Below are positions 1 to 63,636 of a stretch of 63,636 nucleotides of DNA, in pieces. The notes beneath the pieces were generated by a model that was not told the DNA's origin, did no database searches, and worked only from the letters and a program-made list of their open reading frames with translations. The position numbers were made by a program, and so were the translations under genes. Each line of letters opens with the position of its first letter. Within the stretch, counting starts at the first letter, position 1. The stretch is from IMG/VR virus record IMGVR_UViG_3300027370_000004, positions 1 to 63,636 of that record; one strand, written 5' to 3'. The stretch comes from a virus.

Positions 1-8
1 GGTGACAT
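1..8. repeat. 8-bp terminal redundancy shared with 63629-63636
   Basis: The first eight bases, ggtgacat, are identical to the last eight. Merging them restores a single 134-codon reading frame, whereas simple abutment does not. This suggests a circular or circularly permuted genome closed at this point, with true length about 63628 bp. Eight bases is too short for a biological terminal repeat and is more likely an assembly remnant. Confidence 0.6.
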
Positions 9-63
9 CCCCTGCCGCCGTATCCGCTCCGAACGCGCCAAAATGCTGCACGCCTCTCGCCAT
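1..63 (-). CDS. N-terminal part of a junction-spanning structural protein (continues at 63636)
   Basis: The ATG at 63-61 follows directly on the TAA (66-64) of the upstream gene, and an AGGAGG lies about 9 nt before it, so this is a well-supported start. The 21 codons begin MARGVQHFGAFGADTAAGDV and run off the left edge in frame. The last two codons (V, T) are also the first two complete codons at the right edge. If the 8 shared bases are merged, the protein is 134 residues and ends at 63287. It lies in a run of small genes between terminase and portal, so a capsid or neck role is inferred. I do not recognise a family. Confidence 0.7.
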   Translation of the reverse strand, partial: MARGVQHFGAFGADTAAGDVT

Positions 64-327
64 TTATGCTTCCTCCTCTTGCCCTTCTTCTTCGCCTTCG
101 TGCTCGGAAGGTTTCATGCCCATTGTGTCGGCAATGTGGGACATCGCTTCTTCGCCTTGCTCCGGCCCGAAAGGATGCGGCTCAGGATCATGGTATGGCC
201 CCGGCCCGCTATTTACGAAGTGGTGCGTAACGATATGCCCACCTTCCGCACCTTGAGCAACTTCGATGTGATGCAGCGATTTGGCCGGCGCATGGCTTTC
301 ACCCCGCGCCGATCTCATTTTCTTCAT
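64..327 (-). CDS. Small acidic, His-rich phage protein (87 aa)
   Basis: Starts MKKMRSARGESHAPAKSLHH with a good GGGGGAG ribosome site. The first 25 residues are basic, a His-rich middle follows (GGHIVTHHF), and the tail is strongly acidic (EGEEEGQEEEA). There are no membrane segments. It sits in the late leftward operon between the Ig-domain protein and the junction-spanning gene, and its TAA abuts the next ATG, which suggests translational coupling. Small proteins of this composition are common near portal genes of podoviruses, but I know no defined function. A minor head component or DNA-contact protein is a guess. Confidence 0.75.
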   Translation of the reverse strand: MKKMRSARGESHAPAKSLHHIEVAQGAEGGHIVTHHFVNSGPGPYHDPEPHPFGPEQGEEAMSHIADTMGMKPSEHEGEEEGQEEEA

Positions 328-504
328 AAGACTCCCCCAGCGTCATTCATAGGTATTTTACGACACGCCGCTGTAGGTAATTTGGGAGATACCAAACAAT
401 CGCCCACAGTACGGTTTGCAGTCTAGTGTTTTTAGGCGCTGGCTTAACCGCTAGAGGAAGCAGCAGCGCAGAGCAATTACACATTGAACGCTCCCTGAAA
501 AGAT

Positions 505-532
505 GCCGGAGAGCTAATCTGCACCCTCCGGC
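505..532 (-). terminator. Possible intrinsic terminator after the Ig-domain gene
   Basis: GCCGGAG (505-511) pairs perfectly with CTCCGGC (526-532) around a 14-nt loop. On the minus strand the stem is followed by a short ATCTTTT tract. It lies just downstream of the stop at 554. The stem is only 7 bp and the T run is weak, so it may attenuate rather than stop the leftward late transcript. Confidence 0.4.
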
Positions 533-553
533 TGTTCATTTGGAGGATGAAAC

Positions 554-1087
554 TTAGAACGTGACCGCAGCCGTCCCAGACTTCGTGGGGTCCGTGACGC
601 TCGTCGCGATCACTGTATCCGTTCCGCCCGGTGTCGTTGGAGGCGCATAGAGGCCAGCCGCGCTGATCGTCCCCGTCAGCGCAGGAGCGACCACTGGAGC
701 CAAGGACCACGTTACGCCCGCATTCTTGGCATCATTGGAGACTGTCGCGGAAAACTGCTGCGTCGTCCCTTGTGCCACAGTCGCTGTAGCGGGAGTCACG
801 CTCACGCTGATGGCCGGTGGATTCAGAGCGGTCCCGATGTTTGCTGTCTGAGTGGTCAAATCTGCCACTACGGGCTTAATTCCATTCGAGGCCGTAGTCA
901 ACTGTGCGACCAAAGCTTCCACGGCTGCCGGAGCTACTCCCTGTCCAGCGGACTGCGCTGCCAGAAGCGTCGCCAAAGCTGCGTCAATGTTCGTGTCTGC
1001 GGTTTGCAGGCCAGTTACTCCTGCCTGTACCGACTGTACCGCTGCGGTAAGGTCGGCTAATGCTTGCGTTGCTGTTGCGGTAGACAT
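554..1087 (-). CDS. Coiled-coil plus Big_2-like Ig-domain protein (177 aa)
   Basis: The start at 1087 is chosen because AAGGAG lies 6 nt before it. The same frame is open up to 1165, which would add a 26-residue hydrophobic segment, but that start has only a weak ribosome site. Residues 1-80 are Ala/Thr-rich heptad-like helix (QALADLTAAVQSVQAGVTGL). The C-terminal 80 residues form a bacterial Ig-like domain: SVTPATATVAQGTTQQFSAT, then VTWSL, GTISAAGLYAPP and a closing GTAAVTF strand. Such domains commonly decorate phage capsids or tails and bind cell-surface sugars. Its place beside terminase suggests a virion surface or neck protein. Confidence 0.8.
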   Translation of the reverse strand: MSTATATQALADLTAAVQSVQAGVTGLQTADTNIDAALATLLAAQSAGQGVAPAAVEALVAQLTTASNGIKPVVADLTTQTANIGTALNPPAISVSVTPATATVAQGTTQQFSATVSNDAKNAGVTWSLAPVVAPALTGTISAAGLYAPPTTPGGTDTVIATSVTDPTKSGTAAVTF

Positions 1088-1213
1088 AAGAATTCTCCTT
1101 GTTTGATAGAGCAAAACGATTTCGAGTCCCAGCACAAGTGCCAGAACGATGGCTATGGCAGTCATTTCTTCAGCCTACCGCTTTCCTTTGCACGCGACTG
1201 AGCAAAATGACTC

Positions 1214-1483
1214 TTACTTCAAGCGAGTCCGAATTGAGTCCAAGTGCGCCAGCGTCGGGAACTTTCCCGTTTTCTTGGCGTTGTAATCCACTGGAGGCTT
1301 GTAGTTCGCCGACAGCGGGTTGTGCACGTCATTGAAGTGCTTTTTGAAGTCTGCCTCGCTGGTAAACGTCATTCCGCAGCACTGGTGCCCGCTATTCACT
1401 GCGGAGTTGACAATCTGGTGGTTCGACGGTGTAGGTGTAGCTGAGGGATGATGATACTTGCCCTCAAGTACTGGACTCGGCAT
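1214..1483 (-). CDS. Small protein with a degenerate C2H2-like finger (89 aa)
   Basis: The start MPSPVLEGKYHHPS at 1483 is supported by GGAG 8 nt upstream. An open extension to 1555 lacks a ribosome site and overlaps the neighbouring small gene. The centre reads HQCCGMTFTSEADFKKHF followed by NDVH. From the second Cys the spacing is C-x12-H-x4-H, as in a C2H2 zinc finger, but the two cysteines are adjacent rather than two or four apart. A nearby His may complete the site. The N-terminus is Pro/Ser/His-rich and disordered. Function unknown. It is in the late operon just downstream of the large terminase. Confidence 0.7.
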   Translation of the reverse strand: MPSPVLEGKYHHPSATPTPSNHQIVNSAVNSGHQCCGMTFTSEADFKKHFNDVHNPLSANYKPPVDYNAKKTGKFPTLAHLDSIRTRLK

Positions 1484-1517
1484 ATTCTGTTCTCCTTTGG
1501 AAAGTCTGGTCACTGCC

Positions 1518-1682
1518 TCAATTCTTGCTTCGCGCTCTATCGTGCGGAATTTCAAAGCCTTTCGGCAACGGTTCGTTGCTAACGTATTTTTGCGCCTTCT
1601 CTACCGTGGTAAAAAGCCTGTGATTGACGATCTCGCCCTTGGCGTTGAGCATTTGGACGAGTTGGATGATTGCGCTAGACAT
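1518..1682 (-). CDS. Small unknown protein coupled to terminase (54 aa)
   Basis: The ATG at 1682 overlaps the last 8 nt of the large-terminase gene. The product starts MSSAIIQLVQMLNAKGEIV and ends HDRARSKN. It looks like a compact alpha/beta fold with an amphipathic N-terminal helix, followed by a segment resembling a substrate-annotation tag (FTTVEKAQKYVSNEPLPKGF). No transmembrane segment or cysteines. I do not recognise a family. The terminase overlap, codon use and a clean stop before the next ribosome site support it being real. Confidence 0.65.
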   Translation of the reverse strand: MSSAIIQLVQMLNAKGEIVNHRLFTTVEKAQKYVSNEPLPKGFEIPHDRARSKN

Positions 1683-3153
1683 TCATCCAGCCTAAGTCTT
1701 CTTGCCCAGCGTACCTGAACTCCGGTTTCGGCTCAGGCTTCCTCGGCGCGGCGATCTTCACTTGGAATGTCATCGCCAGCATATCCCCGCAGTCAGGAGA
1801 ATTCAACCCTCTCGCCTTCATGTCATCCTTGGATTCAAGTTGTATCTGGCTCTTTGAGGAAAAATAGTACTCAGGTCCGCACAAATCAGAAGCTAGTTCA
1901 GGGTCGTCAGGAATCTCCGCTCCGGTCTGTAGCCATTCTCTCATCAATCCCCAAAGCTCGGACCTGCGGTTAAAGTACGCCTGCTCATTGTCTGCCTTGG
2001 CTCCCGGCGCGTATTCAAACAACCTCGTCCCAAATCCTCGGAACCTGACTTGATCGACTACCCCAGCCCCCACCCCGATTCCGTCAATGATCGTCGCGTC
2101 CGGCGTCTCTGACTGGATAAACTCAATCAGTCGCTCGGCCAGCTGCACCGTACTGAGGCCACGATACCGCGCCAAAATCTTTGCTTTCCGGCCCTGCCGG
2201 GTTCCAACGACTGCCTGATCGTCGCCATACCTCGCTACATCGCAGCTAAGAATCTTGGGCAAGGTCTCATATCCGACTGCATGATATTTGCGGCAGTTTT
2301 CCACTATATCCGATGGAATGAACTGGGAACTCCCAGACCTCGGAAACTCCCCCTTGACGCGCACTCTGACAAAGTCCGAATCCTCGCCGTAGTCATCAAT
2401 CCACTTCTGAATCTGAGCCTTGTTCGTGCCTTCTACTGTGCGAGAGTCGATCTGAAACGTCTTCCAGCGATGTTTAAACTTGCCGAAACACTCTCGAAAA
2501 CGCCCTGTGTTCTGCGTAGGATTGCCAAACACCAGCCAGATGATTTCCGTGTTCTCATCCGTCATGGCGCCTTCGGCGGTCTCGTAAATCTTGTCCGAAA
2601 TGGCTGATCCTTCATCGAACATCAGAACTACGCGCTTGCCTTCGTTGTGCAAGCCAGCGAAAGCTTCTACGTTATAGTCAGACCACGGGATTAAGTCCGT
2701 CCGCCACGTCGCCTCAGAACCTTTTGCCTTGATGGACGTTATCGCCAAATCCCACCAGTGCGCGTTTATGCTCATCCGGTACCACTTGAATAACTCCGGC
2801 TGAGTTTTAGTGTCTAACTGCGTCTTGGTGTTGGCGGTTATGACGATCTTGCAGTCTCGGCAGGTACTCGAAGCCCACTCATCAATCCAGCTAATCAGGC
2901 ATGACTTCCCTACACCATGGCCGGATGCGACCGCGATCTTGCAAGGCTCAAATCTCGTAGCTGGATTCCTTAAGTGAGCGCCGATGTGATTCAGAATCTC
3001 GCTTTGCCAAGGTCGCGGGCCTCCATGCTTCGCGATCTCCGCGCCAGTTTCACCCCACGGGTATGCATAGTTCACAAATCCTTCAGGATCGTGCCGATAG
3101 GAGTAAATGCGCTCAACTAACTCTTGCTCAAGCTGCGGATCGACTGCAATCAC
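1675..3153 (-). CDS. terL: Terminase large subunit (492 aa)
   Basis: Motor and nuclease that cuts concatemeric DNA and pumps it into the prohead through the portal. The N-terminal ATPase shows Walker A SGHGVGKS (77-84), Walker B VVLMFDE (175-181) and the coupling motif GNPTQ (210-214). The C-terminal RNase H-like nuclease shows Asp305 in SCDVARYGDD, Asp357 in IIDGIG and Asp454/457 in SPDCGDMLAM. All key residues and the full length are present. Its start overlaps the small-subunit stop by 4 nt (ATGA), so the two are translationally coupled. Downstream late genes continue leftwards. Confidence 0.97.
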   Translation of the reverse strand: MIAVDPQLEQELVERIYSYRHDPEGFVNYAYPWGETGAEIAKHGGPRPWQSEILNHIGAHLRNPATRFEPCKIAVASGHGVGKSCLISWIDEWASSTCRDCKIVITANTKTQLDTKTQPELFKWYRMSINAHWWDLAITSIKAKGSEATWRTDLIPWSDYNVEAFAGLHNEGKRVVLMFDEGSAISDKIYETAEGAMTDENTEIIWLVFGNPTQNTGRFRECFGKFKHRWKTFQIDSRTVEGTNKAQIQKWIDDYGEDSDFVRVRVKGEFPRSGSSQFIPSDIVENCRKYHAVGYETLPKILSCDVARYGDDQAVVGTRQGRKAKILARYRGLSTVQLAERLIEFIQSETPDATIIDGIGVGAGVVDQVRFRGFGTRLFEYAPGAKADNEQAYFNRRSELWGLMREWLQTGAEIPDDPELASDLCGPEYYFSSKSQIQLESKDDMKARGLNSPDCGDMLAMTFQVKIAAPRKPEPKPEFRYAGQEDLGWMNV

Positions 3154-3515
3154 TCCGAAACCTCTGTGCGCTCCGCCGCTTTCTTCATTCTCTCTGCAAG
3201 GGTCAGCGTTATTTCTCCGCTATGTTCCATTGCCTGCACTACTTTGCCCTCGATACGCTCCGCCGCCTCTTTCAATGTCAGCACTGATCCCATGCGACCG
3301 GAAAGAATTGTCTTAAGTATCGCCGCTTCAATTAGTTCCAAGTTGCCAGAATCGGCGAAGATGCGCTCATAAATCTCAGTGATTGGTGTCTTTTTTGGCC
3401 TGCCACCTGGGTTACGTACCTCTCCGGGTTGAATCTGTGTAGCCTTCCCTACAGAGGGGTCAACCGTATAGCCAAATCCATGCTTTTTCTGAGGCGAATT
3501 TTGCTCATCCGCCAT
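3150..3515 (-). CDS. terS: Terminase small subunit (121 aa)
   Basis: Immediately upstream of, and ATGA-coupled to, terL. The N-terminal third contains QPGEVRNPGGRPKKTP, a basic Gly/Pro stretch typical of phage small terminases and DUF5681-type proteins, and probably contacts DNA. The remainder is helical (ITEIYERIFADSGNLELIEA), which fits an oligomerising helix bundle that recognises the packaging site. It is the first clear gene of the late leftward block. The call rests on position plus the GRPKK motif. Confidence 0.85.
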   Translation of the reverse strand: MADEQNSPQKKHGFGYTVDPSVGKATQIQPGEVRNPGGRPKKTPITEIYERIFADSGNLELIEAAILKTILSGRMGSVLTLKEAAERIEGKVVQAMEHSGEITLTLAERMKKAAERTEVSE

Positions 3516-3569
3516 AACTTAAAATCCTCACAATGTGAGCCTTGAATTCTGGGACGGAGAGATCGGATT

Positions 3570-3992
3570 TCATGACATTGCATAGCCGTTCGCATAAATC
3601 GCCTGTTCCTGTGCAAATCTTGGGTCTTGTTGCTTGCGCAACTTCACAATGAGGGGGTTGTCTTGATGCTTGATGCGGAATTTAATGCCGAGGAGTTCTG
3701 GAGATGGGAAGCCAGAAGGGATGTAATCTGTGCGCTGAATTGTTTCTTGCCGAGCGCGGATGAATGCAATTCTCTGCGGGGTCTCAATCCTTGGTTGCGC
3801 GTATCGCTGCCGTATGCAAGACCATGGAGTATCTACAGTTAGCTGTATGCCAGCAAAGAATGGATCGCCCCCTTGACTCAGCGTGCGTGCGAATAATCCT
3901 GAGACCACAAGCGCAGCTAATCGCCGTGAGCAATTGTGCGCTGCACGCTCAGTTTTTGGATTTTGATGTGCTGCGAAGACAGAGATTCTCAA
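3570..3992 (-). CDS. Uncertain protein upstream of terminase (up to 140 aa)
   Basis: An open frame between the control-type gap and terS. It has only a TTG start (3992), no convincing ribosome site and no internal Met until the last residues. The second half looks protein-like: IAFIRARQETIQRTDYIPSG and FRIKHQDNPLIVKLRKQQDP. The first half (MRISVFAAHQNPKTERAAHN) is less convincing. It could be a decayed gene, a gene with an unrecognised start, or chance. No family recognised. Frames on the other strand here are shorter and less plausible. Confidence 0.4.
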   Translation of the reverse strand: MRISVFAAHQNPKTERAAHNCSRRLAALVVSGLFARTLSQGGDPFFAGIQLTVDTPWSCIRQRYAQPRIETPQRIAFIRARQETIQRTDYIPSGFPSPELLGIKFRIKHQDNPLIVKLRKQQDPRFAQEQAIYANGYAMS

Positions 3993-4042
3993 GGACGGGT
4001 TCTAACGCCGATTGGCTCGGGTGAGGGCCTGATGCTTTGCGA

Positions 4043-4071
4043 GATATAGCCCAAAGGCTTAGAAAATGCAA
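4043..4071 (-). promoter_or_regulatory. Candidate leftward promoter before terminase
   Basis: On the minus strand TTGCAT (4071-4066) is followed, after 17 nt, by TATATC (4048-4043). It lies in the 660-bp stretch 3516-4179, which has no solid gene, just upstream of the uncertain ORF and terS. This is a sensible place for the late promoter. Only a consensus match; no operator is visible. Confidence 0.35.
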
Positions 4072-4179
4072 ACTAAATCTGCAACTTTCGTAATCTAGAC
4101 TGATTTATGCTGCCAGTAACGTTCTTTGAGCGAGTCTGGGGGATGCTCGAAAGAATCGACGCGCAGGCCCAAAGGAATT

Positions 4180-4908
4180 TCATGACGGGAATTCCTGAAT
4201 CATTAGATCAGGTGGGATTAAAGCCTTGCCCTCATCGGGAGTTCTTGCGGACATTTGCTTCATAAAGAACGGGATGTTTCTGTCTCGGCATTCTTTGAGC
4301 AAATTCCGTGCCCACGCTTCTTCGCAAGGTCGTCTGCCATTCCCACTTTCCCCGCCGAATACGAACCAGTTCGGCTTGTGCCAGACTTTGAATGTGGTCA
4401 GGGGTCCGATGGCTGGCTCGTAGCTGCACCAGGTAATCCCCGGCCATCTTTTCATCTGGTGCCAGCGTTCGTCGTAGCGCTCCTGATCTTCTGCGGTGAA
4501 ACCTTTCCAAACGGAGAGATTTTCGAGGATGTCCAAGGGCATCGCTTCGTAACCTTCCACCCGCTTCGTGAGTAGCTGCCAAATGAGATTCGGCGTTCCG
4601 CGAATCAATTCCCACAGGCGTTCTCGCTGGCCTTCAGGAGCCTCTACGTCGAATATGTCCGCCATTGACGCGCAGAACACTTTTCTCCCAAACTCGCCCG
4701 CAGCAGCCTTGGCATCCCATTTCAGCGGTTCGTTCCAGTGCTTTATCCCAAACTCCCTCCGAGGCTTCCCTGGGCCCCAATGATCCCCGCCCACGCGCTT
4801 GTCGAACGTTTCCGCATAACAGTTCACGCATCCCGGCGAGACTCGAGTGCATCCATGCCAGGGATTAAAAGTATGGTCGGTCCACGAGATAGAAGTTTTC
4901 TCACCCAT
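4180..4908 (-). CDS. Phage Gp37/Gp68 family protein (242 aa)
   Basis: Canonical N-terminus MGEKTSISWTDHTFNPWHGC followed by TRVSPGCVNCYAE. Cys20, Cys27 and Cys30 form the cysteine cluster of this DUF5131 family, which is distantly related to radical-SAM-like proteins. Further family patterns are GGDHWGPGKPRREFG, VFCASMADIFD, WQLLTKRVEGY, WCSYEPAIGPL and FVFGGESGNGRRPCEEAWAR. Length matches the family. The biochemical role is unsettled; DNA base modification or repair has been suggested for relatives. It ends the leftward early operon and overlaps the upstream HNH gene by 8 nt. The two genes share their first 11 residues. Confidence 0.9.
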   Translation of the reverse strand: MGEKTSISWTDHTFNPWHGCTRVSPGCVNCYAETFDKRVGGDHWGPGKPRREFGIKHWNEPLKWDAKAAAGEFGRKVFCASMADIFDVEAPEGQRERLWELIRGTPNLIWQLLTKRVEGYEAMPLDILENLSVWKGFTAEDQERYDERWHQMKRWPGITWCSYEPAIGPLTTFKVWHKPNWFVFGGESGNGRRPCEEAWARNLLKECRDRNIPFFMKQMSARTPDEGKALIPPDLMIQEFPS

Positions 4909-5317
4909 TGGAATCCACCTTTCGTCTCAATCTCCACGCCCGCCACCACATAGCGGTGCGCTTTCTTTTCTTCTGAACTCTCCGACAAGCTCTACATTCG
5001 CGCGTTCCATTGCGCCGCCGATGTGTATTGCCCTCGGTATATTCATGGCCATTTTTGCAATGCGTTAAGACCGGATGATGTCTGGAGTGGTGACACTTGG
5101 TGCAAAGAGATACAACCTTAAACGCACCCTCCTGCGAATACCCAGAATCGTGGTGGTACTCGTGCCTTCTCTCACTCTCCGACCATTGATGACCACAATC
5201 AGCGCATAGCAAATCGTTTGGGTCAGGCCGAAGCCCAAGATTTACCTGAATGTTGACGAACTGCCGAGCGGCTTCTTTCTCCGCATCCGTCCACGAAATT
5301 CCTGTCGTTTCGCCCAT
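4901..5317 (-). CDS. HNH-type zinc-binding endonuclease with a Gp68-like N-terminus (138 aa)
   Basis: GGGAG lies upstream of the ATG. Residues 1-11 (MGETTGISWTD) copy the start of the next gene. Two metal-binding modules follow. The first is LLCADCGHQWSESERRHEYH with HDSGY and SLCTKCHHSRHH, an HNH/beta-beta-alpha fold with two CxxC pairs. The second is HCKNGHEYTEGNTH with RECRACRR, a short knuckle often attached to phage HNH proteins. The C-terminus is very basic (RVQKKRKRTAMWWRAWRLRR) and probably binds DNA. Likely a homing endonuclease beside Gp37/68; an early DNA-processing protein is the alternative. Confidence 0.8.
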   Translation of the reverse strand: MGETTGISWTDAEKEAARQFVNIQVNLGLRPDPNDLLCADCGHQWSESERRHEYHHDSGYSQEGAFKVVSLCTKCHHSRHHPVLTHCKNGHEYTEGNTHRRRNGTRECRACRRVQKKRKRTAMWWRAWRLRRKVDSNG

Positions 5318-5326
5318 AGTTTCTCC

Positions 5327-5488
5327 CTATCTGTGAAAACGTTCCCATTTCGCCCAAGCCTTCTCCAGCCACTCCGGAAACGTACACGGAAATTCATCGT
5401 CCGGCAGTACTAAAGCCTGCTCCAATTTTACCGCTGTACGCCAGTCGTGTCTCTGTAAAGCTGCATTCATCTGATCTAAAATAGTCAT
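5327..5488 (-). CDS. Small unknown protein (53 aa)
   Basis: ATG at 5488 overlaps the upstream TGA (ATGA), with GGAGG nearby. It starts MTILDQMNAALQRHDWRTAV and ends EKAWAKWERFHR. Helical, Trp-rich and acidic in the middle. No cysteine pairs or membrane segment. It belongs to a chain of overlapping tiny genes downstream of the helicase. Function unknown. Confidence 0.7.
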   Translation of the reverse strand: MTILDQMNAALQRHDWRTAVKLEQALVLPDDEFPCTFPEWLEKAWAKWERFHR

Positions 5489-5652
5489 AAGCCTCCAGTT
5501 TTCTTCATGTAATTATCGTGCGCTTGCTTGTCCGTGAGCGGCGGTTTCTTCGGCGCCGGGCATGGTTTACTCACGTCGCGTGCTGCGGTTTTCAATGACC
5601 AGATCACGGCGAAACATCGCGGAAGGTAGAGATATTCAGTGTCGGTTTTCAT
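5485..5652 (-). CDS. Small unknown protein (55 aa)
   Basis: The start at 5652 overlaps the preceding TGA. The product begins MKTDTEYLYLPRCFAVIWSL, is Pro-rich in the middle (CPAPKKPPLTDKQ) and ends in KKTGGL. The frame stays open far upstream into the helicase gene, but there it reads the helicase in a wrong frame, so the internal Met is the sensible start. No recognised family. Confidence 0.6.
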   Translation of the reverse strand: MKTDTEYLYLPRCFAVIWSLKTAARDVSKPCPAPKKPPLTDKQAHDNYMKKTGGL

Positions 5653-5801
5653 TTGCCGATGGCCTCTATCGCCTCCTGAATCTTCTCGGCTGACATCAAC
5701 GCTGCCAGATATGCGTTGCCTGTGAGCTGTTTGGCGAGAACGCGAATCTCCAGTTTGATTCGCGCGAGTTCTTTGGCAACCGCCCGTTCTTGATCTGTCA
5801 T
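5649..5801 (-). CDS. Small helical protein coupled to the helicase (50 aa)
   Basis: The ATG at 5801 overlaps the helicase stop (ATGA) and its own TGA overlaps the next ATG. The sequence MTDQERAVAKELARIKLEIR is a charged amphipathic helix, followed by a second helix ending EKIQEAIEAIGK. A short coiled coil is likely. A helicase-associated role is possible from the coupling alone. Confidence 0.7.
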   Translation of the reverse strand: MTDQERAVAKELARIKLEIRVLAKQLTGNAYLAALMSAEKIQEAIEAIGK

Positions 5802-7078
5802 CCACGCATCTCCCGTCTGTGAAATTTACCCCGTGAACGCTCAAAGAATACTGGCACCGACCCGGTCGGGCCTTCCCGCTGCTTGCCGATGATAATATCG
5901 TCTTCGCCTGTGGGCGCTCCCCGATCATCTACTGGGCCGTAGAGCAAGAGAACGACGTGCGCGTGCGCTTCTATGTCTCCAGACTCTTTCAGGTCAATCA
6001 TGCTGGGACGGTCATTAAGCCTCTCAGGGCGACGAAGCTGAGAAAGGGCCAACACGGGTACCCCCGTGTCCTTTGCCAGCCTCCTGAGGGCATCTGTGGC
6101 ATCTCCTACACGGTCTCTGCGATCCCTGCCTGCCCCGCGAATCAATTGCAGGTAGTCCACCACCACCAAACTGATTCCGTACCGCGCAATCTTGATCCTC
6201 GCGTGCGCTGTGAGCTCTGAAATTTCCATGGAGGACGAGTCGTTGATGTGCAGCGGGATGGTCCTCAGGTCCGCCGCATATTCCAAAGCTGCTTTAGCAA
6301 ACTTGTCCGAGCGGTCAATGACAGAAGGCCCAAACTGAGTTTTGAGATTTCGTCGGAAGATTTCCTCCGCACTCATTTCGAGCGAGATGAAATATACGGG
6401 AAATCCCTGCCCCGCCACGTTCAACGCTACTTGAATCGCGAAGGCTGTTTTTCCCCGCCCCGGCATCGCGCCGACGACCCATAACTCCCCGGCATTAATC
6501 CCCGTCGTAGTCACGTCGAGGTCTTCCACGCCAGTCTGCAATCCCCGCTTGGAATAATCTCCCGCCGCGCGATCCGCCAGAGCGTTCAGCACTGGCATCG
6601 CCACATCGCACAGCATTTGATCGTCATTCGATTGTTTGTCTGATTCGATGGTCTCTATGTCGAAAACCAAGTCGGCCTTGACTTCCGTAACGCTTTGACC
6701 CTCGGATAATCTCTCGTTCGCCAGCCCAATAGTGCGCTCCAGTTTCCTTGATCGCGAGAGTTCTTTCACCCGCCTTACATAGCCGGGGACATCCGGGAGG
6801 GGGGCGCTTTCGATGATCGTCGCGTCCGCCATAAGCACGGCCTGTTCGGAGGTCTCGCCCATGATTTCCAGTTCCGCTACCAATCCGCACAGGTCCAACG
6901 GTTTAGCGGCCTTTCGCATCCGAACTAGCGCGGTAAACACCTTGCGGGGAAATTCTTCCGCAAAGTCATCCGTACTTAACGCCGTCGCGGCTTCATCAAG
7001 ATGAATCGCCGCGGACTCGGGATTGCCACCGAAAAAAAACATCGCGCCCAACAAATTAGCTTCCACGCTGTAATTCAT
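5798..7078 (-). CDS. dnaB: DnaB-like replicative helicase (426 aa)
   Basis: Hexameric helicase that unwinds the phage fork. The N-terminal domain (1-120) resembles the DnaB N-domain (EANLLGAMFFFGG, VFTALVRMRKAAKPLDLCGL). A linker leads to the RecA-like motor: Walker A GAMPGRGKTA (203-212), ISLEMSAEEI (231-240), Walker B VVVDYLQLI (305-313), LSQLRRPERL (345-354) and DLKESGDIEAHA (362-373). The usual GAGP-type ending and a basic finger (ERSRGKFHRRE) close it. It directly follows the initiator/loader gene with a 1-nt overlap, the standard arrangement of a phage replication pair. Confidence 0.95.
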   Translation of the reverse strand: MNYSVEANLLGAMFFFGGNPESAAIHLDEAATALSTDDFAEEFPRKVFTALVRMRKAAKPLDLCGLVAELEIMGETSEQAVLMADATIIESAPLPDVPGYVRRVKELSRSRKLERTIGLANERLSEGQSVTEVKADLVFDIETIESDKQSNDDQMLCDVAMPVLNALADRAAGDYSKRGLQTGVEDLDVTTTGINAGELWVVGAMPGRGKTAFAIQVALNVAGQGFPVYFISLEMSAEEIFRRNLKTQFGPSVIDRSDKFAKAALEYAADLRTIPLHINDSSSMEISELTAHARIKIARYGISLVVVDYLQLIRGAGRDRRDRVGDATDALRRLAKDTGVPVLALSQLRRPERLNDRPSMIDLKESGDIEAHAHVVLLLYGPVDDRGAPTGEDDIIIGKQREGPTGSVPVFFERSRGKFHRREMRG

Positions 7079-7857
7079 CAGTCGCCCGCCTCCCGCATCT
7101 GTCTTCGTTTTTCCTCAACCGCACTCACCATCGGCGCTATACGCTTTTCTTTGGGATCGTTGTACCCCGCCCGTCGCATCCAACCCGGCCCAACTTTCTT
7201 CCCGGCAGCTACACACTTCCGATATTGACCAATAGCCCAATCCAGCGCAGCCTTACAGATTAATTTTTCTTGCCCCATGATCGCCTCGATCCCGGCCCGA
7301 GTATCTTTTAACTCGAATTCACTTGCTGGAATATTCACGTCTTCGTGACAGAGAAACATTCGCGCTGCCTCAATGGGGGTTAGATTTGAAAAAATCGGGG
7401 GAGTACTTTCCCCTCCTTTCCTCTCCAAGTCCACGTCCACATCCGGGGGCGTTCCCTCAGCGTGCGTTCGGCGAACATTCGGCGTTGCAACGGCTGGTGC
7501 CCGCCGTTTATCGGGCGTGCTTGGGACACTCCCAGAAGGTAAAGGGTGCTTGAATGTCGGTTGGTCTATCTTCTGGTGTTTCCAACCAGTTACCTGCCAA
7601 TACCGCACCCCCAAAACCTCGTATTCTTCCAATAATCCAGATGCAACCAACTCAGCGATCATGGACTTGATTTGGGTGTCGGTGAATTCATCGGCGGGGA
7701 AGACTTCCATTTTTAGGCGCTTCGTTGAGGCAGGGTGAACACCGGAATCATCACAAAATGACCACATGCCAATGAACACTAGGCGTGCGTTCGGCGAACA
7801 TTCGGCGATTTGCTCCGATGTCCAAAACTCCGGTTTTATGCAACGGATTCGTGCCAA
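7078..7857 (-). CDS. Replication initiator / helicase-loader-like protein (259 aa)
   Basis: Begins MARIRCIKPEFWTSEQIAEC, the characteristic start of phage replisome-organiser proteins, with a TTG codon at 7857 and AGGG upstream. Residues 1-95 fit a winged-helix domain (RLVFIGMWSFCDDSGVHPAS, IAELVASGLLEEYEVLGVRY). A Pro/Thr-rich linker (100-150) follows, then a helical domain containing WAIGQYRKCVAAGKKVGPGW that probably contacts helicase. Located directly upstream of dnaB. It may also contain the origin-binding function. Regulation may involve the hairpin at 7878-7913 in its leader. Confidence 0.85.
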   Translation of the reverse strand: MARIRCIKPEFWTSEQIAECSPNARLVFIGMWSFCDDSGVHPASTKRLKMEVFPADEFTDTQIKSMIAELVASGLLEEYEVLGVRYWQVTGWKHQKIDQPTFKHPLPSGSVPSTPDKRRAPAVATPNVRRTHAEGTPPDVDVDLERKGGESTPPIFSNLTPIEAARMFLCHEDVNIPASEFELKDTRAGIEAIMGQEKLICKAALDWAIGQYRKCVAAGKKVGPGWMRRAGYNDPKEKRIAPMVSAVEEKRRQMREAGD

Positions 7858-7877
7858 GATTTCGACCCTACTAAGCC

Positions 7878-7913
7878 CTCTCGCTGGCCGGGGTCGAATC
7901 GGCCAACAGAGAG
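7878..7913 (-). other. Hairpin in the leader of the initiator gene
   Basis: In minus-strand RNA, CTCTC-bulge-GTTGGCC pairs with GGCCAGC-GAGAG (one G-U pair, one bulged base) around a loop of about 11 nt. It lies about 20 nt upstream of the TTG start of the initiator. No T run follows, so it is not an intrinsic terminator. It might mask the ribosome site or mark an origin region. The rest of the gene-free stretch 7858-8108 shows nothing else to me. Confidence 0.4.
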
Positions 7914-8108
7914 AGCTTGAATTGGCTTGGGAGCCAACTGTCTTCTACCGCAATTCACTCGTTGGTTCAAGTACAAAATGCTGTGCAAAACTCAGTAGGC
8001 AGTGCATAACTTGGTTGCGCGCCGAAATCATCCTCGCCCCACCCTATAGACCCTCACCCCAGACTTAATTATCGCTCTACGGGCAAGGAAACCTAGCTGG
8101 CGTCGGGA

Positions 8109-8489
8109 TTACCGCCCTTCCTCATCTACTTCTCCGTCTCCCTTGCGAATAGCAGCCCTCAGTATGCTTCCTTGCCGTCCTTTGCGTTGCATCCAATCCG
8201 CGACTTTCTTCTTGTGGCATTCCACTGTCGCCATATCCTTGCGCGTTAAAAATATCCGCAGCAACATGAGTGCATCCTGTAAATCACGTGTATCTCGTTC
8301 GTCCGCAGTCCTTCCTGCGGAGTAAGCGGCCTGCCAAAGTTCCTGCATGCAACCGTGAATCCACGCCGGGTCAGTGGTCACCGGGGTATCGGTCGTGTCG
8401 GGATAGTGCATCGCCTGATTCGCGAACTTGCAGATCAATTCTTCCTGCTCCGGCGTCGTCTCTGGGATTGGATCGGGGCTAGGATTCAT
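8109..8489 (-). CDS. Unknown early protein (126 aa)
   Basis: Starts MNPSPDPIPETTPEQEELIC, overlapping the upstream stop (ATGA). The N-terminus is acidic and Pro-rich. The middle is helical (WIHGCMQELWQAAYSAGRTA, LQDALMLLRIFLTRKDMATV) and the end is basic then acidic (RAAIRKGDGEVDEEGR). No recognisable motif. First gene upstream of the initiator leader, so probably co-transcribed with replication genes. Confidence 0.75.
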   Translation of the reverse strand: MNPSPDPIPETTPEQEELICKFANQAMHYPDTTDTPVTTDPAWIHGCMQELWQAAYSAGRTADERDTRDLQDALMLLRIFLTRKDMATVECHKKKVADWMQRKGRQGSILRAAIRKGDGEVDEEGR

Positions 8490-8683
8490 ATCTGCCCTTT
8501 GAATCGCTCGGTCATTATCCGCAAGGCCACAGTGCTACACCAGATAGATAGCAGGCTGGTCAACTGATCGACCTCTGCGATCAGCCGCTTATCCGTGGCA
8601 TGTCGCCGCTTGAAGCGAGCCTCGGCCTCTAGGTACTTATCTCCGCACAATTTCTTTCCCGCTCTATTCTTTCTCTCTGCCAT
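8486..8683 (-). CDS. Small unknown protein (65 aa)
   Basis: The start MAERKNRAGKKLCGDKYLEA at 8683 has GGGAGG upstream and overlaps the previous stop (TAATG). The N-terminus is very basic and helical (ARFKRRHATDKRLIAEVDQL). The C-terminus is more hydrophobic (LTSLLSIWCSTVALRIMTER). An open extension to 8707 adds 8 residues without a ribosome site. Possibly a nucleic-acid binding peptide; unknown. Confidence 0.7.
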   Translation of the reverse strand: MAERKNRAGKKLCGDKYLEAEARFKRRHATDKRLIAEVDQLTSLLSIWCSTVALRIMTERFKGQI

Positions 8684-8769
8684 TAGAGCCTCCCCGCCAA
8701 TCCACACAACGCAATTCCCAGCATTACACCGAGAATCAGACTAAGGTACATCCAGAATGCTATGCCCAT
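8683..8769 (-). CDS. Single-span membrane peptide (28 aa)
   Basis: ATG at 8769 with AGGAGG upstream; its TAA overlaps the next ATG. MGIAFWMYLSLILGVMLGIA is one hydrophobic helix ending GLAGRL. Together with the next upstream gene it forms a pair of tiny inner-membrane proteins. Role unknown. Confidence 0.65.
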   Translation of the reverse strand: MGIAFWMYLSLILGVMLGIALCGLAGRL

Positions 8770-8770
8770 A

Positions 8771-8911
8771 TCACTTCCCCTCCTGCCCTCGGACGTTCTC
8801 CCGACACTCCTCATCGTGCAAATCGTCGCTTATCCAGCCAATCCCCAAGCCGAGAAGCAGGCCGCCAACGAATGCTAGTATCACCAAGAAATCAATTTGT
8901 CCCTGCGTCAT
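8771..8911 (-). CDS. Small single-span membrane protein (46 aa)
   Basis: ATG at 8911 with GAGGAGAAGG upstream, overlapping the TGA of the 391-residue gene. MTQGQIDFLVILAFVGGLLL is the membrane helix; the tail SDDLHDEECRENVRGQEGK is charged and probably cytoplasmic. No known family. Confidence 0.7.
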   Translation of the reverse strand: MTQGQIDFLVILAFVGGLLLGLGIGWISDDLHDEECRENVRGQEGK

Positions 8912-10083
8912 TCCTTCTCCTCCTTGGCTGGCGCGGATGCCGCTATTACATCCTCTGTGATCTTGTCGATATCGTGCGTGATGTGGGCGAAGTCGGCTGG
9001 TGCGGACGCCAGAGCCTCAGCCAATCCGCAGGTGCATAAGTACGGCCCCTTGTAGGTGCTGCATCCGTCCAAATGCGCTCCGTACTTTCGCAGCGCCGCT
9101 TCCCGCTGATCGGCCAACGCCTTTTGCTCGTCATATAGCTCTTGGCGCACCCAACTTGCTACGCCCTCTATCCGCTGTCCGAAGCACATATCTTTCCCGC
9201 ATTTGTCCAGTTCCTTGCGGGCCTCGGCAAGCTCTGCACACACGCCAACATGGGCTGAGCCTAATGTCTCCAATCGCGTGCGGGCCTCGGCAAGCTCCCG
9301 CTCCGCCTTCTCGACACACTTCAGCAAACGATCTACCGCAGATGTAGCGAGTCCCAAAGAGGCTTTCGGAGTTGGGCATGATTTTCCTTCAATCATCTCG
9401 TACAGTACTTCATGTCCGCGCCAGCCGATGCGGTCATGCTCTCGGAGCAACACTATTTCGCGTGGCTCCCCTGTGGCGCTGGGCGATGCGTGACGCACTC
9501 CGTTGACCGCCGCAACTATCAGGCTGGCGTCAAATTCTGAGTGGCACTGGCAGACCGGGCGTTCTCCGGCGTAGACGTTCGTTCTTACTTTCCTGCCCAC
9601 TCGCCAATCCTCGTCGCCATACACGGTGCTGAGCGATGCGGAGAGAGCCTGTCGCAACTTCTGCGCCGCACGTCGATACGTGTCCGCCTTGGCAGAATGC
9701 CAGTGCTGGTTTATTTCCAGCTCGGCAGTGTCTGCCCGCCTAGAATTTTCCTCTGCGCGTTCCTCAAAATACGCTGGCAGTTTTTCAAGGGCGCTCCGTT
9801 CTGCTGGCCGGGGAGCCGCCTCTTTTAGTATGTTTCCGATAAGTACTTCCCCATCCGTTATCGTGGCAGCACCATTTCTCAAAACGCCGACGTACAGCGT
9901 CCGCAACTGCAAGGCTATCGCGTGAATTATTCCCTCCGGCTGTCCCTTCCCTGATTCGTAAGGTTTCGGATTGACACAATCGAGTTTCTGTGCGTGGCCA
10001 TATCTTGTGCCAGTTGCGCTCGTATGGTAATCGCATTTCACCATCGGCTCAATCTCCGTCTGTCCATTCCCCTTCGTCTCCAT
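8908..10083 (-). CDS. Large unknown early protein with coiled coil (391 aa)
   Basis: Starts METKGNGQTEIEPMVKCDYH with GGAGG 6 nt upstream. Residues 50-150 are helical. Around 175-200 is a short module common in phage early proteins: RPVCQCHSEFDASLIVAAVN. A long heptad coiled coil follows at about 255-345 (KAERELAEARTRLETLGSAH, ELAEARKELDKCG, DEQKALADQREAALRKYG). The end carries HLDGCSTYKGPYLCTCGLAE, a Cys-rich hook, then an acidic tail. It looks like a mosaic of small domains, and the C-terminal modules may be metal-binding. Function unknown; similar mosaics resemble Ea22-type early phage proteins. Confidence 0.8.
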   Translation of the reverse strand: METKGNGQTEIEPMVKCDYHTSATGTRYGHAQKLDCVNPKPYESGKGQPEGIIHAIALQLRTLYVGVLRNGAATITDGEVLIGNILKEAAPRPAERSALEKLPAYFEERAEENSRRADTAELEINQHWHSAKADTYRRAAQKLRQALSASLSTVYGDEDWRVGRKVRTNVYAGERPVCQCHSEFDASLIVAAVNGVRHASPSATGEPREIVLLREHDRIGWRGHEVLYEMIEGKSCPTPKASLGLATSAVDRLLKCVEKAERELAEARTRLETLGSAHVGVCAELAEARKELDKCGKDMCFGQRIEGVASWVRQELYDEQKALADQREAALRKYGAHLDGCSTYKGPYLCTCGLAEALASAPADFAHITHDIDKITEDVIAASAPAKEEKE

Positions 10084-10222
10084 GCTGCCTCCGTCGTTCC
10101 TCGTAATACTCCTCGTCGCTGTCCACTCCTATTTGATGGGCATACTTCTCGAAGAACTCCCTGTTCGATAATGAGCCGAATATCCGCTGTCCCTTCCGCT
10201 GTCCCTTCCCTGATTCAGTCAT
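10049..10222 (-). CDS. Small basic-then-acidic protein (57 aa)
   Basis: The start MTESGKGQRKGQRIFGSLSN at 10222 has GAGGG upstream; a 5-codon longer start lacks one. A central helix (REFFEKYAHQIGVDSDEEYY) precedes an acidic tail (EGEWTDGD). It shares the GKGQR element with the next upstream gene and with residues 45-51 of the downstream gene. Overlaps the start of the 391-residue gene by 35 nt. Unknown. Confidence 0.6.
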   Translation of the reverse strand: MTESGKGQRKGQRIFGSLSNREFFEKYAHQIGVDSDEEYYEERRRQHGDEGEWTDGD

Positions 10223-10237
10223 CGAAATATCCCTCAC

Positions 10238-10474
10238 TCAATATCGTTGGTATCCGCCGCATTTCACGGCTCCGCTCTCAGCGGCCTGCTTACCGATGCG
10301 CTCAATATCATCAGCAGTCAGCACTCGCGCTTCAACCCAATCGCGGCATCGCTTGCCTTGGGGATGAGCGTCCGAAGTCTTGTGTGCCGTTTTGCAATAA
10401 CCCAGCTTGACATCCTGAGGCCATCCGCCATCAGTAGTTCGTTGTCCCTTCCCTGCCGCCCCGGTCTCAGTCAT
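10238..10474 (-). CDS. Small unknown protein (78 aa)
   Basis: The start MTETGAAGKGQRTTDGGWPQ at 10474 has AGGAG 9 nt upstream and overlaps the methyltransferase stop (ATGA). Cys residues are scattered (GYCKTAHK, GKRCRDWVEARV, VKCGGYQRY). The middle ADDIERIGKQAAESGA is helical. Begins with the same M-T-E-x-G..GKGQR pattern as its neighbour. Function unknown. Confidence 0.65.
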   Translation of the reverse strand: MTETGAAGKGQRTTDGGWPQDVKLGYCKTAHKTSDAHPQGKRCRDWVEARVLTADDIERIGKQAAESGAVKCGGYQRY

Positions 10475-11163
10475 CGCGTTGGCTCCTGTGAAAGTTTGAA
10501 TTGTTCTCCGATGTAGCGGCTGTATGCAGGCGGCACGGCTTGCGTTAATTCTTCCCACGTCATCCAGTCGATGCCCATATCCCTTGGTGCTCGATCAAGC
10601 GTGCCGCGCAAAGTGTCTTTATTGCCGCGTTTCTTTGCCCTGAAAGCTTCGCGTCCCCATGCGCCATAGTAAGCCCGTACTTCTCGACCTGCGTGATCGC
10701 AACTACTTGGCGCTGAGATCGGAAAGTTGGCCTCGAATTTTCTATGCCGCCGGACTCCAAGATCGAACATTGATCCGCACAAAACTACTGGGTTCAGAAG
10801 AGGCGCACCAACAACGTTCTCAATTACAAACGGAAGTCCAGTCATTCTCAGATGTTCGCGTACCGGGCCTATCAACTTCGGGTGATTCTTGCCGCTAACC
10901 TTTCCCTGATTCGTATACGCTTGGCAGGGAGGACTCGCCCAGATAAAATCGAACTCATAAACACAGTAACAAAATCCCAAATACCACACCGCATCCGCTT
11001 GCACGAACGTAAATGGGTAATGCGGCTGCGATTCAATGTCCACACCTACAATCTCAGCGTCGGGGAATGCTTGGTGCAGCCCCATCGCCGCGCCGCCAGC
11101 CTTGCAGAAGAGATCAAGCACCCGCATGCTTCTCCGTCCCGCTCTCTCCCGCTTGTCAGCCAT
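10471..11163 (-). CDS. C5-cytosine DNA methyltransferase (230 aa)
   Basis: Transfers a methyl group from SAM to cytosine, probably to shield phage DNA from host restriction. Motif I is LDLFCKAGGAAMGLHQAF (G of DLFCGAGG replaced by K). The catalytic loop ASPPCQAYTNQ has Cys80. ENVVGAP provides the ENV motif, and the QRRxR-like motif appears as VRRHRKFE. The target-recognition part is short and the protein ends PPAYSRYIGEQF, the SAM-closing motif. At 230 residues it is compact compared with bacterial Dcm but normal for phages. No cognate nuclease is nearby. The ATG at 11163 overlaps the upstream stop. Confidence 0.92.
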   Translation of the reverse strand: MADKRERAGRRSMRVLDLFCKAGGAAMGLHQAFPDAEIVGVDIESQPHYPFTFVQADAVWYLGFCYCVYEFDFIWASPPCQAYTNQGKVSGKNHPKLIGPVREHLRMTGLPFVIENVVGAPLLNPVVLCGSMFDLGVRRHRKFEANFPISAPSSCDHAGREVRAYYGAWGREAFRAKKRGNKDTLRGTLDRAPRDMGIDWMTWEELTQAVPPAYSRYIGEQFKLSQEPTR

Positions 11164-11375
11164 CACGCCCGCCCTCTTCTGCGCTGTTTCGGCGGGTCAA
11201 TACCGAGCACCCACGCCAGCGTTCGGGCTTGCGTTTCTAGCACCGTCTGAATAAGCGCCAGCGGGGCATTCGTCTCGATAATTGCGGGCGGATAGTGATA
11301 GCGCGGGTCGGCATCAACCTCGGCCATCCGGGCCTCGATTTCCGCTTGCGTCTTCATTGTTTTGTCAGCCATCAT
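11163..11375 (-). CDS. Small unknown protein (70 aa)
   Basis: Begins MMADKTMKTQAEIEARMAEV; either of two adjacent ATGs may be used. Helical N-terminus, then DPRYHYPPAIIETNAPLALI and a hydrophobic helix, ending in the basic QRRRGRA. The MADK start resembles that of the methyltransferase downstream. Overlaps both neighbours by a few bases. Unknown. Confidence 0.7.
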   Translation of the reverse strand: MMADKTMKTQAEIEARMAEVDADPRYHYPPAIIETNAPLALIQTVLETQARTLAWVLGIDPPKQRRRGRA

Positions 11376-11587
11376 GCCCCTCGCTTGTTAATGCCGTCGA
11401 TGCAGTGCCAAGGAATGAACTGAGTGCCATCGTCAGTCCACATGCCGGAATTCTGTACCGCGCGTTGAACATACTCGGCGGCTTGCGCTTCGTTTGCGAA
11501 CGTCATTGATAGCACGTCGCTATCGCCGCGGCGATAGAGAAACCAAATATCGAGCGTAACCTTCATCGGCGTCTTGTTCTCATCCAC
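11372..11587 (-). CDS. Small unknown protein (71 aa)
   Basis: GTG start at 11587 with GAGGAG about 8 nt upstream; an ATG seven codons later (MKVTLDIWFLYRRG) is the alternative. Compact alpha/beta pattern: strand VTLDIWFLYRR, helix ANEAQAAEYVQRAVQNSGMW, then TQFIPWHCIDGINKRGA. Found in the middle of a chain of overlapping tiny early genes. No family recognised. Confidence 0.7.
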   Translation of the reverse strand: MDENKTPMKVTLDIWFLYRRGDSDVLSMTFANEAQAAEYVQRAVQNSGMWTDDGTQFIPWHCIDGINKRGA

Positions 11588-11590
11588 GGT

Positions 11591-11797
11591 CTACTCTCCT
11601 CTCTGGGCCTTTAGCGCCATTTTCGCCAGATTTATGACGTACTCGACCTGATATCCGCGTAGCGCCTTCGCCCGCTTAACTCCCGGCGCTTCTAACAGCC
11701 ACAAACAACGCGCAAGAGCATCAACTAATTTCGCATGTGGTTCCTTCGGTACGGGAACTACCCCGCGCTCATAAACTTCGTAATCCTCATGGCTCAC
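11591..11797 (-). CDS. Small unknown protein (68 aa)
   Basis: Starts MSHEDYEVYERGVVPVPKEP. The rest is a helical hairpin (AKLVDALARCLWLLEAPGVK, VEYVINLAKMALKAQRGE). Three bases separate it from the next gene. No membrane segment of sufficient hydrophobicity. Unknown. Confidence 0.7.
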   Translation of the reverse strand: MSHEDYEVYERGVVPVPKEPHAKLVDALARCLWLLEAPGVKRAKALRGYQVEYVINLAKMALKAQRGE

Positions 11798-11821
11798 GAT
11801 TTTCTTCCTCGCTTCCCGGAG

Positions 11822-12049
11822 TCAGCCACGGTCAGCCTCCCCGCGTGCGATATTTTCCAATATGACTGAAATCCTCTGCTCGGGCGTTGGATGGAGGTTC
11901 TGTCGGAATCCGCACCATCGACACCAGCGTTGGTAGTTGCGGCCATCTTCGCTAGGAGGACTCAGCGGGCCGATTACTGGCGCATAGTGCCAATCGAAGC
12001 GATGCGCCAACTTCATTAGCGAGCGGTAGAGATATCCTCGAATGCTCAC
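11822..12049 (-). CDS. Small protein with a WCRWC motif (75 aa)
   Basis: GTG start at 12049 with GGGAGG 9 nt upstream. MSIRGYLYRSLMKLAHRFDW is basic and amphipathic. The centre has QRWCRWCGFRQNLHP, a CxxC pair. The end HPTPEQRISVILENIARGEA is helical. A single CxxC cannot bind zinc alone; dimerisation is possible. Unknown. Confidence 0.7.
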   Translation of the reverse strand: MSIRGYLYRSLMKLAHRFDWHYAPVIGPLSPPSEDGRNYQRWCRWCGFRQNLHPTPEQRISVILENIARGEADRG

Positions 12050-12240
12050 TTTGCTTCCTCCCTGTCATGCCAAGCATGAATACGTGCGGACGGGCCTTGA
12101 TATCCGGCTACAGAGGATTAGGCTGCTTAATTACCGAGCGCATTTTGACGCCCAGCCCCGTAGCTATTTCGGCAGATGCCTATAGCATTCCGCCCCTCCG
12201 CATCATTGCCCTCTTCGCGTCCTTCCGCGATGCCGCACGT

Positions 12241-12354
12241 TTACACTTTCCAGAATTTAAGGTCGCCCCACCACGCGTACCGCAAACCAGCCAGGAAGCC
12301 AATGGCTAATCCTGCCAAGCCGCCGATAAACGCCATCGCAAATTCTCTCAGCAT
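12241..12354 (-). CDS. Single-span membrane peptide (37 aa)
   Basis: ATG at 12354 with GGAGG 7 nt upstream. MLREFAMAFIGGLAGLAIGF is a Gly-rich membrane helix followed by LAGLRYAWWGDLKFWKV. The Trp-rich, basic end fits a membrane interface. The stretch 12050-12240 after it shows no credible gene. Confidence 0.65.
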   Translation of the reverse strand: MLREFAMAFIGGLAGLAIGFLAGLRYAWWGDLKFWKV

Positions 12355-12355
12355 G

Positions 12356-12592
12356 TCATTGCCTCCGCCAATCAAGGAGCCAAACTAGTCTTGGACTTCT
12401 AGCATCCGGACTGTTAGCAAGCCCGCCCTCAATTTCAATCGCCACGCGCCCCCTCTCGTTCCACGCCAAATAATCGAAGCGCCACTTACGTGCGGGATGG
12501 AACCAGTGCTCCGGTATCCACGAAAACCCCAGTTCTTCCAAGTGTTTGGTCAGGAGGATGCCCGCTTCGTTCTTTACTAAGCCTTTCGCCAC
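12356..12592 (-). CDS. Truncated VRR-NUC / PD-(D/E)xK-like nuclease (78 aa)
   Basis: The GTG at 12592 lies just before the upstream gene's stop region. MAKGLVKNEAGILLTKHLEE leads to FHPARKWRFDYLAWNERGRV and AIEIEGG. The R-W-R-F-D...A-I-E-I-E-G-G pattern is the core of small phage VRR-NUC nucleases (Asp then ExE). Full-length relatives continue with a Gly-Arg-His loop and a Lys-containing helix; here the frame instead ends SPDARSPRLVWLLDWRRQ. It is therefore probably C-terminally truncated and inactive, or the missing part was replaced. The ancestral role would be Holliday-junction or flap processing. Confidence 0.65.
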   Translation of the reverse strand: MAKGLVKNEAGILLTKHLEELGFSWIPEHWFHPARKWRFDYLAWNERGRVAIEIEGGLANSPDARSPRLVWLLDWRRQ

Positions 12593-12596
12593 TGGT

Positions 12597-12926
12597 TTAC
12601 TCTTTCTCCCAGAGTCTATGCAGATCGTTGATTTCGTCCGCGCCCTCGGTAATAGAAAAAGCCAGCATTCGCTCGATATCCAGCACGAATACGCGACCGA
12701 CAGTCCGCGCCTCTTTCGCATTGTGCGAACGCACTGCACGCATGTTTTCGAGGTCTTGATACGCAGCAAGGTATCTTTCCTTGTGCCGCTTCGATGCTTG
12801 GACCCCCGCCCACGTCTGGACCCAAGTACACCAGAAAATCTTCCCTTGGTGCATCTCTACCACAAGCCAGTTCCCTCGCGGGCTGCGCCGTGTGGCCTTT
12901 TTGGTGCTTACTAAGCCTTCGCTCAC
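12597..12926 (-). CDS. Unknown early protein (109 aa)
   Basis: GTG at 12926 with AGGAG 9 nt upstream. Starts MSEGLVSTKKATRRSPRGNW, then a beta-rich Trp segment (VVEMHQGKIFWCTWVQTWAG) and a basic helix (ASKRHKERYLAAYQDLENMR), ending DEINDLHRLWEKE. The first codons resemble those of the next gene (GLV after a GGCTTAGTAA). Could be nucleic-acid binding; no family recognised. Confidence 0.7.
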   Translation of the reverse strand: MSEGLVSTKKATRRSPRGNWLVVEMHQGKIFWCTWVQTWAGVQASKRHKERYLAAYQDLENMRAVRSHNAKEARTVGRVFVLDIERMLAFSITEGADEINDLHRLWEKE

Positions 12927-12980
12927 AAACTCAGTCTCCTGCTTCTATTTGATGACGGCACACGTGAGCCGTTTCGAGCC

Positions 12981-13145
12981 TTACAGGAATTCTTCGCCTT
13001 CCGGAAGTTTTTCTACCTGCGTCCACGCGAGAAGGCTTTGGGGCATGATGCCCATAAACTTCTCGAATCGGTCATTGGCGGCTTGGAAATCTTCCGCTTC
13101 GATATACAACGTGTCGCCTTCTGCTTCAACTTTCCAAATTTGCAT
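12981..13145 (-). CDS. Small unknown protein (54 aa)
   Basis: ATG at 13145 directly after GGAGGGGGGT. MQIWKVEAEGDTLYIEAEDF forms two short strands, then AANDRFEKFMGIMPQSLLAW is helical, ending EKLPEGEEFL. A compact acidic alpha/beta protein. Its leader shares GTGAATCTCAACCG with the leader of the 59-residue gene at 13584. Unknown. Confidence 0.7.
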   Translation of the reverse strand: MQIWKVEAEGDTLYIEAEDFQAANDRFEKFMGIMPQSLLAWTQVEKLPEGEEFL

Positions 13146-13189
13146 ACCCCCCTCCTCGGTTGAGATTCACCCGCGCCCCCAACGTGCCC

Positions 13190-13366
13190 CTACAGGAATC
13201 TACGCCGATCATCCGCGGAAACTTCGATTCCGGCCCGTTCCAGCAATTCGTAAATTAGGCTAAGTGCGATATTGCACGCGGCCCCTTCGCAATGTTCGCG
13301 GTGTTGGTCCGCAAGTCGTAGTGCGTTATCGAGAAGTAATTTTTCCTTGGCTATCATCAACGGCAT
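13190..13366 (-). CDS. Small helical protein (58 aa)
   Basis: ATG at 13366 with AAAAGGAAAA upstream. MPLMIAKEKLLLDNALRLAD and CNIALSLIYELLERAGIEVS form two helices; a His/Cys cluster (QHREHCEGAAC) lies between them. Ends DDRRRFL. No family recognised; a helical hairpin with possible metal site. Confidence 0.7.
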   Translation of the reverse strand: MPLMIAKEKLLLDNALRLADQHREHCEGAACNIALSLIYELLERAGIEVSADDRRRFL

Positions 13367-13404
13367 AATTTTTCCTTTTCCCTTCCCTCGGTTCCCCCTG
13401 AGAC

Positions 13405-13584
13405 TTACTCGGATTCAAGTGACTCTTTGCACGCGCGGAGATTCGGAAAAAGTTCACCGCCAAAGTTCTGACCCTTAGGCCAGTAGCGCCAAACGCCCCG
13501 CTCACTACGAATATCGCCCGTCCGTTTTCCATCCACGTAGACCGGAATCCCAGTTAGCGTGTTCAGCCCGTATTCGATCCCCAT
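13405..13584 (-). CDS. Small beta-rich protein (59 aa)
   Basis: The start MGIEYGLNTLTGIPVYVDGK at 13584 follows GAGAGGGAAGG; a 9-codon extension is open but unsupported. Strands with DG/SERG turns (KRTGDIRSERGVWRYWPKGQ), then NFGGELFPNLRACKESLESE. Small early protein of unknown role in a series of independently ribosome-bound cassettes. Confidence 0.7.
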   Translation of the reverse strand: MGIEYGLNTLTGIPVYVDGKRTGDIRSERGVWRYWPKGQNFGGELFPNLRACKESLESE

Positions 13585-13640
13585 AACCTTCCCTCTCCGG
13601 TTGAGATTCACTGCCCGTCTACCGCTGTCACTCGGACGGG

Positions 13641-13913
13641 CTACAGTTGCACAGCAGCGTGATTGGCTTCGTATCTGCGTCGAATAGGCCGCTCACGTTG
13701 TTCTTCCTCGATAAACGGGAGCAAGCCCTTCGCCATGTCATAGCGCCCGAACCAGCAATTAGCCGAAGTTGCTCGACTGCAAGCCTTTGAAAGAACGGCC
13801 AGTTCGTCATCTGTCAGAGCCTTCATTTCTTCGATTATGCCTTCTGCGAGACGATCCAAAACCGCACTACCTGCACCACGCTCCGAAGCTGCTTTAGAAA
13901 ACCATGCGCTCAT
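13641..13913 (-). CDS. Unknown helical early protein (90 aa)
   Basis: The start MSAWFSKAASERGAGSAVLD at 13913 has GGAGG 6 nt upstream. Helical throughout: LAEGIIEEMKALTDDELAVL, ATSANCWFGRYDMAKGLLPF, and a very basic EEEQRERPIRRRYEANHAAV. The TDDEL pattern suggests a short interaction helix. No recognised family. Confidence 0.7.
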   Translation of the reverse strand: MSAWFSKAASERGAGSAVLDRLAEGIIEEMKALTDDELAVLSKACSRATSANCWFGRYDMAKGLLPFIEEEQRERPIRRRYEANHAAVQL

Positions 13914-13958
13914 TATGTCCTCCGTTGAATCTCCGGTCACTGCCCGTCTACCGCACCC

Positions 13959-14498
13959 CTATCGGCCTTCTCTGCGAAGTTGCTCAAAAAACTCATCCGA
14001 AGGCATCTTGAGTTCAGGATTAACCTCGCGCAATTCGTGGGAGCCAGAAACTACCAACTGATAGGTGGCAAGCGCTTGATGTATAACCTTCGCTGGACGC
14101 AGCTCCTGTTTGGCGGAGATTTCGGAGATAACAAGTTTCTCTTTCTCCGAAAATTCCAGGCCTATGTCGTCTGTAGCGGGTACTGCCGCCACCTTGCCTT
14201 TGGTGGGGATCAACTTGCGGATGAACTCATCGTTGCCGAAATACATGTTGAGCGTGCCTGTCTTCTTCTCTAGCTCGAATACATGACCGCGTTCACACCA
14301 AAAGATAAAATCGTTGGTCGATAGCGGCTCAGAGCACTTTGGACACGCGAACTTGAGTGCATGCTCTAGCTGTTGAATGCAGGTAGTGCGGTAAGCGCCC
14401 TCGTTCTCTGGCATGCGCCGCAGACACTCCAACGCATCCTTTGCGGATTCGTACAGCGATGGCCAAATTCGTTCTAAATTCTTGTTCGTGTGCGTCAT
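13959..14498 (-). CDS. Unknown protein with a zinc-ribbon-like centre (179 aa)
   Basis: Starts MTHTNKNLERIWPSLYESAK after GTCAGAAAGGAATAT. Residues 1-50 are helical. Residues 52-72 contain CPKCSEPLSTNDFIFWCERG followed by H, so CxxC plus Cys and His could bind zinc. The C-terminal half is helical and basic-acidic mixed (EFSEKEKLVISEISAKQELR, SHELREVNPELKMPSDEFFE). The zinc module suggests nucleic-acid or protein binding. Function unknown. Confidence 0.75.
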   Translation of the reverse strand: MTHTNKNLERIWPSLYESAKDALECLRRMPENEGAYRTTCIQQLEHALKFACPKCSEPLSTNDFIFWCERGHVFELEKKTGTLNMYFGNDEFIRKLIPTKGKVAAVPATDDIGLEFSEKEKLVISEISAKQELRPAKVIHQALATYQLVVSGSHELREVNPELKMPSDEFFEQLRREGR

Positions 14499-14519
14499 AT
14501 ATTCCTTTCTGACCCTCGG

Positions 14520-14780
14520 TTACGTGAGAAGTTCGTCTACCAGTTCGCCCTGCCAACCTGTCGCGGCATTGCCGAGAATCGCCACGTTGTAAACGATGCT
14601 GCCATCGCTGAGGCACTCCGCTTCTAGCGCGATCCGGCCTTCTGTGTGGATCACGTCCGCAATCTGGTTGCTCACAAGTTCGGCCTTGGCAATCGCCAGT
14701 TTCAAATCCTCTAGCGTGTTAAAGTAATCCGCGAACATCTTGCGGTGCTCACCCGGCTTCATGTTCAAATCGTTTCGCAT
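14520..14780 (-). CDS. Unknown early protein (86 aa)
   Basis: The start MRNDLNMKPGEHRKMFADYF at 14780 follows GTCAGAAAGGAACAT, a leader nearly identical to that of the next downstream gene. The helix TLEDLKLAIAKAELVSNQIA is followed by beta-like segments (VIHTEGRIALEAECLSDGSI, VAILGNAATGWQGELVDELL). No recognised family. Confidence 0.7.
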   Translation of the reverse strand: MRNDLNMKPGEHRKMFADYFNTLEDLKLAIAKAELVSNQIADVIHTEGRIALEAECLSDGSIVYNVAILGNAATGWQGELVDELLT

Positions 14781-14802
14781 ATGTTCCTTTCTGACTGCCC
14801 CC

Positions 14803-15114
14803 TCACAGGACTCTCCGGCTGCCAACTTGTTGATTGCAAATAGCATGAGCCGCGCAGTTCATCGGATTTCCGTGTTCGTCTACGATGCGGTCGTCCTGTT
14901 TTCCCGCGCCGCGCTTGTTGACGTGCTCGAAGGTCATGTCGAATATCTGCATTAACTTGCCGGGGGTCAGGCAATGCCCCGATTCCTCGAAGCCGCATAC
15001 ACCAAACTGCCGCGCTGCCATCGCGACCGTTCTCCGTGAATATTCTTCCCGGACCGCCTTATTGCTTTGGCAGACCTCGCGGCCTGTATCAAAGTATCGT
15101 CGCACTCCCAGCAT
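14803..15114 (-). CDS. HNH-like endonuclease, possibly frameshifted from the upstream frame (103 aa)
   Basis: This frame carries the convincing domain: CGFEESGHCLTPGKLMQIFD, then TFEHVNKRGAGKQDDRIVDE and HGNPMNCAAHAICNQQVGSR, an HNH-type pattern with paired His, Asn and Cys. Its own ATG (15114) has no good ribosome site and lies 148 nt inside the upstream ORF. A TAA stops this frame six codons further up. The upstream frame ends its homing-type prelude (EKVERFWSLVDKGEVDQCWE) exactly where this frame starts to look real. A -1 shift near 15110 would give one continuous HNH protein. Two overlapping genes is the alternative. Confidence 0.6.
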   Translation of the reverse strand: MLGVRRYFDTGREVCQSNKAVREEYSRRTVAMAARQFGVCGFEESGHCLTPGKLMQIFDMTFEHVNKRGAGKQDDRIVDEHGNPMNCAAHAICNQQVGSRRVL

Positions 15115-15248
15115 TGATCGACTTCGCCTTTATCCACGAGAGACCAGAATCGCTCGACCTTTTCCGTATGATTCAACCATCGGAACGCTTTCCCTTTGTA
15201 GGTAGTTCCGTTTCCAGTCTGCGATCTCTTGAGGGGTGAACGCTTCAC
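14967..15248 (-). CDS. First leftward early ORF, HNH-prelude frame (93 aa)
   Basis: GTG at 15248, only a few bases downstream of the predicted transcription start, so this mRNA is nearly leaderless. MKRSPLKRSQTGNGTTYKGK is a basic start typical of phage HNH proteins. HTEKVERFWSLVDKGEVDQC followed by WEC matches the segment that precedes Cys-Trp in homing HNH enzymes. Beyond that point the residues (IRRSGKNIHGERSRWQRGSL) look like out-of-frame translation of the next ORF. Either a frameshifted gene or a truncated one. First gene of the leftward early operon. Confidence 0.55.
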   Translation of the reverse strand: MKRSPLKRSQTGNGTTYKGKAFRWLNHTEKVERFWSLVDKGEVDQCWECDDTLIQAARSAKAIRRSGKNIHGERSRWQRGSLVYAASRNRGIA

Positions 15249-15259
15249 GATTTAGAGAC

Positions 15260-15286
15260 AGTATACGAATTTACTTGACGTGTCAA
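15260..15286 (-). promoter_or_regulatory. Leftward early promoter
   Basis: On the minus strand a perfect TTGACA (15286-15281) and TATACT (15265-15260) are separated by 15 nt, slightly short. Transcription would start about 4 nt before the GTG at 15248. The -35 box is half of the palindrome at 15275-15286, so the regulator gene next door probably controls it. Confidence 0.65.
15275..15286. promoter_or_regulatory. Palindromic operator TTGAC-GT-GTCAA
   Basis: Five-base inverted arms separated by two bases, covering the -35 boxes of both divergent promoters. This is the natural binding site for the dimeric HTH protein encoded immediately to the right. I see no second copy in the intergenic region, unlike the multi-site operators of lambda. 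Confidence 0.5.
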
Positions 15287-15304
15287 CTAAAATAAGCGTA
15301 CAGT
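15275..15304 (+). promoter_or_regulatory. Rightward early promoter for the regulator operon
   Basis: TTGACG (15275-15280), an 18-nt spacer and TACAGT (15299-15304), followed by exactly 7 nt and the ATG at 15312. There is no Shine-Dalgarno, so the transcript is probably leaderless. The -35 box is the other half of the shared palindrome, so the two divergent promoters overlap. Confidence 0.6.
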
Positions 15305-15311
15305 GCTTTTC

Positions 15312-15527
15312 ATGACGCACGAACAAATGGTTGAGGTTCTAAAGAAGCATCAGGGAACATTGAGTTTGCGGCAATTCGCAGAGAAGATTGGATTCTCCGC
15401 CGCCTACGTATCCGATATTATGCGGGGCAACAGACAGGCTGGGCGCGGAATTCTCAAGAAGGTCGGCATGACCAAAACGGTGACTGTCTCGGTCAGCTAC
15501 CAGCAATCCAACGGGAGGACGCGATGA
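15312..15527 (+). CDS. Cro/CI-type HTH regulator (71 aa)
   Basis: Small Xre-family DNA-binding protein. The helix-turn-helix is LSLRQFAEKIGFSAAYVSDI followed by MRGNR, with the usual recognition helix AAYVSDIMRGNR. The ATG at 15312 is chosen over a GTG three codons earlier because it lies 7 nt from the -10 box. It is a single-domain protein without an oligomerisation or cleavage domain, so it resembles Cro more than CI. It sits beside the divergent operator and likely represses one or both early promoters. Followed with ATGA overlap by the next gene. Confidence 0.88.
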   Translation: MTHEQMVEVLKKHQGTLSLRQFAEKIGFSAAYVSDIMRGNRQAGRGILKKVGMTKTVTVSVSYQQSNGRTR

Positions 15528-15757
15528 TCGACCAAGTTTATGACGGCCATCTTCTCGACGGACTCGCCGCAATGGTGGATGCGCGCCTGAACCAACAGCA
15601 GGAAGCGGACTACCTCGCGGGCAACATGCTTCGGCGCGATCCGTGGGAGATTTTGTTGCGGGCGAAGTACAGATTGGCGGAGTTGGGGATGGGTATGGAA
15701 GAAGCCGACATGCAGGCATTCCGAAAGCTGGACGAGATTCAGAGTTCTTTGGTATGA
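15524..15757 (+). CDS. Unknown early protein (77 aa)
   Basis: ATGA-coupled to the regulator. MIDQVYDGHLLDGLAAMVDA, then NQQQEADYLAGNMLRRDPWE and a helical end (RAKYRLAELGMGMEEADMQA). All-helical, acidic; no family recognised. Being second in the immediate-early operon it might modulate the regulator or host. Confidence 0.7.
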   Translation: MIDQVYDGHLLDGLAAMVDARLNQQQEADYLAGNMLRRDPWEILLRAKYRLAELGMGMEEADMQAFRKLDEIQSSLV

Positions 15758-15779
15758 CTGCGCGAAGAAGGAACAGCGA

Positions 15780-16055
15780 ATGAGTAAAAAGAAAGTCGAA
15801 TCTGGCTTTAACGGCTTACAGGCAGCCATAACTGCGGCGTGCGGCGAAATGGACCGCCTGCGAAAAGTGCGGAAGGAAGCACTGGAAGCAATCGCTGGTT
15901 ACAGTGACGAGCGCATGGTGCGCTTTATCATGGAAAATCCGCCTGAGATGGTCGCGATTCGCGGCAAAGAATTGGAGGAGTGGGCTTACGATCTTACGAT
16001 GGGAGAGTTGCGAATGATGGTGGCAATCGCCGCCTTAGGCAAGGAGGGCGAATAA
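15780..16055 (+). CDS. Unknown helical early protein (91 aa)
   Basis: Starts MSKKKVESGFNGLQAAITAA after a GAAGGAACAGCGA leader. Charged helices throughout (EMDRLRKVRKEALEAIAGYS, ERMVRFIMENPPEMVAIRGK, ELEEWAYDLTMGELRMMVAI). No motif recognised. Its TAA overlaps the possible start of the next membrane peptide. Confidence 0.72.
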   Translation: MSKKKVESGFNGLQAAITAACGEMDRLRKVRKEALEAIAGYSDERMVRFIMENPPEMVAIRGKELEEWAYDLTMGELRMMVAIAALGKEGE

Positions 16056-16143
16056 TCCGCGACTACTGGCTATGGCTGGCCGTGCTGTTGGTTATTGCGT
16101 TCTGTTTTGTGACGCTTTATTTCATGCCGAGAATGCCGTACTG
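16052..16143 (+). CDS. Possible membrane peptide with a non-standard start (about 29 aa)
   Basis: AAGGAGG is followed by an open frame reading IIRDYWLWLAVLLVIAFCFV, then TLYFMPRMPY and TGA. The frame overlaps the preceding TAA exactly as ATGA junctions do elsewhere, but the codon there is ATA or ATC. Either a rare start, a start lost by mutation, or chance. The product would be a single membrane helix. Confidence 0.3.
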
Positions 16144-16152
16144 AAAGGATTT

Positions 16153-16311
16153 ATGAGCGAAACGCACGTGGAATATTACTGCCAAGATTGCGGCTTCGTA
16201 ACGCACGACGGTTATCAAGCGGAGGAGCACAACCGTGTCACGGATCACTGCATGGATGAGCGTACGCGCACGGATGCAGCGTGTGAATGCGATCTCAAAG
16301 ATTTCGATTGA
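16153..16311 (+). CDS. C2H2 zinc-finger mini-protein (52 aa)
   Basis: The start MSETHVEYYCQDCGFVTHDG at 16153 has AAAGGA 5 nt upstream; a longer frame to 16072 has no ribosome site. The finger is C-x2-C-x12-H-x5-H (CQDC, GFVTHDGYQAEE, H, NRVTD, H), an exact classical C2H2 spacing with the aromatic at Cys+2. A short acidic tail follows with CEC. Such eukaryote-like fingers are uncommon in phages. It may bind DNA or a host protein. Lies in the rightward early operon. Confidence 0.72.
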   Translation: MSETHVEYYCQDCGFVTHDGYQAEEHNRVTDHCMDERTRTDAACECDLKDFD

Positions 16312-16319
16312 AAGGACTT

Positions 16320-16466
16320 ATGCCCCACGACTTTGACGATCTGGTAGAGATGGACGAGAACGAGCCAGTGCCAGAACTGAGTTTCCGCAGCTTCGTGATT
16401 GCGCTGGTTGTCTGTGCGGCGGCGGTAGGCGGGCTTCTGAGCTTACTGGCGAGGTTTCATAAATAA
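16320..16466 (+). CDS. Small single-span membrane protein (48 aa)
   Basis: ATG at 16320 after GAAAGGACTT. An acidic soluble start (MPHDFDDLVEMDENEPVPEL) is followed by a membrane helix FVIALVVCAAAVGGLLSLLA and a short basic end RFHK. Likely inner membrane with the acidic part in the cytoplasm. Unknown. Confidence 0.68.
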   Translation: MPHDFDDLVEMDENEPVPELSFRSFVIALVVCAAAVGGLLSLLARFHK

Positions 16467-16488
16467 TTCTGTCGGCTTGGAGGTGGCT

Positions 16489-16638
16489 ATGGCATGGAGG
16501 GGGTCGGATTGGTTCCTCTACTACATCATTGTGGGAATGATAAATTTCGCTATTTACTGTGCGTGGGGCACTATATTTTGCTTGTTCGTGGCAGTGTTCG
16601 CCGTGACCTTCGCTTTCATTCCTCGGAGGGACCTATGA
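16489..16638 (+). CDS. Small membrane protein, one long or two short spans (49 aa)
   Basis: ATG at 16489 directly after GGAGGTGGCT. MAWRGSDWFLYYIIVGMINF and GTIFCLFVAVFAVTFAFIPR form one or two hydrophobic helices; the end RRDL is basic. A different frame here is open longer but has no ribosome site. Its stop overlaps the next ATG. Confidence 0.65.
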   Translation: MAWRGSDWFLYYIIVGMINFAIYCAWGTIFCLFVAVFAVTFAFIPRRDL

Positions 16639-16688
16639 AACTTACTGAATCTCAGGTGGAAGAACTGTGGAAAACTGGCCTTCTTTGA
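16635..16688 (+). CDS. Very short ORF, possibly frameshifted into the next frame (17 aa)
   Basis: GGAGGGACCT precedes the ATG, giving MKLTESQVEELWKTGLL and TGA. The helix looks like the N-terminus of a longer protein. A -1 shift at the CTTCTTTGA would continue into SLKLIRHPGNKMYRPGEFVP of the overlapping ORF, which itself lacks a good start. Sequencing error, mutation or programmed shift cannot be separated here. Confidence 0.45.
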   Translation: MKLTESQVEELWKTGLL

Positions 16689-16852
16689 AGCTTATTCGTC
16701 ATCCCGGAAACAAAATGTACAGACCCGGAGAGTTCGTGCCGTTAAGCAAGAATCAGGCTGTGCGGATCATGCTGGAGAAATCTGCGCTGGACAAAGAGAA
16801 CGTGCCGTTACTTCGCGGCCTTCTCTGGTTGGCAAGGAGGGTAATCCGATGA
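16667..16852 (+). CDS. Small unknown protein, start uncertain (61 aa or fewer)
   Basis: Open from GTG 16667 without a ribosome site; contains RHPGNKMYRPGEFVPLSKNQ, then AVRIMLEKSALDKENVPLLR and a hydrophobic, basic end LLWLARRVIR. Met at 16715 is another possible start. It may be the second part of the 17-codon ORF before it. Its TGA overlaps the next ATG. Unknown function. Confidence 0.5.
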   Translation: MENWPSLKLIRHPGNKMYRPGEFVPLSKNQAVRIMLEKSALDKENVPLLRGLLWLARRVIR

Positions 16853-16908
16853 GCTACTCCGAGAAGGACGGGCAGGTGATCCTCACCCTGAGCCGGGAGG
16901 AACGATGA
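16849..16908 (+). pseudogene. N-terminal stub of a disrupted small gene (19 aa)
   Basis: ATG after AAGGAGGGTAATCCG gives MSYSEKDGQVILTLSREER and TGA, overlapping the next ATG. This looks like the first strand and turn of a small phage protein that has been cut short. A fragment at 17972-18034, in a frame ending GNPNYTPYRVEEKRG, would fit as the missing C-terminus. The 358-residue gene lies exactly between the two pieces. The link between the fragments is inferred from layout and from my recollection of such small proteins. Confidence 0.4.
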
Positions 16909-17981
16909 GCGTGAACACTTTAGGACATGCAGTCAATCAGAGCACCGGTGAAACGGTCGCGCAGTTTTTCGGCCCGCCGAACGCTTTCTCGAATGAGGGC
17001 GATGTGCTTTCCCGGTGTCTCTATCACTTGTCTGAAGTTATCATTCGCGGCATTCAGCCTGACAAGCGCGGCGGGTTCCTTGGTGGGGAGTTTGGGTACG
17101 GAGCCGACTACGAAAACGACGTATTCCTCATGCACCCAGATTATCAGGACGTGGAATGCGATTGCGGAGTTTCTAAACTAAGGGAAAGGTGGGATCGGCA
17201 CGGCGGATGCGTTAAAACGTGTTTCAGTCGTCTCTGCTTGAAAGCGCGCAAGGACGCGGAAAAGCCGTATCGCGCAATTATTGATTGGCTTTGTTGGGGG
17301 CGGAACCAACTCCCGTGGCTCAGCAAGGAAACGGAGTCGTGGCAGCGCCAGATTGAATCATTCAGCAAGCAGGAGCGTGCTGCCGAGGCTAAAGCACAAG
17401 CCGATCTCGCAAAGCAGATGGGGGTCGGAGGCGGCGATGCTTGGGCGTGTACTTGCGGCGGCAAAGAGCGCTGGGCCAAGTGGCGGGAACTGCATCCGCA
17501 CGCCGAACGTTGCGCGATTATGCTCCCGAACTTCTGGTACAAACCGAACGGACTGAGGATTACTTGGTACAAGTGGATCGGACGCGATATGAAAATGAAG
17601 CCAGCGACGATCAGCGGCGAGGAGTGGGGCAATCTCTTTCACGAATGCCTCAATTCTCTGCCACCAGATGCGGTTAGTAAGGCTAAAACGGAGGCCGAAG
17701 CCGAACACGTTGAGAGCAACGGGCCGGAATATAAGGAAGCTCAGCAGGCGGGCATGGCTCGGATGATGGAAGTCCTTAGCGCCCCGGAGTCGCATGGAGC
17801 ACCCCCGGAAAAGCGCGTCTGCAACACTTGTAAGAAAGTAGAATTCGGCCCTCCAAGTTGGAGCACTCCGCTCTTTTGGGAATGCGATGATTGCCAGAAG
17901 AAACGCGGCGCGGCGATCAAGAGAAAAGCTATGAAAGCCGCGAGAGAACTAGGAATAGTCTTAAATGTGGTGACCGCCTGA
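16905..17981 (+). CDS. Cys-rich multi-zinc-module protein of unknown function (358 aa)
   Basis: Starts MSVNTLGHAVNQSTGETVAQ with GGAGG 5 nt upstream. It holds three Cys-rich patches. Around 85-115: VECDCGVSKLRERWDRHGGC and TCFSRLC. Around 175-225: ACTCGGKERWAKWRELHPHA with ERC, then LRITWYKWIGRDMK. Around 305-335: CNTCKKVEFGPPSWSTPLFW with ECDDC, a four-Cys ribbon. A charged coiled coil links the first two. The first two patches look like variants of one module. It appears inserted between the two halves of a small gene. Probably DNA- or RNA-binding; no named family. Confidence 0.82.
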   Translation: MSVNTLGHAVNQSTGETVAQFFGPPNAFSNEGDVLSRCLYHLSEVIIRGIQPDKRGGFLGGEFGYGADYENDVFLMHPDYQDVECDCGVSKLRERWDRHGGCVKTCFSRLCLKARKDAEKPYRAIIDWLCWGRNQLPWLSKETESWQRQIESFSKQERAAEAKAQADLAKQMGVGGGDAWACTCGGKERWAKWRELHPHAERCAIMLPNFWYKPNGLRITWYKWIGRDMKMKPATISGEEWGNLFHECLNSLPPDAVSKAKTEAEAEHVESNGPEYKEAQQAGMARMMEVLSAPESHGAPPEKRVCNTCKKVEFGPPSWSTPLFWECDDCQKKRGAAIKRKAMKAARELGIVLNVVTA

Positions 17982-18034
17982 ACGCGGGCAACCCCAACTA
18001 CACGCCGTACCGGGTGGAGGAAAAACGTGGATAG
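17972..18034 (+). pseudogene. C-terminal remnant of the disrupted small gene
   Basis: In a frame different from the gene that precedes it, the DNA reads DRLNAGNPNYTPYRVEEKRG then TAG, and provides the GGAGG ribosome site for the next gene. The segment gcgggcaaccccaactac is repeated at 18238-18255 with one change, inside the end of the following gene. No start of its own. It would complete the stub at 16849. Confidence 0.35.
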
Positions 18035-18302
18035 AGATGAAGGGCTTTTAGAAATAGTGCGCGCGCTTTACTGCAATCTTGCGGTTATCATGGATCAGAT
18101 AGATTCATGCGGGCCAACCGAGATGATTGGCGCGGCTTTCGATGGGCGTGAACTGGAAACGGCTCGACACTTGATCGCGCAACACCGTGAGCTTGTCTAC
18201 GGAAAATATCTTAGCCCCTCACCCCATTGCACACCCAATGCGGGCAACCCCAATTACGCGCGCCAAATCACTGAAAGGAATAGCCGTGCACAACGAGACT
18301 AG
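18027..18302 (+). CDS. Unknown early protein (91 aa)
   Basis: GTG start after GGTGGAGGAAAAAC. MDRDEGLLEIVRALYCNLAV, then ETARHLIAQHRELVYGKYLS is helical. The last 22 residues (PNAGNPNYARQITERNSRAQ...) repeat the GNPNY tail seen in the remnant just upstream, which suggests cassette shuffling of 3' ends. Overlaps the next gene's start. Unknown. Confidence 0.65.
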   Translation: MDRDEGLLEIVRALYCNLAVIMDQIDSCGPTEMIGAAFDGRELETARHLIAQHRELVYGKYLSPSPHCTPNAGNPNYARQITERNSRAQRD

Positions 18303-18540
18303 AAAATCTATCGAGGAGTTGCAGAGCGCGGTAAACGCTCTAGGCGGGGCTTTTGAAGCATTCAACCGCGACAGAGAAAACAATCCGCAGTTCATCGACC
18401 TAGCGGGTAGCGTGGGTGCAGTCGAAGGCTGCATGCGGGCGCTGCAAACCGCCATAGCGATTTACGATCCGCCCGAGCCGCTTTATGCCAACGAAAAAAT
18501 GCAGGACGCGGCGATCCGCAGAATGGACGAAGGGCAATGA
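18286..18540 (+). CDS. Unknown early protein (84 aa)
   Basis: The GTG start at 18286 with AAAGGA 7 nt upstream is preferred over an unsupported longer frame. MHNETRKSIEELQSAVNALG, RENNPQFIDLAGSVGAVEGC and MRALQTAIAIYDPPEPLYAN describe a helical protein of the sort often found in rightward phage operons. Stop overlaps the next ATG (ATGA). No family recognised. Confidence 0.7.
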   Translation: MHNETRKSIEELQSAVNALGGAFEAFNRDRENNPQFIDLAGSVGAVEGCMRALQTAIAIYDPPEPLYANEKMQDAAIRRMDEGQ

Positions 18541-18809
18541 GAGTGCATCTCTATTCCTCCATTGAGCCAATCAAGAAGTGGGAAGGATCAAGGGTAGCGT
18601 TGTGCGGCACTGAGATTGCCGAGGCGCGGCCAGTCTTAACTCTGAATTTAGCTTCTGGAGAGCTTGAGGCGATGAGCACTTTGTTACTTTGCAAGGAGTG
18701 TTTGGCGGGGGCAAGGATTACCGTGGAAACGCGAACGTGGATTTACGGCATTGCGCCCGCAGATGAGGCTTTGAAGATCAACCGCAAAATAGGAGGACCG
18801 GATGAGTAA
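18537..18809 (+). CDS. Unknown protein with CGT...CKEC motif (90 aa)
   Basis: ATGA-coupled. MRVHLYSSIEPIKKWEGSRV, then ALCGTEIAEARPVLTLNLAS, STLLLCKECLAGARITVETR. The single Cys followed by a CKEC pair 30 residues later resembles small zinc-binding phage proteins that react to a C-x-x-C arrangement. Ends acidic. Function unknown. Confidence 0.72.
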   Translation: MRVHLYSSIEPIKKWEGSRVALCGTEIAEARPVLTLNLASGELEAMSTLLLCKECLAGARITVETRTWIYGIAPADEALKINRKIGGPDE

Positions 18810-19086
18810 GGCACCTTACGTCAAAGTGCTTGCGAAGGCGTTAAATCAGCCGCCTATCGCCAATAACAAGCGCAGCCGAGCCGAACTAGAGAAGGCCGCT
18901 GAGGAAATAAGCGCCATGCTAAAAGGGCCAATGTGCTACGAGGAACGATTAATGCTTGTGGCCGACCGTTCCGCGATCCGCGCAACGATTGCAGAAATAG
19001 ACAAGGAAATCTCCGAACGCGCGGAACTGGTCCGCCTGACACAGAAATACGCTATCAATCGCAAGCTGGGAGAAGGAGAAGTATGA
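18802..19086 (+). CDS. Helical protein before the recombinase (94 aa)
   Basis: Starts MSKAPYVKVLAKALNQPPIA with GGAGG upstream, overlapping the previous gene by 8 nt. Charged coiled-coil helices follow (RSRAELEKAAEEISAMLKGP, SAIRATIAEIDKEISERAEL). Its end overlaps the ERF start. Possibly an accessory to recombination by position; no motif proves it. Confidence 0.72.
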   Translation: MSKAPYVKVLAKALNQPPIANNKRSRAELEKAAEEISAMLKGPMCYEERLMLVADRSAIRATIAEIDKEISERAELVRLTQKYAINRKLGEGEV

Positions 19087-19862
19087 GCAACGAACAAGAA
19101 TTAATCCTGACGCCTCCGGAACCAGTTCCTTCGGAGGATAAGTGGGAGCGGTTGATGCGCGTGGCGATTGAGCGCGGATCGGGGGCGGAGCAGTTCGCAA
19201 TGCTGGTAGATGCAATAACCAAGGCCCAGCGAGAGGATGCGCGGCGGGAATTCGAGGCCGCACTCGGGCGTTTCAAGGATCATCTTCCTGTCGTATTCAA
19301 AACGAAGAAAGTTACTTTCCCCACCAAAGATGGGAAGGAAACTGGATACTCTCACGCCGAACTTGAGCTAGCTTCCGAGATTTGCGGCGACGAACTCCGC
19401 AAAGAAGGATTGATTCATACTTGGCGACCGAGCGAAGGGGCAAATGGACGCACTGTAGTGACCTGCGTGTTCCGTCATTCCGCGTCCGGCCACGTAGAAG
19501 ATATGGCGACGTTAGGCGGACCACCGGATACTTCGGGATCGAAGAACAGCGTCCAGGCTATCGGGTCGACAACCTACTATCTTCAACGTTATACGCTATT
19601 AGCGGGATGCGGAATTGTGGCCAAAGGCATTGACGACGATGGCCGAAGCGCCGAAGGCATGGGAGAGAACGCGATCACCGATTACTGTATCCAGATGCAG
19701 GATGCGACGAAGATTGGACCGAAGGATGAAAAAGCTACTTTGCAATTCGTTTTCGGGGAATGCTACGCGAAGGCCAACCAAATGGGGGATAAGTCGGCGC
19801 GAGATCGCTTCGTCAAAGTCTATCAAGGCAGATTGCGCGAGTTGAGGGAGGTAAGACAATGA
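19083..19862 (+). CDS. erf: ERF-family single-strand annealing protein (259 aa)
   Basis: Anneals complementary single strands during phage recombination and genome circularisation; acts with a 5'-3' exonuclease. The start MSNEQELILTPPEPVPSEDK has AAGGAG 5 nt upstream. Family hallmarks: ITKAQREDARREFEAALGRF, VVFKTKKVTFPTKDGKETGY-SHAELE, HTWRPSEGANGRTVVTCVFR and the signature SGSKNSVQAIGSTTYYLQRY-TLLAGCGIV. The C-terminal 80 residues are helical. The next gene is a YqaJ-type exonuclease, the expected partner. Confidence 0.92.
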   Translation: MSNEQELILTPPEPVPSEDKWERLMRVAIERGSGAEQFAMLVDAITKAQREDARREFEAALGRFKDHLPVVFKTKKVTFPTKDGKETGYSHAELELASEICGDELRKEGLIHTWRPSEGANGRTVVTCVFRHSASGHVEDMATLGGPPDTSGSKNSVQAIGSTTYYLQRYTLLAGCGIVAKGIDDDGRSAEGMGENAITDYCIQMQDATKIGPKDEKATLQFVFGECYAKANQMGDKSARDRFVKVYQGRLRELREVRQ

Positions 19863-20569
19863 GCGACCACGAGCAGGGGACTGACGGCTGGAAAGATGAA
19901 CGCGCCGGTAACATAACTGCGTCCCGAATCGACGACGTAATGGCAAAAGGCAAGAGCGGGAAGGAATCAGTCACCCGAAAAGCCTACCTCGCGCAGATTG
20001 TTTTCGAGCGGCTTGGGCATAAATCGCTTGAAGATGATAAGGGCAATTACTGGGACATTAAGCGCGGCAAAGATTTAGAGGGTATAGCGCGGGTCGAATA
20101 CGGTTTGCGGAATGACTACATCGTGGACACGGCGGGATTCATCAAGCACCCTCGACTTCCGTGGGCGGGATGCAGTCCAGACGGGCTGATCGGGAAATTG
20201 GGGATGGCTCAATTCAAATGTCCCCGCCGTCACGTCCATCTCGATTGGTACATGCGGGGAGCCGTCCCGGCAGAACATCGCGATCAGATGCTATTTGAAC
20301 TGGCCTGTCATCCCGAGCGCGAGTGGAGCGACTTTGTTTCTTATGTGGACGATCTAGCGGAACTCCCGCAATATCAATTATTTGTAGTTCGGCTCAAGCG
20401 GGACGCAGCGCGGATCGCGGAACTGGAAGCGGGAGCCGCCAAGTTTAATGCCGAAGTTGAGGCGCTTCTAGCCCGCCTAGCGAACAAAGAGAAGAGCTTG
20501 GAGGAATTACTGGGCGAAAGCCTAAAGATGGCCCAGAACGAACAGGAGCAGCCGGAAACCACAGTCTAA
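19859..20569 (+). CDS. YqaJ/lambda-exonuclease-like protein with a Glu-to-Gln change (236 aa)
   Basis: Partner of the annealing protein, ATGA-coupled to it. The fold is recognisable: TDGWKDERAGNITASRIDDV, KRGKDLEGIARVEYGLRNDY, PWAGCSPDGLIGKLGM. The PD-(D/E)xK centre should read Asp108 (SPDG), then Glu-x-Lys, as in the lambda ELKCP. Here positions 118-120 are Gln-Phe-Lys (AQFKCP), codon CAA instead of GAA. The metal-binding Glu is therefore missing, so catalysis may be lost or weakened. The C-terminus is a coiled coil (AGAAKFNAEVEALLARLANK). Confidence 0.88.
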   Translation: MSDHEQGTDGWKDERAGNITASRIDDVMAKGKSGKESVTRKAYLAQIVFERLGHKSLEDDKGNYWDIKRGKDLEGIARVEYGLRNDYIVDTAGFIKHPRLPWAGCSPDGLIGKLGMAQFKCPRRHVHLDWYMRGAVPAEHRDQMLFELACHPEREWSDFVSYVDDLAELPQYQLFVVRLKRDAARIAELEAGAAKFNAEVEALLARLANKEKSLEELLGESLKMAQNEQEQPETTV

Positions 20570-20642
20570 GGAGAGAGCGCAATGGCAAAGTGCTATTTCA
20601 GCCGGGGAACAAACTGAACTTGCGGAAGGTTGAGGAGGAGGC

Positions 20643-20837
20643 ATGACCGGAGCGGTTCTTTACGAAGATTGCCCTATGCGCACCAAGTGGGGCGGTCGAG
20701 TCTGCCGATGCGGGCGTTGTAAACAGTGCGGCCATCGCAAACACACGGCGATCCATGGACCGTTCGACGGCGGGGCTGAGGGATCAAGACCATTCGGGCA
20801 TGAGTTTGTAGAGCGGGGGCCTGAGCATGAAGAATGA
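20643..20837 (+). CDS. Small Cys/His-rich protein (64 aa)
   Basis: Strong GGAGGAGGC before ATG. MTGAVLYEDCPMRTKWGGRV, then CRCGRCKQCGHRKHTAIHGP has four Cys and four His within 20 residues, a likely zinc site. The tail is Gly/Glu-rich. Overlaps the next membrane peptide. Unknown, possibly nucleic-acid binding. A possible 11-codon ORF at 20582 is too short to call. Confidence 0.7.
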   Translation: MTGAVLYEDCPMRTKWGGRVCRCGRCKQCGHRKHTAIHGPFDGGAEGSRPFGHEFVERGPEHEE

Positions 20838-20943
20838 ATGGAAGCTCGGTTTGTGGTGGTCGGGATTTATTTTAGGCTGGCTATTGGGGGTAGTGGCGAT
20901 GGGGGCTTTGTGCTTCCATATAACTTATGGACGCTGGCCATAG
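20827..20943 (+). CDS. Small single-span membrane protein (38 aa)
   Basis: ATG at 20827, GGGGCC upstream only. MKNEWKLGLWWSGFILGWLL continues into GVVAMGALCFHITYGRWP: one membrane helix with a basic cytoplasmic start. It resembles the other tiny membrane peptides scattered in both early operons. Confidence 0.6.
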   Translation: MKNEWKLGLWWSGFILGWLLGVVAMGALCFHITYGRWP

Positions 20944-21019
20944 GGCAGGGCTAACTTTCATCAGACAAGAGTGTGCCGCCCACTCACTCTGGAATACGGA
21001 AACAGGAAAGGAAGCACGA

Positions 21020-21664
21020 ATGGCGAAGCATGAATTGCAGCCGACCATTGAATCGACTTTACGCTGGCCTGATGGCTGGCCGCGAACGCTTATCGAGCAT
21101 CGCGCCTCTCGCACGGCGTGGAAGAAGCCTGTTATGGACTATCAGAAGGCGATCACACGTGAACTGGTAGCGATGAAGGTCACTGCTGCGAGCATTACAT
21201 TCAATCCGGGCAGTTCGCGCGATCCGGGCGTTGCCGTCTGGTATTCCTTGGAATCGGCTGAGGATGTGTCTTGGCAGATTGGCTTGCAAATCGACAATCC
21301 CGCTCCGACACTCAGCGAGATTGATTCGGCCTTTAAGCGATTGGCCCTGAAATGCCACCCGGACACGCATCCGAACGATCTTAGCGCCCTTGAGATGTTT
21401 AAGAAGCTTACGATCTTCCGAGAATCGGCCCGCTCTTACATTCTCGGAACCGCCGCTCCGAAGTTGGAAAACTGCATTCCGATGGATCAGTTTGTAGATG
21501 TGAAACAGAACTTGGCAGGAGTCCGCTTGTTTATTTCTTACCTGCGAGGGATGGAGCGTCTGGGCGGTCCGGCTGTCGTCAAACGAATTATGGAACGTAC
21601 ATTCCGCACCGCGTTAACCGCTGGTGCATCTACGGAGGAAACTAATGTCACTACCGCAGCTTAA
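21020..21664 (+). CDS. J-domain protein (214 aa)
   Basis: Starts MAKHELQPTIESTLRWPDGW after AAAGGAAG. Residues 12-45 (WPRTLIEHRASRTAWKKPVM) resemble the start of other phage proteins of this type. Residues 95-142 form a J domain: PTLSEIDSAFKRLALKCHPD, then DLSALEMFKKLTIFRESARS. The catalytic His-Pro-Asp is at 113-115. J domains stimulate DnaK ATPase, so this phage may recruit host Hsp70 for replication-complex or virion assembly. It lies next to recombination genes, suggesting the former. The remainder is helical. Confidence 0.8.
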   Translation: MAKHELQPTIESTLRWPDGWPRTLIEHRASRTAWKKPVMDYQKAITRELVAMKVTAASITFNPGSSRDPGVAVWYSLESAEDVSWQIGLQIDNPAPTLSEIDSAFKRLALKCHPDTHPNDLSALEMFKKLTIFRESARSYILGTAAPKLENCIPMDQFVDVKQNLAGVRLFISYLRGMERLGGPAVVKRIMERTFRTALTAGASTEETNVTTAA

Positions 21665-22058
21665 CGGCGTCGTGGAGCCGGAATACGTGGAACCCGGCTC
21701 CGATCTAGGCAACGAAGTCGAGATGCTCCGCGCGCAGGTGACTGAGATGCAAGAGGATTTAAATATGCTCAAGAACATTCTGATGCGGCAGTACGGCGCA
21801 TTTAAGGCGTCCTTCGGCGATCAGGTCATTATGACTACGGACTCAGCAGACAAGTGGACGGCGATCAAGGCCAGACTCGCTCCGCGTCTCCGTGAAGCCG
21901 TGGAAATGTTGCAGTTACAGGGCAGCATGAAGCGCACGCAAATCGCCTCCGCGCTAAGGATGGATTATTCTAACTGCACGAAGAATGTTATCGGCGTGCT
22001 TAAGGCCCAAGGCTGGATCATCGAGAACAACGGTAGTCTCTCGCTCAAGCAACTATGA
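21645..22058 (+). CDS. Coiled-coil plus winged-helix-like protein (137 aa)
   Basis: The start MSLPQLNGVVEPEYVEPGSD at 21645 after GGAGGAAAC. Residues 22-50 are a coiled coil (NEVEMLRAQVTEMQEDLNML). Residues 88-137 look like a winged helix: EAVEMLQLQGSMKRTQIASA, LRMDYSNCTKNVIGVLKAQG-WIIENNGSLSL, with a MarR-like helix then wing. Likely a DNA-binding regulator near the end of the rightward operon, perhaps controlling late genes. Target unknown. Confidence 0.75.
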   Translation: MSLPQLNGVVEPEYVEPGSDLGNEVEMLRAQVTEMQEDLNMLKNILMRQYGAFKASFGDQVIMTTDSADKWTAIKARLAPRLREAVEMLQLQGSMKRTQIASALRMDYSNCTKNVIGVLKAQGWIIENNGSLSLKQL

Positions 22059-22261
22059 TCTGCTCCAAATGCTCTCGCGACAAGCATCCGCAACTGTTCG
22101 CGGAATCACAAAGGAAACTCAGATCAGAAGGACTTTACGGCCTTTGTATGGCGTGTAAGAAACTGGAACGAGAGAGGATTGACCGCTACAATCTACGCTC
22201 TGGGAATATACCGAGAGGGAAAGACTGGAGACATGCGCTCATTTTCAGAAACTCGAACTAA
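22055..22261 (+). CDS. Small zinc-binding protein (68 aa)
   Basis: ATGA-coupled to the previous gene. MICSKCSRDKHPQLFAESQR with CMACKK 25 residues later gives two CxxC pairs, a zinc knuckle like those at the front of HNH proteins. No HNH residues follow; the tail is basic (RERIDRYNLRSGNIPRGKDW). Last rightward gene; it converges with the lipoprotein gene 6 bases later, with no terminator between. Confidence 0.75.
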   Translation: MICSKCSRDKHPQLFAESQRKLRSEGLYGLCMACKKLERERIDRYNLRSGNIPRGKDWRHALIFRNSN

Positions 22262-22267
22262 TCCGCC

Positions 22268-22465
22268 TCACTGACTACACACTTCTCCAAACCCAGATTG
22301 CTCACAGGCAGGAAAACTCAGAACAGGGCAGCGGTCTTGCCCGTTCCTTGGCGGATACTTCGCTTCACATTTAGCCAGTTGCCGATCATTGAAGGCGTGG
22401 ACCCGGCGCTGTACCGCACATCCCGATAACAGCGCCAGACACAAGATGAGAGTCACATGGCGCAT
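22268..22465 (-). CDS. Small lipoprotein (65 aa)
   Basis: MRHVTLILCLALLSGCAVQR is a short signal peptide with the lipobox LLSG-C; Cys16 would be acylated. The mature part has three more Cys and is basic. It starts one base after the stop of a larger lipoprotein gene. In a lysis region a lipoprotein of this size could be an Rz1-like outer-membrane spanin, but it lacks the Pro-rich stretch typical of Rz1. Function tentative. Confidence 0.75.
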   Translation of the reverse strand: MRHVTLILCLALLSGCAVQRRVHAFNDRQLAKCEAKYPPRNGQDRCPVLSFPACEQSGFGEVCSQ

Positions 22466-22466
22466 C

Positions 22467-23060
22467 CTACTTCACCTGAAACTTCGGATTCACTGTGGCG
22501 ATCTTGGCATTTAGTTCTTTCTTGAACTGCTTCGCCGATTTCAGTTTGTTGAGGCGCTTCATTACTTCCTCATGTTCTGTTACTGCATCGGCGGGCACGG
22601 GCGTCAGCGATCCTTTGATGACAGGAATTAAATTGAGCAAGGCTTCCAATTCCTGCGCCCAATCAGCAAACAGGCCCGTAATCGTACTCTGGGTTTTCGG
22701 GTCTTTCACGTTCAAGGTAGGAAGTAAAGGCTGCAATTCGTCGAGCACCGCGGTAATCGCGCTGTCGATCTGGCCTAAGATTCCCGGTTGCGCTGTTGCC
22801 TCTGCCTTGTTGTAGTCCTGCACTAACTGGCCGACGATATTCAGTGAAGTGGTCGCTTTTGTGCTCCATGCTGTGAAGGCTGCGAGAACTGCTGGACCTA
22901 CGCCCAAGGTGCCGAGCAAACCGAGCAAAGCAGCGGCGGCGGGAATCAATGTTTGCAGAATGGAGCTTGCTTCGCCGATCCAATTGGCGGTGCACCCGAG
23001 GGCGAAGACAAGCAGATTGACTAGGATTACGAGAAGGCAGAGTCGCTGAAATGTTCGCAT
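22467..23060 (-). CDS. Lipoprotein with hydrophobic segment (197 aa)
   Basis: AAGGAG precedes MRTFQRLCLLVILVNLLVFA-LGC, a signal peptide with lipobox ALG-C. A hydrophobic stretch follows at 33-65 (SILQTLIPAAAALLGLLGTL, VGPAVLAAFTAW), then a helical soluble domain (TTSLNIVGQLVQDYNKAEAT, FADWAQELEALLNLIPVIKG) and a basic tail. The leader holds a perfect 11-bp hairpin just upstream of the ribosome site. Pairing with a second lipoprotein near the endolysin suggests envelope action at lysis; unproven. Confidence 0.78.
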   Translation of the reverse strand: MRTFQRLCLLVILVNLLVFALGCTANWIGEASSILQTLIPAAAALLGLLGTLGVGPAVLAAFTAWSTKATTSLNIVGQLVQDYNKAEATAQPGILGQIDSAITAVLDELQPLLPTLNVKDPKTQSTITGLFADWAQELEALLNLIPVIKGSLTPVPADAVTEHEEVMKRLNKLKSAKQFKKELNAKIATVNPKFQVK

Positions 23061-23078
23061 AAGCTCTCCTTGAATTGT

Positions 23079-23111
23079 CCGCGAAGAGTGCTGTCGTTTA
23101 ACTCTTCGCGG
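23079..23111 (-). other. Perfect 11-bp hairpin in the lipoprotein leader
   Basis: CCGCGAAGAGT (23079-23089) is exactly complementary to ACTCTTCGCGG (23101-23111) with an 11-nt loop. In the leftward mRNA it stands 12 nt before AAGGAG of the lipoprotein gene, with no T run, so it is a leader structure rather than a terminator. Confidence 0.6.
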
Positions 23112-23349
23112 GGTCGTGCTGCATTATGCGCTCGGCCACCTAGAGAGAGCCATCTGAGGCTGGAATTCCCGTTTCGCCGGTCCTCTGCGACAGCCCAGTA
23201 GCAGGATCACGTGTCGGCCCCCTTTACCCTCAGCCGCCTCGGGGACGAAAATGTCCGGTGATACTCTCTTTCGGTACAACGGCCTTGCTGTTTGTGGAAG
23301 ATCGTCACGACATTCCGTCGTAAAAGTCTATGAATTTATAAAACCTTCA

Positions 23350-23399
23350 CCGGAGCCGCCCGTTGCGGGACGGGAAGTAGCGGCTCCGGCTTGCTTTTT
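23350..23399 (+). terminator. Strong intrinsic terminator, probably bidirectional
   Basis: CCGGAGCCGC (23350-23359) pairs with GCGGCTCCGG (23380-23389), and the loop itself can fold (CCCGT/ACGGG). On the plus strand CTTGCTTTTT follows; on the minus strand GTGAAGGTTTT follows. It would end the rightward early transcript after it has run antisense through the lipoprotein genes, and also limit leftward readthrough from the endolysin cluster. Confidence 0.8.
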
Positions 23400-23445
23400 C
23401 CCAAACAACTGTTGCCGACCTTTATAGGCGCAAGAGAGAGGAAAG

Positions 23446-23838
23446 TCAACTCTTATAGAATATCTGCCGCCCAATCTGCACCGTCTTGGTCATACTTTCT
23501 GCCCAAGCTGGAGGCTCTATTGTCGTGGCATAGTAACTCGTAGCGCCCTGCGTGAGGTCGTCATCCGTGCCTGCTGCAACCGCCTCGACAATCTGCCACG
23601 CATCCGCAAACTGTGGGTCTGGCACGACCGGGACATTTGTCAACTGTGGATCGTTCCAATAGGTCATGGAAGAAAACTGTAGTCTGGCGTAGACGATCTG
23701 CGCCCATGACTTCTTTTGCGCGATGGCCCGGTTATTAATCACGTGAGCGACTGCCCGCATTCCGTCATGACCTTCGCCTCGGCCTTCTCTCCAAATACAG
23801 AGCGCGGCGCACGATTTGTCGAAATCTTCCCAACTCAT
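23446..23838 (-). CDS. SleB-type cell-wall hydrolase, endolysin (130 aa)
   Basis: Degrades peptidoglycan at lysis. MSWEDFDKSCAALCIWREGR has the WREGRGEG active-site patch with Glu18. Then GMRAVAHVINNRAIAQKKSW, ARLQFSSMTYWNDPQL, LTQGATSYYATTIEPPAWAE and a short conserved end (TVQIGRQIFYK). This is the whole Hydrolase_2 (SleB/CwlJ) domain without a wall-binding module or signal peptide, so a holin would be needed for release. ATGA overlap with the upstream glycosidase-like gene. Confidence 0.92.
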   Translation of the reverse strand: MSWEDFDKSCAALCIWREGRGEGHDGMRAVAHVINNRAIAQKKSWAQIVYARLQFSSMTYWNDPQLTNVPVVPDPQFADAWQIVEAVAAGTDDDLTQGATSYYATTIEPPAWAESMTKTVQIGRQIFYKS

Positions 23839-24728
23839 AGCGTTGCCCAGTTCACTCCGGCAGCCTCAGCCACCTTCGGCTCTATGGCGGTGCATTCATC
23901 TACGTCGTCCCACGTGACCAAGGCCACAATAGGCACATTCGGAGGAATCGTCGCTATTTGCTGCTGAGCGAACTCGCCCTCATAGCTGTAGAGGATTCGG
24001 GCAGGCCCTCCCCACACGCTTTGAGTCCAATCTCGCTTCCCGCCCGCCGCGAGGAACGCTGTCATGCTCTGCACATTCGCTGGGAGGGGCATTCCTGCGT
24101 CATTAAAGCCCATACAGAAGCTCGCAACCTTCATGGCAGGGTTGGAGTGCTGGGATTTCAAATTCGCCACGCTAGCGGCATTGCAGGCGGGATTATCTGG
24201 GGTAAGATTCGGCGGGATGCTGATCCAGCTAAAGCCGGCGCCTTGGGCGAGAAAGTCGTACTGCGGAAACTGTTTGGCCAGTGTGCCGAGATTCGCGCCT
24301 GTATTGAAATCGAGGATAAATTTCTCTGGCACGTAGCTCGAAGCGTTCAGGATTGCGGAAGACGCGCTCAAGGAGTCGATGACGTTCTGCGTCGAGGGTG
24401 CGGTCACTACTCCGTTGGGCGGCCCAAGTTTAGCGCACCACGGGTCCAGAAGCAGGGCGTGCTGCATTCCGACTTCGGCACACATCTTCGCCATGAGAAT
24501 GGTGTCGCTATTCGACTCTGGCGCATAAATTCCCTGCCACGTACTGATTACAACGTCGATACCGACGGACTGCATTAGGGCAAGCTTCGTGGCGACAACT
24601 TTGGGATCGAGCGGATTGTAAGGTACGGCCCGATGAACGTGCCCGTCTCCGAGGTAACTCACGTGGTGTGCCGCGAGTCTGCCATTCCATCCCGGAAGCG
24701 AGTTTTGGAGCATTTCTTTGTAATTCAC
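23835..24728 (-). CDS. GH99/GH71-like TIM-barrel glycosidase-type protein (297 aa)
   Basis: GTG start overlapping the previous stop. Barrel features: GWNGRLAAHHVSYLGDGHVH, TKLALMQSVGIDVVISTWQG, LMAKMCAEVGMQHALLLDPW, YVPEKFILDF and the closing VPIVALVTWDDVDECTAIEP. This matches the pattern of endo-mannosidase-like and related families, where a fly-by strand carries W and acidic residues. No signal peptide. In the lysis cluster it may cut capsular or envelope polysaccharide, or help the endolysin. The family call is from overall pattern, not a single catalytic motif. Confidence 0.7.
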   Translation of the reverse strand: MNYKEMLQNSLPGWNGRLAAHHVSYLGDGHVHRAVPYNPLDPKVVATKLALMQSVGIDVVISTWQGIYAPESNSDTILMAKMCAEVGMQHALLLDPWCAKLGPPNGVVTAPSTQNVIDSLSASSAILNASSYVPEKFILDFNTGANLGTLAKQFPQYDFLAQGAGFSWISIPPNLTPDNPACNAASVANLKSQHSNPAMKVASFCMGFNDAGMPLPANVQSMTAFLAAGGKRDWTQSVWGGPARILYSYEGEFAQQQIATIPPNVPIVALVTWDDVDECTAIEPKVAEAAGVNWATL

Positions 24729-24886
24729 ATCAGCCCCTTTTCCAGATTATCTAGCTCCGCCAGCAGTCGCTTGATCTCCGCATCAATCACGTGAATCAGC
24801 GACGGATTTGTAGGTTTGGCGTTCTCTTTCTTCTCGATGGTTCTGAGAATAATGCGGCGCTTCTCGGCTCTCTCCGCTTCGTTCAT
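24725..24886 (-). CDS. Small coiled-coil protein (53 aa)
   Basis: ATG at 24886 overlaps the upstream stop. MNEAERAEKRRIILRTIEKK and IDAEIKRLLAELDNLEKGLM are charged helices joined by a Pro turn. No membrane segment. Encoded between two lysis-region proteins; might be a partner for the membrane protein upstream. Confidence 0.68.
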   Translation of the reverse strand: MNEAERAEKRRIILRTIEKKENAKPTNPSLIHVIDAEIKRLLAELDNLEKGLM

Positions 24887-25251
24887 TTCAAAAATCTCAT
24901 CAGGATCGTGATAGCAGTGAAGATGAAGCCTACCACGACAATCAGTGTGCGGTTAGAGCCTACGGACTCGCTGATCGACTTCGTTACTGCCTCCCGCCAC
25001 TTCGCGTTATCGTTGGTGAACTGTTCAAATAACTGCCTTGGGAGCAGCTCTTGCTTGTCGGCTGTTGCCTGAACGTGAGCGTGGTTTAACTCATCTAATC
25101 GCCGCAGAATTTCCAAATGATTCAACCTGACCGCCATTGCTTCCAGATCGGCGCGCAGCGTAGTCTTCTCCCCCAAATGGCCGATCTCCCGGTCGATAAA
25201 CTGGACGACCGGGAGGGTGACGTATATCTCGGTTGGCGGAGTAGCGCTCAA
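24883..25251 (-). CDS. Tail-anchored membrane protein (122 aa)
   Basis: Start codon TTG at 25251 with GGTAGG upstream. MSATPPTEIYVTLPVVQFID, then coiled coil (LRADLEAMAVRLNHLEILRR, LNHAHVQATADKQELLPRQL) and a C-terminal membrane helix (TLIVVVGFIFTAITILMRFL). The cytoplasmic coiled-coil plus C-terminal anchor fits a phage lysis accessory or antiholin-like protein. Specific function unknown. Confidence 0.72.
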   Translation of the reverse strand: MSATPPTEIYVTLPVVQFIDREIGHLGEKTTLRADLEAMAVRLNHLEILRRLDELNHAHVQATADKQELLPRQLFEQFTNDNAKWREAVTKSISESVGSNRTLIVVVGFIFTAITILMRFLK

Positions 25252-25263
25252 TCGAACCTACCG

Positions 25264-25437
25264 TTAACTGTAGTAGCCGCCGAACAAGAAGGTGCCATCG
25301 CTACAAACGGCAGCGAAAGCGCCATTGATGGGAAAATTGTTATTCAACCAGTTGAGCACCCAATTGCTCGTCTGAGCATTCGGGTCCGAAGTGGTGGACA
25401 TTTGCGTTTTGCTCCACTTGTCTGGGGGTCCACTCAT
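25264..25437 (-). CDS. Small unknown protein (57 aa)
   Basis: ATG at 25437 overlaps the upstream TGA. MSGPPDKWSKTQMSTTSDPN, AQTSNWVLNWLNNNFPINGA, FAAVCSDGTFLFGGYYS. Soluble, Asn/Ser-rich, aromatic C-terminus, resembling a small tail or lysis-region adaptor. No family recognised. Confidence 0.65.
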   Translation of the reverse strand: MSGPPDKWSKTQMSTTSDPNAQTSNWVLNWLNNNFPINGAFAAVCSDGTFLFGGYYS

Positions 25438-25742
25438 GGCGTAATCCTCCGCACATCGTCATTTCCATCTACTGCCCACCAAAATCCGAGATCGGCGCGG
25501 CGGATGCTCTTGCAAGCGCCCTGCTCTTCCCATTTCGCGTGATCTGCAACATAGCCAACCCAAATCACGCTATTATTCGGAAAATCGTCGCAGCCCCGGT
25601 AGCGGAACTTGCCTTCTTCATCGTCGGTCATCATCCATTCGTTCGGGCCGATCTGCCGGAGAACCTTGATATTGTGCTCTGTCACCGTCTCGTAATGATG
25701 CCCCGTGAACGCATAGACCATCAAGCCAGAGCAGAGGGCCAC
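25434..25742 (-). CDS. Membrane-anchored protein, start uncertain (about 102 aa)
   Basis: The frame is open well upstream but there overlaps another gene. A GTG at 25742 is the first standard start after that gene's stop; the natural start may be an ATT at 25769 (IARYAPILFVALCSGLMVYA), because AAGGA precedes it and it would complete the membrane helix. The soluble part follows: HHYETVTEHNIKVLRQIGPN, TDDEEGKFRYRGCDDFPNNS, VGYVADHAKWEEQGACKSIR. Two Cys could pair in the periplasm. Unknown function. Confidence 0.6.
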   Translation of the reverse strand: MALCSGLMVYAFTGHHYETVTEHNIKVLRQIGPNEWMMTDDEEGKFRYRGCDDFPNNSVIWVGYVADHAKWEEQGACKSIRRADLGFWWAVDGNDDVRRITP

Positions 25743-25773
25743 AAATAAGATTGGCGCGTATCGCGCAATCCCA

Positions 25774-26139
25774 TCATTTTTCCTTATTCCATTGCGGGCA
25801 TGGAAGATTGCTCCTACCGAGAAAGTTGCTAAAGACCTCGCGTATCTGCGATATGTCGCGGCCCAGGGATTCGCACTTGTCATGGAGATCGCGCTCGGCT
25901 TTTTCTCTTCGATCGGTCTCTTCAGCAAGACGGAGACCGAGTTGAGCAATGCTTGTCTGTACTCCTGTCTTTTCTTTCTCCTCCGCATGGTCATCCTTAT
26001 CCCAGCGGCGCTTAAAACGCTCAACCAGATAATTAGTAGCAACACCAGCCACAACAGCAAGAAATATGCTGGATGCGGCGAATACCCACCACGGGTTGAC
26101 CACGCCGTCAACGAGTATTGCAGAAAGCATAGCATCCAT
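25774..26139 (-). CDS. N-anchored coiled-coil protein, possible spanin-like (121 aa)
   Basis: GGAGCGCG before ATG. MDAMLSAILVDGVVNPWWVF-AASSIFLAVVAG is an N-terminal membrane helix, then a long charged coiled coil (RFKRRWDKDDHAEEKEKTGV, RLAEETDRREKAERDLHDKC, ESLGRDISQIREVFSNF). This topology is that of i-spanins (Rz), although the partner lipoproteins are 3 kb downstream. The role is inferred from topology and the lysis context. Confidence 0.68.
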   Translation of the reverse strand: MDAMLSAILVDGVVNPWWVFAASSIFLAVVAGVATNYLVERFKRRWDKDDHAEEKEKTGVQTSIAQLGLRLAEETDRREKAERDLHDKCESLGRDISQIREVFSNFLGRSNLPCPQWNKEK

Positions 26140-26170
26140 CGCGCTCCGCTGTTCTCCCGCCCCCGAGAGA

Positions 26171-26467
26171 TTACTTCTGCGAATTCACTGCTGCCGTAGC
26201 CGCTACCGCCTGCGCCTGAGTCTTGGTTGCGCCCGTACCCTGTACTGAGGCAATCGCCACATTGTTTCGCAGCCAGCCCTTCACCGATCCCCAAATAAAT
26301 CCGCCCACAAATAGGCCGGCGGCAATCAAAGATGCCTTATTTGTCGGCAATCCGCCCCCGTAGGAAGTCAAGCCGCTGGATGCTCCAACTTCAAGTGCGA
26401 CGACAAAACTATGGAATTTGCCGTTCGCGGAATAGAGGGTAACGAGCTTCTGAACGAATGAATTCAT
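26171..26467 (-). CDS. Holin-like small membrane protein (98 aa)
   Basis: AAAGGAG before MNSFVQKLVTLYSANGKFHS. One clear hydrophobic helix (KASLIAAGLFVGGFIWGSVK) with a weaker one before it (FVVALEVGASSGLTSYGGGL), then an Ala/Thr/Gln-rich tail. Position in the lysis cluster upstream of the endolysin makes holin the best guess, but the sequence is not diagnostic. Confidence 0.55.
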   Translation of the reverse strand: MNSFVQKLVTLYSANGKFHSFVVALEVGASSGLTSYGGGLPTNKASLIAAGLFVGGFIWGSVKGWLRNNVAIASVQGTGATKTQAQAVAATAAVNSQK

Positions 26468-26483
26468 GGTTCTCCTTTGCGCC

Positions 26484-27005
26484 TTACTTTACTGGAATCT
26501 GCACATTATTTGCACGGACAAAGTTCGTTCCCGGAGGCACTAAAATCGCAACCTTATTCTCCTGCGGGGTTAGCTTAAATTCCAGCATTTGCGCCACAAT
26601 CGAAGAGTCTGTCACCGTGATGCTCAAACAGGTTCCCGTGCCGCTGCAAGGATCAGTCGCCGATGCCGCAAGCGTTAAGGTGTTAGTCAACCCGGTAGAG
26701 TTGCCGAGCGTTACGCCAGCGGGAAGTTTAACCGCACTCCACGTGTATGGCGCTGTCCCTCCGCTAACTGCCAACGTGACAGTCACAGCGGTATTCGGCA
26801 CGGCCTGAATGTTGCACAAGGCAAGGATTTGCGCGGGCGTGCAGACAATATTTCCTCCTGCGGTCGCATTTGCCCAAACAAGCTGCTGCACAAAGGTGAA
26901 GGTAAAATTCCCCGTGGTTGTCTGGCCTTGACCTTGGGCGGCAGCGAAAGCCGGCAACGCAAGAAATACCGATAACAGGGCGAGAGAGAAGAGTCTTAGT
27001 TTCAT
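26484..27005 (-). CDS. Secreted Ig-like protein at the end of the tail block (173 aa)
   Basis: GGAG 9 nt before MKLRLFSLALLSVFLALPAF-AAA, a textbook Sec signal peptide cleaved before QGQGQ. The mature protein contains TGNFTFTFVQQLVWANATAG and an He_PIG-type Ig domain (VTVTLAVSGGTAPYTWSAVK, LPAGVTLGNSTGLTNTLTLA, CLSITVTDSS). The frame is also open upstream to 27212. Like the neighbouring tail genes it combines a signal peptide with beta-rich surface modules. Possible adhesin or tail accessory. Confidence 0.75.
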   Translation of the reverse strand: MKLRLFSLALLSVFLALPAFAAAQGQGQTTTGNFTFTFVQQLVWANATAGGNIVCTPAQILALCNIQAVPNTAVTVTLAVSGGTAPYTWSAVKLPAGVTLGNSTGLTNTLTLAASATDPCSGTGTCLSITVTDSSIVAQMLEFKLTPQENKVAILVPPGTNFVRANNVQIPVK

Positions 27006-27212
27006 GCAGTCTCCAAAGTTGCAACGATTCGGATTGATGCAAATAGCCTCGGGCGGTTCCGTCAGCCCCAGTTCCCACGGCTCCCTTGTGCTGGTTACAA
27101 AAGCGGCAGTAGCATCTTCGGACAGGTTGGATGTGATTTGCAGAATATAGTCGGCATCCACATGGCACTCAACATCTACGCCGCGAATTTGCTGCAAGTT
27201 AATGATCAGCAT
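27006..27212 (-). other. In-frame upstream open stretch, possible separate or fused gene (69 codons)
   Basis: The ATG at 27212, with GGGAG 9 nt upstream, overlaps the end of the giant tail gene by 14 nt. It reads MLIINLQQIRGVDVECHVDA, DYILQITSNLSEDATAAFVT, STREPWELGLTEPPEAICIN without a stop into the secreted Ig-like gene. Codon use looks coding. Either the Ig-like protein is 242 residues with an internal signal-like segment, or a small gene has lost its stop and become fused. Confidence 0.45.
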
Positions 27213-30200
27213 AAGGTCCGCTCCCACACGGGTTACTGCATGTATATTGATTGTTGGTTTGGGCAGAGTCAATCAAATTCGGAGCGAACCCTAGCGAAGT
27301 GCCATCCGTCGCCTGCCCCGCATTCCCTGCCGCGTAAGTGCTGCCCGACACCAAACTCCAACTGTGCCAGTCGTTCAAAAACGCCGGAATGCTCGAAGTG
27401 CTCATTACGCCCGTAAATCCCGCACATCCCGAAGTTGGACTAGAGCCAGTGCAATTCGCCGTAGGCGTGACGTAGACGTTTGTGGGCGGCGAGATCGTGC
27501 CCGGATATTGCGTGTAGCAGGAAGCTCCAGTGAAGCCCGGACAGGTGATTGCAGAGCGGCCCGTAATCAGTAGATTGTTGAAACTCAGGGTAGAGGGATC
27601 GAATGCCTTTGTTTCTGTTCTGGTGCCTTCGGCATAGACTGAATTGGCTCCGCCATTCACGATAATGGAGTTGGCCAGAGAGAGGCCGCGAGAAAGTGAG
27701 AACGGATTCGTTCCGCCAGACGTAGGGCTGTATGGATCTTGGCCTTGCGTGCCCAAGATATTTGTATTGTGGTTATAGATGACATTTTCAGTCCAGCCTT
27801 GGTTATTTGAGAAGGTGCAGCCTGTCGTGGTCGCTGAGGGCGTTCCTGCGTTGGCATAAACCACTGTGAGGCCCGTAGGGTTGGTTCCTGTGAGCGCCAG
27901 TGGTCCCATTGCCGAAGGGCTGGTATTGAATGTCGCATCGGCACAATTCAGGACGGCTACCGGGTCACCGATGTTTTGATCGCTTTGCGTGAGACCTGCC
28001 GCACTGGTTAGGGTCAATATGGCTATCGTGCCCGTGACATCTCGCGAAGCTGTTGCGGTCCAGGTATTCGTCGCCCCTGCGATTCTGAAACCGTACTGAG
28101 GCCCAGAAGTCCCGACTCCTCCGCAGCCCGGATTGTTTACGCTCACATTCTGCATCAGGTTATTCGAGTAATTGTAGAGTTGCGCCGGAAGCGTGACGCC
28201 GCCACCATTGCCAGAACCTGATGCCGAACGCGAACCTAAGCTCACTCCGTTGCAGGAAGAGCGAATCAGATTATTGGTGATCGTCGTATTGTTCTGCGCT
28301 ACCCAGAAGTTGGAGCCTGTCCCGGAAGAAATGTTATCGGTTTTCCACGAAAGAACGAGTCCGCCTTGAGCGCCAGAGTCGTCTACGTTTTCGTCAATAT
28401 TGCCGTCATGAACGATGCGAGTTCCGACCTTGAATTCATGGGCATTCTTTCTCACATAAGAACCTTGCGTCGGAGCCGTTGCCCCTAACCATGCATAGGG
28501 ATAGGTGTAGCGATTCGCCCGATCTTCGATGTCCGAAACGAGAAAGTTTGTAATCGGAATTGCCGCCGAGTACCCTCCGGCAAAAAGTCCTATGGACTGG
28601 CCTTCTACCCAATTGTGATTAATCTTGATTTGCTGCGCGAGGCCCAGATAAATCCCGTGGCCTTCGGACGCGGGCCTTAACGATTTGTCGATATAGCCAT
28701 ACATGGCCGAGCACTGATTGCAGTTGAAAACAATGTCATTCGGAATGACGTTGGTTCCTACTGCCGGAGGTCCGTCTGCCCAATCGCCATGCACGTAGTA
28801 GTAGCCAAGGTGAATGTGTGTTGGTAATTGCAATACCGCGGTTTCCGTCCCGAGGCCGATCTTCACAATAGCCGAAGGCTGTGCAAGTCCTGCCTGTGGG
28901 CGGGCTTCAAAGTTCAGCAGAGCGAAGTTGTGGGGCGCTACGCCGTTACCATCTGGAGAAGCGGTTGAGATCGCATCGCAGTTCGTGGCCGAGCATTCGA
29001 TAGTCCACAGGGAGGCGATATCATTGTAGGCCGACGTATTGGTATTCGTTCCGTTGGCCAAAGTGAATGCGCCAGAAGAAATTGGCGTTACAGTCTGGCC
29101 TAACTGATAGCTCATGGCCGTGCCAGCGCAGCCTATATTTCTGATTCCGGGTTGAGTCGAGGCGGAGAGGTTATCTTGGATTCCGTGGGAGCACGCTGTT
29201 TGACCAATAGTAAGGGGCGAGGTTGACGTAAGGATAATAAAATTGTTCGAGGAATCGCCCGTCGTCTGCGGTAGGAGCAGGCCCGATGTTGCGGTGAATA
29301 GTCCCGGTGGAATATTGATTGTCGTCCCGCTGCCATTCGCCGTTCTGCACGTTTCCGCATCCGCTATCGCCTGATTCAGACTGCTGAGGCTGTTCGCCGT
29401 GTACGCTCCGTAATGAGTCGTCCCGCATATCCAGTTTCCTCCTGTGAGCGTTGCAGGGAAGTTTATCGTATTTGTCGTCGTGCCCACATACTCTAAATTG
29501 TTTACCCAGTTCTGCGGAAGCGTAATCAGACTTGTTGCGCCGCCAGTGAATGAGAAGGTGAAATTTCCAGAAGTGCACCCTGAGTTCGGGGCGCAGCCCT
29601 GAGTATTCCCGCCTACCATCGTCAAAACAAACGCCTGATTCGCCGAGCCTGCCGAATTCGTCGCCGTGAACTGCAACGTTGTAATGGCCGCTACAGTGGG
29701 ATCGCCGCTCAAGGTCGCAGAGCCGTTCCCGTTATCTACAAACGTCACACCCGAAGGGAGAGTGCCGCCCGTCAATGTGAATGTTGGCGTGGGACTGCCT
29801 GTCGCCGTCACCGCGAAACAATTGATTGACGGGCAATTAGCCGCGAGATTCACCGTAAACGTTGCCAGAGGCGCACTGGTGAAGACCGGAGCAGTCCCTG
29901 TCGAAGCGCCGATATAAGTCTGCTGCGCCGCTTTGTAGGGCGCTTGCCACGTCGCTTGCGGGTAAGAAGTTGGGCAGATTCCAGTGGGCAGCGGATAAGT
30001 AGAATCTTCCGCCAACGCCGTATCGCAGAAGTACTCTTCTACGTTATTTGTATAGGGCTGCATCGCCGGAAGATTTCCGGGATAGCCATTTGGCGCTGGG
30101 AATGCCGGAGGGTTAGTACATGAGGCGTCTGCGGACATTGCTCCTACGGTGCCGCCAGTTGAACACGAGCAAGAGCTTTGTGAACAACTCCCTAGTCCCG

Positions 30201-33200
30201 CCGCATTCCCTCCGATATAACAAGCCCCCGGAGTCGATCCCGGAGTCGAGTCCTGCGAAGTTTGGACTGTGATGACGCCATACTGGCCGTTGGGCATTGG
30301 AGAGTTCCAAACCGTTGTCGCCAGCAAAAGAAAATTTCCGCCGTGGTACAAATCTCCGTTCGGAGGCACGCCACCATTGCACCCAATGCTGAAAAGCCAG
30401 TTCGCTTGCAAAGCGTTGTTATCCGGCCCAACATTGTTGGCGAACATGTAGGTTGCTTCGACGTTGGGATTTGTATTTAGGTTCCCGCGCCCTGCAAATG
30501 AGGTTCCTACGCCGTTGGCGCCCTCGAATTGATATTCAATCTTTTCATAGCTCAGATATTCATTCGCGGACTCGAAGGGACAAGCGATAGTGCAGTCCTG
30601 CGACGACTCCCCGCCTTTGGTCAAGCCCATCCCCAAATAGCCGATGGAGTTGGCATAGTGTAAAGCCATCTGCTGAAACAGGGTGTTTTGCCAAACGCGG
30701 CGGGGAAGCTCCCACGGCACGGGTAACGTCGTCGCAAGTACAGCGGTCGTGGGAGAGTTGGGCGAGTTGATATTGATGGCCATGTCCCCAGACATGGTTC
30801 CCGCTACCGACCCGCCCGCGTCCGAGCCACTAAGGCCCGAAATTGTGACTGTATTTGTGCCTACCCCAGTGACCGTGCAGCCCGAGGCACAGGTGTAGTC
30901 CGAGAATCCGCCCGTGGTGATATTTGTGACAATGGCCGTTCCAGTTGGATAGTAAGGCACCGTATTCGTGGTGAAGGTTGCCGAACCGCCCGAGATCGCG
31001 GAAACCGAAAGAACAGGAAGCGAATTACATTGTGGAACGCTGTAGCTGGCTCCGCAGAAACCATCAAGGGGCGGGGCGTGAAGGCCGGAAGAAGCGGTTA
31101 GAGTCCAGACGGCTGCGTTGACTCCCGTGCCATCGGTACAGGGTGAAGTCCCTTTTCCTCCGGCTGCGTTTGTGAAGCAAGCGGGCTGAGAGGTTCCTGT
31201 CTTGCATTCGATGTCGTGCGTGTCGCCATCACCGCGAGGGTTAGAGCATGTCGTTTGCGTCATACGCCAGTATTGAGCAGATGACGCGATGTAGATGTAA
31301 TCACTCGGCGGATAATAGGCAGAATTCTGCCGAGTCAGAATCGGATTCATCGTCACGCCATCGAGAGCCAGTTTATCCGCCCACGCCTGCGAGAAGATGT
31401 AGGCCGGGACCATAGAATTCCCGCCCCCGCCCCCATTGTAGGAAGACGTGTAGAGAATAATGTTATTTATCCGCCCGTAACTTGCGGTCAGATCGACCAT
31501 TGGATCAAAAGAAGAGAAGTTCATTATGGGGAACGATGAACCTTGATCCATGAAAGTGGCGTTCCCCGCTGTACAGGAACCCACACAACTCGCGGGGAGG
31601 GCATAGGTCGCTCCCGTATCGTACTGGCCCGCCGTGTTGCCGGTAAGAATCGAAAGATAATGAGAGTAGCCGGGAGCACTGGAATTCAGGGGCGCTCCGA
31701 ACGTATTGAGTTGCCGTTTCGGATGAGGGCCGCCCAAACACATTCCATTACATGTACCTAAGCCAGTAATCGTAATGACATTGGGACTTGAGGCCGCGTT
31801 CGATTCGACGCTGATCGTGGCAGACTGTGGCGCAGGATAAGTAGGAGCAAACTTGACCGTGATTTGGCACTGTGCGCCAGCCGCCAAGTTACTCGGACAG
31901 TTATCGCTCGGGATGAATATTCCGGCATTCGTCTCAGCGATTCCAGAAATAACCAGCGTTGACGATCCGCCGTTCGAGAGCGTCACGGCCTGAGTAGCGG
32001 AAGTTGTGCCCGCAAGCTGTGCGGCGAATGTCAAAGTCGTGACTGAAAGATTTGCTTGCGGCAACCCTGAATCGACGCTGAGATACCCGCATCCGGAAGT
32101 TGTGGACGTAAACCCGTTGAGCGCCGCCCCAGTCCCTAAGGCCGTGCCGCCCATCCCGTAGTAACAAAGCATAGCCGCATTGGGATAGACCATCGCATCC
32201 GGGATGAAAGTGCCTGTGCCGCACTGCGAGGATTGAGTGACTTCTGCCCCATCCGCGACTCCTCCAGAACACTGCCCTTCCGTTCCTCCAGTCACATCTG
32301 GCCCGATGTTCGGCCAAGGTATGCCAGCGGGCCACCAAGAGGGCTTGGCTGAGTAAATAAACGACGGAGGCAGGGAAGTAGAGGCTGGAACGGGATTCTC
32401 GTACAGGGCGCTTGGAAGGCCCGTGTAGGGCACTTCTGAAAGTCCTCCGCAATAAGACGGCAAGGTTCCCGATCCGCAGAATCGAGCGGCTTTGCTCACT
32501 ACATCCCAGTTGCCCCAGAACATGCTCGTCGTGTTGACTAAGGCGTCTTGCGTCCCGGTTTCAGGGTAAGCCCCGGAATCGATGACGGAGTTGTAAATCG
32601 AAGTTGCCGTCGAAAGGGATTTGTAGCTCGTATGGTAAGCCGCCGTGCAAGCGACCATCGACCCTGCGGTGCAGGTGCCAAAGATATTGCCAATGGCGTT
32701 ATTGTAGCGAGTTCCCGGATTCAGTCTTAGGGCTATCGTGTTCGAGGAAGTCGGCTGCCCATTGTTCTGCTGATGGCCGTCCCAGCGATTCCTGAATTGA
32801 TTATTGAAGACATGCGTCCCATGGAAGCTGTCGGCATAAAGTCCCGCGCCGATATTGCCCTCTTCTAACGTGTAGAGTTGCACGCCGTGAAATTCATCGC
32901 CCTGACTTAGCCAGTTTGCGGAGGCTCCATAGTACGGGTTGCTGCTAAAGTTGTAAGTGGCTACCGAACCTTCACAATCGGAATTGCAAAAGAAAGCCTC
33001 GGCTGGGAACTGGCCGATATTATTCTCGAACAGATCGTCGGACCCGACGAAAACGGAGTATCCATAATCATCTCCTATGTTGCCAAAGTGGTAGGAGTCT
33101 CTCACTGTGCAGTGATTACAGACGGCAAGCTGAACATGCGCCCAATTTTGCCCGCCACTTACATTTGTGACTGTGCGAACCCCTTTGACCCAGCATCCAG

Positions 33201-34878
33201 TGCAGTTATAGAGCGTGATCGGATAGGCATTCGTACTGGTCACGTCCATAGAGAGGTTTTCGACGCCGAAGTTCTGCACGGGACTTGTGGGCCACCATGC
33301 GCCCGGAGTCTGCGATGTTCTCCAGTTTGGCGCATAAATGCCCGGCGTGATTCCTATCGTGTACGGCCCTGTCCCTGTGATACTGGTTACGTTGACGATT
33401 TGCTGCTGGCCGCGAATCGTGCCCAAGGCGGTACTGCCCCGTTCAAACCCATTCGGCCCAGCACCTTGATAACACGCGGCAGAATGGTCGCCGCCCGTGG
33501 TATTCCCCCCGATCTCACAACCCGCATAGAGATTTCCGGTGTCCGATTGATCGTCGATCTGATCCAGAATGATAGGGTTGCCGACCGCGAGATTCGTCTT
33601 GCTGCTGAGGATGATTGAGGTTGCGGCTTGTGTATAAGTTCCTGAGACACCGTTGGTGCCTGTCCATGTGGCCGTATTCGAGGGCCCTCCCGCATAGTTG
33701 TTATCCACAGGCCCAGCACAGATTTGCGTGTTATTGCAATTACTGGAGCCGGAAGAGCCTGTCGGAACAAGGAAAGTCGATGCCGCGCCCGCGCCACGCA
33801 AAGTCACGTTGCTTTTGCCGATAATCTGACCCGTAGGAGCGAAACTGCCAGCGGGAAGGAGGACGTAGGTATTAGCAGGCGCTGAGACGATTGCGGCGTT
33901 AATGGAAGCTGCCGTTACGGTGCCTCCGGTGACGGTCGCGCAAGCTGTTGTCACGCATTGCGTTCGGGCATCGTTAATGTGAGCTGCTCCCGCCTGAGAA
34001 AAATCGATTGCGCGGGATGGACTGAGTACACTGGCCCAAGCTGTAGAACTTTCGGTGAAAGAGAATTCATCCAAGACTTCGGTTGCCGATCCGCCCGCTG
34101 CGCTCACGTCCAATTGCGTTTGGATGCCGGAGTTGTCTCCTTCTGAGTTCGGGAAGGAAGGCTCGGCTGGGAATCCCGTGTATACCGTGCCATCGACAGT
34201 CAGGGAGTCATAGTACATGCAGGGCTGGCCGGAGCAGTTTGTGCTGCCGATGGGATCTCTGTGCGTGACCCAAACAATCGTGTGCCACACTGCTGCCGTG
34301 GTGAGAATCTGGCACGGTACTGCGGTAGCGACCCACGCCCCTCCGCCTGAGTTCGCCGCTTGATTCCAGATATCCCACTTGCCGTTGCCGAGCGTCGGGG
34401 ATTCGCATTGCGAACCCATCATAAAACGCTGGCCGGAATTGAACTGGAATTGATCTTTCTCCGAGGATTGGATATTAGAAACACTCGGATAGCAAACGTG
34501 GTAAATGCCTATGAAGTGCGAGGCGTAATTCTGGATTCCTCCTTTCCACGGCCACAGTACATTTGTCGTCTGTCCGCTGGACAGTCCAGACTGGCCAACA
34601 AGCGTGACTTGCATGGCCGCACCATCAAGCGATGCACATGTCCCTGAATTATTATTGATGGTCTGCGTCGGGAGCGAGGTAGGAGTTCCGGAGCCTCCAG
34701 CGCACAGACTTCCAGCCGGATTGAGGTTACTGCAAGGCGGATTTTGCCAACCCGTCAAAGTGTCGTCTAAGTTTGTAAAGGTTACCGTTTGCGAGAGACA
34801 AGGAAGGCTTGCAAGACAAAGCAGTTGTGCTAGAATCAGTGGGCGCTTGACTGCCTGACACAGCCGAGCGCCCAACAC
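27199..34878 (-). CDS. Giant multi-domain tail fibre / tailspike-like protein (about 2560 aa)
   Basis: Beta-rich virion or secreted protein. It opens with a signal-like segment (PLILAQLLCLASLPCLS before QTVTFTNL), then a jelly-roll region. A right-handed beta-helix follows (VLLPAGSFAPTGQIIGKSNV; HCTVRDSYHFGNIGDDYGYS), then an SPD-2/Hydin-type repeat (about 32070-31750; QAVTLSNGGSSTLVISGIAE, GAQCQITVKFAP). Further on is an He_PIG Ig domain (about 29910-29600; GTLPSGVTFVDNGNGSATLS) and a second beta-helix (about 29400-28200). No ATG exists at the apparent start; a GTG at 34878 is the nearest. The frame is open to an ATG at 35418 through the antisense of the HNH gene. Two beta-helices suggest fusion of two fibres. 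Confidence 0.8.
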   Translation of the reverse strand: MLGARLCQAVKRPLILAQLLCLASLPCLSQTVTFTNLDDTLTGWQNPPCSNLNPAGSLCAGGSGTPTSLPTQTINNNSGTCASLDGAAMQVTLVGQSGLSSGQTTNVLWPWKGGIQNYASHFIGIYHVCYPSVSNIQSSEKDQFQFNSGQRFMMGSQCESPTLGNGKWDIWNQAANSGGGAWVATAVPCQILTTAAVWHTIVWVTHRDPIGSTNCSGQPCMYYDSLTVDGTVYTGFPAEPSFPNSEGDNSGIQTQLDVSAAGGSATEVLDEFSFTESSTAWASVLSPSRAIDFSQAGAAHINDARTQCVTTACATVTGGTVTAASINAAIVSAPANTYVLLPAGSFAPTGQIIGKSNVTLRGAGAASTFLVPTGSSGSSNCNNTQICAGPVDNNYAGGPSNTATWTGTNGVSGTYTQAATSIILSSKTNLAVGNPIILDQIDDQSDTGNLYAGCEIGGNTTGGDHSAACYQGAGPNGFERGSTALGTIRGQQQIVNVTSITGTGPYTIGITPGIYAPNWRTSQTPGAWWPTSPVQNFGVENLSMDVTSTNAYPITLYNCTGCWVKGVRTVTNVSGGQNWAHVQLAVCNHCTVRDSYHFGNIGDDYGYSVFVGSDDLFENNIGQFPAEAFFCNSDCEGSVATYNFSSNPYYGASANWLSQGDEFHGVQLYTLEEGNIGAGLYADSFHGTHVFNNQFRNRWDGHQQNNGQPTSSNTIALRLNPGTRYNNAIGNIFGTCTAGSMVACTAAYHTSYKSLSTATSIYNSVIDSGAYPETGTQDALVNTTSMFWGNWDVVSKAARFCGSGTLPSYCGGLSEVPYTGLPSALYENPVPASTSLPPSFIYSAKPSWWPAGIPWPNIGPDVTGGTEGQCSGGVADGAEVTQSSQCGTGTFIPDAMVYPNAAMLCYYGMGGTALGTGAALNGFTSTTSGCGYLSVDSGLPQANLSVTTLTFAAQLAGTTSATQAVTLSNGGSSTLVISGIAETNAGIFIPSDNCPSNLAAGAQCQITVKFAPTYPAPQSATISVESNAASSPNVITITGLGTCNGMCLGGPHPKRQLNTFGAPLNSSAPGYSHYLSILTGNTAGQYDTGATYALPASCVGSCTAGNATFMDQGSSFPIMNFSSFDPMVDLTASYGRINNIILYTSSYNGGGGGNSMVPAYIFSQAWADKLALDGVTMNPILTRQNSAYYPPSDYIYIASSAQYWRMTQTTCSNPRGDGDTHDIECKTGTSQPACFTNAAGGKGTSPCTDGTGVNAAVWTLTASSGLHAPPLDGFCGASYSVPQCNSLPVLSVSAISGGSATFTTNTVPYYPTGTAIVTNITTGGFSDYTCASGCTVTGVGTNTVTISGLSGSDAGGSVAGTMSGDMAININSPNSPTTAVLATTLPVPWELPRRVWQNTLFQQMALHYANSIGYLGMGLTKGGESSQDCTIACPFESANEYLSYEKIEYQFEGANGVGTSFAGRGNLNTNPNVEATYMFANNVGPDNNALQANWLFSIGCNGGVPPNGDLYHGGNFLLLATTVWNSPMPNGQYGVITVQTSQDSTPGSTPGACYIGGNAAGLGSCSQSSCSCSTGGTVGAMSADASCTNPPAFPAPNGYPGNLPAMQPYTNNVEEYFCDTALAEDSTYPLPTGICPTSYPQATWQAPYKAAQQTYIGASTGTAPVFTSAPLATFTVNLAANCPSINCFAVTATGSPTPTFTLTGGTLPSGVTFVDNGNGSATLSGDPTVAAITTLQFTATNSAGSANQAFVLTMVGGNTQGCAPNSGCTSGNFTFSFTGGATSLITLPQNWVNNLEYVGTTTNTINFPATLTGGNWICGTTHYGAYTANSLSSLNQAIADAETCRTANGSGTTINIPPGLFTATSGLLLPQTTGDSSNNFIILTSTSPLTIGQTACSHGIQDNLSASTQPGIRNIGCAGTAMSYQLGQTVTPISSGAFTLANGTNTNTSAYNDIASLWTIECSATNCDAISTASPDGNGVAPHNFALLNFEARPQAGLAQPSAIVKIGLGTETAVLQLPTHIHLGYYYVHGDWADGPPAVGTNVIPNDIVFNCNQCSAMYGYIDKSLRPASEGHGIYLGLAQQIKINHNWVEGQSIGLFAGGYSAAIPITNFLVSDIEDRANRYTYPYAWLGATAPTQGSYVRKNAHEFKVGTRIVHDGNIDENVDDSGAQGGLVLSWKTDNISSGTGSNFWVAQNNTTITNNLIRSSCNGVSLGSRSASGSGNGGGVTLPAQLYNYSNNLMQNVSVNNPGCGGVGTSGPQYGFRIAGATNTWTATASRDVTGTIAILTLTSAAGLTQSDQNIGDPVAVLNCADATFNTSPSAMGPLALTGTNPTGLTVVYANAGTPSATTTGCTFSNNQGWTENVIYNHNTNILGTQGQDPYSPTSGGTNPFSLSRGLSLANSIIVNGGANSVYAEGTRTETKAFDPSTLSFNNLLITGRSAITCPGFTGASCYTQYPGTISPPTNVYVTPTANCTGSSPTSGCAGFTGVMSTSSIPAFLNDWHSWSLVSGSTYAAGNAGQATDGTSLGFAPNLIDSAQTNNQYTCSNPCGSGPYADH
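34809..34873 (+). promoter_or_regulatory. Promoter and leader hairpin for the HNH gene
   Basis: TTGCAA (34809-34814), a 16-nt spacer and TAGAAT (34831-34836), with TG in the extended -10 position (TGCTAGAAT, 34828-34836). The leader contains a 7-bp hairpin, GGGCGCT (34841-34847) with AGCGCCC (34867-34873), then GGAG before ATG 34900. Unlike the other plus-strand singletons this transcript has a leader and a ribosome site. Confidence 0.55.
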
Positions 34879-34899
34879 CCTCGCTATGAAGGAGCGAAG

Positions 34900-35370
34900 A
34901 TGACAAAGAAGTCTACCACTAATCCCCGAGACAAGCGACTCCAGTGGTTCCTTAAGGCGCTTGCCGCACATAATTCTGACGAATGTTTGCTCTGGCCGTT
35001 CGCCCGCCGCAAAGCCTATGGCGTGATTTGGTATAAGAACAAGCGATATGGAGTTCACCGTCTGGCCTATTTTTTCACTTATGGCAAGTGGCCAGAGCCA
35101 GAAGGGATGCACGCTTGCGATGTGGCCTTGTGCTTCAATCCGCGCCACATAGAACCGGGTACACGTCTTGAGAATGAGCAACACTCCCGCGAACGAGGCA
35201 AGTATGCTTGTAACGTGAAATTGACAGAAGATCAGGTGCGGCAGATTCGCGCTGAGTATGTCAGAGGGGATCGCCAGCGAGGTTCGCATGGCCTTGCGCG
35301 AAAATACAAGACAAGTCACGGCCAAATAAAGCGAATTGTAACGCGCCGCTGCTGGGCAAATATCACATAG
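34900..35370 (+). CDS. HNH homing endonuclease (156 aa)
   Basis: GGAGCGAAG before ATG. Typical order: CLLWPFARRKAYGVIWYKNK, RYGVHRLAYFFTYGKWPEPE, MHACDVALCFNPRHIEPGTR-LENEQHS (the HNH metal finger with C-x-N-P-x-H), then a C-terminal helix-turn-helix (KLTEDQVRQIRAEYVRGDRQ, GLARKYKTSHGQIKRIVTRR). Complete, so probably active in spreading itself. It lies antisense between two tail genes and separates a small signal-peptide-like start (35418) from the body of the downstream tail gene. Confidence 0.92.
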   Translation: MTKKSTTNPRDKRLQWFLKALAAHNSDECLLWPFARRKAYGVIWYKNKRYGVHRLAYFFTYGKWPEPEGMHACDVALCFNPRHIEPGTRLENEQHSRERGKYACNVKLTEDQVRQIRAEYVRGDRQRGSHGLARKYKTSHGQIKRIVTRRCWANIT

Positions 35371-35418
35371 CCAAAGCCACATCCCAACGAAGGCGAGAGT
35401 GAGAAACCATTTCCGCAT
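35371..35418 (-). other. Signal-peptide-like start displaced from the tail gene
   Basis: The ATG at 35418 overlaps the TAA of the upstream tail gene (TAATG). It reads MRKWFLTLAFVGMWLWL up to the end of the antisense HNH gene. The frame then stays open through the whole HNH antisense and joins the body of the giant tail gene. This may be the original first half of that gene's signal peptide, separated by the HNH insertion. Confidence 0.45.
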
Positions 35419-38400
35419 TATTTCGGGCCACAGTGATAATTCAGCCAATAAGCGGTTGAGGCCGTCAAGGCCGTAGGCGTTGTGCCATTCGTCCAAGTGA
35501 ACAGATCACTGGCAGTTGTCGGGGTTTTATCTTTTAGCACGGCGATTCCATTCCATGCTCCCGCGCCCGCATCCGAAGCGGTATAGGTGCAGGAAGGCTT
35601 GTTGTAGCCCTGCGGAACGGTGAAAGTCAGAGTAATTGTCCCCGTTCCTGCCGGGGAGCCGCTTCCCGTCGTGGCGATGATGATGCCAGAAGTGTCGGAG
35701 CTTCCCGTATCCAGAGTGCAGGCCGGGGAAGTCCCGCCACCGCTGGTAAATGTGCAGGTCGGAGTACCCGTGGAATTATTCGCCGATCTTGGGGCACCTA
35801 CTACCGTGACTCCGCCACCCGTAACGGAGAATTGCGTGGGAGCCGTCGCAAACATCTGATTATCGTGGAAATCCACATTTGTGATGGTCAGGGTTCCGGC
35901 TGTTGAGGGATCGTAATTACGAATTCCTTGCGCGAAGCTTCCCCCGCCAGTCGAATCGCAAATGTTGTCGGCAATAACGATGTTTTGCTCGACGATATTA
36001 GTTACGCCTGTGCCTAACTGAATTGAATAGCAATAGGGCGTCGTCAGAGAGTTCGTCAAGACCGCAGTGTTGTGGGTGAAGGTGGAATCGCCGAAATAAC
36101 CCTGCGTTTCCAAGCCTCCGTTATGGGTGACGCTCATCATAAAGCAGCCATTGCCGCCATTGATCGCATTCGGGTTCACGCACTTATTGTCGTGGATTCG
36201 ATTTCCGGTACCAGAAGTTGCGAACATCTCGCGCCAAGAGTTCAGTCCTTCATTTCCGGCAAACTCCGTAGCCGTAGCTTTGTCTGTCATCTGGTACATC
36301 TCTGAACATCCGTGAGCATTTGTGCCATGCCCCGCGACAACGTAGGTGATGGTTCCCGTCGCTGTTTGAGAGCCTACGGACGTGGTGAAGGTAAATTGAG
36401 TCGAAGATGCCGTTACGATGGTTTGATTTCCGTTGATTGATCCGCCCGTCGTAGTCGCGCCCGCGATGACCACCGTGGAAGCAACCGGGCTGGTAATCAG
36501 ATTCGGATTGATTGGCACTGTTGCTGTAGCTGTCGTACCGGAGATCACGATGGAAGTTACTGCCAGAGCCGTCGCGCCCGTAGTATCTCCATTGCAGACC
36601 GGGAGATCGTTATAGAAATAATTACCCCTGATGATTGTGCCGTCTGTGAGTCCGAGTCCACCAGAAGACGTAATTCCTACTTCCGCATCGCCTGTGTCTA
36701 CAGTGTTATTATTCGCGCCTTTGTTGTCGAGAAATTCATTGCCTACGGACGGGACCGTATACGTGCAACCTGTGGGAGAGCCGGAAACCACCGAAGTCAA
36801 GGTGTTGTAAGTGAACGAAGTCGTTCCGGTTGAAGTCGCCTGAAACTGGCCGTTGTAAGTGGTGTCTGAACACGTGCCCACAGCGACCTGCATTTGATTG
36901 CCTGTGGAACCCACGAGAGACGCGGCGGAAGTGGTTGCTGTCGCCAAAGTTCCCGAGCCGCTCATCGCGCTCAAATTGATCGTGCCTGTATTGACGCCCC
37001 ACGCGGCCTTGACCGAATGATTGAAGTGCGAATCAATCGTCTTGCAGCGGTAGCAGTTCGCCTGCGAAACTCCGAACGACCCCGCGAAGTCTACGGAGCC
37101 ATGCTCGAACGTATGATAGGCTCCGGACATCGTGACTTCTGTGCCCGCCTGATTAGTTAACGACCCTCCCTTAATTGCGACTCCTAGGATGTGAGAGTCT
37201 TTTCCGCTGGTAATGTTGACTGTTCCTAAAGCTCCGTTGGTCGAGCCGTCCAAAGTGCAGGAGCGCCATTCGTTACACTCGATGATATTGTGATTTCCTG
37301 AGATGTTAATCGTGTTTCCAGAGCCTTCGACGATTGTGGCCGGAGGAAGAATAACGACTTGCCCCGTAGTTGAGGTCATTGTTAGAGAGGTTGAGAATGT
37401 TAGAGTAGCCGTCTCTCCAGAAGCATCCGCGACGACAACTCCAGAGGTTGCAAGGCACGCGGCAATTCTCAGTCCTGCGTTCGCGCCCGTGGCCTTTGTC
37501 GTGTCGCAGTAGCCCGTAATTACTCCAGAGCCGCCCCCGCCCGAAGTCCCGCAAGTAATCCCACCCGAGTGGGTATAGTTAAGATGGTTTCCGCCTGTAT
37601 CGGCGCACGCCGGGAAAGTCAGCGTTTCATAGACCCCAGCAGAGAGTCCGACTACGATTTGATCCGCCGCAACTTGCCCCGTGGGATAAAAAGGAATCTG
37701 CCCAAACGTTCCACCGTTGACGCTTAGATACCAGTTCGTATCACTGGAGACCGCGAAAGCCGATTGCCCTGCGGTTGGCGTGACGCTGCCCGAGGGATAA
37801 GTCGTTTTGAGGTAGTAAGGGCCGGTTCCGATAAAGCTAGTAGCCGTCACTGTGCCATTGACGCTGAGGTTTCCGGTAGACCAAACAAGATTAGAGTTCC
37901 ATCCCGGCAGGCCCGACCCTGTGACATTCATCAAATAGCCCGTGCCGCCGATAGGGAGGGCTGCGAACGCTCCGCCAGTTACATATGGCAACGTTCCGTT
38001 GGCCGCACCAGAGAGATTATTTTGCGCTAATGTCACTGGAGTTAGCGTGTTCATGACTCGCTGCTTGGTCGTGCCGTCGTAATAAGACAATCCTCCAGAA
38101 GTCGCATACCAGACTTGCCCCGTAGACGGGCTTCCGGGATCAGAGCCGGGAGTCAAAAGAATGTTACCTTGGAAGGTTTGCAGGAACGCGCCGAATGTGT
38201 TGACCTGATTATTTAAGACAGCCGGAGCCGTCAGTGAGAGCGTGAAGGTCGATCCCGTGCCACCGCCAGTGATTCCCGTACCGTTATTGATGGTGATAGA
38301 ACTCGTGCTGCACGATCCCCATGTGAGGGCCGAGCCAGTCCAGCAAAGTCCGCCGATAGCAAGAGTAGGCAGATTATGCGAGAGGATGCCCGTTACTTCC

Positions 38401-41400
38401 TGCGAAGTGTTCGAGCCTGAGAGATCGCCGCCAGCGGTGAAATTCGTGCTCCCCGATCCACTGCCGGAAGCCGCAATCAGGATCGGTACTTGGCATGGAG
38501 TCGAAGTATTGCAGGTTCCCGTGGTTGCGCCTGCGACCAATCCAACTCGCAAAGGTCCGTCCGTCCCCGAGCAGTAGCCGCGTCCATTTACTGACGAAGA
38601 GACTTGCGAAATCAGGTAGAACTTGTTTGTCGTGAGATCGCAAGAGCTTTCTGTCAGAGCCGTGGGATACAAGCCGCCAATCTGAATGTCAGTCGGGTTG
38701 CCGATGGATGAGCCAGCGTAGACGATGCCGATTGCGCCATTCGTATCCCCTGAATCCGAGATCGTGATTCTGACTGCATTGGCTTGAACTAAGACGCCGC
38801 TAGAGCAATCCGATGAGAAGTTCTGGCAGAATCGGGCAATAGAACCTTCTTTGCCCGTAGTCGAGGCTCCTGCTTCAAATGTCTGAATGATTTTTACGCT
38901 GCCATTTTTCCCCGACGCTGGCGCATGCCCGGTTTGCAGGATTGCGTTGCCACCCGTCCCCGTTGAATCATTCGTATTTCCGCCCGTGACTGCGATGCTT
39001 CCACCATTGTTCCCGGCTGAGGTCGAACTCAACCAGCTTCCAGCCAGCAGATTGATATTCACATTCGAGAGCGCCGCCGCCACTTGATCCAAGGGGATTG
39101 AAGGATTGCCCGGCTCCGTAAACCAGTTATTTCCATCCGTCCATAGGGTCACGCCTTGTTGAATCGAAAGATTCCTTGGGGCGGTTAGGCCGTCAAGCGT
39201 GACTCCACTCGCGCCGCCGCATTGCTGCCCGTACAGCGACGTTTGGCCCGGAGGGGTTACTGAGAGGTAGTTCGGCCCGGTCGAGGGCGCAAATGAAGGA
39301 CTCCATGTGTAATTCGGCGGATAGCCATTCGCTACGCCGGGGATCGGCAAGCAGACTGTCGTGCCATTCGTATTCGTCGCCGCTGCTTTGCCTTTGTCAT
39401 CTGAACTTGGGCAAGGGACGGCGGTCTGCGGATTTGGCACTAAGAGCGCGGAGCAATTCGGAACGCTGGCCACTCCATACCCTGCCGTCGTCGTGGGCTG
39501 CGGTGTGTAAGTATTCGTCGTCGTGCCTGTTAGTCGAATCGAAGGCCCATCCGAGAGATGCAGGACGCCGCCGTTGTTTTCGATTAGATCAAAATAGGTT
39601 CCGTCAAAGCAGGTTGTCGCTGTTCCCGAGAGTCCAAGGATGGGGCAGTTCGAGACGCCTTGGAAAGTTTGATTTTGGGTGATCTGCTCTCCGGTGATTA
39701 CAAGCACTCCAACGCCAGAATTAAGCACCGTCGATTGGGGCTGGAGGCAGGTTCCTGCGCCATTGCAGCCCGCTGGATAGGGATTAATCGTCGCGCTTTC
39801 ATTCGCGCCCGTCTGACTCCAAGTGCAAGTGCTGACTCCCGTTGCGTCGTTTGTCGAGCACGTGGCCGGAAACGTGCCATTGAATGAGGTCGTACCGCCA
39901 GTAGAGTTGGAAAGCGTAAGCAATGTTCCGGACTGCGTGCCCAGATTCCCGTTGTCTGAGTTCGCGTAGGTTGTGCAGGTTACCACATTGGAAGCACGCG
40001 AACACGCGGAAACGTTGGTATTCCATCCCGTCAATTCCTTTGAAGGCTTAAGAACCGTTGTCGCGTAGGCGTTGGCATCTTCCACTACATCGACGCCATT
40101 GGTCCCAGTGAAGATCGGTGGCGGGTCGAAGACAGTATAATTCGCAAAGGGAGAAAGATTAATTCCAATCGCGGCCCGGTTGACTTGAATCCCTTCAAAT
40201 GTGTTTCCAGTGGTCAGGGATTGCGTGTCGCCATCGACCTTTACGCCAAAGGTATTGCTTCCTCTGGAGAGGACTGTATTTTCGAGCGCCTTGCCTTTGA
40301 ATTTATTTGCGCCGCCGTTGTATACCGAGATGCCGCCTTCGCAGTTTTGCGACTGCACATCTACAGACCATTCCGAGCCGGTTCCTGTCGAGGCCGTGTG
40401 ATTTCTCTCGCCAATGTCGATACCACGCGATCCCGCAATCACGTCGGTCGATCCGGCATTCTGACAATTAAACTCTCCGCCCAGTACGGTAATGGAAGCA
40501 GTTTTTCCAGTCGTGAAAATGCCGTACTTTGTCATCCACGTATAGGGATTGATTAGCGTGCCGAACTGAGTGAAGTTTACGCCGCCATCGAGATTAAATC
40601 CGCCGCCCACCGGGTAGCCGTAGGCCGCCACATTGGTCAGCAAGAAATCTCGCGTGGCTTCGATGTGGATTCCCGATAATCCATTTCCGGTCACGTCCTG
40701 AAATGCGACATCCTTGAGGATGAACCCCGAGGAATTGGCAGTCGTGCCGTTGCCCACGATCATTCCGTCAATTCCACTTTTAGTTTGAATGACTGTGCAG
40801 GCCCCTCCCGTCCCCAAAGACCCTCCGCCCCAGATTTCCATGCCTTTCGTGAGGCCGATATTCCAAGCTGCACTCTCATAGAAGTGGCCGCAGGGCAGAA
40901 CGATAATGCACCCTACCTGTGTACTGGTTTGCGGGCAAGATGCCGTAGCCGTGCTAAAGATTGAAGCGTTATCTGTGGTTCCGTCGCCAACTACGGGAGG
41001 AATAATTACAGGCAGAGAGCCGGAGCACACCCAAGATGTTCCGTTCCACGCCTCTACTTGGCCATTCGTGCATGTTTTTAGTAGCCCTAGAGTTGTTCCC
41101 GTGGCGACTAAGCCGCCGCCCGAAGTGGCACCAGTGATCCCTCCGCCCCCGCCGCCTCCTCCACCGATGGTTACCGCGAAAGGCCCATACACCGTAGAGC
41201 CGCTGGTTAAGGTGTAGGCATACGTTCCAACCTGCGTCCAGACGCCGAGATTTCCCAAAACGTCGCTAGTGGTTTGGCAGATATTGCTGCCTTGAAGCGT
41301 GATTGGTTGTGTGCTGGAGCATGGAGTGCTGAGAGTAGAATCCGTATACGTTGGCGCATAGTTTGTGCAGGCCGAGCCTTGCGTGCTGTTCGCCGGGTAT

Positions 41401-41558
41401 TCGCACCAATTCAATTGCACGTTCGGGATCGTAATCAGGTAGGGAATTGGGCCGGACGAGACGGTAACGACTCCGGCAATAGGGCCGCCCAAATCCCAGC
41501 GTTGTGCATAGGCGCACGAACACACAACCGCAATGAACAGCAGCAGTTTCTTTATCAT
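35418..41558 (-). CDS. Giant secreted-type tail protein with beta-helices (2046 aa)
   Basis: The start MIKKLLLFIAVVCSCAYA at 41558 is a signal peptide cleaved before QRWDLGG; it overlaps the preceding TGA. Modules include VTIGGGGGGGGGITGATSGG, a beta-helix region (ILKDVAFQDVTGNGLSGIHI), a fibre shaft (QVWYATSGGLSYYDGTTKQR, TGNLSVNGTVTATSFIGTGP) and a second beta-helix (GNTINISGNHNIIECNEWRS, DNKGANNNTVDTGDAEVGIT). It closes with a small C-terminal jelly roll ending WLNYHCGPK. This is typical polysaccharide-binding or depolymerising tailspike architecture. A longer open start at 41660 is out of keeping with the signal peptide. Enzyme residues are not obvious. Confidence 0.82.
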   Translation of the reverse strand: MIKKLLLFIAVVCSCAYAQRWDLGGPIAGVVTVSSGPIPYLITIPNVQLNWCEYPANSTQGSACTNYAPTYTDSTLSTPCSSTQPITLQGSNICQTTSDVLGNLGVWTQVGTYAYTLTSGSTVYGPFAVTIGGGGGGGGGITGATSGGGLVATGTTLGLLKTCTNGQVEAWNGTSWVCSGSLPVIIPPVVGDGTTDNASIFSTATASCPQTSTQVGCIIVLPCGHFYESAAWNIGLTKGMEIWGGGSLGTGGACTVIQTKSGIDGMIVGNGTTANSSGFILKDVAFQDVTGNGLSGIHIEATRDFLLTNVAAYGYPVGGGFNLDGGVNFTQFGTLINPYTWMTKYGIFTTGKTASITVLGGEFNCQNAGSTDVIAGSRGIDIGERNHTASTGTGSEWSVDVQSQNCEGGISVYNGGANKFKGKALENTVLSRGSNTFGVKVDGDTQSLTTGNTFEGIQVNRAAIGINLSPFANYTVFDPPPIFTGTNGVDVVEDANAYATTVLKPSKELTGWNTNVSACSRASNVVTCTTYANSDNGNLGTQSGTLLTLSNSTGGTTSFNGTFPATCSTNDATGVSTCTWSQTGANESATINPYPAGCNGAGTCLQPQSTVLNSGVGVLVITGEQITQNQTFQGVSNCPILGLSGTATTCFDGTYFDLIENNGGVLHLSDGPSIRLTGTTTNTYTPQPTTTAGYGVASVPNCSALLVPNPQTAVPCPSSDDKGKAAATNTNGTTVCLPIPGVANGYPPNYTWSPSFAPSTGPNYLSVTPPGQTSLYGQQCGGASGVTLDGLTAPRNLSIQQGVTLWTDGNNWFTEPGNPSIPLDQVAAALSNVNINLLAGSWLSSTSAGNNGGSIAVTGGNTNDSTGTGGNAILQTGHAPASGKNGSVKIIQTFEAGASTTGKEGSIARFCQNFSSDCSSGVLVQANAVRITISDSGDTNGAIGIVYAGSSIGNPTDIQIGGLYPTALTESSCDLTTNKFYLISQVSSSVNGRGYCSGTDGPLRVGLVAGATTGTCNTSTPCQVPILIAASGSGSGSTNFTAGGDLSGSNTSQEVTGILSHNLPTLAIGGLCWTGSALTWGSCSTSSITINNGTGITGGGTGSTFTLSLTAPAVLNNQVNTFGAFLQTFQGNILLTPGSDPGSPSTGQVWYATSGGLSYYDGTTKQRVMNTLTPVTLAQNNLSGAANGTLPYVTGGAFAALPIGGTGYLMNVTGSGLPGWNSNLVWSTGNLSVNGTVTATSFIGTGPYYLKTTYPSGSVTPTAGQSAFAVSSDTNWYLSVNGGTFGQIPFYPTGQVAADQIVVGLSAGVYETLTFPACADTGGNHLNYTHSGGITCGTSGGGGSGVITGYCDTTKATGANAGLRIAACLATSGVVVADASGETATLTFSTSLTMTSTTGQVVILPPATIVEGSGNTINISGNHNIIECNEWRSCTLDGSTNGALGTVNITSGKDSHILGVAIKGGSLTNQAGTEVTMSGAYHTFEHGSVDFAGSFGVSQANCYRCKTIDSHFNHSVKAAWGVNTGTINLSAMSGSGTLATATTSAASLVGSTGNQMQVAVGTCSDTTYNGQFQATSTGTTSFTYNTLTSVVSGSPTGCTYTVPSVGNEFLDNKGANNNTVDTGDAEVGITSSGGLGLTDGTIIRGNYFYNDLPVCNGDTTGATALAVTSIVISGTTATATVPINPNLITSPVASTVVIAGATTTGGSINGNQTIVTASSTQFTFTTSVGSQTATGTITYVVAGHGTNAHGCSEMYQMTDKATATEFAGNEGLNSWREMFATSGTGNRIHDNKCVNPNAINGGNGCFMMSVTHNGGLETQGYFGDSTFTHNTAVLTNSLTTPYCYSIQLGTGVTNIVEQNIVIADNICDSTGGGSFAQGIRNYDPSTAGTLTITNVDFHDNQMFATAPTQFSVTGGGVTVVGAPRSANNSTGTPTCTFTSGGGTSPACTLDTGSSDTSGIIIATTGSGSPAGTGTITLTFTVPQGYNKPSCTYTASDAGAGAWNGIAVLKDKTPTTASDLFTWTNGTTPTALTASTAYWLNYHCGPK

Positions 41559-41632
41559 TTGCGTTCTTGGTTTGCCAGCTTTGCGGCCTGAAAGATTACC
41601 CAATCCACGACCCTTTGCCAGAGTTTCCGCAT
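41555..41632 (-). CDS. 25-residue coupling ORF between tail genes
   Basis: The ATG at 41632 follows the TAA of the upstream tail gene directly, and its TGA overlaps the ATG of the next (ATGA). MRKLWQRVVDWVIFQAAKLA then NQERK, an amphipathic helix. It may simply keep ribosomes moving between two large genes that otherwise lack a ribosome site here. Confidence 0.45.
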   Translation of the reverse strand: MRKLWQRVVDWVIFQAAKLANQERK

Positions 41633-44600
41633 TTAGTTCACGATGGTATAACTCACGCATAACGGGTTGGTCACAATTGCGACATTGTTAGCGATGGTGA
41701 AAGACGCTCCCGCTGATCGCGCCGATATGGTCAGACCGCCAACGAGAGTTGCCACCGTAGAGTTGCAGGTAACTCCCAGCTTTGTTCCCAGCGTGTCGTC
41801 TGTCTGAACGAAGATTTCACTGTTGGCTGTAACGGCGGTAGTGTTCACCACGATAGAACTGGATACGGCATTCGTGGGAAGGGCTACTGTACCCGCCGCT
41901 GCTGAACCACACACCGCTGGAGATGCAGAACTAGAGCAATTTGTCGTGGTCCTATAACCGCCAGCCGACACAGTTGCACTGGCCCCTATAGTGCCGCAAG
42001 TCGCCGTAGTGCAGCCCCAAGCAATCGAGCCGCTGGTTGCTCCAAGGTAAGTCGTGGCTCCCGTGGTTCCTCCCACGTTTCCCACGGTCTGAGCGGTAAA
42101 CGTAGCGGAATTTGGAGTGGTTCCACCGATAGCCGGAGGGGCAGCGAGTTTGGCTATTGTGCCCGCCGTGGTCTCAAGTTTGGTGGAGTTGTCACTCGCG
42201 GCCTGCGTTGTGGCGGTGATGCCGTTGTTGAAAGCGCCCGTAGCGCTGCCGTTGCCAGCATAAAGATTGGTGCCACCATCTTGAATATTGCAGGTGATTC
42301 CGGAAAAGGCACAAATATTGGTCGAGGTAAGAGCCGTGGTAGGCGTGCCGTGATTGTAGGCGAAATTGTACAGGGTAGTAGCTCCGCCTCCATTGCCATT
42401 AGTGCCTAGATACAGACCTGCAAAGTTGTTTTGGTTGCTGGGACCTCCGCCCGAACCACCACCAGACAGATAAATACCCCCATTCGCTGAACCGACAGGC
42501 TGAAATATGTTATCGGCAGCCAGCCCGGACCCCGTGTAACTGCTTAGCCCAAAGTTCGTATTGAAAACGCTGAATACTCCCGCAGTAGTGGCGATTTTAG
42601 TCGAGGAATCACTGCTGCTTTGCGTTGTGGCCGTCGTGCCGCTCGGCAGCGCCGGAGTACCCGACAGGTTAGCCGCCGTTCCTGAAGTATTGAACGCCCC
42701 GGTCCCCGTCAAGTTAGTGACCACACCGGAAGTGGGCGTGCCGAGAGCGCCGGAATAAGTAACCAATCCTCCTGTAGCGTTCGTCGCAGCGCCGAGCGCG
42801 GTCACTACTCCAGTTCCCGGAGAAATCGTGGTTCCCCATGAAGTCCCGCTAATAACTTGCGGAATGCCCGTGCCACTCGGATAGGTTATTCCACTAGCGG
42901 GGCACGGGCTTCCCGAACAAGTGAACCCTGTAACCGTTAAAGCTCCCGCTTGGCTTACCGTGGCATTGGCGCTGCCGAGATTGAGCGTTCCGCCACTGTT
43001 CAGCACCGTCCCATTATCGAAAGAATTACCCGCACGAAGCACCCATGTCGGCGTCTGGTCGAATTGCGCCGCACTGCCGTTGAAACTCCCAGCAGTGAGA
43101 TTGTTATTGAATTGCGTTATCGCGGTTGCGTTGAATTCGTATGCATTAAAGGTCGTGTGTTTGAGAACATAAGCCGTCGCCGAGGCAATGGCGGTCGGCG
43201 TGTCCAGCTGGATGTAATTCGCAGCTGGAAAACCTGAGATCGGGTCGCAGGTTCCAGCGATGAACAGGCAACGATTCGTCGAGCCTTGCGCCCAAGTGCT
43301 ACCTGTGACGTGAACCCAGTAGGTAGCCGTGCCTGTACAAGTAGTGCTCGACGTGGACGCCACGGAGCAAGCCGTGCCCGTAGAATTAGACAACTGATCG
43401 TCCACCACCAGATTATTGCCGAATACGGTGAGCGCCCCACCTACATAAATCGCCTGATTCGCTCCACTCGCGGAATAGGCTTCGGCGTTCTTGACCACAT
43501 TGCCATAGACCTCAGTGGCCGAACTGCAATTGATTCCCTGCCCATCCGTTCCGGGCTGGCCATATCGAATTACATTGTAGGTAACCGAGATATCGTTCGA
43601 TGCGGGAGACGCGCCGCAAGTCACATTCCCGTCAATGATGTCGTTGTGCGCGACCGTGAGCCGGCCTATAAACGTTCCGGCGTTGACCACCGCTCCAAGA
43701 TTGATCGACCCTTTATGGAAGTCGTTGTGTGCGATGGTTGCGCCCGTCGCGTTCACCGTGTTTCCCGTCTGCTGTGCGAAATAGACACCCGCTCCGCCGC
43801 CCGTCGTGCCATAGAAATGATTGCTGGTATAAGAACTGTTTGAGACTGAGCCGAAGATGCTGCAAGTCTGACAGCGGACTGTATTTCCGCTGAAATTCAG
43901 GCCAGCCGCCATGTTGCCATTCTGGTCCTGCCCCGCCTCCACGGGATTGACAAGGTTGGGATTGGAAGCGGTGAGATCGAACATGTTGTTAGTCGCCGAT
44001 ACGTTTGACTGCGTAATAACCAGCAGCGATCCGGGAGTGCCCGTGGCCGAAGTCTCAACAAACAGATCGTTGTAGATCGACACCCCCGTCGAAGGGTACG
44101 GAGTGTTCCCCGCGTCGATGCCAACCGCGCTGCTTCCGGTTGCACCATCCGTTCCCGTGGCTACCAGAAAGATGTTGTCGTGGTCTCTGCCTTTGCTTGC
44201 GCCATGCCACTCGATATCGCGGTCGGGGGCGAGGCCAGTAGTGCTGAACGTTACATGGTCCACTTCGCACTGCACGCAATCAAGAGTAACTGGCGTAGAG
44301 ACGGTATTAATGGTGGATGATAAATTGTCGTTCCACACAATGGACAAGTTGCTGACATGCGCCCCGGTCACGCCCGTTCCCGCATAGAACAATTCGCACG
44401 CCGGGTCGGTCGATATGCGATTCACGGTGATTACCGTTTTGCCCTGCCCTGCACCCTGAATCCAGACGTTAGATGGGATGATGACTCCAGCAGTCGTGCC
44501 GTCTCCACCTGACTGCCACGAAGCGCAATCGCTAGCCGTGTAGTTCCCAGCGGGGATAAACACCCCGCCTAGGCTTCCCGTGGCTGCGGTCGCCGCCGCT

Positions 44601-45115
44601 TGCGTCTGCTCGACGATACTGGCACCGGATTGCGCCGACGCGTTGATCGCGCCGGGAACTGGCGTAACGGATGAACTGCTGGAATATACCAGCGAATAGC
44701 CCGTAGTGCCGGAAGGTATGCTCCCTCCTCCGCCCGAGCTTCCAAACAGTGCTGCATTGACCAGCGACGTTGGCCGATAAGAGATTACCGCCGTCCCAGA
44801 AGCATAGGAAGTGAAGCAGATTTGAAACACATCATATCCGGCCACGCTTGCAACGTATGCTCCACTGGCCGTGATCGTTGATTGTGCGGTTGAAGAAGTG
44901 GAAGGCGTCACCTGCGTATTCACGAAAGCGTTACCGCCGATGGAGACTTCGGGCTGTAAGGTTGTCGCCCAAGTTCCAGTCACCTGAATGCCCAATGTGG
45001 CCACTCCTGTAACGGGAATTTGAGCGCACGCACCAGACGCCGCGAGGGATTGCTGCGCTCGAAGACTTAGAGGGAACACGGACAGAAAAATCAGCCAGAT
45101 AAATAGCTTTTTCAT
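41633..45115 (-). CDS. Large secreted-type tail fibre / beta-helix protein (1160 aa)
   Basis: AAAGGACTCC before MKKLFIWLIFLSVFPLSLRA, a signal peptide cleaved before QQSLAASG. Residues 160-560 form a pectate-lyase-like beta-helix (GGVFIPAGNYTASDCASWQS, VIIPSNVWIQGAGQGKTVIT, VEVDH..F pattern, NLVVDD). The distal part has the phage fibre repeat TATTQSSSDSSTKIATTAGV and TATTQAASDNSTKLETTAGT. The last 60 residues are a small beta domain ending CVSYTIVN. Fits a host-surface recognition fibre. It is unusual for a tail fibre to have a Sec signal. Confidence 0.85.
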   Translation of the reverse strand: MKKLFIWLIFLSVFPLSLRAQQSLAASGACAQIPVTGVATLGIQVTGTWATTLQPEVSIGGNAFVNTQVTPSTSSTAQSTITASGAYVASVAGYDVFQICFTSYASGTAVISYRPTSLVNAALFGSSGGGGSIPSGTTGYSLVYSSSSSVTPVPGAINASAQSGASIVEQTQAAATAATGSLGGVFIPAGNYTASDCASWQSGGDGTTAGVIIPSNVWIQGAGQGKTVITVNRISTDPACELFYAGTGVTGAHVSNLSIVWNDNLSSTINTVSTPVTLDCVQCEVDHVTFSTTGLAPDRDIEWHGASKGRDHDNIFLVATGTDGATGSSAVGIDAGNTPYPSTGVSIYNDLFVETSATGTPGSLLVITQSNVSATNNMFDLTASNPNLVNPVEAGQDQNGNMAAGLNFSGNTVRCQTCSIFGSVSNSSYTSNHFYGTTGGGAGVYFAQQTGNTVNATGATIAHNDFHKGSINLGAVVNAGTFIGRLTVAHNDIIDGNVTCGASPASNDISVTYNVIRYGQPGTDGQGINCSSATEVYGNVVKNAEAYSASGANQAIYVGGALTVFGNNLVVDDQLSNSTGTACSVASTSSTTCTGTATYWVHVTGSTWAQGSTNRCLFIAGTCDPISGFPAANYIQLDTPTAIASATAYVLKHTTFNAYEFNATAITQFNNNLTAGSFNGSAAQFDQTPTWVLRAGNSFDNGTVLNSGGTLNLGSANATVSQAGALTVTGFTCSGSPCPASGITYPSGTGIPQVISGTSWGTTISPGTGVVTALGAATNATGGLVTYSGALGTPTSGVVTNLTGTGAFNTSGTAANLSGTPALPSGTTATTQSSSDSSTKIATTAGVFSVFNTNFGLSSYTGSGLAADNIFQPVGSANGGIYLSGGGSGGGPSNQNNFAGLYLGTNGNGGGATTLYNFAYNHGTPTTALTSTNICAFSGITCNIQDGGTNLYAGNGSATGAFNNGITATTQAASDNSTKLETTAGTIAKLAAPPAIGGTTPNSATFTAQTVGNVGGTTGATTYLGATSGSIAWGCTTATCGTIGASATVSAGGYRTTTNCSSSASPAVCGSAAAGTVALPTNAVSSSIVVNTTAVTANSEIFVQTDDTLGTKLGVTCNSTVATLVGGLTISARSAGASFTIANNVAIVTNPLCVSYTIVN

Positions 45116-45124
45116 GGAGTCCTT

Positions 45125-46594
45125 TCAGTTGTTACGAACAGTGAAAACTCTCTCGCCGCAAGTGTTCGACGTTGAGGCCGTATTGAACGCGCAAGCCGTG
45201 CCCACATATAGTGCGGTTGTGAGGTTGTAACCAAACTGAAATGGCGCTTGGAAAACCGTGGGCGCGGGCGATCCTCCTAAAGCTCCATCCCATGTCACCA
45301 TCGGAACGCAGGCTACTACGCCTCCGCTTCCGGCCACTTCCACGACGCATGTAATCGTAGTTACACCCTCCACGGATGCTGGATTGCTGGTTTGCGCTAT
45401 GAAATTGCTATAACTCCCCAATGACGCTGTGGTTCCCCATCCGAATGCAAAGCTACTGGTTACCGTGATTCCTGGCAGAATGCTGAAATTGCCCGTCAAG
45501 CTAAAGGTTGCACCAACAGAATTCAGGATTCCTGCCGGGATGACGCATGTATTGATTATTTGGCTGGAAGTGGTATTTCCGCTTACTGGAACATACGTGC
45601 CATTCGCGCAGAGTGTTTTACCCGTGCCCGAGCCTGCCTGTATTTCCGGGCCAAACAATTCGATCAACACGGGGACGCTTCCGGGCGAGGATACCGTATT
45701 CAGAATCCTTCCGATTATCTGTCCCGAGGTCGGATAACTTGCTCCAGCATCATGGCCATATCCAGCCGTGATTGTACTGTTCTGGACGTAATCTCCGCCT
45801 ACCGTCGAACCATCGAATAAAAGATTGGTTTCGCCGCTGGAGACGACGACTGCATTTCCCGTAGTTCCCGATGAGACTATGGTTACTCCAACAATGCCGC
45901 TCGTGTCCGATGTTTGGGCCTGCGTGACTGCCGACACTCCGCCTGTATTAGCTATTTTAGTCAACGTGTTCAAGAATGTGCCGCCGACGCTGTAATTTTG
46001 CAGCACAAAGCCCGTAGTAACTCCGCCGAATTGCGGCACGCCGTTGATGGTAGGAGTCACCAACAAACAATCGACTGTCAAGCACAGGCTGCCAGTCCCG
46101 CTTTGTGCTGTACTCGCCAAGGCTGGCGCCCCCCCTGCCGAAATAGCAGTCACGGCCAAAGGCCCGGCGATACTCTGCAACGCTCCGCTGATCGGGTTCA
46201 GGAGCACGGCCTGCGTCAAGAGTATGTCGCCTACATCCTCGATCTGGTCGATAGACCATATCTGCGCATGATTCGAGTCCTGCAAGGTCATTTTGTAAGG
46301 GGCAGGCTGGAGACGGACCTCTGCGGAGCCTAATGAATCAAGGATGATCGGATTTTGATTCTGCGTCAGGTTTCCGAGAGTATCTAAATGAAAGGTAGCC
46401 AATGGAACGGAGGTGCCAGCGGCGTAAGTATAAAGAAACCCTCCGACCAATGGATTGCCGCTGGCATCGAAGGCTTGAAACCTGGGGGGGGTTAAAAACG
46501 GATATGTAATTTGGCCCGAACTATTTGGTACAATTGCGGTCATGGCGAAGACTAGAATGGTGACCCCTATCCAGTGTTTACGCTGTAAGTGCAT
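45125..46594 (-). CDS. Tail fibre with podovirus-type N-terminal domain (489 aa)
   Basis: After a hydrophobic segment (RKHWIGVTILVFAMTAIVPN) and a possible cleavage before QITYPF, the protein reads PRFQAFDASGNPLVGGFLYT-YAAGTSVPLATF and ILDSLGSAEVRL. This is the adaptor domain by which many podovirus fibres attach to the tail. The C-terminal half is a beta shaft and a knob. Start choice is uncertain: ATG 46594 lies inside the antisense HNH gene, ATG 46543 would omit the hydrophobic part. It anchors the interpretation of the block as tail proteins. Confidence 0.8.
   Translation of the reverse strand: MHLQRKHWIGVTILVFAMTAIVPNSSGQITYPFLTPPRFQAFDASGNPLVGGFLYTYAAGTSVPLATFHLDTLGNLTQNQNPIILDSLGSAEVRLQPAPYKMTLQDSNHAQIWSIDQIEDVGDILLTQAVLLNPISGALQSIAGPLAVTAISAGGAPALASTAQSGTGSLCLTVDCLLVTPTINGVPQFGGVTTGFVLQNYSVGGTFLNTLTKIANTGGVSAVTQAQTSDTSGIVGVTIVSSGTTGNAVVVSSGETNLLFDGSTVGGDYVQNSTITAGYGHDAGASYPTSGQIIGRILNTVSSPGSVPVLIELFGPEIQAGSGTGKTLCANGTYVPVSGNTTSSQIINTCVIPAGILNSVGATFSLTGNFSILPGITVTSSFAFGWGTTASLGSYSNFIAQTSNPASVEGVTTITCVVEVAGSGGVVACVPMVTWDGALGGSPAPTVFQAPFQFGYNLTTALYVGTACAFNTASTSNTCGERVFTVRNN
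46526..46534 (+). promoter_or_regulatory. Extended -10 promoter of the second HNH gene
   Basis: TGGTACAAT followed by 7 nt and ATG 46542, with no Shine-Dalgarno. Same geometry as the promoters at 47130, 53354, 58609 and 58836. No clear -35. Confidence 0.55.
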
Positions 46595-47114
46595 GTTTTT
46601 CCCCTGGCAGCAAAATTCCAAACGTGGACCACAAAGATTTTGCAGTCGAGCGTGTAAAGCCAAGCCACTCGCCGAGCGATTCTGGCCTAACGTCACAAAG
46701 ACTGATACCTGTTGGCTGTGGGGTGGACCAAGTGACCGGGATAGATACGGCGTGATTGGTGCTTACCCGAAGCGGGGTAAGAATCTTCGAGCAACCCATG
46801 CATCGCTCATTCTCCACAATCGCGGGGTTCCAGACGGAACGGTTATTTTGCATACCTGCGATAATCCGCCGTGCGTGCGACCAGATCATCTGGTTCCCGG
46901 TACTCATCGCCTTAATCGTGCTGACACTATTGCGAAGAATCGACACGCCAAGGGGGAGAGAGATGGGCGAAGCAAACTCAAGGAGAATTCCGTCCTTGAG
47001 ATAAGAGACCGATTCGCGCGCGGTGAAACTATGGGCTTCATTGCGCGAATTTTTAAAGTTTCGGATGTACAAGTCTCCAACATCGTTCGCCGCAAACAAT
47101 GGAAGCACATCTAG
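46542..47114 (+). CDS. HNH homing endonuclease with zinc ribbon and HTH (190 aa)
   Basis: Starts MAKTRMVTPIQCLRCKCMFF. A front zinc ribbon (CLRCKC...CSRACK, residues 12-39) is followed by the homing prelude ERFWPNVTKTDTCWLWGGPS. The HNH finger is HTCDNPPCVRPDHLVPGTHR-LNRADT (C-D-N-P-x-C-x-x-P-x-H-L), and the C-terminal helix-turn-helix is GFIARIFKVSDVQVSNIVRR. Complete. It is antisense to the leftward late block, upstream of the body of the adaptor-type fibre gene. Probably leaderless. Confidence 0.92.
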   Translation: MAKTRMVTPIQCLRCKCMFFPWQQNSKRGPQRFCSRACKAKPLAERFWPNVTKTDTCWLWGGPSDRDRYGVIGAYPKRGKNLRATHASLILHNRGVPDGTVILHTCDNPPCVRPDHLVPGTHRLNRADTIAKNRHAKGERDGRSKLKENSVLEIRDRFARGETMGFIARIFKVSDVQVSNIVRRKQWKHI

Positions 47115-47168
47115 CGCGATGCAGCCCAGTGCTAGAATTGCGAATATGTGGATTGTTTTCTTGGCCAT
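47115..47168 (-). other. Signal-peptide-like start on the minus strand beside the HNH gene
   Basis: MAKKTIHIFAILALGCIA reads from 47168 to the end of the antisense HNH gene. It resembles the signal peptides of the other tail genes, but has no ribosome site and shares its DNA with a plus-strand membrane peptide. It may be the cut-off first half of the fibre gene's signal peptide. Confidence 0.35.
47130..47138 (+). promoter_or_regulatory. Extended -10 promoter of a small membrane-peptide gene
   Basis: TGCTAGAAT, 7 nt, then ATG 47146; no Shine-Dalgarno and no clear -35. Part of the leaderless promoter set. Confidence 0.5.
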
Positions 47169-47244
47169 TGTGATTACGCTTTTAGATTCTCACCGCGAAC
47201 AAAGGCGTAGACGCTGGTATCGTAAGTTTTGGTTCGGCTACTGA
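47146..47244 (+). CDS. Small membrane peptide with a basic tail (32 aa)
   Basis: MWIVFLAIVITLLDSHREQR is a membrane helix followed by a strongly basic, aromatic tail (RRRWYRKFWFGY). Overlaps the converging ejection-protein stop by 7 nt. Supported by a promoter with the same spacing as other plus-strand singletons. On the minus strand the same DNA encodes a signal-like segment, so one of the two readings may be chance. Confidence 0.5.
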   Translation: MWIVFLAIVITLLDSHREQRRRRWYRKFWFGY

Positions 47245-48170
47245 CCCGCAACTTTGTCTAGACCGACGATCTTTGATGCGCCGTATAGTCCCGCCCCGGT
47301 CAAAGCTGCTTTCCATGCCGCGTTGATTGCATCTTCACTAAATCCCTTAAGCTGCATAGCATGGTGATACTCTTTCATGGCATCGGCGAATTTCTGTCCC
47401 TTTCCTACGGTATCGGCAGCATCTTCCAAACTCCCCTTTAGATTTTGATTCAATTGCCCCACAAGACGTTTGGTATTCGGATTCAGCTTCATCTGCTCAT
47501 CGGCTGACAGTTTCGAGATATTAGACTGAAAATCTTTCGCTTCCTCATAGGTCATTGGAGCGGAATTGGGAGCCGTGAGTCTGCGGACCAACTTATTTAC
47601 GGAACTTGGGAGATTCGCCCCCCTCTGCGATTGCTCATAAATCTTCAGCGCGGTATCTCCCACGTCTGACGTATCAATCGGAATAGACCCCGCCGACGCT
47701 TTCACATCCTGAAGTGCCGCTTCTGCTCTGGAAGCACTCGGGATTGCGTTTGCAGCCGCGCCTACGGCCTTTGCCGCCCCAGCGGTGCCCAAAGCGACCA
47801 GAGCCTGCCCTGCGCCTTGTCCAGCCGTCTCTTGGGCTGCTTTCGCATATGTGCCGACTGGATCAGGAGAGGCATTGATATCTTGAATTGCTGCTGGAAC
47901 CTGCGCCGCTTGCTCTGGTATCTGCGCGATGCTTTTGGCGGTATCAATCGGGTGCGCGATCATATGGCCTACGCCCGTAACCGCGTCCCTTACGCCCCTG
48001 CCGATACTCTGCACTCCCGATAGAGTCGCGTCCTTGTAGGAATCAAGTGGAATGTCCTTATCCAGAAATCCCTTCTCTGGCGCTGGCGCATAGCTCGCGC
48101 TCGGGTCGAATCCCGCCGCAACTGGCGCGTAAGACTGACTTGGATCGAAAGTTACTGCCGCTGTGCTCAT
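47238..48170 (-). CDS. Internal virion / DNA-ejection-type protein (310 aa)
   Basis: Ala/Gly-rich helical protein. Residues 1-30 contain a repeat (FDPSQSYAP, FDPSASYAP). Amphipathic or mildly hydrophobic stretches follow (GQALVALGTAGAAKAVGAAA) and a long helical C-terminus (EQMKLNPNTKRLVGQLNQNL, KFADAMKEYHHAMQLKGFSE). The order gp10-like, then three Gln/Ala-rich proteins, then tail fibre matches podovirus layouts in which ejection proteins precede the fibre. ATGA-coupled to the upstream gene. Homology to a named family is not evident. Confidence 0.7.
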   Translation of the reverse strand: MSTAAVTFDPSQSYAPVAAGFDPSASYAPAPEKGFLDKDIPLDSYKDATLSGVQSIGRGVRDAVTGVGHMIAHPIDTAKSIAQIPEQAAQVPAAIQDINASPDPVGTYAKAAQETAGQGAGQALVALGTAGAAKAVGAAANAIPSASRAEAALQDVKASAGSIPIDTSDVGDTALKIYEQSQRGANLPSSVNKLVRRLTAPNSAPMTYEEAKDFQSNISKLSADEQMKLNPNTKRLVGQLNQNLKGSLEDAADTVGKGQKFADAMKEYHHAMQLKGFSEDAINAAWKAALTGAGLYGASKIVGLDKVAGQ

Positions 48171-49801
48171 TGCGGGTCTGCCGCCAAGACTTTGCCGTCT
48201 TTGTCTACCTTCGTTGCCTTGAACGTTCGCCCGTTCTGCACGATGGCATCGCCTACCTTATGGCCTGTCGTTTGCGCTGGAGGGGTCTGCCCGCCACTTT
48301 GCGCTCCCTGCCCCACTCCGTGCTTCTGGAACACTGCCTGCGCGGAAGGCAGTACCGGAGTGTACGTCGTGTCGCCCGGTATCTGCTGCTCGTAGCGCTC
48401 TTTGTAAGTCTGGAGCTTTTGCCCCAAGATGCCCAACTGCGAGTTGACCAAACTGGAAAGTTGTTTTGGCGAACTCGCCCCGCTGATGGTTGATTTGATT
48501 TGCGCGATTTCTGAGTCAGTGGCGTTGCCTTTCAAAGCCGAGGCCATTTCACCGGACACCGCATTTCTCACGCCTTCAAATGTCGTAGGGGCATCTCCGC
48601 CGAAGGTTGTTTTCAGGTAGTTGTAGGCTTGATTTCCCGGCTTGAAATTACCGTTATCGAGGGCTTGCGCAGCCTCATCCAAGGCGTCTAAATGAACTGA
48701 GGCCGTATTCAGCGCCCCGATATTTCTGCCATCGGCTCCCGTTGTGAACGCCTTCCTGATCTGCGCTCTCTGCTCACTCCACTGGGGGTCGATTTGGTAA
48801 ACAGACTGCATTACGCCTTGCCAGTAAGGTGTCTTTTGCGCGAATCCTGACGGCGGAGATTGACGGCCTTCCACGATAGCCTTGACCACCCCTGCCTTTG
48901 GCCCAAGGGAGTTGTAAATCTGTTCTGGTGTCGATCCTGCCGGAGCACCCCCGGTACTCGGGGGATTGTTCTGCAAACTGAAGTTGAAGGCGGGAACAAG
49001 AGTCTTCGCATATTTCTGATAATCCGCGAGAGTCTTTCCGGGGTGTTGCGCTAGCCATGAAGTTGCTTCCTGATTCTCCAGCGGTACGCCGGGGACTAAT
49101 CCACCTTGTTGCGCCCCGGTCAATTGCGCCTGATGGAGTTGACTTTCCGTATCCGCCGACTTCGCTTGCGCTGCGTTCTTAATTGCCTCTTGCTGCTTGG
49201 GCGAGGCTGCTATGGCCGCATCCGCGACTTTCTGAATTGAAGTCGGGTCTTGCGAGAACTGCTGCCTCAACTGCGCCGCCATGTTTGGATCGACTTCCGA
49301 AAGATGCGCGAGTGCGACACCAGCCGCCGCTGGAGAATACCCAGCAGATTTAATTTCCGCCCCCAAGCTGCCCATATAATCCTGCTGAGCCGAGGCCGTG
49401 TCCTGCTTCGTCTTTAGCAGCGTGGCTTTTTCTTGGTCGATCTTGTTGAATGTCTCCGTGAGTTGCGGAACAAGAGAACCGTTGCCGGAGGCCGCAACCT
49501 GACTCAGTACCTTCCCAGAATCAAATTTTGGAGCACCCGTTACAGGATCGGGCGTCAAAGCTCCTTGAAATGCCGCGTCCATTGCCTGCGATTGTTTCAG
49601 TTGCCGCTGTTTCTGCTGGTTGTCGAGTAAACCAGCTTCTAATTCTTGCTGCTGCTGCTGAAGCTGTCCCGGTGCAAGGGCTTGTTTCTGTTGAGTCTGA
49701 GATTGAAGCGCCTGAATCGAGGCGAGTTTCTGGTAGTCCCCCAAAGGTTCGGGGGTTTGGGGCTGAATCGCGAGGTTAGGAAGATGAATCAGGGAACTCA
49801 T
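48167..49801 (-). CDS. Large internal virion / DNA-ejection-type protein (544 aa)
   Basis: Very Gln-rich N-terminal coiled coil (LASIQALQSQTQQKQALAPG, QLQQQQQELEAGLL). Helical middle (TETFNKIDQEKATLLKTKQD) and a conserved-looking block PYWQGVMQSVYQIDPQWSEQ, LDALDEAAQALDNGNFKPGN, RNAVSGEMASALKGNATDSE. Ends with a small SH3-like stretch (GDAIVQNGRTFKATKVDKDG). Composition and position fit a P22-type ejection protein that leaves the head with the DNA. Overlaps both neighbours by 4 nt. Confidence 0.72.
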   Translation of the reverse strand: MSSLIHLPNLAIQPQTPEPLGDYQKLASIQALQSQTQQKQALAPGQLQQQQQELEAGLLDNQQKQRQLKQSQAMDAAFQGALTPDPVTGAPKFDSGKVLSQVAASGNGSLVPQLTETFNKIDQEKATLLKTKQDTASAQQDYMGSLGAEIKSAGYSPAAAGVALAHLSEVDPNMAAQLRQQFSQDPTSIQKVADAAIAASPKQQEAIKNAAQAKSADTESQLHQAQLTGAQQGGLVPGVPLENQEATSWLAQHPGKTLADYQKYAKTLVPAFNFSLQNNPPSTGGAPAGSTPEQIYNSLGPKAGVVKAIVEGRQSPPSGFAQKTPYWQGVMQSVYQIDPQWSEQRAQIRKAFTTGADGRNIGALNTASVHLDALDEAAQALDNGNFKPGNQAYNYLKTTFGGDAPTTFEGVRNAVSGEMASALKGNATDSEIAQIKSTISGASSPKQLSSLVNSQLGILGQKLQTYKERYEQQIPGDTTYTPVLPSAQAVFQKHGVGQGAQSGGQTPPAQTTGHKVGDAIVQNGRTFKATKVDKDGKVLAADPQ

Positions 49802-50616
49802 TGATTAAGCCAATCGTCTACGCTCGGGGGGCCGGGAGCATTGTTCTGACCCGCCTGGGATAAAGCGTAGATTGATGCCAGCGTTCCGTAATTACCTAAG
49901 CTATTCCCAATCGCGTTGTAGCCCGACGCTGTAGCACTAGCAGCGTTCACCGCATCCTGCCCTTGCTGCGCTCCCGCCGTCAGATCGATGTTCGATGTAT
50001 TCGACGCTGCTTGCTGGCCCTCCTGTCCTAGTTGGCCCGCTGTCGTCTGCCCCAATCCCGCGACCGACGCGAGGCGGTTGAACTGATTCGTCTGCCCCTG
50101 CTGGAATTGGTTGTAGGACTGCTGATACTGAGTGAGAGCGTTATTAAAAGACTGCTGATAAGTGTTGGAGGCGAGACCCTGAGAGTACTGATCTAACGCC
50201 GCTTCTGTGCCGCCAGAAAGCAATCCGCCCTGTGCCGCAGCCGAATTCGCAATCGCATCCTGACCCTGCTTAAGGGTGAACTGATAGCCGGGAGTCGCTT
50301 CCGCCTGTGCTGCGGTCGGTGCTGCAAATTGACCTTGCCACTGCTGAGTAAGACCACCGCCCGGAGCTAATAGGCCGGATAGGTCGCCTACTGCGGCTTG
50401 CCCCGCTTGCAGGAATGGAGCCTGATTCTGCTCTTGAGTATCGAATTCCTGCTCTTGGAAATTGAGGGCATTTTGTGCTTCTTGCGCTTGAAGGTCGGAG
50501 GCACTTTCCGAGGCATTGGCAACACCCTTTTCGCCTTCATAGCTGGCAATCCCCCCAGCCGCCGCGCCCGCTACCCCAACTCCAAGAGCAATCGCTGTTC
50601 CAGTGGCTACGCTCAA
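49798..50616 (-). CDS. P22 gp7-like DNA transfer protein (272 aa)
   Basis: Starts MSVATGTAIALGVGVAGAAA, a Gly/Ala hydrophobic opening as in DNA transfer proteins, then a Gln-rich helical body (QAQEAQNALNFQEQEFDTQE, QYQQSYNQFQQGQTNQFNRL). The motif PGYQFTLKQGQDAIANSAAA-QGGLLSG is characteristic of this family in podoviruses. Ends DDWLNQ. Packaged in the virion and injected to help DNA cross the envelope. First of three ejection-type proteins. Confidence 0.82.
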   Translation of the reverse strand: MSVATGTAIALGVGVAGAAAGGIASYEGEKGVANASESASDLQAQEAQNALNFQEQEFDTQEQNQAPFLQAGQAAVGDLSGLLAPGGGLTQQWQGQFAAPTAAQAEATPGYQFTLKQGQDAIANSAAAQGGLLSGGTEAALDQYSQGLASNTYQQSFNNALTQYQQSYNQFQQGQTNQFNRLASVAGLGQTTAGQLGQEGQQAASNTSNIDLTAGAQQGQDAVNAASATASGYNAIGNSLGNYGTLASIYALSQAGQNNAPGPPSVDDWLNQ

Positions 50617-51182
50617 TTTTTCACCCGATCATAGAAACATATCCAGATCAGCCGCCCGTCGCTCGGCCCTGCTCCAAATGCTTCATGCGGCCATCGGGAA
50701 TGAAACCATGAAGTCGGATAGGTCACAAATCTATTCCAGCGCATCGGCACAAGCGAAGTCTGCCGCCACAAGCTCAAGTCTTTCCAGTCCTTCGTCATCT
50801 GGGAGTAAAACTCCGGAGTTTGGTTGAATGTGAGTCTTTCCGCGCCCGAAGGAATATGTTTCCAGAACGCCGTTCCGCCTTTGCACTGCTCCGGAGTGTT
50901 TAGGTACAAAACACTCGCAAAGTCAGCGCAGATTTCATCCGAATGCACCCAGCTATGCGGCAATTCGCCTTTAAGGTTCAGCCGGAAGCAAGAGAGTTTC
51001 GGCGTAATCTTGCAACCCGCGATGTGAGCTATTCGCTCAAACCAGTGCTCAACGGGATAAGTCGAGATTCCTGTGTACGTCCCGCCGTCCGGACCTTCTC
51101 GCGTAACGAATGGGCTGTATATGACGGCTTTTCTAACCGCCGCTAGGTCGGGCGCGAAGTTATCAGCGATGAGTGGATTCAC
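50613..51182 (-). CDS. 2OG-Fe(II) oxygenase-like protein (189 aa)
   Basis: Putative iron- and 2-oxoglutarate-dependent dioxygenase. Pattern: SCFRLNLKGELPHSWVHSDE (His80-x-Asp82), FASVLYLNTPEQCKGGTAFW (the strand after HxD), RFVTYPTSWFHSRWPHEAFG (distal His161 or His166) and DGRLIWICFYDR (Arg for 2-oxoglutarate). This resembles DUF6445-type proteins in other phages. The substrate is unknown; hydroxylation of a virion or tail protein is possible, given its position between tail hub and ejection genes. Overlaps both neighbours. Confidence 0.75.
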   Translation of the reverse strand: MNPLIADNFAPDLAAVRKAVIYSPFVTREGPDGGTYTGISTYPVEHWFERIAHIAGCKITPKLSCFRLNLKGELPHSWVHSDEICADFASVLYLNTPEQCKGGTAFWKHIPSGAERLTFNQTPEFYSQMTKDWKDLSLWRQTSLVPMRWNRFVTYPTSWFHSRWPHEAFGAGPSDGRLIWICFYDRVKN

Positions 51183-51598
51183 AAAGTAGCCTGAAATGTA
51201 CTTTCTACGAACTGATAGCCCATGCGCTCATAGAAACTACCTACCTTCTCGTTGGGCGCGATCATCTGCATTCGCTTCGCGCCAGCTTTCTTCGCCAATT
51301 TTTCTGCTTCTTTCAGCAGTTTGATCCCTTCCCCAAGCACTTCTGACCACCAGAAAACCTCGCCTGCTACGGTCTCCCCGGACAGAAAGTGCGGATACAC
51401 AATGTAGCCGAGCATAGCTACAATTTTGCCTTGCCGCTCCGATACCAACAGTGTATTCATCGCGATCAGTTGCTTGGCAGTCTTCGCCATCTGCTCTGGA
51501 TTGTCATTGATGTGCTGCCCGTAGGTCGTTTCCTCGCGGAACCTCTGCCCCATCTGGACTAATCGCGGGATGTCGAACTCTTTGGCGAGGCGAATCAA
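51179..51598 (-). CDS. GNAT-family acetyltransferase (139 aa)
   Basis: The TTG start at 51598 overlaps the upstream TGA and gives MIRLAKEFDIPRLVQMGQRF, the usual opening of phage GNAT proteins; a longer GTG start is less likely. Strand VSERQGKIVAMLGYIVYPHF, then GEVFWWSEVLGEGIKLLKEA (acetyl-CoA loop region, V..EVLGEGIKLL), AKRMQMIAPNEKVGSFYERM and GYQF close the fold. Substrate unknown; may acetylate a structural protein or be a moron. Confidence 0.8.
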   Translation of the reverse strand: MIRLAKEFDIPRLVQMGQRFREETTYGQHINDNPEQMAKTAKQLIAMNTLLVSERQGKIVAMLGYIVYPHFLSGETVAGEVFWWSEVLGEGIKLLKEAEKLAKKAGAKRMQMIAPNEKVGSFYERMGYQFVESTFQATL

Positions 51599-51849
51599 AA
51601 TGGCACACTCGCAAACTTGATCCACTGGTCTGTAGCTATGCAGACGAAAAGCGATGTCCCGTCCGTGGCGATCTGTCCCGCGCTGCCTGTCGAATCCGAC
51701 GCAGTTGGCACTTCGCCCGACAGCGCCGGAGAATTAACAGCCTGCGTAAGCTGCGTAAAACCTTTCTGCCACTGCCAACTGAGTGTTCCATCTTTTTCGA
51801 GAACAGGAGTGCGGAAAAGGCCCGCAAATACTTGAGGAATTGCGCTCAT
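51595..51849 (-). CDS. Small virion-type protein (84 aa)
   Basis: MSAIPQVFAGLFRTPVLEKD, then a linker and GSAGQIATDGTSLFVCIATD-QWIKFA, a small beta motif widespread at the ends of phage tail-adaptor and fibre genes. Overlaps its neighbours by 4 nt. Probably a tail accessory or fibre-attachment protein. Confidence 0.72.
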   Translation of the reverse strand: MSAIPQVFAGLFRTPVLEKDGTLSWQWQKGFTQLTQAVNSPALSGEVPTASDSTGSAGQIATDGTSLFVCIATDQWIKFASVPF

Positions 51850-53354
51850 TGCATCTGTGCCAGTTTCAAGGGCAGTCTCCTCTGCTTTTCCATGCCCGGA
51901 GCGTCAAGGTAAGCATCTACGATTCTTGCAGGGAATGGATCGGTAGTGCTTACTTCAAAGATCACGCTTCTTGCCCTGCCCATTCTGCGAACTAAAAGTC
52001 TCCTCGCAAATTCTCCAGCCTGCCCACCATCCATAACTACGGGATCAGTCCAAGTGTGCCCACCATCTTTCGACATCCTGAAATAAAACTCCGGCCCTCT
52101 GGGATTGCCTTCGGTGTCAGTAAGGGGCGGTTGCGGGCCTAAGCCGGACTCGATGTAAAGCTGGAATTGATTCAGGAACATGAACTCTTGTTCGGACGAT
52201 ACTGGAGGCCCTCTGCGAATCCTTTGAATCGGCTTGCCATTGTCCGTCAAGTAGGCGTTCGACATGATGTAGATGTTGCCCGAAGCCCTATCGCCGACTA
52301 AGTGCTGTACTCCGTCAAACATATGACAAGCACTCAAGTGCGCTTGCAGCCCACCAATTCCTGACGCGGGTTCATGCCAGAGACCCGTTGCCACGTCGTA
52401 TCTCCATGACTTATTGGCTGTAGGAAAGTACCAATGGGCGCAAGAGTGGCCAAGATATTGGAAAGAGTAACCGATAGCGTCCGCCATTGTCGGATAGTTC
52501 TGCCATTGGTTCTCGATAGCATGCGTGGAAATCCTTGTGGGAAGATAGCCATTCGCCCTCCACGCAACTCCAGCGCCTCTCTCGTCTCCGCCTATCCACA
52601 TGACCGAGTTGTCGAGCTTCACTGGACTCTGCGGGGCGATGATACCTTGCTCGATAAATCCACCGGGCACTGGCAGATAGGGAAATATCGGAGCGCCCGC
52701 ATCGAAGTAAGGAATTGTCTGCTTTGACCCCCAAAACCAAACCTCTCGATGGTCTACCAGCATCGAGAGCACTTGGTCTGGAAAAACCGACACTATCGTA
52801 AAATTTAGCGGACTCCAGCCTGTCGCCGATCCGTTCAGCAGAGAGGAAACCTGGATCGTTTGCGAGTTCGCAATTAGGGCAATAAAGAAGCCGTCCGAGA
52901 AGCTGATCTGAGCCACAGGGCCAATGACTACCGTGCCGGAAGTCGTGTCGATCTGCGTCAGAGTATTGATGTTTAACTGGAAGAGAAACAAGAGTCCAGA
53001 ACTGCACACCATCAACTGATTCGCATTGTTGGCCGCAAAGGAACTCGGCCCGTTCGCCACGCCAAGCTTGCCAAAATTCGTTACAAACTGCGTGTTGACG
53101 ACTTCAAAAAGGTACTGGTTGTATAAGTCTTGCCCAATGAAGAATCGCCGCCCAGCGAAGTGAAAGCATGTAGGAACCGACAGCATGCCGGGCAAAGTCG
53201 CATAGAGTCCCAGCCCCGGCGTGGGGTACAGAGCCATTGCTGACTGACCGACGCCGCTTTCAATCTGCTCTGGATACCAATTTACTGCGACCTCACAATC
53301 GGCATTGGGGCTTTGGGAAGTGTAAAAGCCACTCGTGAAGGCTATTCTAGCCAT
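51846..53354 (-). CDS. P22 gp10-like packaged-DNA stabilisation protein (502 aa)
   Basis: Tail hub/neck protein that plugs the portal channel. Starts MARIAFTSGFYTSQSPNADC-EVAVNWYPE, the family start in which each virion protein reads genome-derived MYP... Beta-propeller-like repeats include LFLFQLNINTLTQIDTTSGT, NSVMWIGGDERGAGVAWRAN, AHWYFPTANKSWRYDVATGL-WHE and a close FYFRMSKDGGHTWTDP. Length and position (after gp4-like) match P22 gp10. The minus-strand start overlaps a plus-strand promoter. Confidence 0.88.
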   Translation of the reverse strand: MARIAFTSGFYTSQSPNADCEVAVNWYPEQIESGVGQSAMALYPTPGLGLYATLPGMLSVPTCFHFAGRRFFIGQDLYNQYLFEVVNTQFVTNFGKLGVANGPSSFAANNANQLMVCSSGLLFLFQLNINTLTQIDTTSGTVVIGPVAQISFSDGFFIALIANSQTIQVSSLLNGSATGWSPLNFTIVSVFPDQVLSMLVDHREVWFWGSKQTIPYFDAGAPIFPYLPVPGGFIEQGIIAPQSPVKLDNSVMWIGGDERGAGVAWRANGYLPTRISTHAIENQWQNYPTMADAIGYSFQYLGHSCAHWYFPTANKSWRYDVATGLWHEPASGIGGLQAHLSACHMFDGVQHLVGDRASGNIYIMSNAYLTDNGKPIQRIRRGPPVSSEQEFMFLNQFQLYIESGLGPQPPLTDTEGNPRGPEFYFRMSKDGGHTWTDPVVMDGGQAGEFARRLLVRRMGRARSVIFEVSTTDPFPARIVDAYLDAPGMEKQRRLPLKLAQMQ

Positions 53355-53362
53355 GCTAGACT
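53354..53362 (+). promoter_or_regulatory. Extended -10 promoter of a plus-strand single gene
   Basis: TGCTAGACT, 6 nt, then ATG 53369, no Shine-Dalgarno. Overlaps the first base of the gp10-like gene on the other strand. Confidence 0.55.
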
Positions 53363-53368
53363 GTCACC

Positions 53369-53587
53369 ATGAATCGCTTTCTGGCCAACGATGAGGTAAC
53401 AGCCGAAGTCAATGCGGGATGGAATAAAGCATGTCTGGAAGTCGGCATTGACCCCCTTGCTTCCCTTATCGAGATGATGTATCGACCATCCCGAGAACGC
53501 GGCATATATTTGCGACGACTGAAGAAAACAGCCCCAAACCTGCTAGAAGTTTCTCCCGCGAATGACGGGCGTGTCAGAGAGCCATGA
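53369..53587 (+). CDS. Small unknown plus-strand gene within the late block (72 aa)
   Basis: MNRFLANDEVTAEVNAGWNK, ACLEVGIDPLASLIEMMYRP, SRERGIYLRRLKKTAPNLLE. Helical and charged, no motif. It lies in the gap between the gp10-like and gp4-like genes, overlapping the latter's 3' end antisense by 45 nt. An independently transcribed accessory (moron-like) gene by its own promoter; probably leaderless. Confidence 0.7.
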   Translation: MNRFLANDEVTAEVNAGWNKACLEVGIDPLASLIEMMYRPSRERGIYLRRLKKTAPNLLEVSPANDGRVREP

Positions 53588-54322
53588 ATACGCTGCTGCC
53601 CTTGGGTCAAGTAGCGCCGTGTCGGGAGTTACCTGCAAGATGGGCGCGTTAAAGCCCTTGATTCTCGCCTTGCTCTCCGCCGCCAATCCCTGCACCTGTG
53701 GCGAAATCTGCGCGTTATCCAAACGGATGGCGAGATTCCAGCGGAGAAATTCCAAATAGCCGGGAGGGAAGGTTAGTTTCGTTTTCAGGTCAGGAAAGAA
53801 ACTCAGCGCCGTCCACGCATAGAACACTGTCTGCACCTGTACCGTTGGGTACGGCCAGTAGTTCAGCGTCATGAACGGGAAATTGCCGTCATTCCAGACC
53901 TTTTGCGGGAGAGGCCCGCCAAGGTTCTTCACCGGAATCGCCGCCCAATCGTTGTCATCCAGCATGTCCAAGCCGATTTCTGCCGGCGTTGCGGGATTGT
54001 TCAGATAGATGATTGTAATGATTTCAATACGCGGCGGGCGCGGGATGTTGATGTTTCCCCCGATCCCCACGGTGTACGCTTGTTGGTTCTGAACGAGATT
54101 GAACGGCCCTAATCTCTGAATCGTGAAGATCATCAGCCTCTCGGCATTGCATGAGTCGAGGAACTGATTCAGGATGGCGAGGTAGTCTTCCGCCTCTTGT
54201 GCAGTCGGATTCTCCCCAGCCCCAGCCCCTAAAATGTTCACGGCCCGCATTGCGCCTCGAATGATATCGAGGCCGCTGGCTTGCAGGCCGGGAATCGGTT
54301 CTACGATGGGAGGTACAGGCAT
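53543..54322 (-). CDS. P22 gp4-like head-tail adaptor (259 aa)
   Basis: Neck protein that docks below the portal after packaging. Signature segments: DIIRGAMRAVNILGAGAGEN, PTAQEAEDYLAILNQFLDSC, PRPPRIEIITIIYLNNPATP, NLGGPLPQKVWNDGNFPFMT-LNYWPYPTVQVQTVFYAW and LTFPPGYLEFLRWNLAIRLD. Full length for the family. One base separates it from the preceding gene. Confidence 0.88.
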   Translation of the reverse strand: MPVPPIVEPIPGLQASGLDIIRGAMRAVNILGAGAGENPTAQEAEDYLAILNQFLDSCNAERLMIFTIQRLGPFNLVQNQQAYTVGIGGNINIPRPPRIEIITIIYLNNPATPAEIGLDMLDDNDWAAIPVKNLGGPLPQKVWNDGNFPFMTLNYWPYPTVQVQTVFYAWTALSFFPDLKTKLTFPPGYLEFLRWNLAIRLDNAQISPQVQGLAAESKARIKGFNAPILQVTPDTALLDPRAAAYSWLSDTPVIRGRNF

Positions 54323-54712
54323 CTAAGCAGTCTTGCGGGGCGTCTCAGCGACAGTCGGAGCGGTCGTGGGCTGCTTCGCTTCGAGAGCCGCGAGTTTGTC
54401 GCCCATTTCCTTCATCGTCTGCATTTGCTGAAGAACGATCAGCGCGAGGTCTGCCGAGGGCGCGACAACCGTTTCCTTGGCGGGCTTCGCCGGGAAAGGT
54501 TTCGTCTGCCAGCCGTCCTTCTCCAGCTTCGCCTCATGCCGCGCGTCCATCGCTTCGCAACTGGAGCCATCCGCGTGAAACATCATCACCGGATAGTGCG
54601 GCCATCCACCAGAAATCTCTTCATACTTCCGCGTAGCTTCGTTGTATTTGTGCGGCCCGCGTGCAATCGCGTCGGCGGGCTTCAAAACTCCATTCATCAT
54701 TGGTTCCTGCAT
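54323..54712 (-). CDS. Small virion-region protein (129 aa)
   Basis: AAAGGAGAATTC before MQEPMMNGVLKPADAIARGP. The N-terminal half has Pro/His and short strands (GGWPHYPVMMFHADGSSCEA), the second half a coiled coil (LALIVLQQMQTMKEMGDKLA). Typical of small proteins between coat and gp4 in podoviruses. Unknown role, perhaps head completion. Confidence 0.72.
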   Translation of the reverse strand: MQEPMMNGVLKPADAIARGPHKYNEATRKYEEISGGWPHYPVMMFHADGSSCEAMDARHEAKLEKDGWQTKPFPAKPAKETVVAPSADLALIVLQQMQTMKEMGDKLAALEAKQPTTAPTVAETPRKTA

Positions 54713-54770
54713 GAATTCTCCTTTAAATCAGCAGGCGCACCAATTACGATGCGCCTGCATGTTATTGATT

Positions 54771-55556
54771 CTAGTACAAATACGAGATTGGCCCGACGTT
54801 AACCGTGAACGTTGTCGGCACCGTGATGTTATTGGGCGGAGAGCCAGCAGTTCCGGTCAGAGTTTCCGTTACTACATCAAGCCATGTCGCGGTCTTGATG
54901 GTTTGGAAGTTGTCTGTGGTTCCGTTGGTCTGATAGACGATGAAATACTGCCCAGATGCGAGGACGGTTGGCTGAACCCATGCCCTTTGCTGGAAGGCCG
55001 AGGCTCCCGATGTGACAGCGGCGGCGCTCGATGCAATGAGCGTTCCGCTATAGTCGTAGAGGTACACGGCATTGGAATCGGCCCCCACCGTGGCTCCATT
55101 CAGTACCGCAGCCCCAGTGCTGACCATGAGCCGATCCACCTTAACATCGGCCACGAACAGGCCCCCAGCGGTATCGGCGGTCGAGTTCCCCAATCCCGTC
55201 AAGCTGCCCTGAATCCCGGTCGCCGTAAAGAAGCGGAAACGCCCCTGCGTGGACGGAAATGTGGTCTGGGCATATTGCGGGAAGTACTGCGGAAGCCCGA
55301 ACCACACAATCGCCCCATTGCCGTGATTGGCGACCTTGGTTCCGTTCATGCCCCGCTGCACAGAAGCAGTCAAGGTTGTTGAGTTTACGGATTCCACCAC
55401 CATAAGCTCGGAATCCACTAACAGCATGGTTTGGATGCCGCCACCAGCCGTAGGAGCCGCCATTCCTGTCACTGAGGCCATAATGACGTTGTTCTGTGCA
55501 TTTGGCCCCGAGTTCAGAAGCGCGGTGAGTGTCGTGCTAGTCAAATTTGTTGCCAT
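54771..55556 (-). CDS. Structural protein downstream of coat (261 aa)
   Basis: AAGGAG before MATNLTSTTLTALLNSGPNA. Beta-rich throughout, with the pattern LLVDSELMVVESVNSTTLTA, VQRGMNGTKVANHGNGAIVW, LFVADVKVDRLMVSTGAAVL and a terminal domain FTVNVGPISYLY. Similar proteins lie next to coat genes in many podoviruses and are probably head decoration or minor head proteins. Its ribosome site lies inside the end of the GIY-YIG gene, showing insertion of that gene. Confidence 0.75.
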   Translation of the reverse strand: MATNLTSTTLTALLNSGPNAQNNVIMASVTGMAAPTAGGGIQTMLLVDSELMVVESVNSTTLTASVQRGMNGTKVANHGNGAIVWFGLPQYFPQYAQTTFPSTQGRFRFFTATGIQGSLTGLGNSTADTAGGLFVADVKVDRLMVSTGAAVLNGATVGADSNAVYLYDYSGTLIASSAAAVTSGASAFQQRAWVQPTVLASGQYFIVYQTNGTTDNFQTIKTATWLDVVTETLTGTAGSPPNNITVPTTFTVNVGPISYLY

Positions 55557-56232
55557 TCAAAGTCTCCTTTAGCAGTTTCCTGCCTATTCCGTTTTTCAGG
55601 CTAGTGACAAGGTTTTGTATCGTTAACCCTGTGCCTCTGCAAGCTGCCCGCATGGATTCATACACGACGCCATTGAATTCCAGGGGCTGCACATTGTGCC
55701 GATCAGAACCCTTGGGAGCAGATTCGCGCATTTTCCTTTTAGTCTCTTCACTGTGCGCCATCCCCTTGTTCCATGCTGGCTTCCCCTTCCTCGAACTGGC
55801 GTCGGAAAGTTTCTTCCGAATATCGTCCGACAGGGGTCCAGTTTTCTTGCCTTTGTTCCAAGGTTCGCGAGTTTTGTTGCGATACGACTCCAAGGCACGG
55901 GCAGCAATTCTAGCCCGCGTTTCAGGAGAGCATACCCGTCGCGCTCCCTTGCCTCCATCGGTAATGTTGTAACCGTTAGGGGCAAGTGTCCCATGAGACT
56001 TGATCGCCTCAGCCTCCATCCGCAGGAGTTCTTCATAGTCGCTCGATTCTCCGATACATTCGATTGAAAATGCATCCATCCCGTGCTTGCGGATGGCACA
56101 CGCAATCGCCATATCCTTGCGACCACATTTCGCTGCATACAGATGGCGGCTGACTCGTTTGCTGATTGCATTGACACTGGTTCCGATGTAAGCTTTGGCG
56201 CTTCGCCTGTGAGTTAGCTTGTATAACCACAT
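55537..56232 (-). CDS. GIY-YIG homing endonuclease with NUMOD domains (231 aa)
   Basis: The N-terminal GIY-YIG domain is MWLYKLTHRRSAKAYIGTSV (YIG at 15-17), NAISKRVSRHLYAAKC, EELLRMEAEAIKSHGTLAPN-GYNITDGG. Linker modules of NUMOD3 type follow: NKGKKTGPLSDDIRKKLSDA and NKGMAHSEETKRKMRES. A NUMOD1-like C-terminus reads PLEFNGVVYESMRAACRGTG. Free-standing, inserted between the coat gene and its downstream neighbour. The first GIY tripeptide is changed to LYK but other key residues are present. Confidence 0.92.
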   Translation of the reverse strand: MWLYKLTHRRSAKAYIGTSVNAISKRVSRHLYAAKCGRKDMAIACAIRKHGMDAFSIECIGESSDYEELLRMEAEAIKSHGTLAPNGYNITDGGKGARRVCSPETRARIAARALESYRNKTREPWNKGKKTGPLSDDIRKKLSDASSRKGKPAWNKGMAHSEETKRKMRESAPKGSDRHNVQPLEFNGVVYESMRAACRGTGLTIQNLVTSLKNGIGRKLLKETLNGNKFD

Positions 56233-56283
56233 AAGAGTTCTATCTCCTTGTGGCTACAGTATATCATTATTCTTACTGCTAAC

Positions 56284-57510
56284 TCAATTCGCGATGCGCA
56301 CGCACAATTCGGGATATTTCGTGACGAACCCGTACAAAACGTCTAAGCGGCACGGTGCCCGGTCCTCGAAAATGTCGTAGGCGCGAATCATGCGGATCGA
56401 CATGCCGATTTCCTTGGAGGCCACTCGTTCTCCGATGTCCACTCCGCCGTAGAGAGGCAAGTCCGCGCACCCCATAGCGAAAGCTTCATCAGAGACGAAC
56501 ATCAAGCCGCGCAACGAGCTGGTCGAGGCAGCGCCTTGAACGTTGATAACCATTCCCGTAGTCGGCGATTGAGTCACCGTCTGGAACGGTCCTGCGGTCA
56601 CAATGCCGAAGCCGGAAGGCCCGGAAATCGGGATCGTTGCGTTACCCGAGCCATCTGCCGTCACGTTTGCGGTCACAACAAACTGCCGCAACGCTCCGGT
56701 AGACTGCCTATTCTGCGGATTCACCGCCAAAACGCCCGAAGTCAGGGTCCCAATGGAAATCACGTCGCCCAAGTTCAGGACTGCATTGTTCGCCGTCCAG
56801 CCGTTGGTGATGAGCGAGTTTCCTGTCTGGCCGGAACCGTTGACTACTGGAGACCCGCCCTGCTTCCCGACTGTCTGGAGGCGCACGTTCTGGTCAATCA
56901 TCGAATCCACGCCCAAACCGAGACCTTGACGGCCTGAGTTGTACTGTTCGCGGATTTTGTCCGAGGCTTGAAACAAGCCTGCCTGCGCATCCACCAAGTT
57001 GGTATTTTGCGCGGGCGACATGATGTTTACCCGGTCCTTGAAGGGTGCAGCTTCTTCGTTCAGCCGTTGATTGGCTTGCAAATAAATCAGCCGCGTCGAG
57101 GGTACTGTTCCCGGCGTGCCGATTTCGTTGTAGACGTTCACATACTGGCCCAAGGCGTCGTAGTCGATCATGTTCGACATGGTGGCCACCTGCGGGCGGA
57201 TGAATCGCTTCGAGAAGTCATCGACTTGGAGGCCAAGTTCCTGCGAAGTGAACGCAATCGCGCACTGCCGTTGCTGGGTCAGGACAAGAGGTACGCTGGT
57301 TTCAGTCGCATCTTCCAACTGAAGAGCCTGCCCCAAGGACGTAAGGAATCGAGGCGGCTTACGGAGGTTGAGAATGTTGCCGATTTTCGCGCCTTCGACT
57401 CCGAACCTGTCGTCGTATTGGCGATCAAAGTGCTTGGCCGCATTCAGTTCATTCTCAAGAATCATCAGAGCTTCTTGAGTAATCATCAGCGGTGTTAAAA
57501 GGGTATTCAA
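56284..57510 (-). CDS. P22-type major coat protein (408 aa)
   Basis: HK97-fold coat subunit. It begins MNTLLTPLMITQEALMILEN, ELNAAKHFDRQYDDRFGVEG-AKIGNILNLRKPPRF, as in the P22 gp5 family, and ends DLPLYGGVDIGERVASKEIG-MSIRMIRAYDIFEDRAPCRLDVLYGF. Length is close to P22 gp5 (430). A variable insertion (residues 225-300, Gly/Asn/Thr-rich) is where P22 has its I-domain. Scaffold gene lies directly upstream. Its last 48 residues are repeated in the protein at 61778. Confidence 0.93.
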   Translation of the reverse strand: MNTLLTPLMITQEALMILENELNAAKHFDRQYDDRFGVEGAKIGNILNLRKPPRFLTSLGQALQLEDATETSVPLVLTQQRQCAIAFTSQELGLQVDDFSKRFIRPQVATMSNMIDYDALGQYVNVYNEIGTPGTVPSTRLIYLQANQRLNEEAAPFKDRVNIMSPAQNTNLVDAQAGLFQASDKIREQYNSGRQGLGLGVDSMIDQNVRLQTVGKQGGSPVVNGSGQTGNSLITNGWTANNAVLNLGDVISIGTLTSGVLAVNPQNRQSTGALRQFVVTANVTADGSGNATIPISGPSGFGIVTAGPFQTVTQSPTTGMVINVQGAASTSSLRGLMFVSDEAFAMGCADLPLYGGVDIGERVASKEIGMSIRMIRAYDIFEDRAPCRLDVLYGFVTKYPELCVRIAN

Positions 57511-57544
57511 AGGGTCTCTCGGATTCTGCCATCCGCGTTAGCGG

Positions 57545-58555
57545 CTAAGAGTACCGGGCCTTGTCACGCTGCGCGATCTGAGTTTTGCGGGCACGGATGT
57601 AGTCATCGGTACCCTGCTTGCTCAAATCTTCGAGGGTTAAAGTGCCTCTCGCGGAAGCCCCCGTCACTGGTTTATGGGCCGGGGGTGCGGTACTCACGAC
57701 TTTTTTGGCAGGAGTTACAGCTTTAGGCTTGGCTTCCGATTCCAGACCTTGAGAAATTCTCCCGATTGCGGCGAATCCCATCGCCGGAGACATTTGCACC
57801 AAGGCAAGCGCCTCATCGAGATTTCGCACAAGATAATTGGTCACAGCGGGGCCATTTGGCAGTTCTTTGATAAGTTCAATGATTGGGACCGGGAGCTTCA
57901 TGCCGGCTTTCGCGGCAGCGTTCACGGCTTCATTGAAATCAGGAACTTCCTCTTGGAACTTAGTAGCAGCCTCTTTGTAACCTGCGTCTCGTGATTCCTC
58001 AATTTCTTTCGCCTCTCGCTCTTGCGCGGATTGATCGCGTTCGGCGAGTCTGGCTTGAATCTTCTGCTCGGCTGTCCAGTCGATCAGGGCCTCGTTGTAC
58101 TCGGTCCAATCCTTGTACTTGGTCCCAATCTCACTCTCAAGGGGCTTGCCTGCAATCTCGGTTTTCGGCTTCTCTTGCGGCGTCTCAGCTTTTGGGGCCA
58201 AACGCTGCTCGATAGCGTCAAACTTTGCGCGGAATTCCGACAGTTGTTGCTCCAGCCTGTCGGCCCGGTCTTTCTCTTCGCCTCTTTCCCTTGTGAGTTT
58301 GTCGATTTTCTTCTGAAAGCCGCCCTTGCTCTTCGGTTTCTCCTGCGTAGTCTCCGCTTCCGGCGCGGATTCGGTTTCAACCTGCTCAGTTTCCTGAGCG
58401 GTCGCGGGTGTTTCGGGTTCCACTGTTTCAGTCGGTTCTGGTTTAACTTCCGGCTTTACTTCGGGGTTAGGAACTCGTTCACGCCAGTTTTCAGACACAG
58501 CATGATCGACTTCTTCCTGAGTGGCAGTGGTGGAAGCTACGATAAAGTCAGGCAT
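57545..58555 (-). CDS. Scaffolding protein (336 aa)
   Basis: Directs coat assembly, then leaves. Starts MPDFIVASTTATQEEVDHAV. An acidic, Pro/Glu/Lys repetitive N-terminus (PEVKPEVKPEPTETVEPETP) is followed by a charged coiled coil (QKKIDKLTRERGEEKDRADR, LEQQLSEFRAKFDAIEQRLA) and a helical C-terminus ending in a basic coat-binding tail (DYIRARKTQIAQRDKARYS). Located between portal and coat as in P22-like phages. Identity rests on position, composition and tail. Confidence 0.85.
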   Translation of the reverse strand: MPDFIVASTTATQEEVDHAVSENWRERVPNPEVKPEVKPEPTETVEPETPATAQETEQVETESAPEAETTQEKPKSKGGFQKKIDKLTRERGEEKDRADRLEQQLSEFRAKFDAIEQRLAPKAETPQEKPKTEIAGKPLESEIGTKYKDWTEYNEALIDWTAEQKIQARLAERDQSAQEREAKEIEESRDAGYKEAATKFQEEVPDFNEAVNAAAKAGMKLPVPIIELIKELPNGPAVTNYLVRNLDEALALVQMSPAMGFAAIGRISQGLESEAKPKAVTPAKKVVSTAPPAHKPVTGASARGTLTLEDLSKQGTDDYIRARKTQIAQRDKARYS

Positions 58556-58608
58556 TGTTCTCCTGGATTTTTACCGGGCAAATTAAGCCTACCCGTGGGC
58601 TGGAGTGG

Positions 58609-58617
58609 TGCTAAAAT
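58609..58617 (+). promoter_or_regulatory. Extended -10 promoter of a plus-strand single gene
   Basis: TGCTAAAAT, 7 nt, then ATG 58625, no Shine-Dalgarno. The preceding GAGTGG is shared with the promoter at 58836. Confidence 0.6.
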
Positions 58618-58624
58618 CGGTCGC

Positions 58625-58831
58625 ATGTTCGACAATTTTATATTTCTGTGCAATGGCTGCAACCAGAGCCAGTGCGATTGCGCGATCACGAAATCAATCC
58701 CAGAACGCGGGATTTGGATGGGCGACACTTACCATCAATGTTGCTTGCCGCCAAACGTAGAATTCCACGTCGCACGCGGGCCGCGAGTCAAACCGCCCAC
58801 TGAAGCTGCTTCGCATGGAATCTTGTACTGA
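58625..58831 (+). CDS. Small Cys-rich plus-strand gene (68 aa)
   Basis: MFDNFIFLCNGCNQSQCDCA has CxxC-x4-C-x-C, then DTYHQCCLPPNVEFHVARGP. Six or more Cys in 45 residues suggests a zinc ribbon or disulphide-rich peptide. Encoded between scaffold and portal but on the opposite strand with its own promoter, so an accessory gene acquired by the late block. Only 20 bases separate it from the next plus-strand gene, which has its own promoter. Confidence 0.75.
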   Translation: MFDNFIFLCNGCNQSQCDCAITKSIPERGIWMGDTYHQCCLPPNVEFHVARGPRVKPPTEAASHGILY

Positions 58832-58835
58832 GTGG

Positions 58836-58844
58836 TGCTAAACT
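58836..58844 (+). promoter_or_regulatory. Extended -10 promoter of the DUF551-like gene
   Basis: TGCTAAACT, 7 nt, then ATG 58852, no Shine-Dalgarno. Shares GAGTGGTGCTAAA with the promoter at 58609. Confidence 0.6.
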
Positions 58845-58851
58845 TGTGGGC

Positions 58852-59217
58852 ATGTGGTTGCCGATAGCATCTGCCCCTAAAAACGGCTCCCTGATTGTCT
58901 GCTGGTCCTCTGAATGGCGAGATGAGCCATACTTACTTTGCTGGAAGACCAATCCTCGAATTGCGTACGCTCACACACGGTTTGGAATGGACGAGTTACT
59001 GGATACCTATTTTGGCGATCCAGCCGAGATGGATGACTATGACTTTGCTAAACGTAATGGCGGCCCAACTCACTGGCACCCTCTATCCCCATTACCTCTT
59101 AGGGTTCCGGCTGATTCTCTTGCGCCTGCTGCGCCATCTGCTGCTCATGTTGCTGACCCTGCGCCGTCATGTCCGCTTCATGATCCTGATCCGACTGCTG
59201 AGAATCCGCCTGAGTGA
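58852..59217 (+). CDS. DUF551-like protein, end antisense to the portal gene (121 aa)
   Basis: MWLPIASAPKNGSLIVCWSS matches the W-x-P-I-x-S-A-P-K-x-G start of DUF551, and THWHPLSPLP matches its end (residues 73-83). Between lie WRDEPYLLCWKTNPRIAYAH and the tract DTYFGDPAEMDDYDFAKRNG. The last 38 residues are Pro/Ala-rich and read the portal gene backwards (119-nt overlap), so they may be an acquired tail after loss of the original stop. Function of the family unknown; a common phage accessory gene. Confidence 0.78.
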   Translation: MWLPIASAPKNGSLIVCWSSEWRDEPYLLCWKTNPRIAYAHTRFGMDELLDTYFGDPAEMDDYDFAKRNGGPTHWHPLSPLPLRVPADSLAPAAPSAAHVADPAPSCPLHDPDPTAENPPE

Positions 59218-61396
59218 CCGCTTGCTGCGCGGCCATGCCCTGCTCGTGCTCCTGATCGACGGCCTGCATTCCGACTTCATGGGCTGACTGATGCAGGATC
59301 TTCCACTGGTCGATTTCCCATTGCAGGCGTTCTCTTGCGGCCTGAGCCTTCGTGGTAATCTCTGCCACAGTGACCTGCGTCTCCGCCTGTAATCGAGCGA
59401 TAGCTTGCCTGCTGGCTTCCTGCTCCTTGACGGTCGCCAGCTTGCCTTGCTGCTCGACCTGCTTGGTCTGGATTATCTGCGAGGCGTTCTTGAGTTCGGT
59501 CGCTAACTGCTGATGCTGCTGCATTAACGTCGAAAGTTCGCTCTGCATCCGCGCTAAAGTCTCTTCTGGGTCCGATCCATCTTCCGGACCTAAGATATTC
59601 GGCGGAATCGTGCGCTTAATTCTCTCTGCGATCTCTTTTGCCAGCGGAATATCCATCTGGCCTACCATGAGGTCTCCGCAGACATGCAGCATTTCCGGAT
59701 AGGCGGCAATAAGTTGCTGAATCTCCGCTGCCGCCTGCTGCCTCTTGGTCTGGAACGACGGCCCTACGTCTACCGTTACGTCATAGCGCCCAACACCAAT
59801 GTTGTAGATTTTCTTGATGGCCTTCGCGTCAAGTGCGTCCTGCAATGCTTCCTGAGCCTGTTGCTGGGCTTCCTGCGGGTCTCCGCCTTTCGAGTTGTAA
59901 ATTCCTACATGGTCCACCGTGCCATCCGGCTTGATAATTCTCTGCACTCGCGGCGCGTCATAGATTATCGGTATCCACGTCAGAATCCCGCGAATCAACT
60001 CTCGTTTTGACCTTGCCAGATTGTCCGAGAAATTAGCCGTAGCGACGTTGCCCTGCCTCTGGAGGGCCACAATTGCCTTGCCAGACTGGTCAGGCGTCTT
60101 CTGGCCCAATGAAGGATCAAAAAGCCCTGTAACCGCCTTCATGTCGGTATCGGCGGTGACGAGCAGTTGAGACATTGCTTGAATAGGAGGCTCCGCCGTC
60201 TCGCGCTGAGGCCGTTCCGGAGCCTGAGGGTCGGGATTGTAGTGCAAAACCGCCAAATCGCCAGTATTCGCCGACTGCCACTCTCTTTCAAATCCTTCCG
60301 TCTGCCGCGCCGTGGCGATAAATGGCATTTTCGGCGCAATCGCAACCATGTCCGTAGCTTTTGACAGATGATAGTTATAGGCTCTCGCTGGATCTTTCGC
60401 CGTCCTCACTAATCCCGCGAGGTAGGGCTTGCCATCGACATTCAAGTTGTAGCCGAGCACCGGAACGGAGGGAATGACCTTGCCGGGTACTTCATGTTCC
60501 TCCAGCTTCCGCATCGCATTCATCAGAGTCCACATGACTTTGGGCTTTTGGCGTTTGCGAGTGTTGGCTATCTTTGCGCCTTCGGGGAGTTTTTCAAGTC
60601 CGACGACCGTCGAGCCGTCCTGAAGCTGATAGAGCGTCTCTTCTGTATATTCGATGTGGTAGTACTCGGCAATCCTGATCACATCTTTGCTGATCCACTG
60701 AGAAGCCGTGTCTCCTGTACTCTTGAACTGCTCCAGAGACGACGCAGCAACCATATCCTTGCCGTACTGTGCGGTGTACTCCTCAATTGGCATATCCTCG
60801 ACAAAGAATCGCCACTTCGCGTCGATCCGCAGAGGATGTCTGGCATTCGGATCGTCATAAACCGTGAACGGATTCGGCACGGCGCCGATCTTGATTTCCT
60901 GCGCCCAAGGATTGTCCGGGTCGTCGTCTTCGTACTCTGACCAATAGCGAAGCCATCCCAGACCACCAATCACCATGTGCTCAAACGAAATATCGTCCGC
61001 AACTTCCGCATCGCATTGCACTTCAATATGCCTCACGATGCCTTGCAGAATTTCCGCAGTCTCAGGATCGGAGTCAGAACCTACTGGATTGATCGTCGCC
61101 GAGGGCCTTTGCTGCCTTTGCTCGTTTGTGACCTGATTGCAGAACGCCGCCGTGCGGTTGATCGTCAGCGCGACTTTCTTCCCTAATCTGCGCTTTACTT
61201 CCTCCGGCCACTGCTGCCCAATCCTAAATTTGAAATCTTCTAAAGCCTCCCGCCTCCAATCTGCCGTAGCATCCGCAGACGCTTTCCAGCGTTTCAGGGC
61301 AAGGTCAATGAAGGCCCTATCTTTCTGGGCTGCCAGTTGCTCTGGAGTAGGTCCTTTTTTCGCGGGAGTCCCGCTGGCGTTATGCTGAGGCTTCAT
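59099..61396 (-). CDS. P22-type portal protein (765 aa)
   Basis: Dodecameric ring through which DNA enters and leaves. N-terminus MKPQHNASGTPAKKGPTPEQ, then family blocks: ALEDFKFRIGQQWPEEVKRR, VALTINRTAAFCNQVTNEQR-QQRPSATINPVGSDSD, SFEHMVIGGLGWLRYWSEYE, VTGLFDPSLGQKTPDQSGKA. A long C-terminal coiled coil follows, Gln-rich (TLMQQHQQLATELKNASQII), as in P22 gp1, whose C-terminus forms a barrel. Full length. Its start overlaps the GroES-like gene by 17 nt. Confidence 0.94.
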   Translation of the reverse strand: MKPQHNASGTPAKKGPTPEQLAAQKDRAFIDLALKRWKASADATADWRREALEDFKFRIGQQWPEEVKRRLGKKVALTINRTAAFCNQVTNEQRQQRPSATINPVGSDSDPETAEILQGIVRHIEVQCDAEVADDISFEHMVIGGLGWLRYWSEYEDDDPDNPWAQEIKIGAVPNPFTVYDDPNARHPLRIDAKWRFFVEDMPIEEYTAQYGKDMVAASSLEQFKSTGDTASQWISKDVIRIAEYYHIEYTEETLYQLQDGSTVVGLEKLPEGAKIANTRKRQKPKVMWTLMNAMRKLEEHEVPGKVIPSVPVLGYNLNVDGKPYLAGLVRTAKDPARAYNYHLSKATDMVAIAPKMPFIATARQTEGFEREWQSANTGDLAVLHYNPDPQAPERPQRETAEPPIQAMSQLLVTADTDMKAVTGLFDPSLGQKTPDQSGKAIVALQRQGNVATANFSDNLARSKRELIRGILTWIPIIYDAPRVQRIIKPDGTVDHVGIYNSKGGDPQEAQQQAQEALQDALDAKAIKKIYNIGVGRYDVTVDVGPSFQTKRQQAAAEIQQLIAAYPEMLHVCGDLMVGQMDIPLAKEIAERIKRTIPPNILGPEDGSDPEETLARMQSELSTLMQQHQQLATELKNASQIIQTKQVEQQGKLATVKEQEASRQAIARLQAETQVTVAEITTKAQAARERLQWEIDQWKILHQSAHEVGMQAVDQEHEQGMAAQQAVTQADSQQSDQDHEADMTAQGQQHEQQMAQQAQENQPEP

Positions 61397-61781
61397 TCTG
61401 AAGTGCTATCGGAATAAACTGCGACAACCTGTCCTTGCTCAATTTTGGCCGCGGCCCGTAAATCCCCGCAATATCCCCTTCACGGATCATTAAGCGCGGC
61501 CCATCTTCAATGTCGGGATAGCAGTTTCCCGCGCCGGGTACATCCACAATATCGCCCACTTGCACGCCCTGAACTTTCAACCCAATCGAGAGCACGCGGC
61601 ACTTTCTGCCTTTGTAGTGCGAGAGTTCAGGCGGTTCCAGCCCACTGCTCATTAGTGCGTCTCTGTGGGCTGGAGCCATAACAATTAAACCTTCACCCAT
61701 CTCGCCGGGATTCAGGCGTTCGACTAACAACCGCTTGCCGAGTGGACGGAACTTTGCAGGATCTATGCTGAGAAGGTTCAT
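61380..61781 (-). CDS. GroES-like co-chaperonin (133 aa)
   Basis: FRPLGKRLLVERLNPGEMGE matches the P-L-x-x-R-x-x-V opening of GroES. The mobile-loop region is at about 24-38, with GLIVMAP (GG-I-V-L in GroES). Then RVLSIGLKVQGVQVGDIVDV-PGAGNCYP and PRLMIREGDIAGIYG match the VGDxV and E-x-D-I-x-A-I closing. Phage co-chaperonins such as T4 gp31 replace host GroES to fold a coat protein too large or special for it. Position directly before portal supports a coat-folding role. It has an insertion and a 22-residue C-terminal extension relative to bacterial GroES. ATGA overlap with the upstream gene. Confidence 0.82.
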   Translation of the reverse strand: MNLLSIDPAKFRPLGKRLLVERLNPGEMGEGLIVMAPAHRDALMSSGLEPPELSHYKGRKCRVLSIGLKVQGVQVGDIVDVPGAGNCYPDIEDGPRLMIREGDIAGIYGPRPKLSKDRLSQFIPIALQNEASA

Positions 61782-62230
61782 AAGGAAAAAAGCATGTCAA
61801 AGCGCATCTGGTAACGATCTTCCAGGATGTCGTAGGCGCGTAGTACTCTAATACATACGCCAGCTTCCTCATCGCACATACGCTCAGAAATCTCCAATCC
61901 AGCGGGAAGCGGAAGATTGAAGCACGTAATTCTTTTCTCAGGTGCGTGCTCGACGATGCGCTGCACCAGTTTGTCAATTTCAGGGTCTACGAATCGCTGC
62001 TTGAAGTCTTCGGGATCGCGGTCGAAGTCGGTGGTTGATGGCCAGTTCGGTTCTATATTCGGCGCCCAATTGCTGACTTGAGCGCCAGGATAGGGTAAGT
62101 CGCTTAAGAGCTTGTCTGAACGGTCTTCGTCCATCCGCGACGAAATTCCAGCTTTCCGCATCGCTGACAGCACTGCCACCAGCGCCATTTGAGCTACTTG
62201 CCATCCGTCGATTCGCGTCATTGTCGCCAT
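61778..62230 (-). CDS. Protein with a coat-protein C-terminal module (150 aa)
   Basis: Residues 103-150 (from CFNLPLPAGLEISERM) align without gaps to the last residues of this phage's own P22-type coat protein: 23 of 48 positions identical, including RAYDI, EDR and the LPL and ER anchors. The first 100 residues do not resemble coat and are unknown (DGWQVAQMALVAVLSAMRKA, WPSTTDFDRDPEDFKQRFVD). It is therefore a coat-derived module on a different N-terminus. Possible roles: minor capsid vertex protein, decoration that mimics coat contacts, or a relic. ATGA-coupled to the co-chaperonin. Confidence 0.82.
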   Translation of the reverse strand: MATMTRIDGWQVAQMALVAVLSAMRKAGISSRMDEDRSDKLLSDLPYPGAQVSNWAPNIEPNWPSTTDFDRDPEDFKQRFVDPEIDKLVQRIVEHAPEKRITCFNLPLPAGLEISERMCDEEAGVCIRVLRAYDILEDRYQMRFDMLFSL

Positions 62231-62460
62231 CAGAACTTCGCTATCTTCGGCAATCTTTGCGGCACCATATGCGGGGCCAGGGCTTGTATGCCGAGCATTT
62301 TTACACGAGGCTTCTGCACCGCTGGCATGTGCGGCACACCCGAAGGCTGAGTGAACTTCGCAATCGACCTTGGAATTCCCGGTTTCGCCAGTCTTGGTTT
62401 CCGCAGATTGAAAGTTCCCGGAGGATTAACTGTCGCCGGACTGGAGAGGAAGTTGGGCAT
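62230..62460 (-). CDS. Small Pro-rich basic protein (76 aa)
   Basis: The start MPNFLSSPATVNPPGTFNLR at 62460 overlaps the stop of the membrane peptide (TAATG). Pro/Arg/Lys-rich and disordered (KPRLAKPGIPRSIAKFTQPS, MPAVQKPRVKMLGIQALAPH). Likely a small head or DNA-associated protein. Overlaps the next gene by one base. Unknown. Confidence 0.68.
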   Translation of the reverse strand: MPNFLSSPATVNPPGTFNLRKPRLAKPGIPRSIAKFTQPSGVPHMPAVQKPRVKMLGIQALAPHMVPQRLPKIAKF

Positions 62461-62555
62461 TACAGCATTGGCCCCGAGAAGGCTATAATCAACAACGCTC
62501 CTGCAACAATCCCCAGAACAAATCCGGCAGTGAACCACAAAGCGCGGCGTGTCAC
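62460..62555 (-). CDS. Single-span membrane peptide (31 aa)
   Basis: The GTG at 62555 overlaps the previous TGA (GTGA). MTRRALWFTAGFVLGIVAGA continues into LLIIAFSGPML. A basic start and one membrane helix, as in phage-encoded small membrane peptides. Located among virion genes, which is unusual for a lysis peptide. Role unknown. Confidence 0.6.
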   Translation of the reverse strand: MTRRALWFTAGFVLGIVAGALLIIAFSGPML

Positions 62556-62776
62556 GCTTTCAACTCCGCTACAGATTTCATTGCCCCTAACTTGTGCGCT
62601 TTCGTCCGAATCCGATTCGTAAACGCAGAATGTGCGCCGTGATGCATTGTAGCCAATGCTACAGCTTCCGCCCTGTGTTTTGGCGTATTCAGCGGGTAAG
62701 AGCCTGTGCCGGATTTCGAGGGTACCCCGCGCTGACTTTTAGGTACAGCCCGCTTTGCCGCCTCAGACATTGCCAT
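62552..62776 (-). CDS. Small basic protein with SVAELKA tail (74 aa)
   Basis: MAMSEAAKRAVPKSQRGVPS, then TGSYPLNTPKHRAEAVALAT, a His-containing motif, and MHHGAHSAFTNRIRTKAHKL, ending in GAMKSVAELKA. Basic and partly helical. The YPLNTPKHRAEA block recurs in small phage capsid-associated proteins. Shares the C-terminal motif with the next two upstream genes. Confidence 0.72.
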   Translation of the reverse strand: MAMSEAAKRAVPKSQRGVPSKSGTGSYPLNTPKHRAEAVALATMHHGAHSAFTNRIRTKAHKLGAMKSVAELKA

Positions 62777-62777
62777 G

Positions 62778-63086
62778 CTAGGCCATCAACTCCTTCACCG
62801 AGGCCAACTTTTGCGGCTTGCGGTTGGTCATCTTGCGGCCCTTAGCTACTACGTGTTCGCCAGCTTTCAAAAAGTACGAACCTGTTTTTGGCACCTTTCC
62901 GCCTTTGTGAAACGCTCCCAGCGGTCGATAAGGGGCTGGTTGTCCTATCGGAGCGCGTGGCGCTACAGGCATCGGCGTTGGACCGCTGACACCTATCGGA
63001 TCGCCAATTGGCGCACGCGGAGCCACAGGAGTAGGCCGCATCGGAGCGTAAGGCATCCTGCCGCCGCCCATTAGTTGAGGAAACAT
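62778..63086 (-). CDS. Pro-rich small protein with SVKELMA tail (102 aa)
   Basis: TAATG overlap with the upstream stop. MFPQLMGGGRMPYAPMRPTP is followed by two near-identical Pro blocks (VAPRAPIGDPIG, VAPRAPIGQPA), then FHKGGKVPKTGSYFLKAGEH, a motif found in many small phage proteins, and ends QKLASVKELMA. It looks like a disordered linker joined to a short conserved hook. Function unknown. Confidence 0.72.
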   Translation of the reverse strand: MFPQLMGGGRMPYAPMRPTPVAPRAPIGDPIGVSGPTPMPVAPRAPIGQPAPYRPLGAFHKGGKVPKTGSYFLKAGEHVVAKGRKMTNRKPQKLASVKELMA

Positions 63087-63283
63087 TACGCTTTCAACCT
63101 TTCCACGGAGGCCATCTTGCGGTCGTGCTTCGCTTGCATCCGTTCGCCTTTTGCCGTCTCTTTATTGCCGTGCATTGCGCCGATTGCGTTCATTCCGCCA
63201 TAGACGTACCTATCGGCATGGCGGCCTGTCAGCCCCTTCTTGCGGGCTTCATGACGCAAGGCATTTTCCAGAAACTTTGGCAT
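63086..63283 (-). CDS. Small basic protein with SVERLKA tail (65 aa)
   Basis: MPKFLENALRHEARKKGLTG, RHADRYVYGGMNAIGAMHGN, KETAKGERMQAKHDRKMASV, ERLKA. Basic and helical. The RHADRYVYGGMNAIGAMHG block recurs in small phage proteins. Its C-terminus matches the two downstream genes. No good ribosome site; only 3 bases separate it from the preceding stop, so translation is probably coupled. Confidence 0.7.
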   Translation of the reverse strand: MPKFLENALRHEARKKGLTGRHADRYVYGGMNAIGAMHGNKETAKGERMQAKHDRKMASVERLKA

Positions 63284-63286
63284 AGG

Positions 63287-63636
63287 CTACGAGTAAGTGA
63301 TGGTCCCCGTCGATCCGATGACGTGCCAAGTGCCTTGCCATGCCCGTAGAACAATTCCAGCGCCGATGTTCGCGGCAAAGGTCGCTGTCGTCTTCGCCCC
63401 ACCGCCCGCGTACAGTAATGCCGAAGGCAAAGTCACTGAATGGGCATGAGCCGACGCGGAAGCTATGGCTACAGTCAGGTTGTCATCGGTGCCGGATACA
63501 GGCAGCGGAATAGTCGTCGCATCCGTTCCGCCTGTAATCATGTAGTTGTTGCCAAGCGGATTGTAGATGTTGATGGCGTCCGCCGAGCCTGTGAGAGTTT
63601 GCGGGACCGATTGAAAGGCATCGGTTTGGGTGACAT
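63287..63636 (-). CDS. C-terminal part of the junction-spanning structural protein
   Basis: Runs in from the right edge. Visible residues include VTQTDAFQSVPQTLTGSADA, YNPLGNNYMITGGTDATTIP, SASAHAHSVTLPSALLYAGG and WQGTWHVIGSTGTITYS. With the 21 codons at 63-1 it forms a 134-residue beta-rich protein. The GTDATTIPLP and final short strands resemble small capsid or tail-associated proteins. Located between the His-rich protein and the SVxELKA set. Confidence 0.72.
   Translation of the reverse strand, partial: VTQTDAFQSVPQTLTGSADAINIYNPLGNNYMITGGTDATTIPLPVSGTDDNLTVAIASASAHAHSVTLPSALLYAGGGAKTTATFAANIGAGIVLRAWQGTWHVIGSTGTITYS

Follow-up and report, generated by a model that had tools for sequence, protein, structure and literature searches.

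A small gene beside the portal gene of a phage with a P22-type coat suggests an overlooked, coat-derived accessory of head assembly

A virus record of 63,636 bases, analysed here over its whole length (the window), carries close to its portal gene a small separate gene whose product, P0001, ends like the phage's own coat protein. The question raised by this locus is what this protein is in relation to the coat, and what it might do in building the virus shell. The reading preferred here, held at about even odds (roughly 0.5), is that P0001 is a mini-coat, that is, an old and diverged coat paralogue that would be reduced to P-domain material and would act as an accessory of head assembly.

The mini-coat gene and its neighbours

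The whole head-gene cluster of the window lies on the minus strand, and its genes are as follows.

61778..62230, minus strand: mini-coat gene (P0001, 150 aa), ATG start, TGA stop
61380..61781, minus strand: GroES-like co-chaperonin gene (phrog_3188, E=9e-4; Cpn10, E=0.016)
59099..61396, minus strand: P22-like portal gene (PF16510, P22_portal, E=5e-153)
57545..58555, minus strand: scaffolding protein gene (phrog_8865, E=9e-33)
56284..57510, minus strand: P22-type coat gene, 408 aa, TTG start (PF11651, E=9e-22; phrog_283, E=2e-56)

The sequence-only reading had placed the ORF at 61778-62230, which was correct, and the gene is read from 62230 to 61778, on the same strand as the coat gene. The neighbours were also as that reading had described them, with the GroES-like gene (phrog_3188) running from 61781 to 61380 and the portal gene (P22_portal) from 61396 to 59099. 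The mini-coat ATG overlaps the stop codon of the upstream ORF (TGATG), and in the window the mini-coat TGA and the GroES-like ATG share bases (ATGA); these two genes are translationally coupled and lie ahead of the portal gene. The coding score was positive in the mini-coat frame only (0.130 bits/codon), all other frames being negative.

The gene encoding the terminase large subunit (window 1678-3153, minus strand; phrog_2, E=8e-35) and the mini-coat gene are at opposite ends of the record. An exact terminal repeat of 16-400 bases was looked for at the contig ends and none was found; should the genome prove circular or circularly permuted, the gene for the mini-coat would fall within the terminase-portal interval in the window too. 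Directly downstream of the coat gene, an ORF (window 55537-56232, minus strand) has, by its sequence alone, the look of a GIY-YIG-type homing endonuclease, and a relative of it occupies the same place (L004:5579-6283) in L004, the nearest covered relative, whose coat is 86% identical.

Coat-like segments of P0001

The segments of P0001 that were compared with the coat, and their counterparts, are listed below.

61781..61924, minus strand: mini-coat residues 103-150, corresponding to coat 348-395 (P22 gp5 about 363-413, second P-domain segment)
56326..56469, minus strand: coat residues 348-395, counterpart of the mini-coat C-terminus (BLASTP)
61916..62011, minus strand: mini-coat residues 74-105, probable spine-helix segment, corresponding to coat 97-128 (P22 gp5 about 92-128)
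57127..57222, minus strand: coat residues 97-128, spine helix, counterpart of mini-coat 74-105 (sequence match)
62120..62197, minus strand: mini-coat residues 12-37, possible N-arm-like helix (third-best ungapped diagonal, colinear)

The last 48 residues of P0001 had been said to align without gaps to the coat with 23 identities, and this was reproduced by BLASTP against own coat 348-395 (23/48 identical, 33/48 positive, ungapped, E=4e-14), with both RAYDI and EDR found in the P0001 C-terminus. The segment scored 124, while none of 2000 shuffles exceeded 46, and an HMM built from 160 related coats picked up P0001 at E=3e-10 among 47,677 ORFs; chance similarity of P0001 to the coat was ruled out by BLASTP, shuffles and this HMM. 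Against the coat sub-profiles, none of the reversed decoys fell below E=0.1. In the public profiles P0001 was placed in the same C-terminal register with weak scores, namely at positions 364-408 of 423 in Pfam P22_CoatProtein (PF11651; E=0.32, 10.2 bits vs the gathering cut-off of 24, which P0001 therefore missed) and at positions 324-368 of 385 in the PHROG major head protein (E=0.026).

The invariant positions of the coat C-terminal segment, as seen in a comparison of nine related coats, are all retained in P0001. The C-terminal motif is coat-specific, a pattern scan of IMG/VR having given almost only full coats, and its distance from the protein end is 17-22 residues in the full coats from that scan and 4-5 residues in the proteins of the window, L113 and L026. 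The P0001 C-terminus is nearest to coats of related phages, scoring 137 against the L098/L099 coats vs 124 against its own coat.

Between the C-termini of mini-coat and coat, identity at codon positions 1, 2 and 3 was 57, 74 and 35%, DNA identity in the region was 55%, and the same codon was used in only 10 of the 23 identical residues. Third positions are thus randomised and second positions conserved, indicating that the copy is old and has been selected as a protein. A recent duplication or degenerate coat fragment was ruled out by this codon-position pattern together with the homologues in other phages. The sequence-only reading had allowed for a recent degenerate fragment absent from all relatives; this did not apply, as comparable genes were found in other phages with P22-like coats. 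That P0001 is a functional coat-derived protein is supported on these comparisons.

The first 100 residues had been described as unrelated to the coat, which held for residues 1-70, where no relatives were detectable, but not for residues 74-105, which match coat 97-128 without gaps (two-sequence E=0.004). The score of this segment, 42, was reached in 0 of 2000 shuffles, the segment having been chosen post hoc, and in 43 of 2000 shuffles (p about 0.02) when the whole region 1-100 was considered. An HMM search gave a domain E=0.004 at Z=1, and in the spine search P0001 ranked 4-5 among 1242 near-portal ORFs with E=0.32. The match falls at the conserved coat positions DF..RF..P, and the spine and C-terminal matches are colinear with the coat, with no P0001 residues for coat 129-347. 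With moderate confidence, residues 74-105 are probably the coat spine-helix segment. For residues 12-37, N-arm homology was at chance level (1523 of 2000 shuffles reached the score) and was rejected.

To map these segments onto domains, the window coat was aligned to P22 gp5 (public record), which placed the matched segments of P0001 at about 92-128 and 363-413 of gp5. The P-domain of P22 gp5 comprises residues 31-33, 79-127 and 358-416, the A-domain 128-221, 346-357 and 417-430, and the I-domain 222-345 (PMC9965877). To within a residue, neither P0001 match extends beyond the P-domain; the A- and I-domains that separate the two in gp5 have no counterpart, and P0001 ends close to the point where the coat chain leaves the P-domain. 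Lacking A- and I-domain and falling below the Pfam cut-off, P0001 is on present evidence best classed as a paralogue derived from the coat and not as a coat protein. It resembles a coat with an internal deletion more than a coat tail to which a new domain has been fused, though the support from the spine match is moderate.

Structure prediction was of low confidence. The first AlphaFold (AF2) model of P0001 had a mean pLDDT of 41, and a second, built on an alignment that included pieces of the coat spine, had a mean pLDDT of 56. A helix at residues 9-26 and three C-terminal strands were present in both low-confidence models; a long helix at 73-95 appeared with low confidence in the second model, and it is not independent support since the alignment contained the coat spine pieces. 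A Foldseek search of the PDB with the P0001 model gave a best E=0.27, with the P22 procapsid at rank 43 (E=2), and a PDB profile search with the mini-coats gave weak unrelated matches only.

Mini-coat relatives and coat pieces near portals

Direct searches of IMG/VR and GenBank phages with the whole P0001 gave no orthologue, and scans of the genome collection for the mini-coat gave no matches. Such direct whole-protein searches are evidently insensitive, since relatives were found by other routes: loci were gathered through coat alignments and every ORF in them was searched, and whole-record searches were also productive. The search for comparable genes in phages with P22-like coats, which the sequence-only reading had proposed, led to L250 and, with weaker matches, to L104, L113, L026/L170 and L213.

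The best homologue, L250:3887-4375 (162 aa; L250 is G033:14000-25500, from a 46-kb contig), was matched by P0001 in tblastn at E=6e-6 over residues 66-149, covering spine and C-terminus, and it was recognised by the coat C-terminal HMM (E=2e-10) and by phrog_283 (E=2e-4), with a spine-to-C-terminus spacing nearly as in P0001. The start of the L250 mini-coat gene overlaps the stop (ATGA) of the GroES gene ahead of it (phrog_3188, E=2e-6), and the pair lies downstream of a terminase gene; the order of GroES and mini-coat genes is opposite in L250 vs the window, both being ATGA-coupled. The L250 protein scored 120 against the coat of phage PAE2 vs 91 against its own coat. Judged by their sequences, the window and L250 proteins form a mini-coat family, in which a spine-like helix is linked to the coat C-terminus over a short spacing and the gene is coupled to GroES.

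Among the weaker relatives, an ORF in L104 was found by the L250 protein (E=3e-5) and adjoins the terminase gene, divergently. L113:3401-3925, between terminase and portal, ends in the coat C-terminal motif (HMM E=3e-4), and the corresponding interval of L026/L170 encodes a 134-aa protein that was found at E=0.006 with a profile of P0001, L250 and L104, the decoys being at or above 1.1. L213:7576-7923 (116 aa) is ATGA-coupled to the portal gene and combines a spine-like stretch with the terminal motif and an own-coat match; it appears to be the weakest case. Most of the mini-coat relatives lie within the terminase-portal interval, and their N-termini are diverse. In L004 an unrelated ORF lies upstream of GroES, and a short non-coat match to P0001 was found in only 2 of 50 whole records, with one more found via the L250 protein, indicating that the mini-coat gene is patchy in its distribution. 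Twin-arginine (Tat-like) RRxF starts were seen in L113:3401-3925, L113:1772-2029, L121:295-735 and the L104 minus-strand ORF 3128-3526; among 1444 near-portal ORFs, 3 were Tat-like and all 3 were coat-like. PF10518 matched the L113 protein at E=0.003, below the cut-off.

ORFs were compared one by one with the coat encoded on the same contig by masked and ungapped scoring, gapped comparison being dominated by low-complexity regions, and the reversed coat served as control. A score of at least 50 was reached by 6 of 1444 near-portal ORFs, the window mini-coat being one of the six, and by 0 with the coat reversed (Fisher 0.016). Elsewhere it was reached by 6 of 15,609 ORFs (Fisher 2e-4 vs near-portal), all of these being small numbers.

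Other coat-like pieces were observed near portals. A 44-aa ORF (L106:4615-4746, plus strand) lies just before the portal gene, its start codon overlapping the GroES stop (ATGA), and its peptide MNKLELEIDEFFDRFVAPAMTSLFDALEERG is similar to the spine helix of the coat (HMM E=1.2e-3 among 43,268 non-coat ORFs). L121:295-735 and L121:5263-5733 (plus strand), near the portal gene, resemble coat N-terminal (N-arm) pieces (E about 0.01); one ends in VEKINRQYDRSFGVAGAPFPNVPPRI (own coat VKKFNRQYDSSFGVAGA), and the second begins in the manner of the coat N-terminus and has GKIGDPLNIRKPARFR at its end. A small protein between portal and coat (L027:8467-8883, L029:1637-1951, L035:8884-9198, L084:6407-6727) has a weak ungapped likeness to the coat F-loop/E-loop, which may be chance, or the protein may be a separate head protein.

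Possible roles and comparison with known systems

The steady proximity to portal and terminase genes and the GroES coupling in two phages suggest a role in head assembly or coat folding. In the proposed mini-coat, the spine helix would run straight into the C-terminal strands of the P-domain, with neither the axial A-domain nor the I-domain insertion, and this internal deletion is probably shared across mini-coats. Such a protein may bind coat subunits or scaffold via the normal P-domain contacts; with no capsomer centre possible, it would fill, cap or block coat sites during head assembly. It could fill the portal-vertex periphery, a place in which the portal would collide with A-domains, or it could help coat folding and assembly together with the co-chaperonin. 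The C-termini of P0001 and L250 are not closest to their own coats, which argues against strict co-evolution or close co-assembly with the same capsid.

The nature of the protein itself allows other explanations. That a new fold was fused to a captured coat tail, so that the first 100 residues would be unrelated to the coat, is somewhat doubtful: residues 1-70 have no detectable relatives, the relatives differ in their N-termini and the spine match by itself gives moderate support (region 1-100, p about 0.02), but this match is colinear and at the conserved DF..RF..P, and in the L250 homologue both spine and C-terminus align, at an almost unchanged distance from each other. A non-functional remnant of a coat gene duplication would explain the patchy presence and the absence at this place in L004; it is very unlikely in view of an open frame with codon bias and tight coupling on both sides, the retention of every invariant C-terminal coat position with third codon positions randomised and second conserved, and the homologues in L250 and L104.

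Of a functional mini-coat, several more specific roles can be imagined. A portal-vertex or minor capsid subunit, the main idea of the sequence-only reading in a more specific form, would be part of the virion, either surrounding the portal or filling capsomer edges; it would agree with P-domain architecture lacking the A-domain and with a gene that is beside the portal gene in the window, ATGA-coupled to it in L213 and near portal or terminase in others. This role is nevertheless doubtful, given C-termini in P0001 and L250 that are closer to other coats than to their own, the patchy gene distribution, and the Tat-like N-termini of some relatives, which would be odd for a capsid part. An assembly regulator, poison or decoy would instead cap coat interfaces, affecting nucleation or size, or distract a host factor that recognises coat; a conserved coat contact element kept without the capsomer centre, the short nearby ORFs with other coat pieces (the L106 spine peptide and the L121 N-arm pieces) and the excess of near-portal own-coat matches over reversed controls (6 vs 0 at scores of at least 50) are in its favour, but the near-portal coat-piece ORFs are few and P0001 had no match in the defence-system library, and such a role seems unlikely. 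Low probability is also given to a chaperonin-linked helper that would assist coat folding alongside the GroES-like protein encoded next to it. In its favour are the ATGA overlaps that directly couple mini-coat and GroES genes in two divergent phages, the gene order being opposite in the two, and the L106 spine-like peptide that also starts on a GroES stop, whereas the L113, L026 and L213 copies were not seen beside GroES and co-chaperonin genes occur near portals with no mini-coat detected, e.g. in L004 and L014.

In its furthest form, the mini-coat reading would describe an undescribed family of A-domain-less mini-coats in phages with P22-like coats, paired with a phage co-chaperonin, that takes coat positions at the portal vertex (a penton periphery without a centre) or controls portal-first nucleation, with the other near-portal coat-piece ORFs as further members; this is quite improbable as a whole. 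How tailed phages and herpesviruses place a 12-fold portal at exactly one 5-fold vertex, and start assembly there, is a long-standing question, and a coat relative without the portal-clashing domain, encoded beside portal and co-chaperonin, would if true give a testable handle on the portal vertex. A coat-derived accessory family beside GroES would be notable even if the mini-coat were a folding helper or inhibitor. In a limited search of the open-access literature, which leaves absence unproven, no coat-derived accessory family adjoining phage GroES was found.

The T4 vertex protein gp24 is a paralogue of the major capsid protein gp23 with a special place in the shell. Its likeness to the mini-coat would be in the way of working only, since gp24 keeps the complete HK97 fold and the mini-coat does not. 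The decoration protein Dec of phage L has an OB-fold (PMC6449081); Dec and the mini-coat would both be small accessory proteins of phages whose coats are P22-like, but Dec has its own fold while the mini-coat appears to be coat-derived, and no decoration family in Pfam or PHROG was matched by P0001. The scaffolding protein (phrog_8865) would share with the mini-coat the part of a non-coat assembly factor from the same operon, but it is a separate gene in the window (57545-58555) with no sequence relation to the mini-coat. A further comparison is with the P22-type coat itself (P22 gp5, Sf6 gp5; PF11651, phrog_283), which is of the HK97 fold and has about 400 aa against 150 aa in a mini-coat without A-domain, I-domain or recognisable E-loop, and whose last 13-14 residues are absent from the mini-coat. 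The C-terminal 48 residues of the mini-coat, with 48% identity to its own coat, and probably the spine helix are common to both, and both shared segments are P-domain elements.
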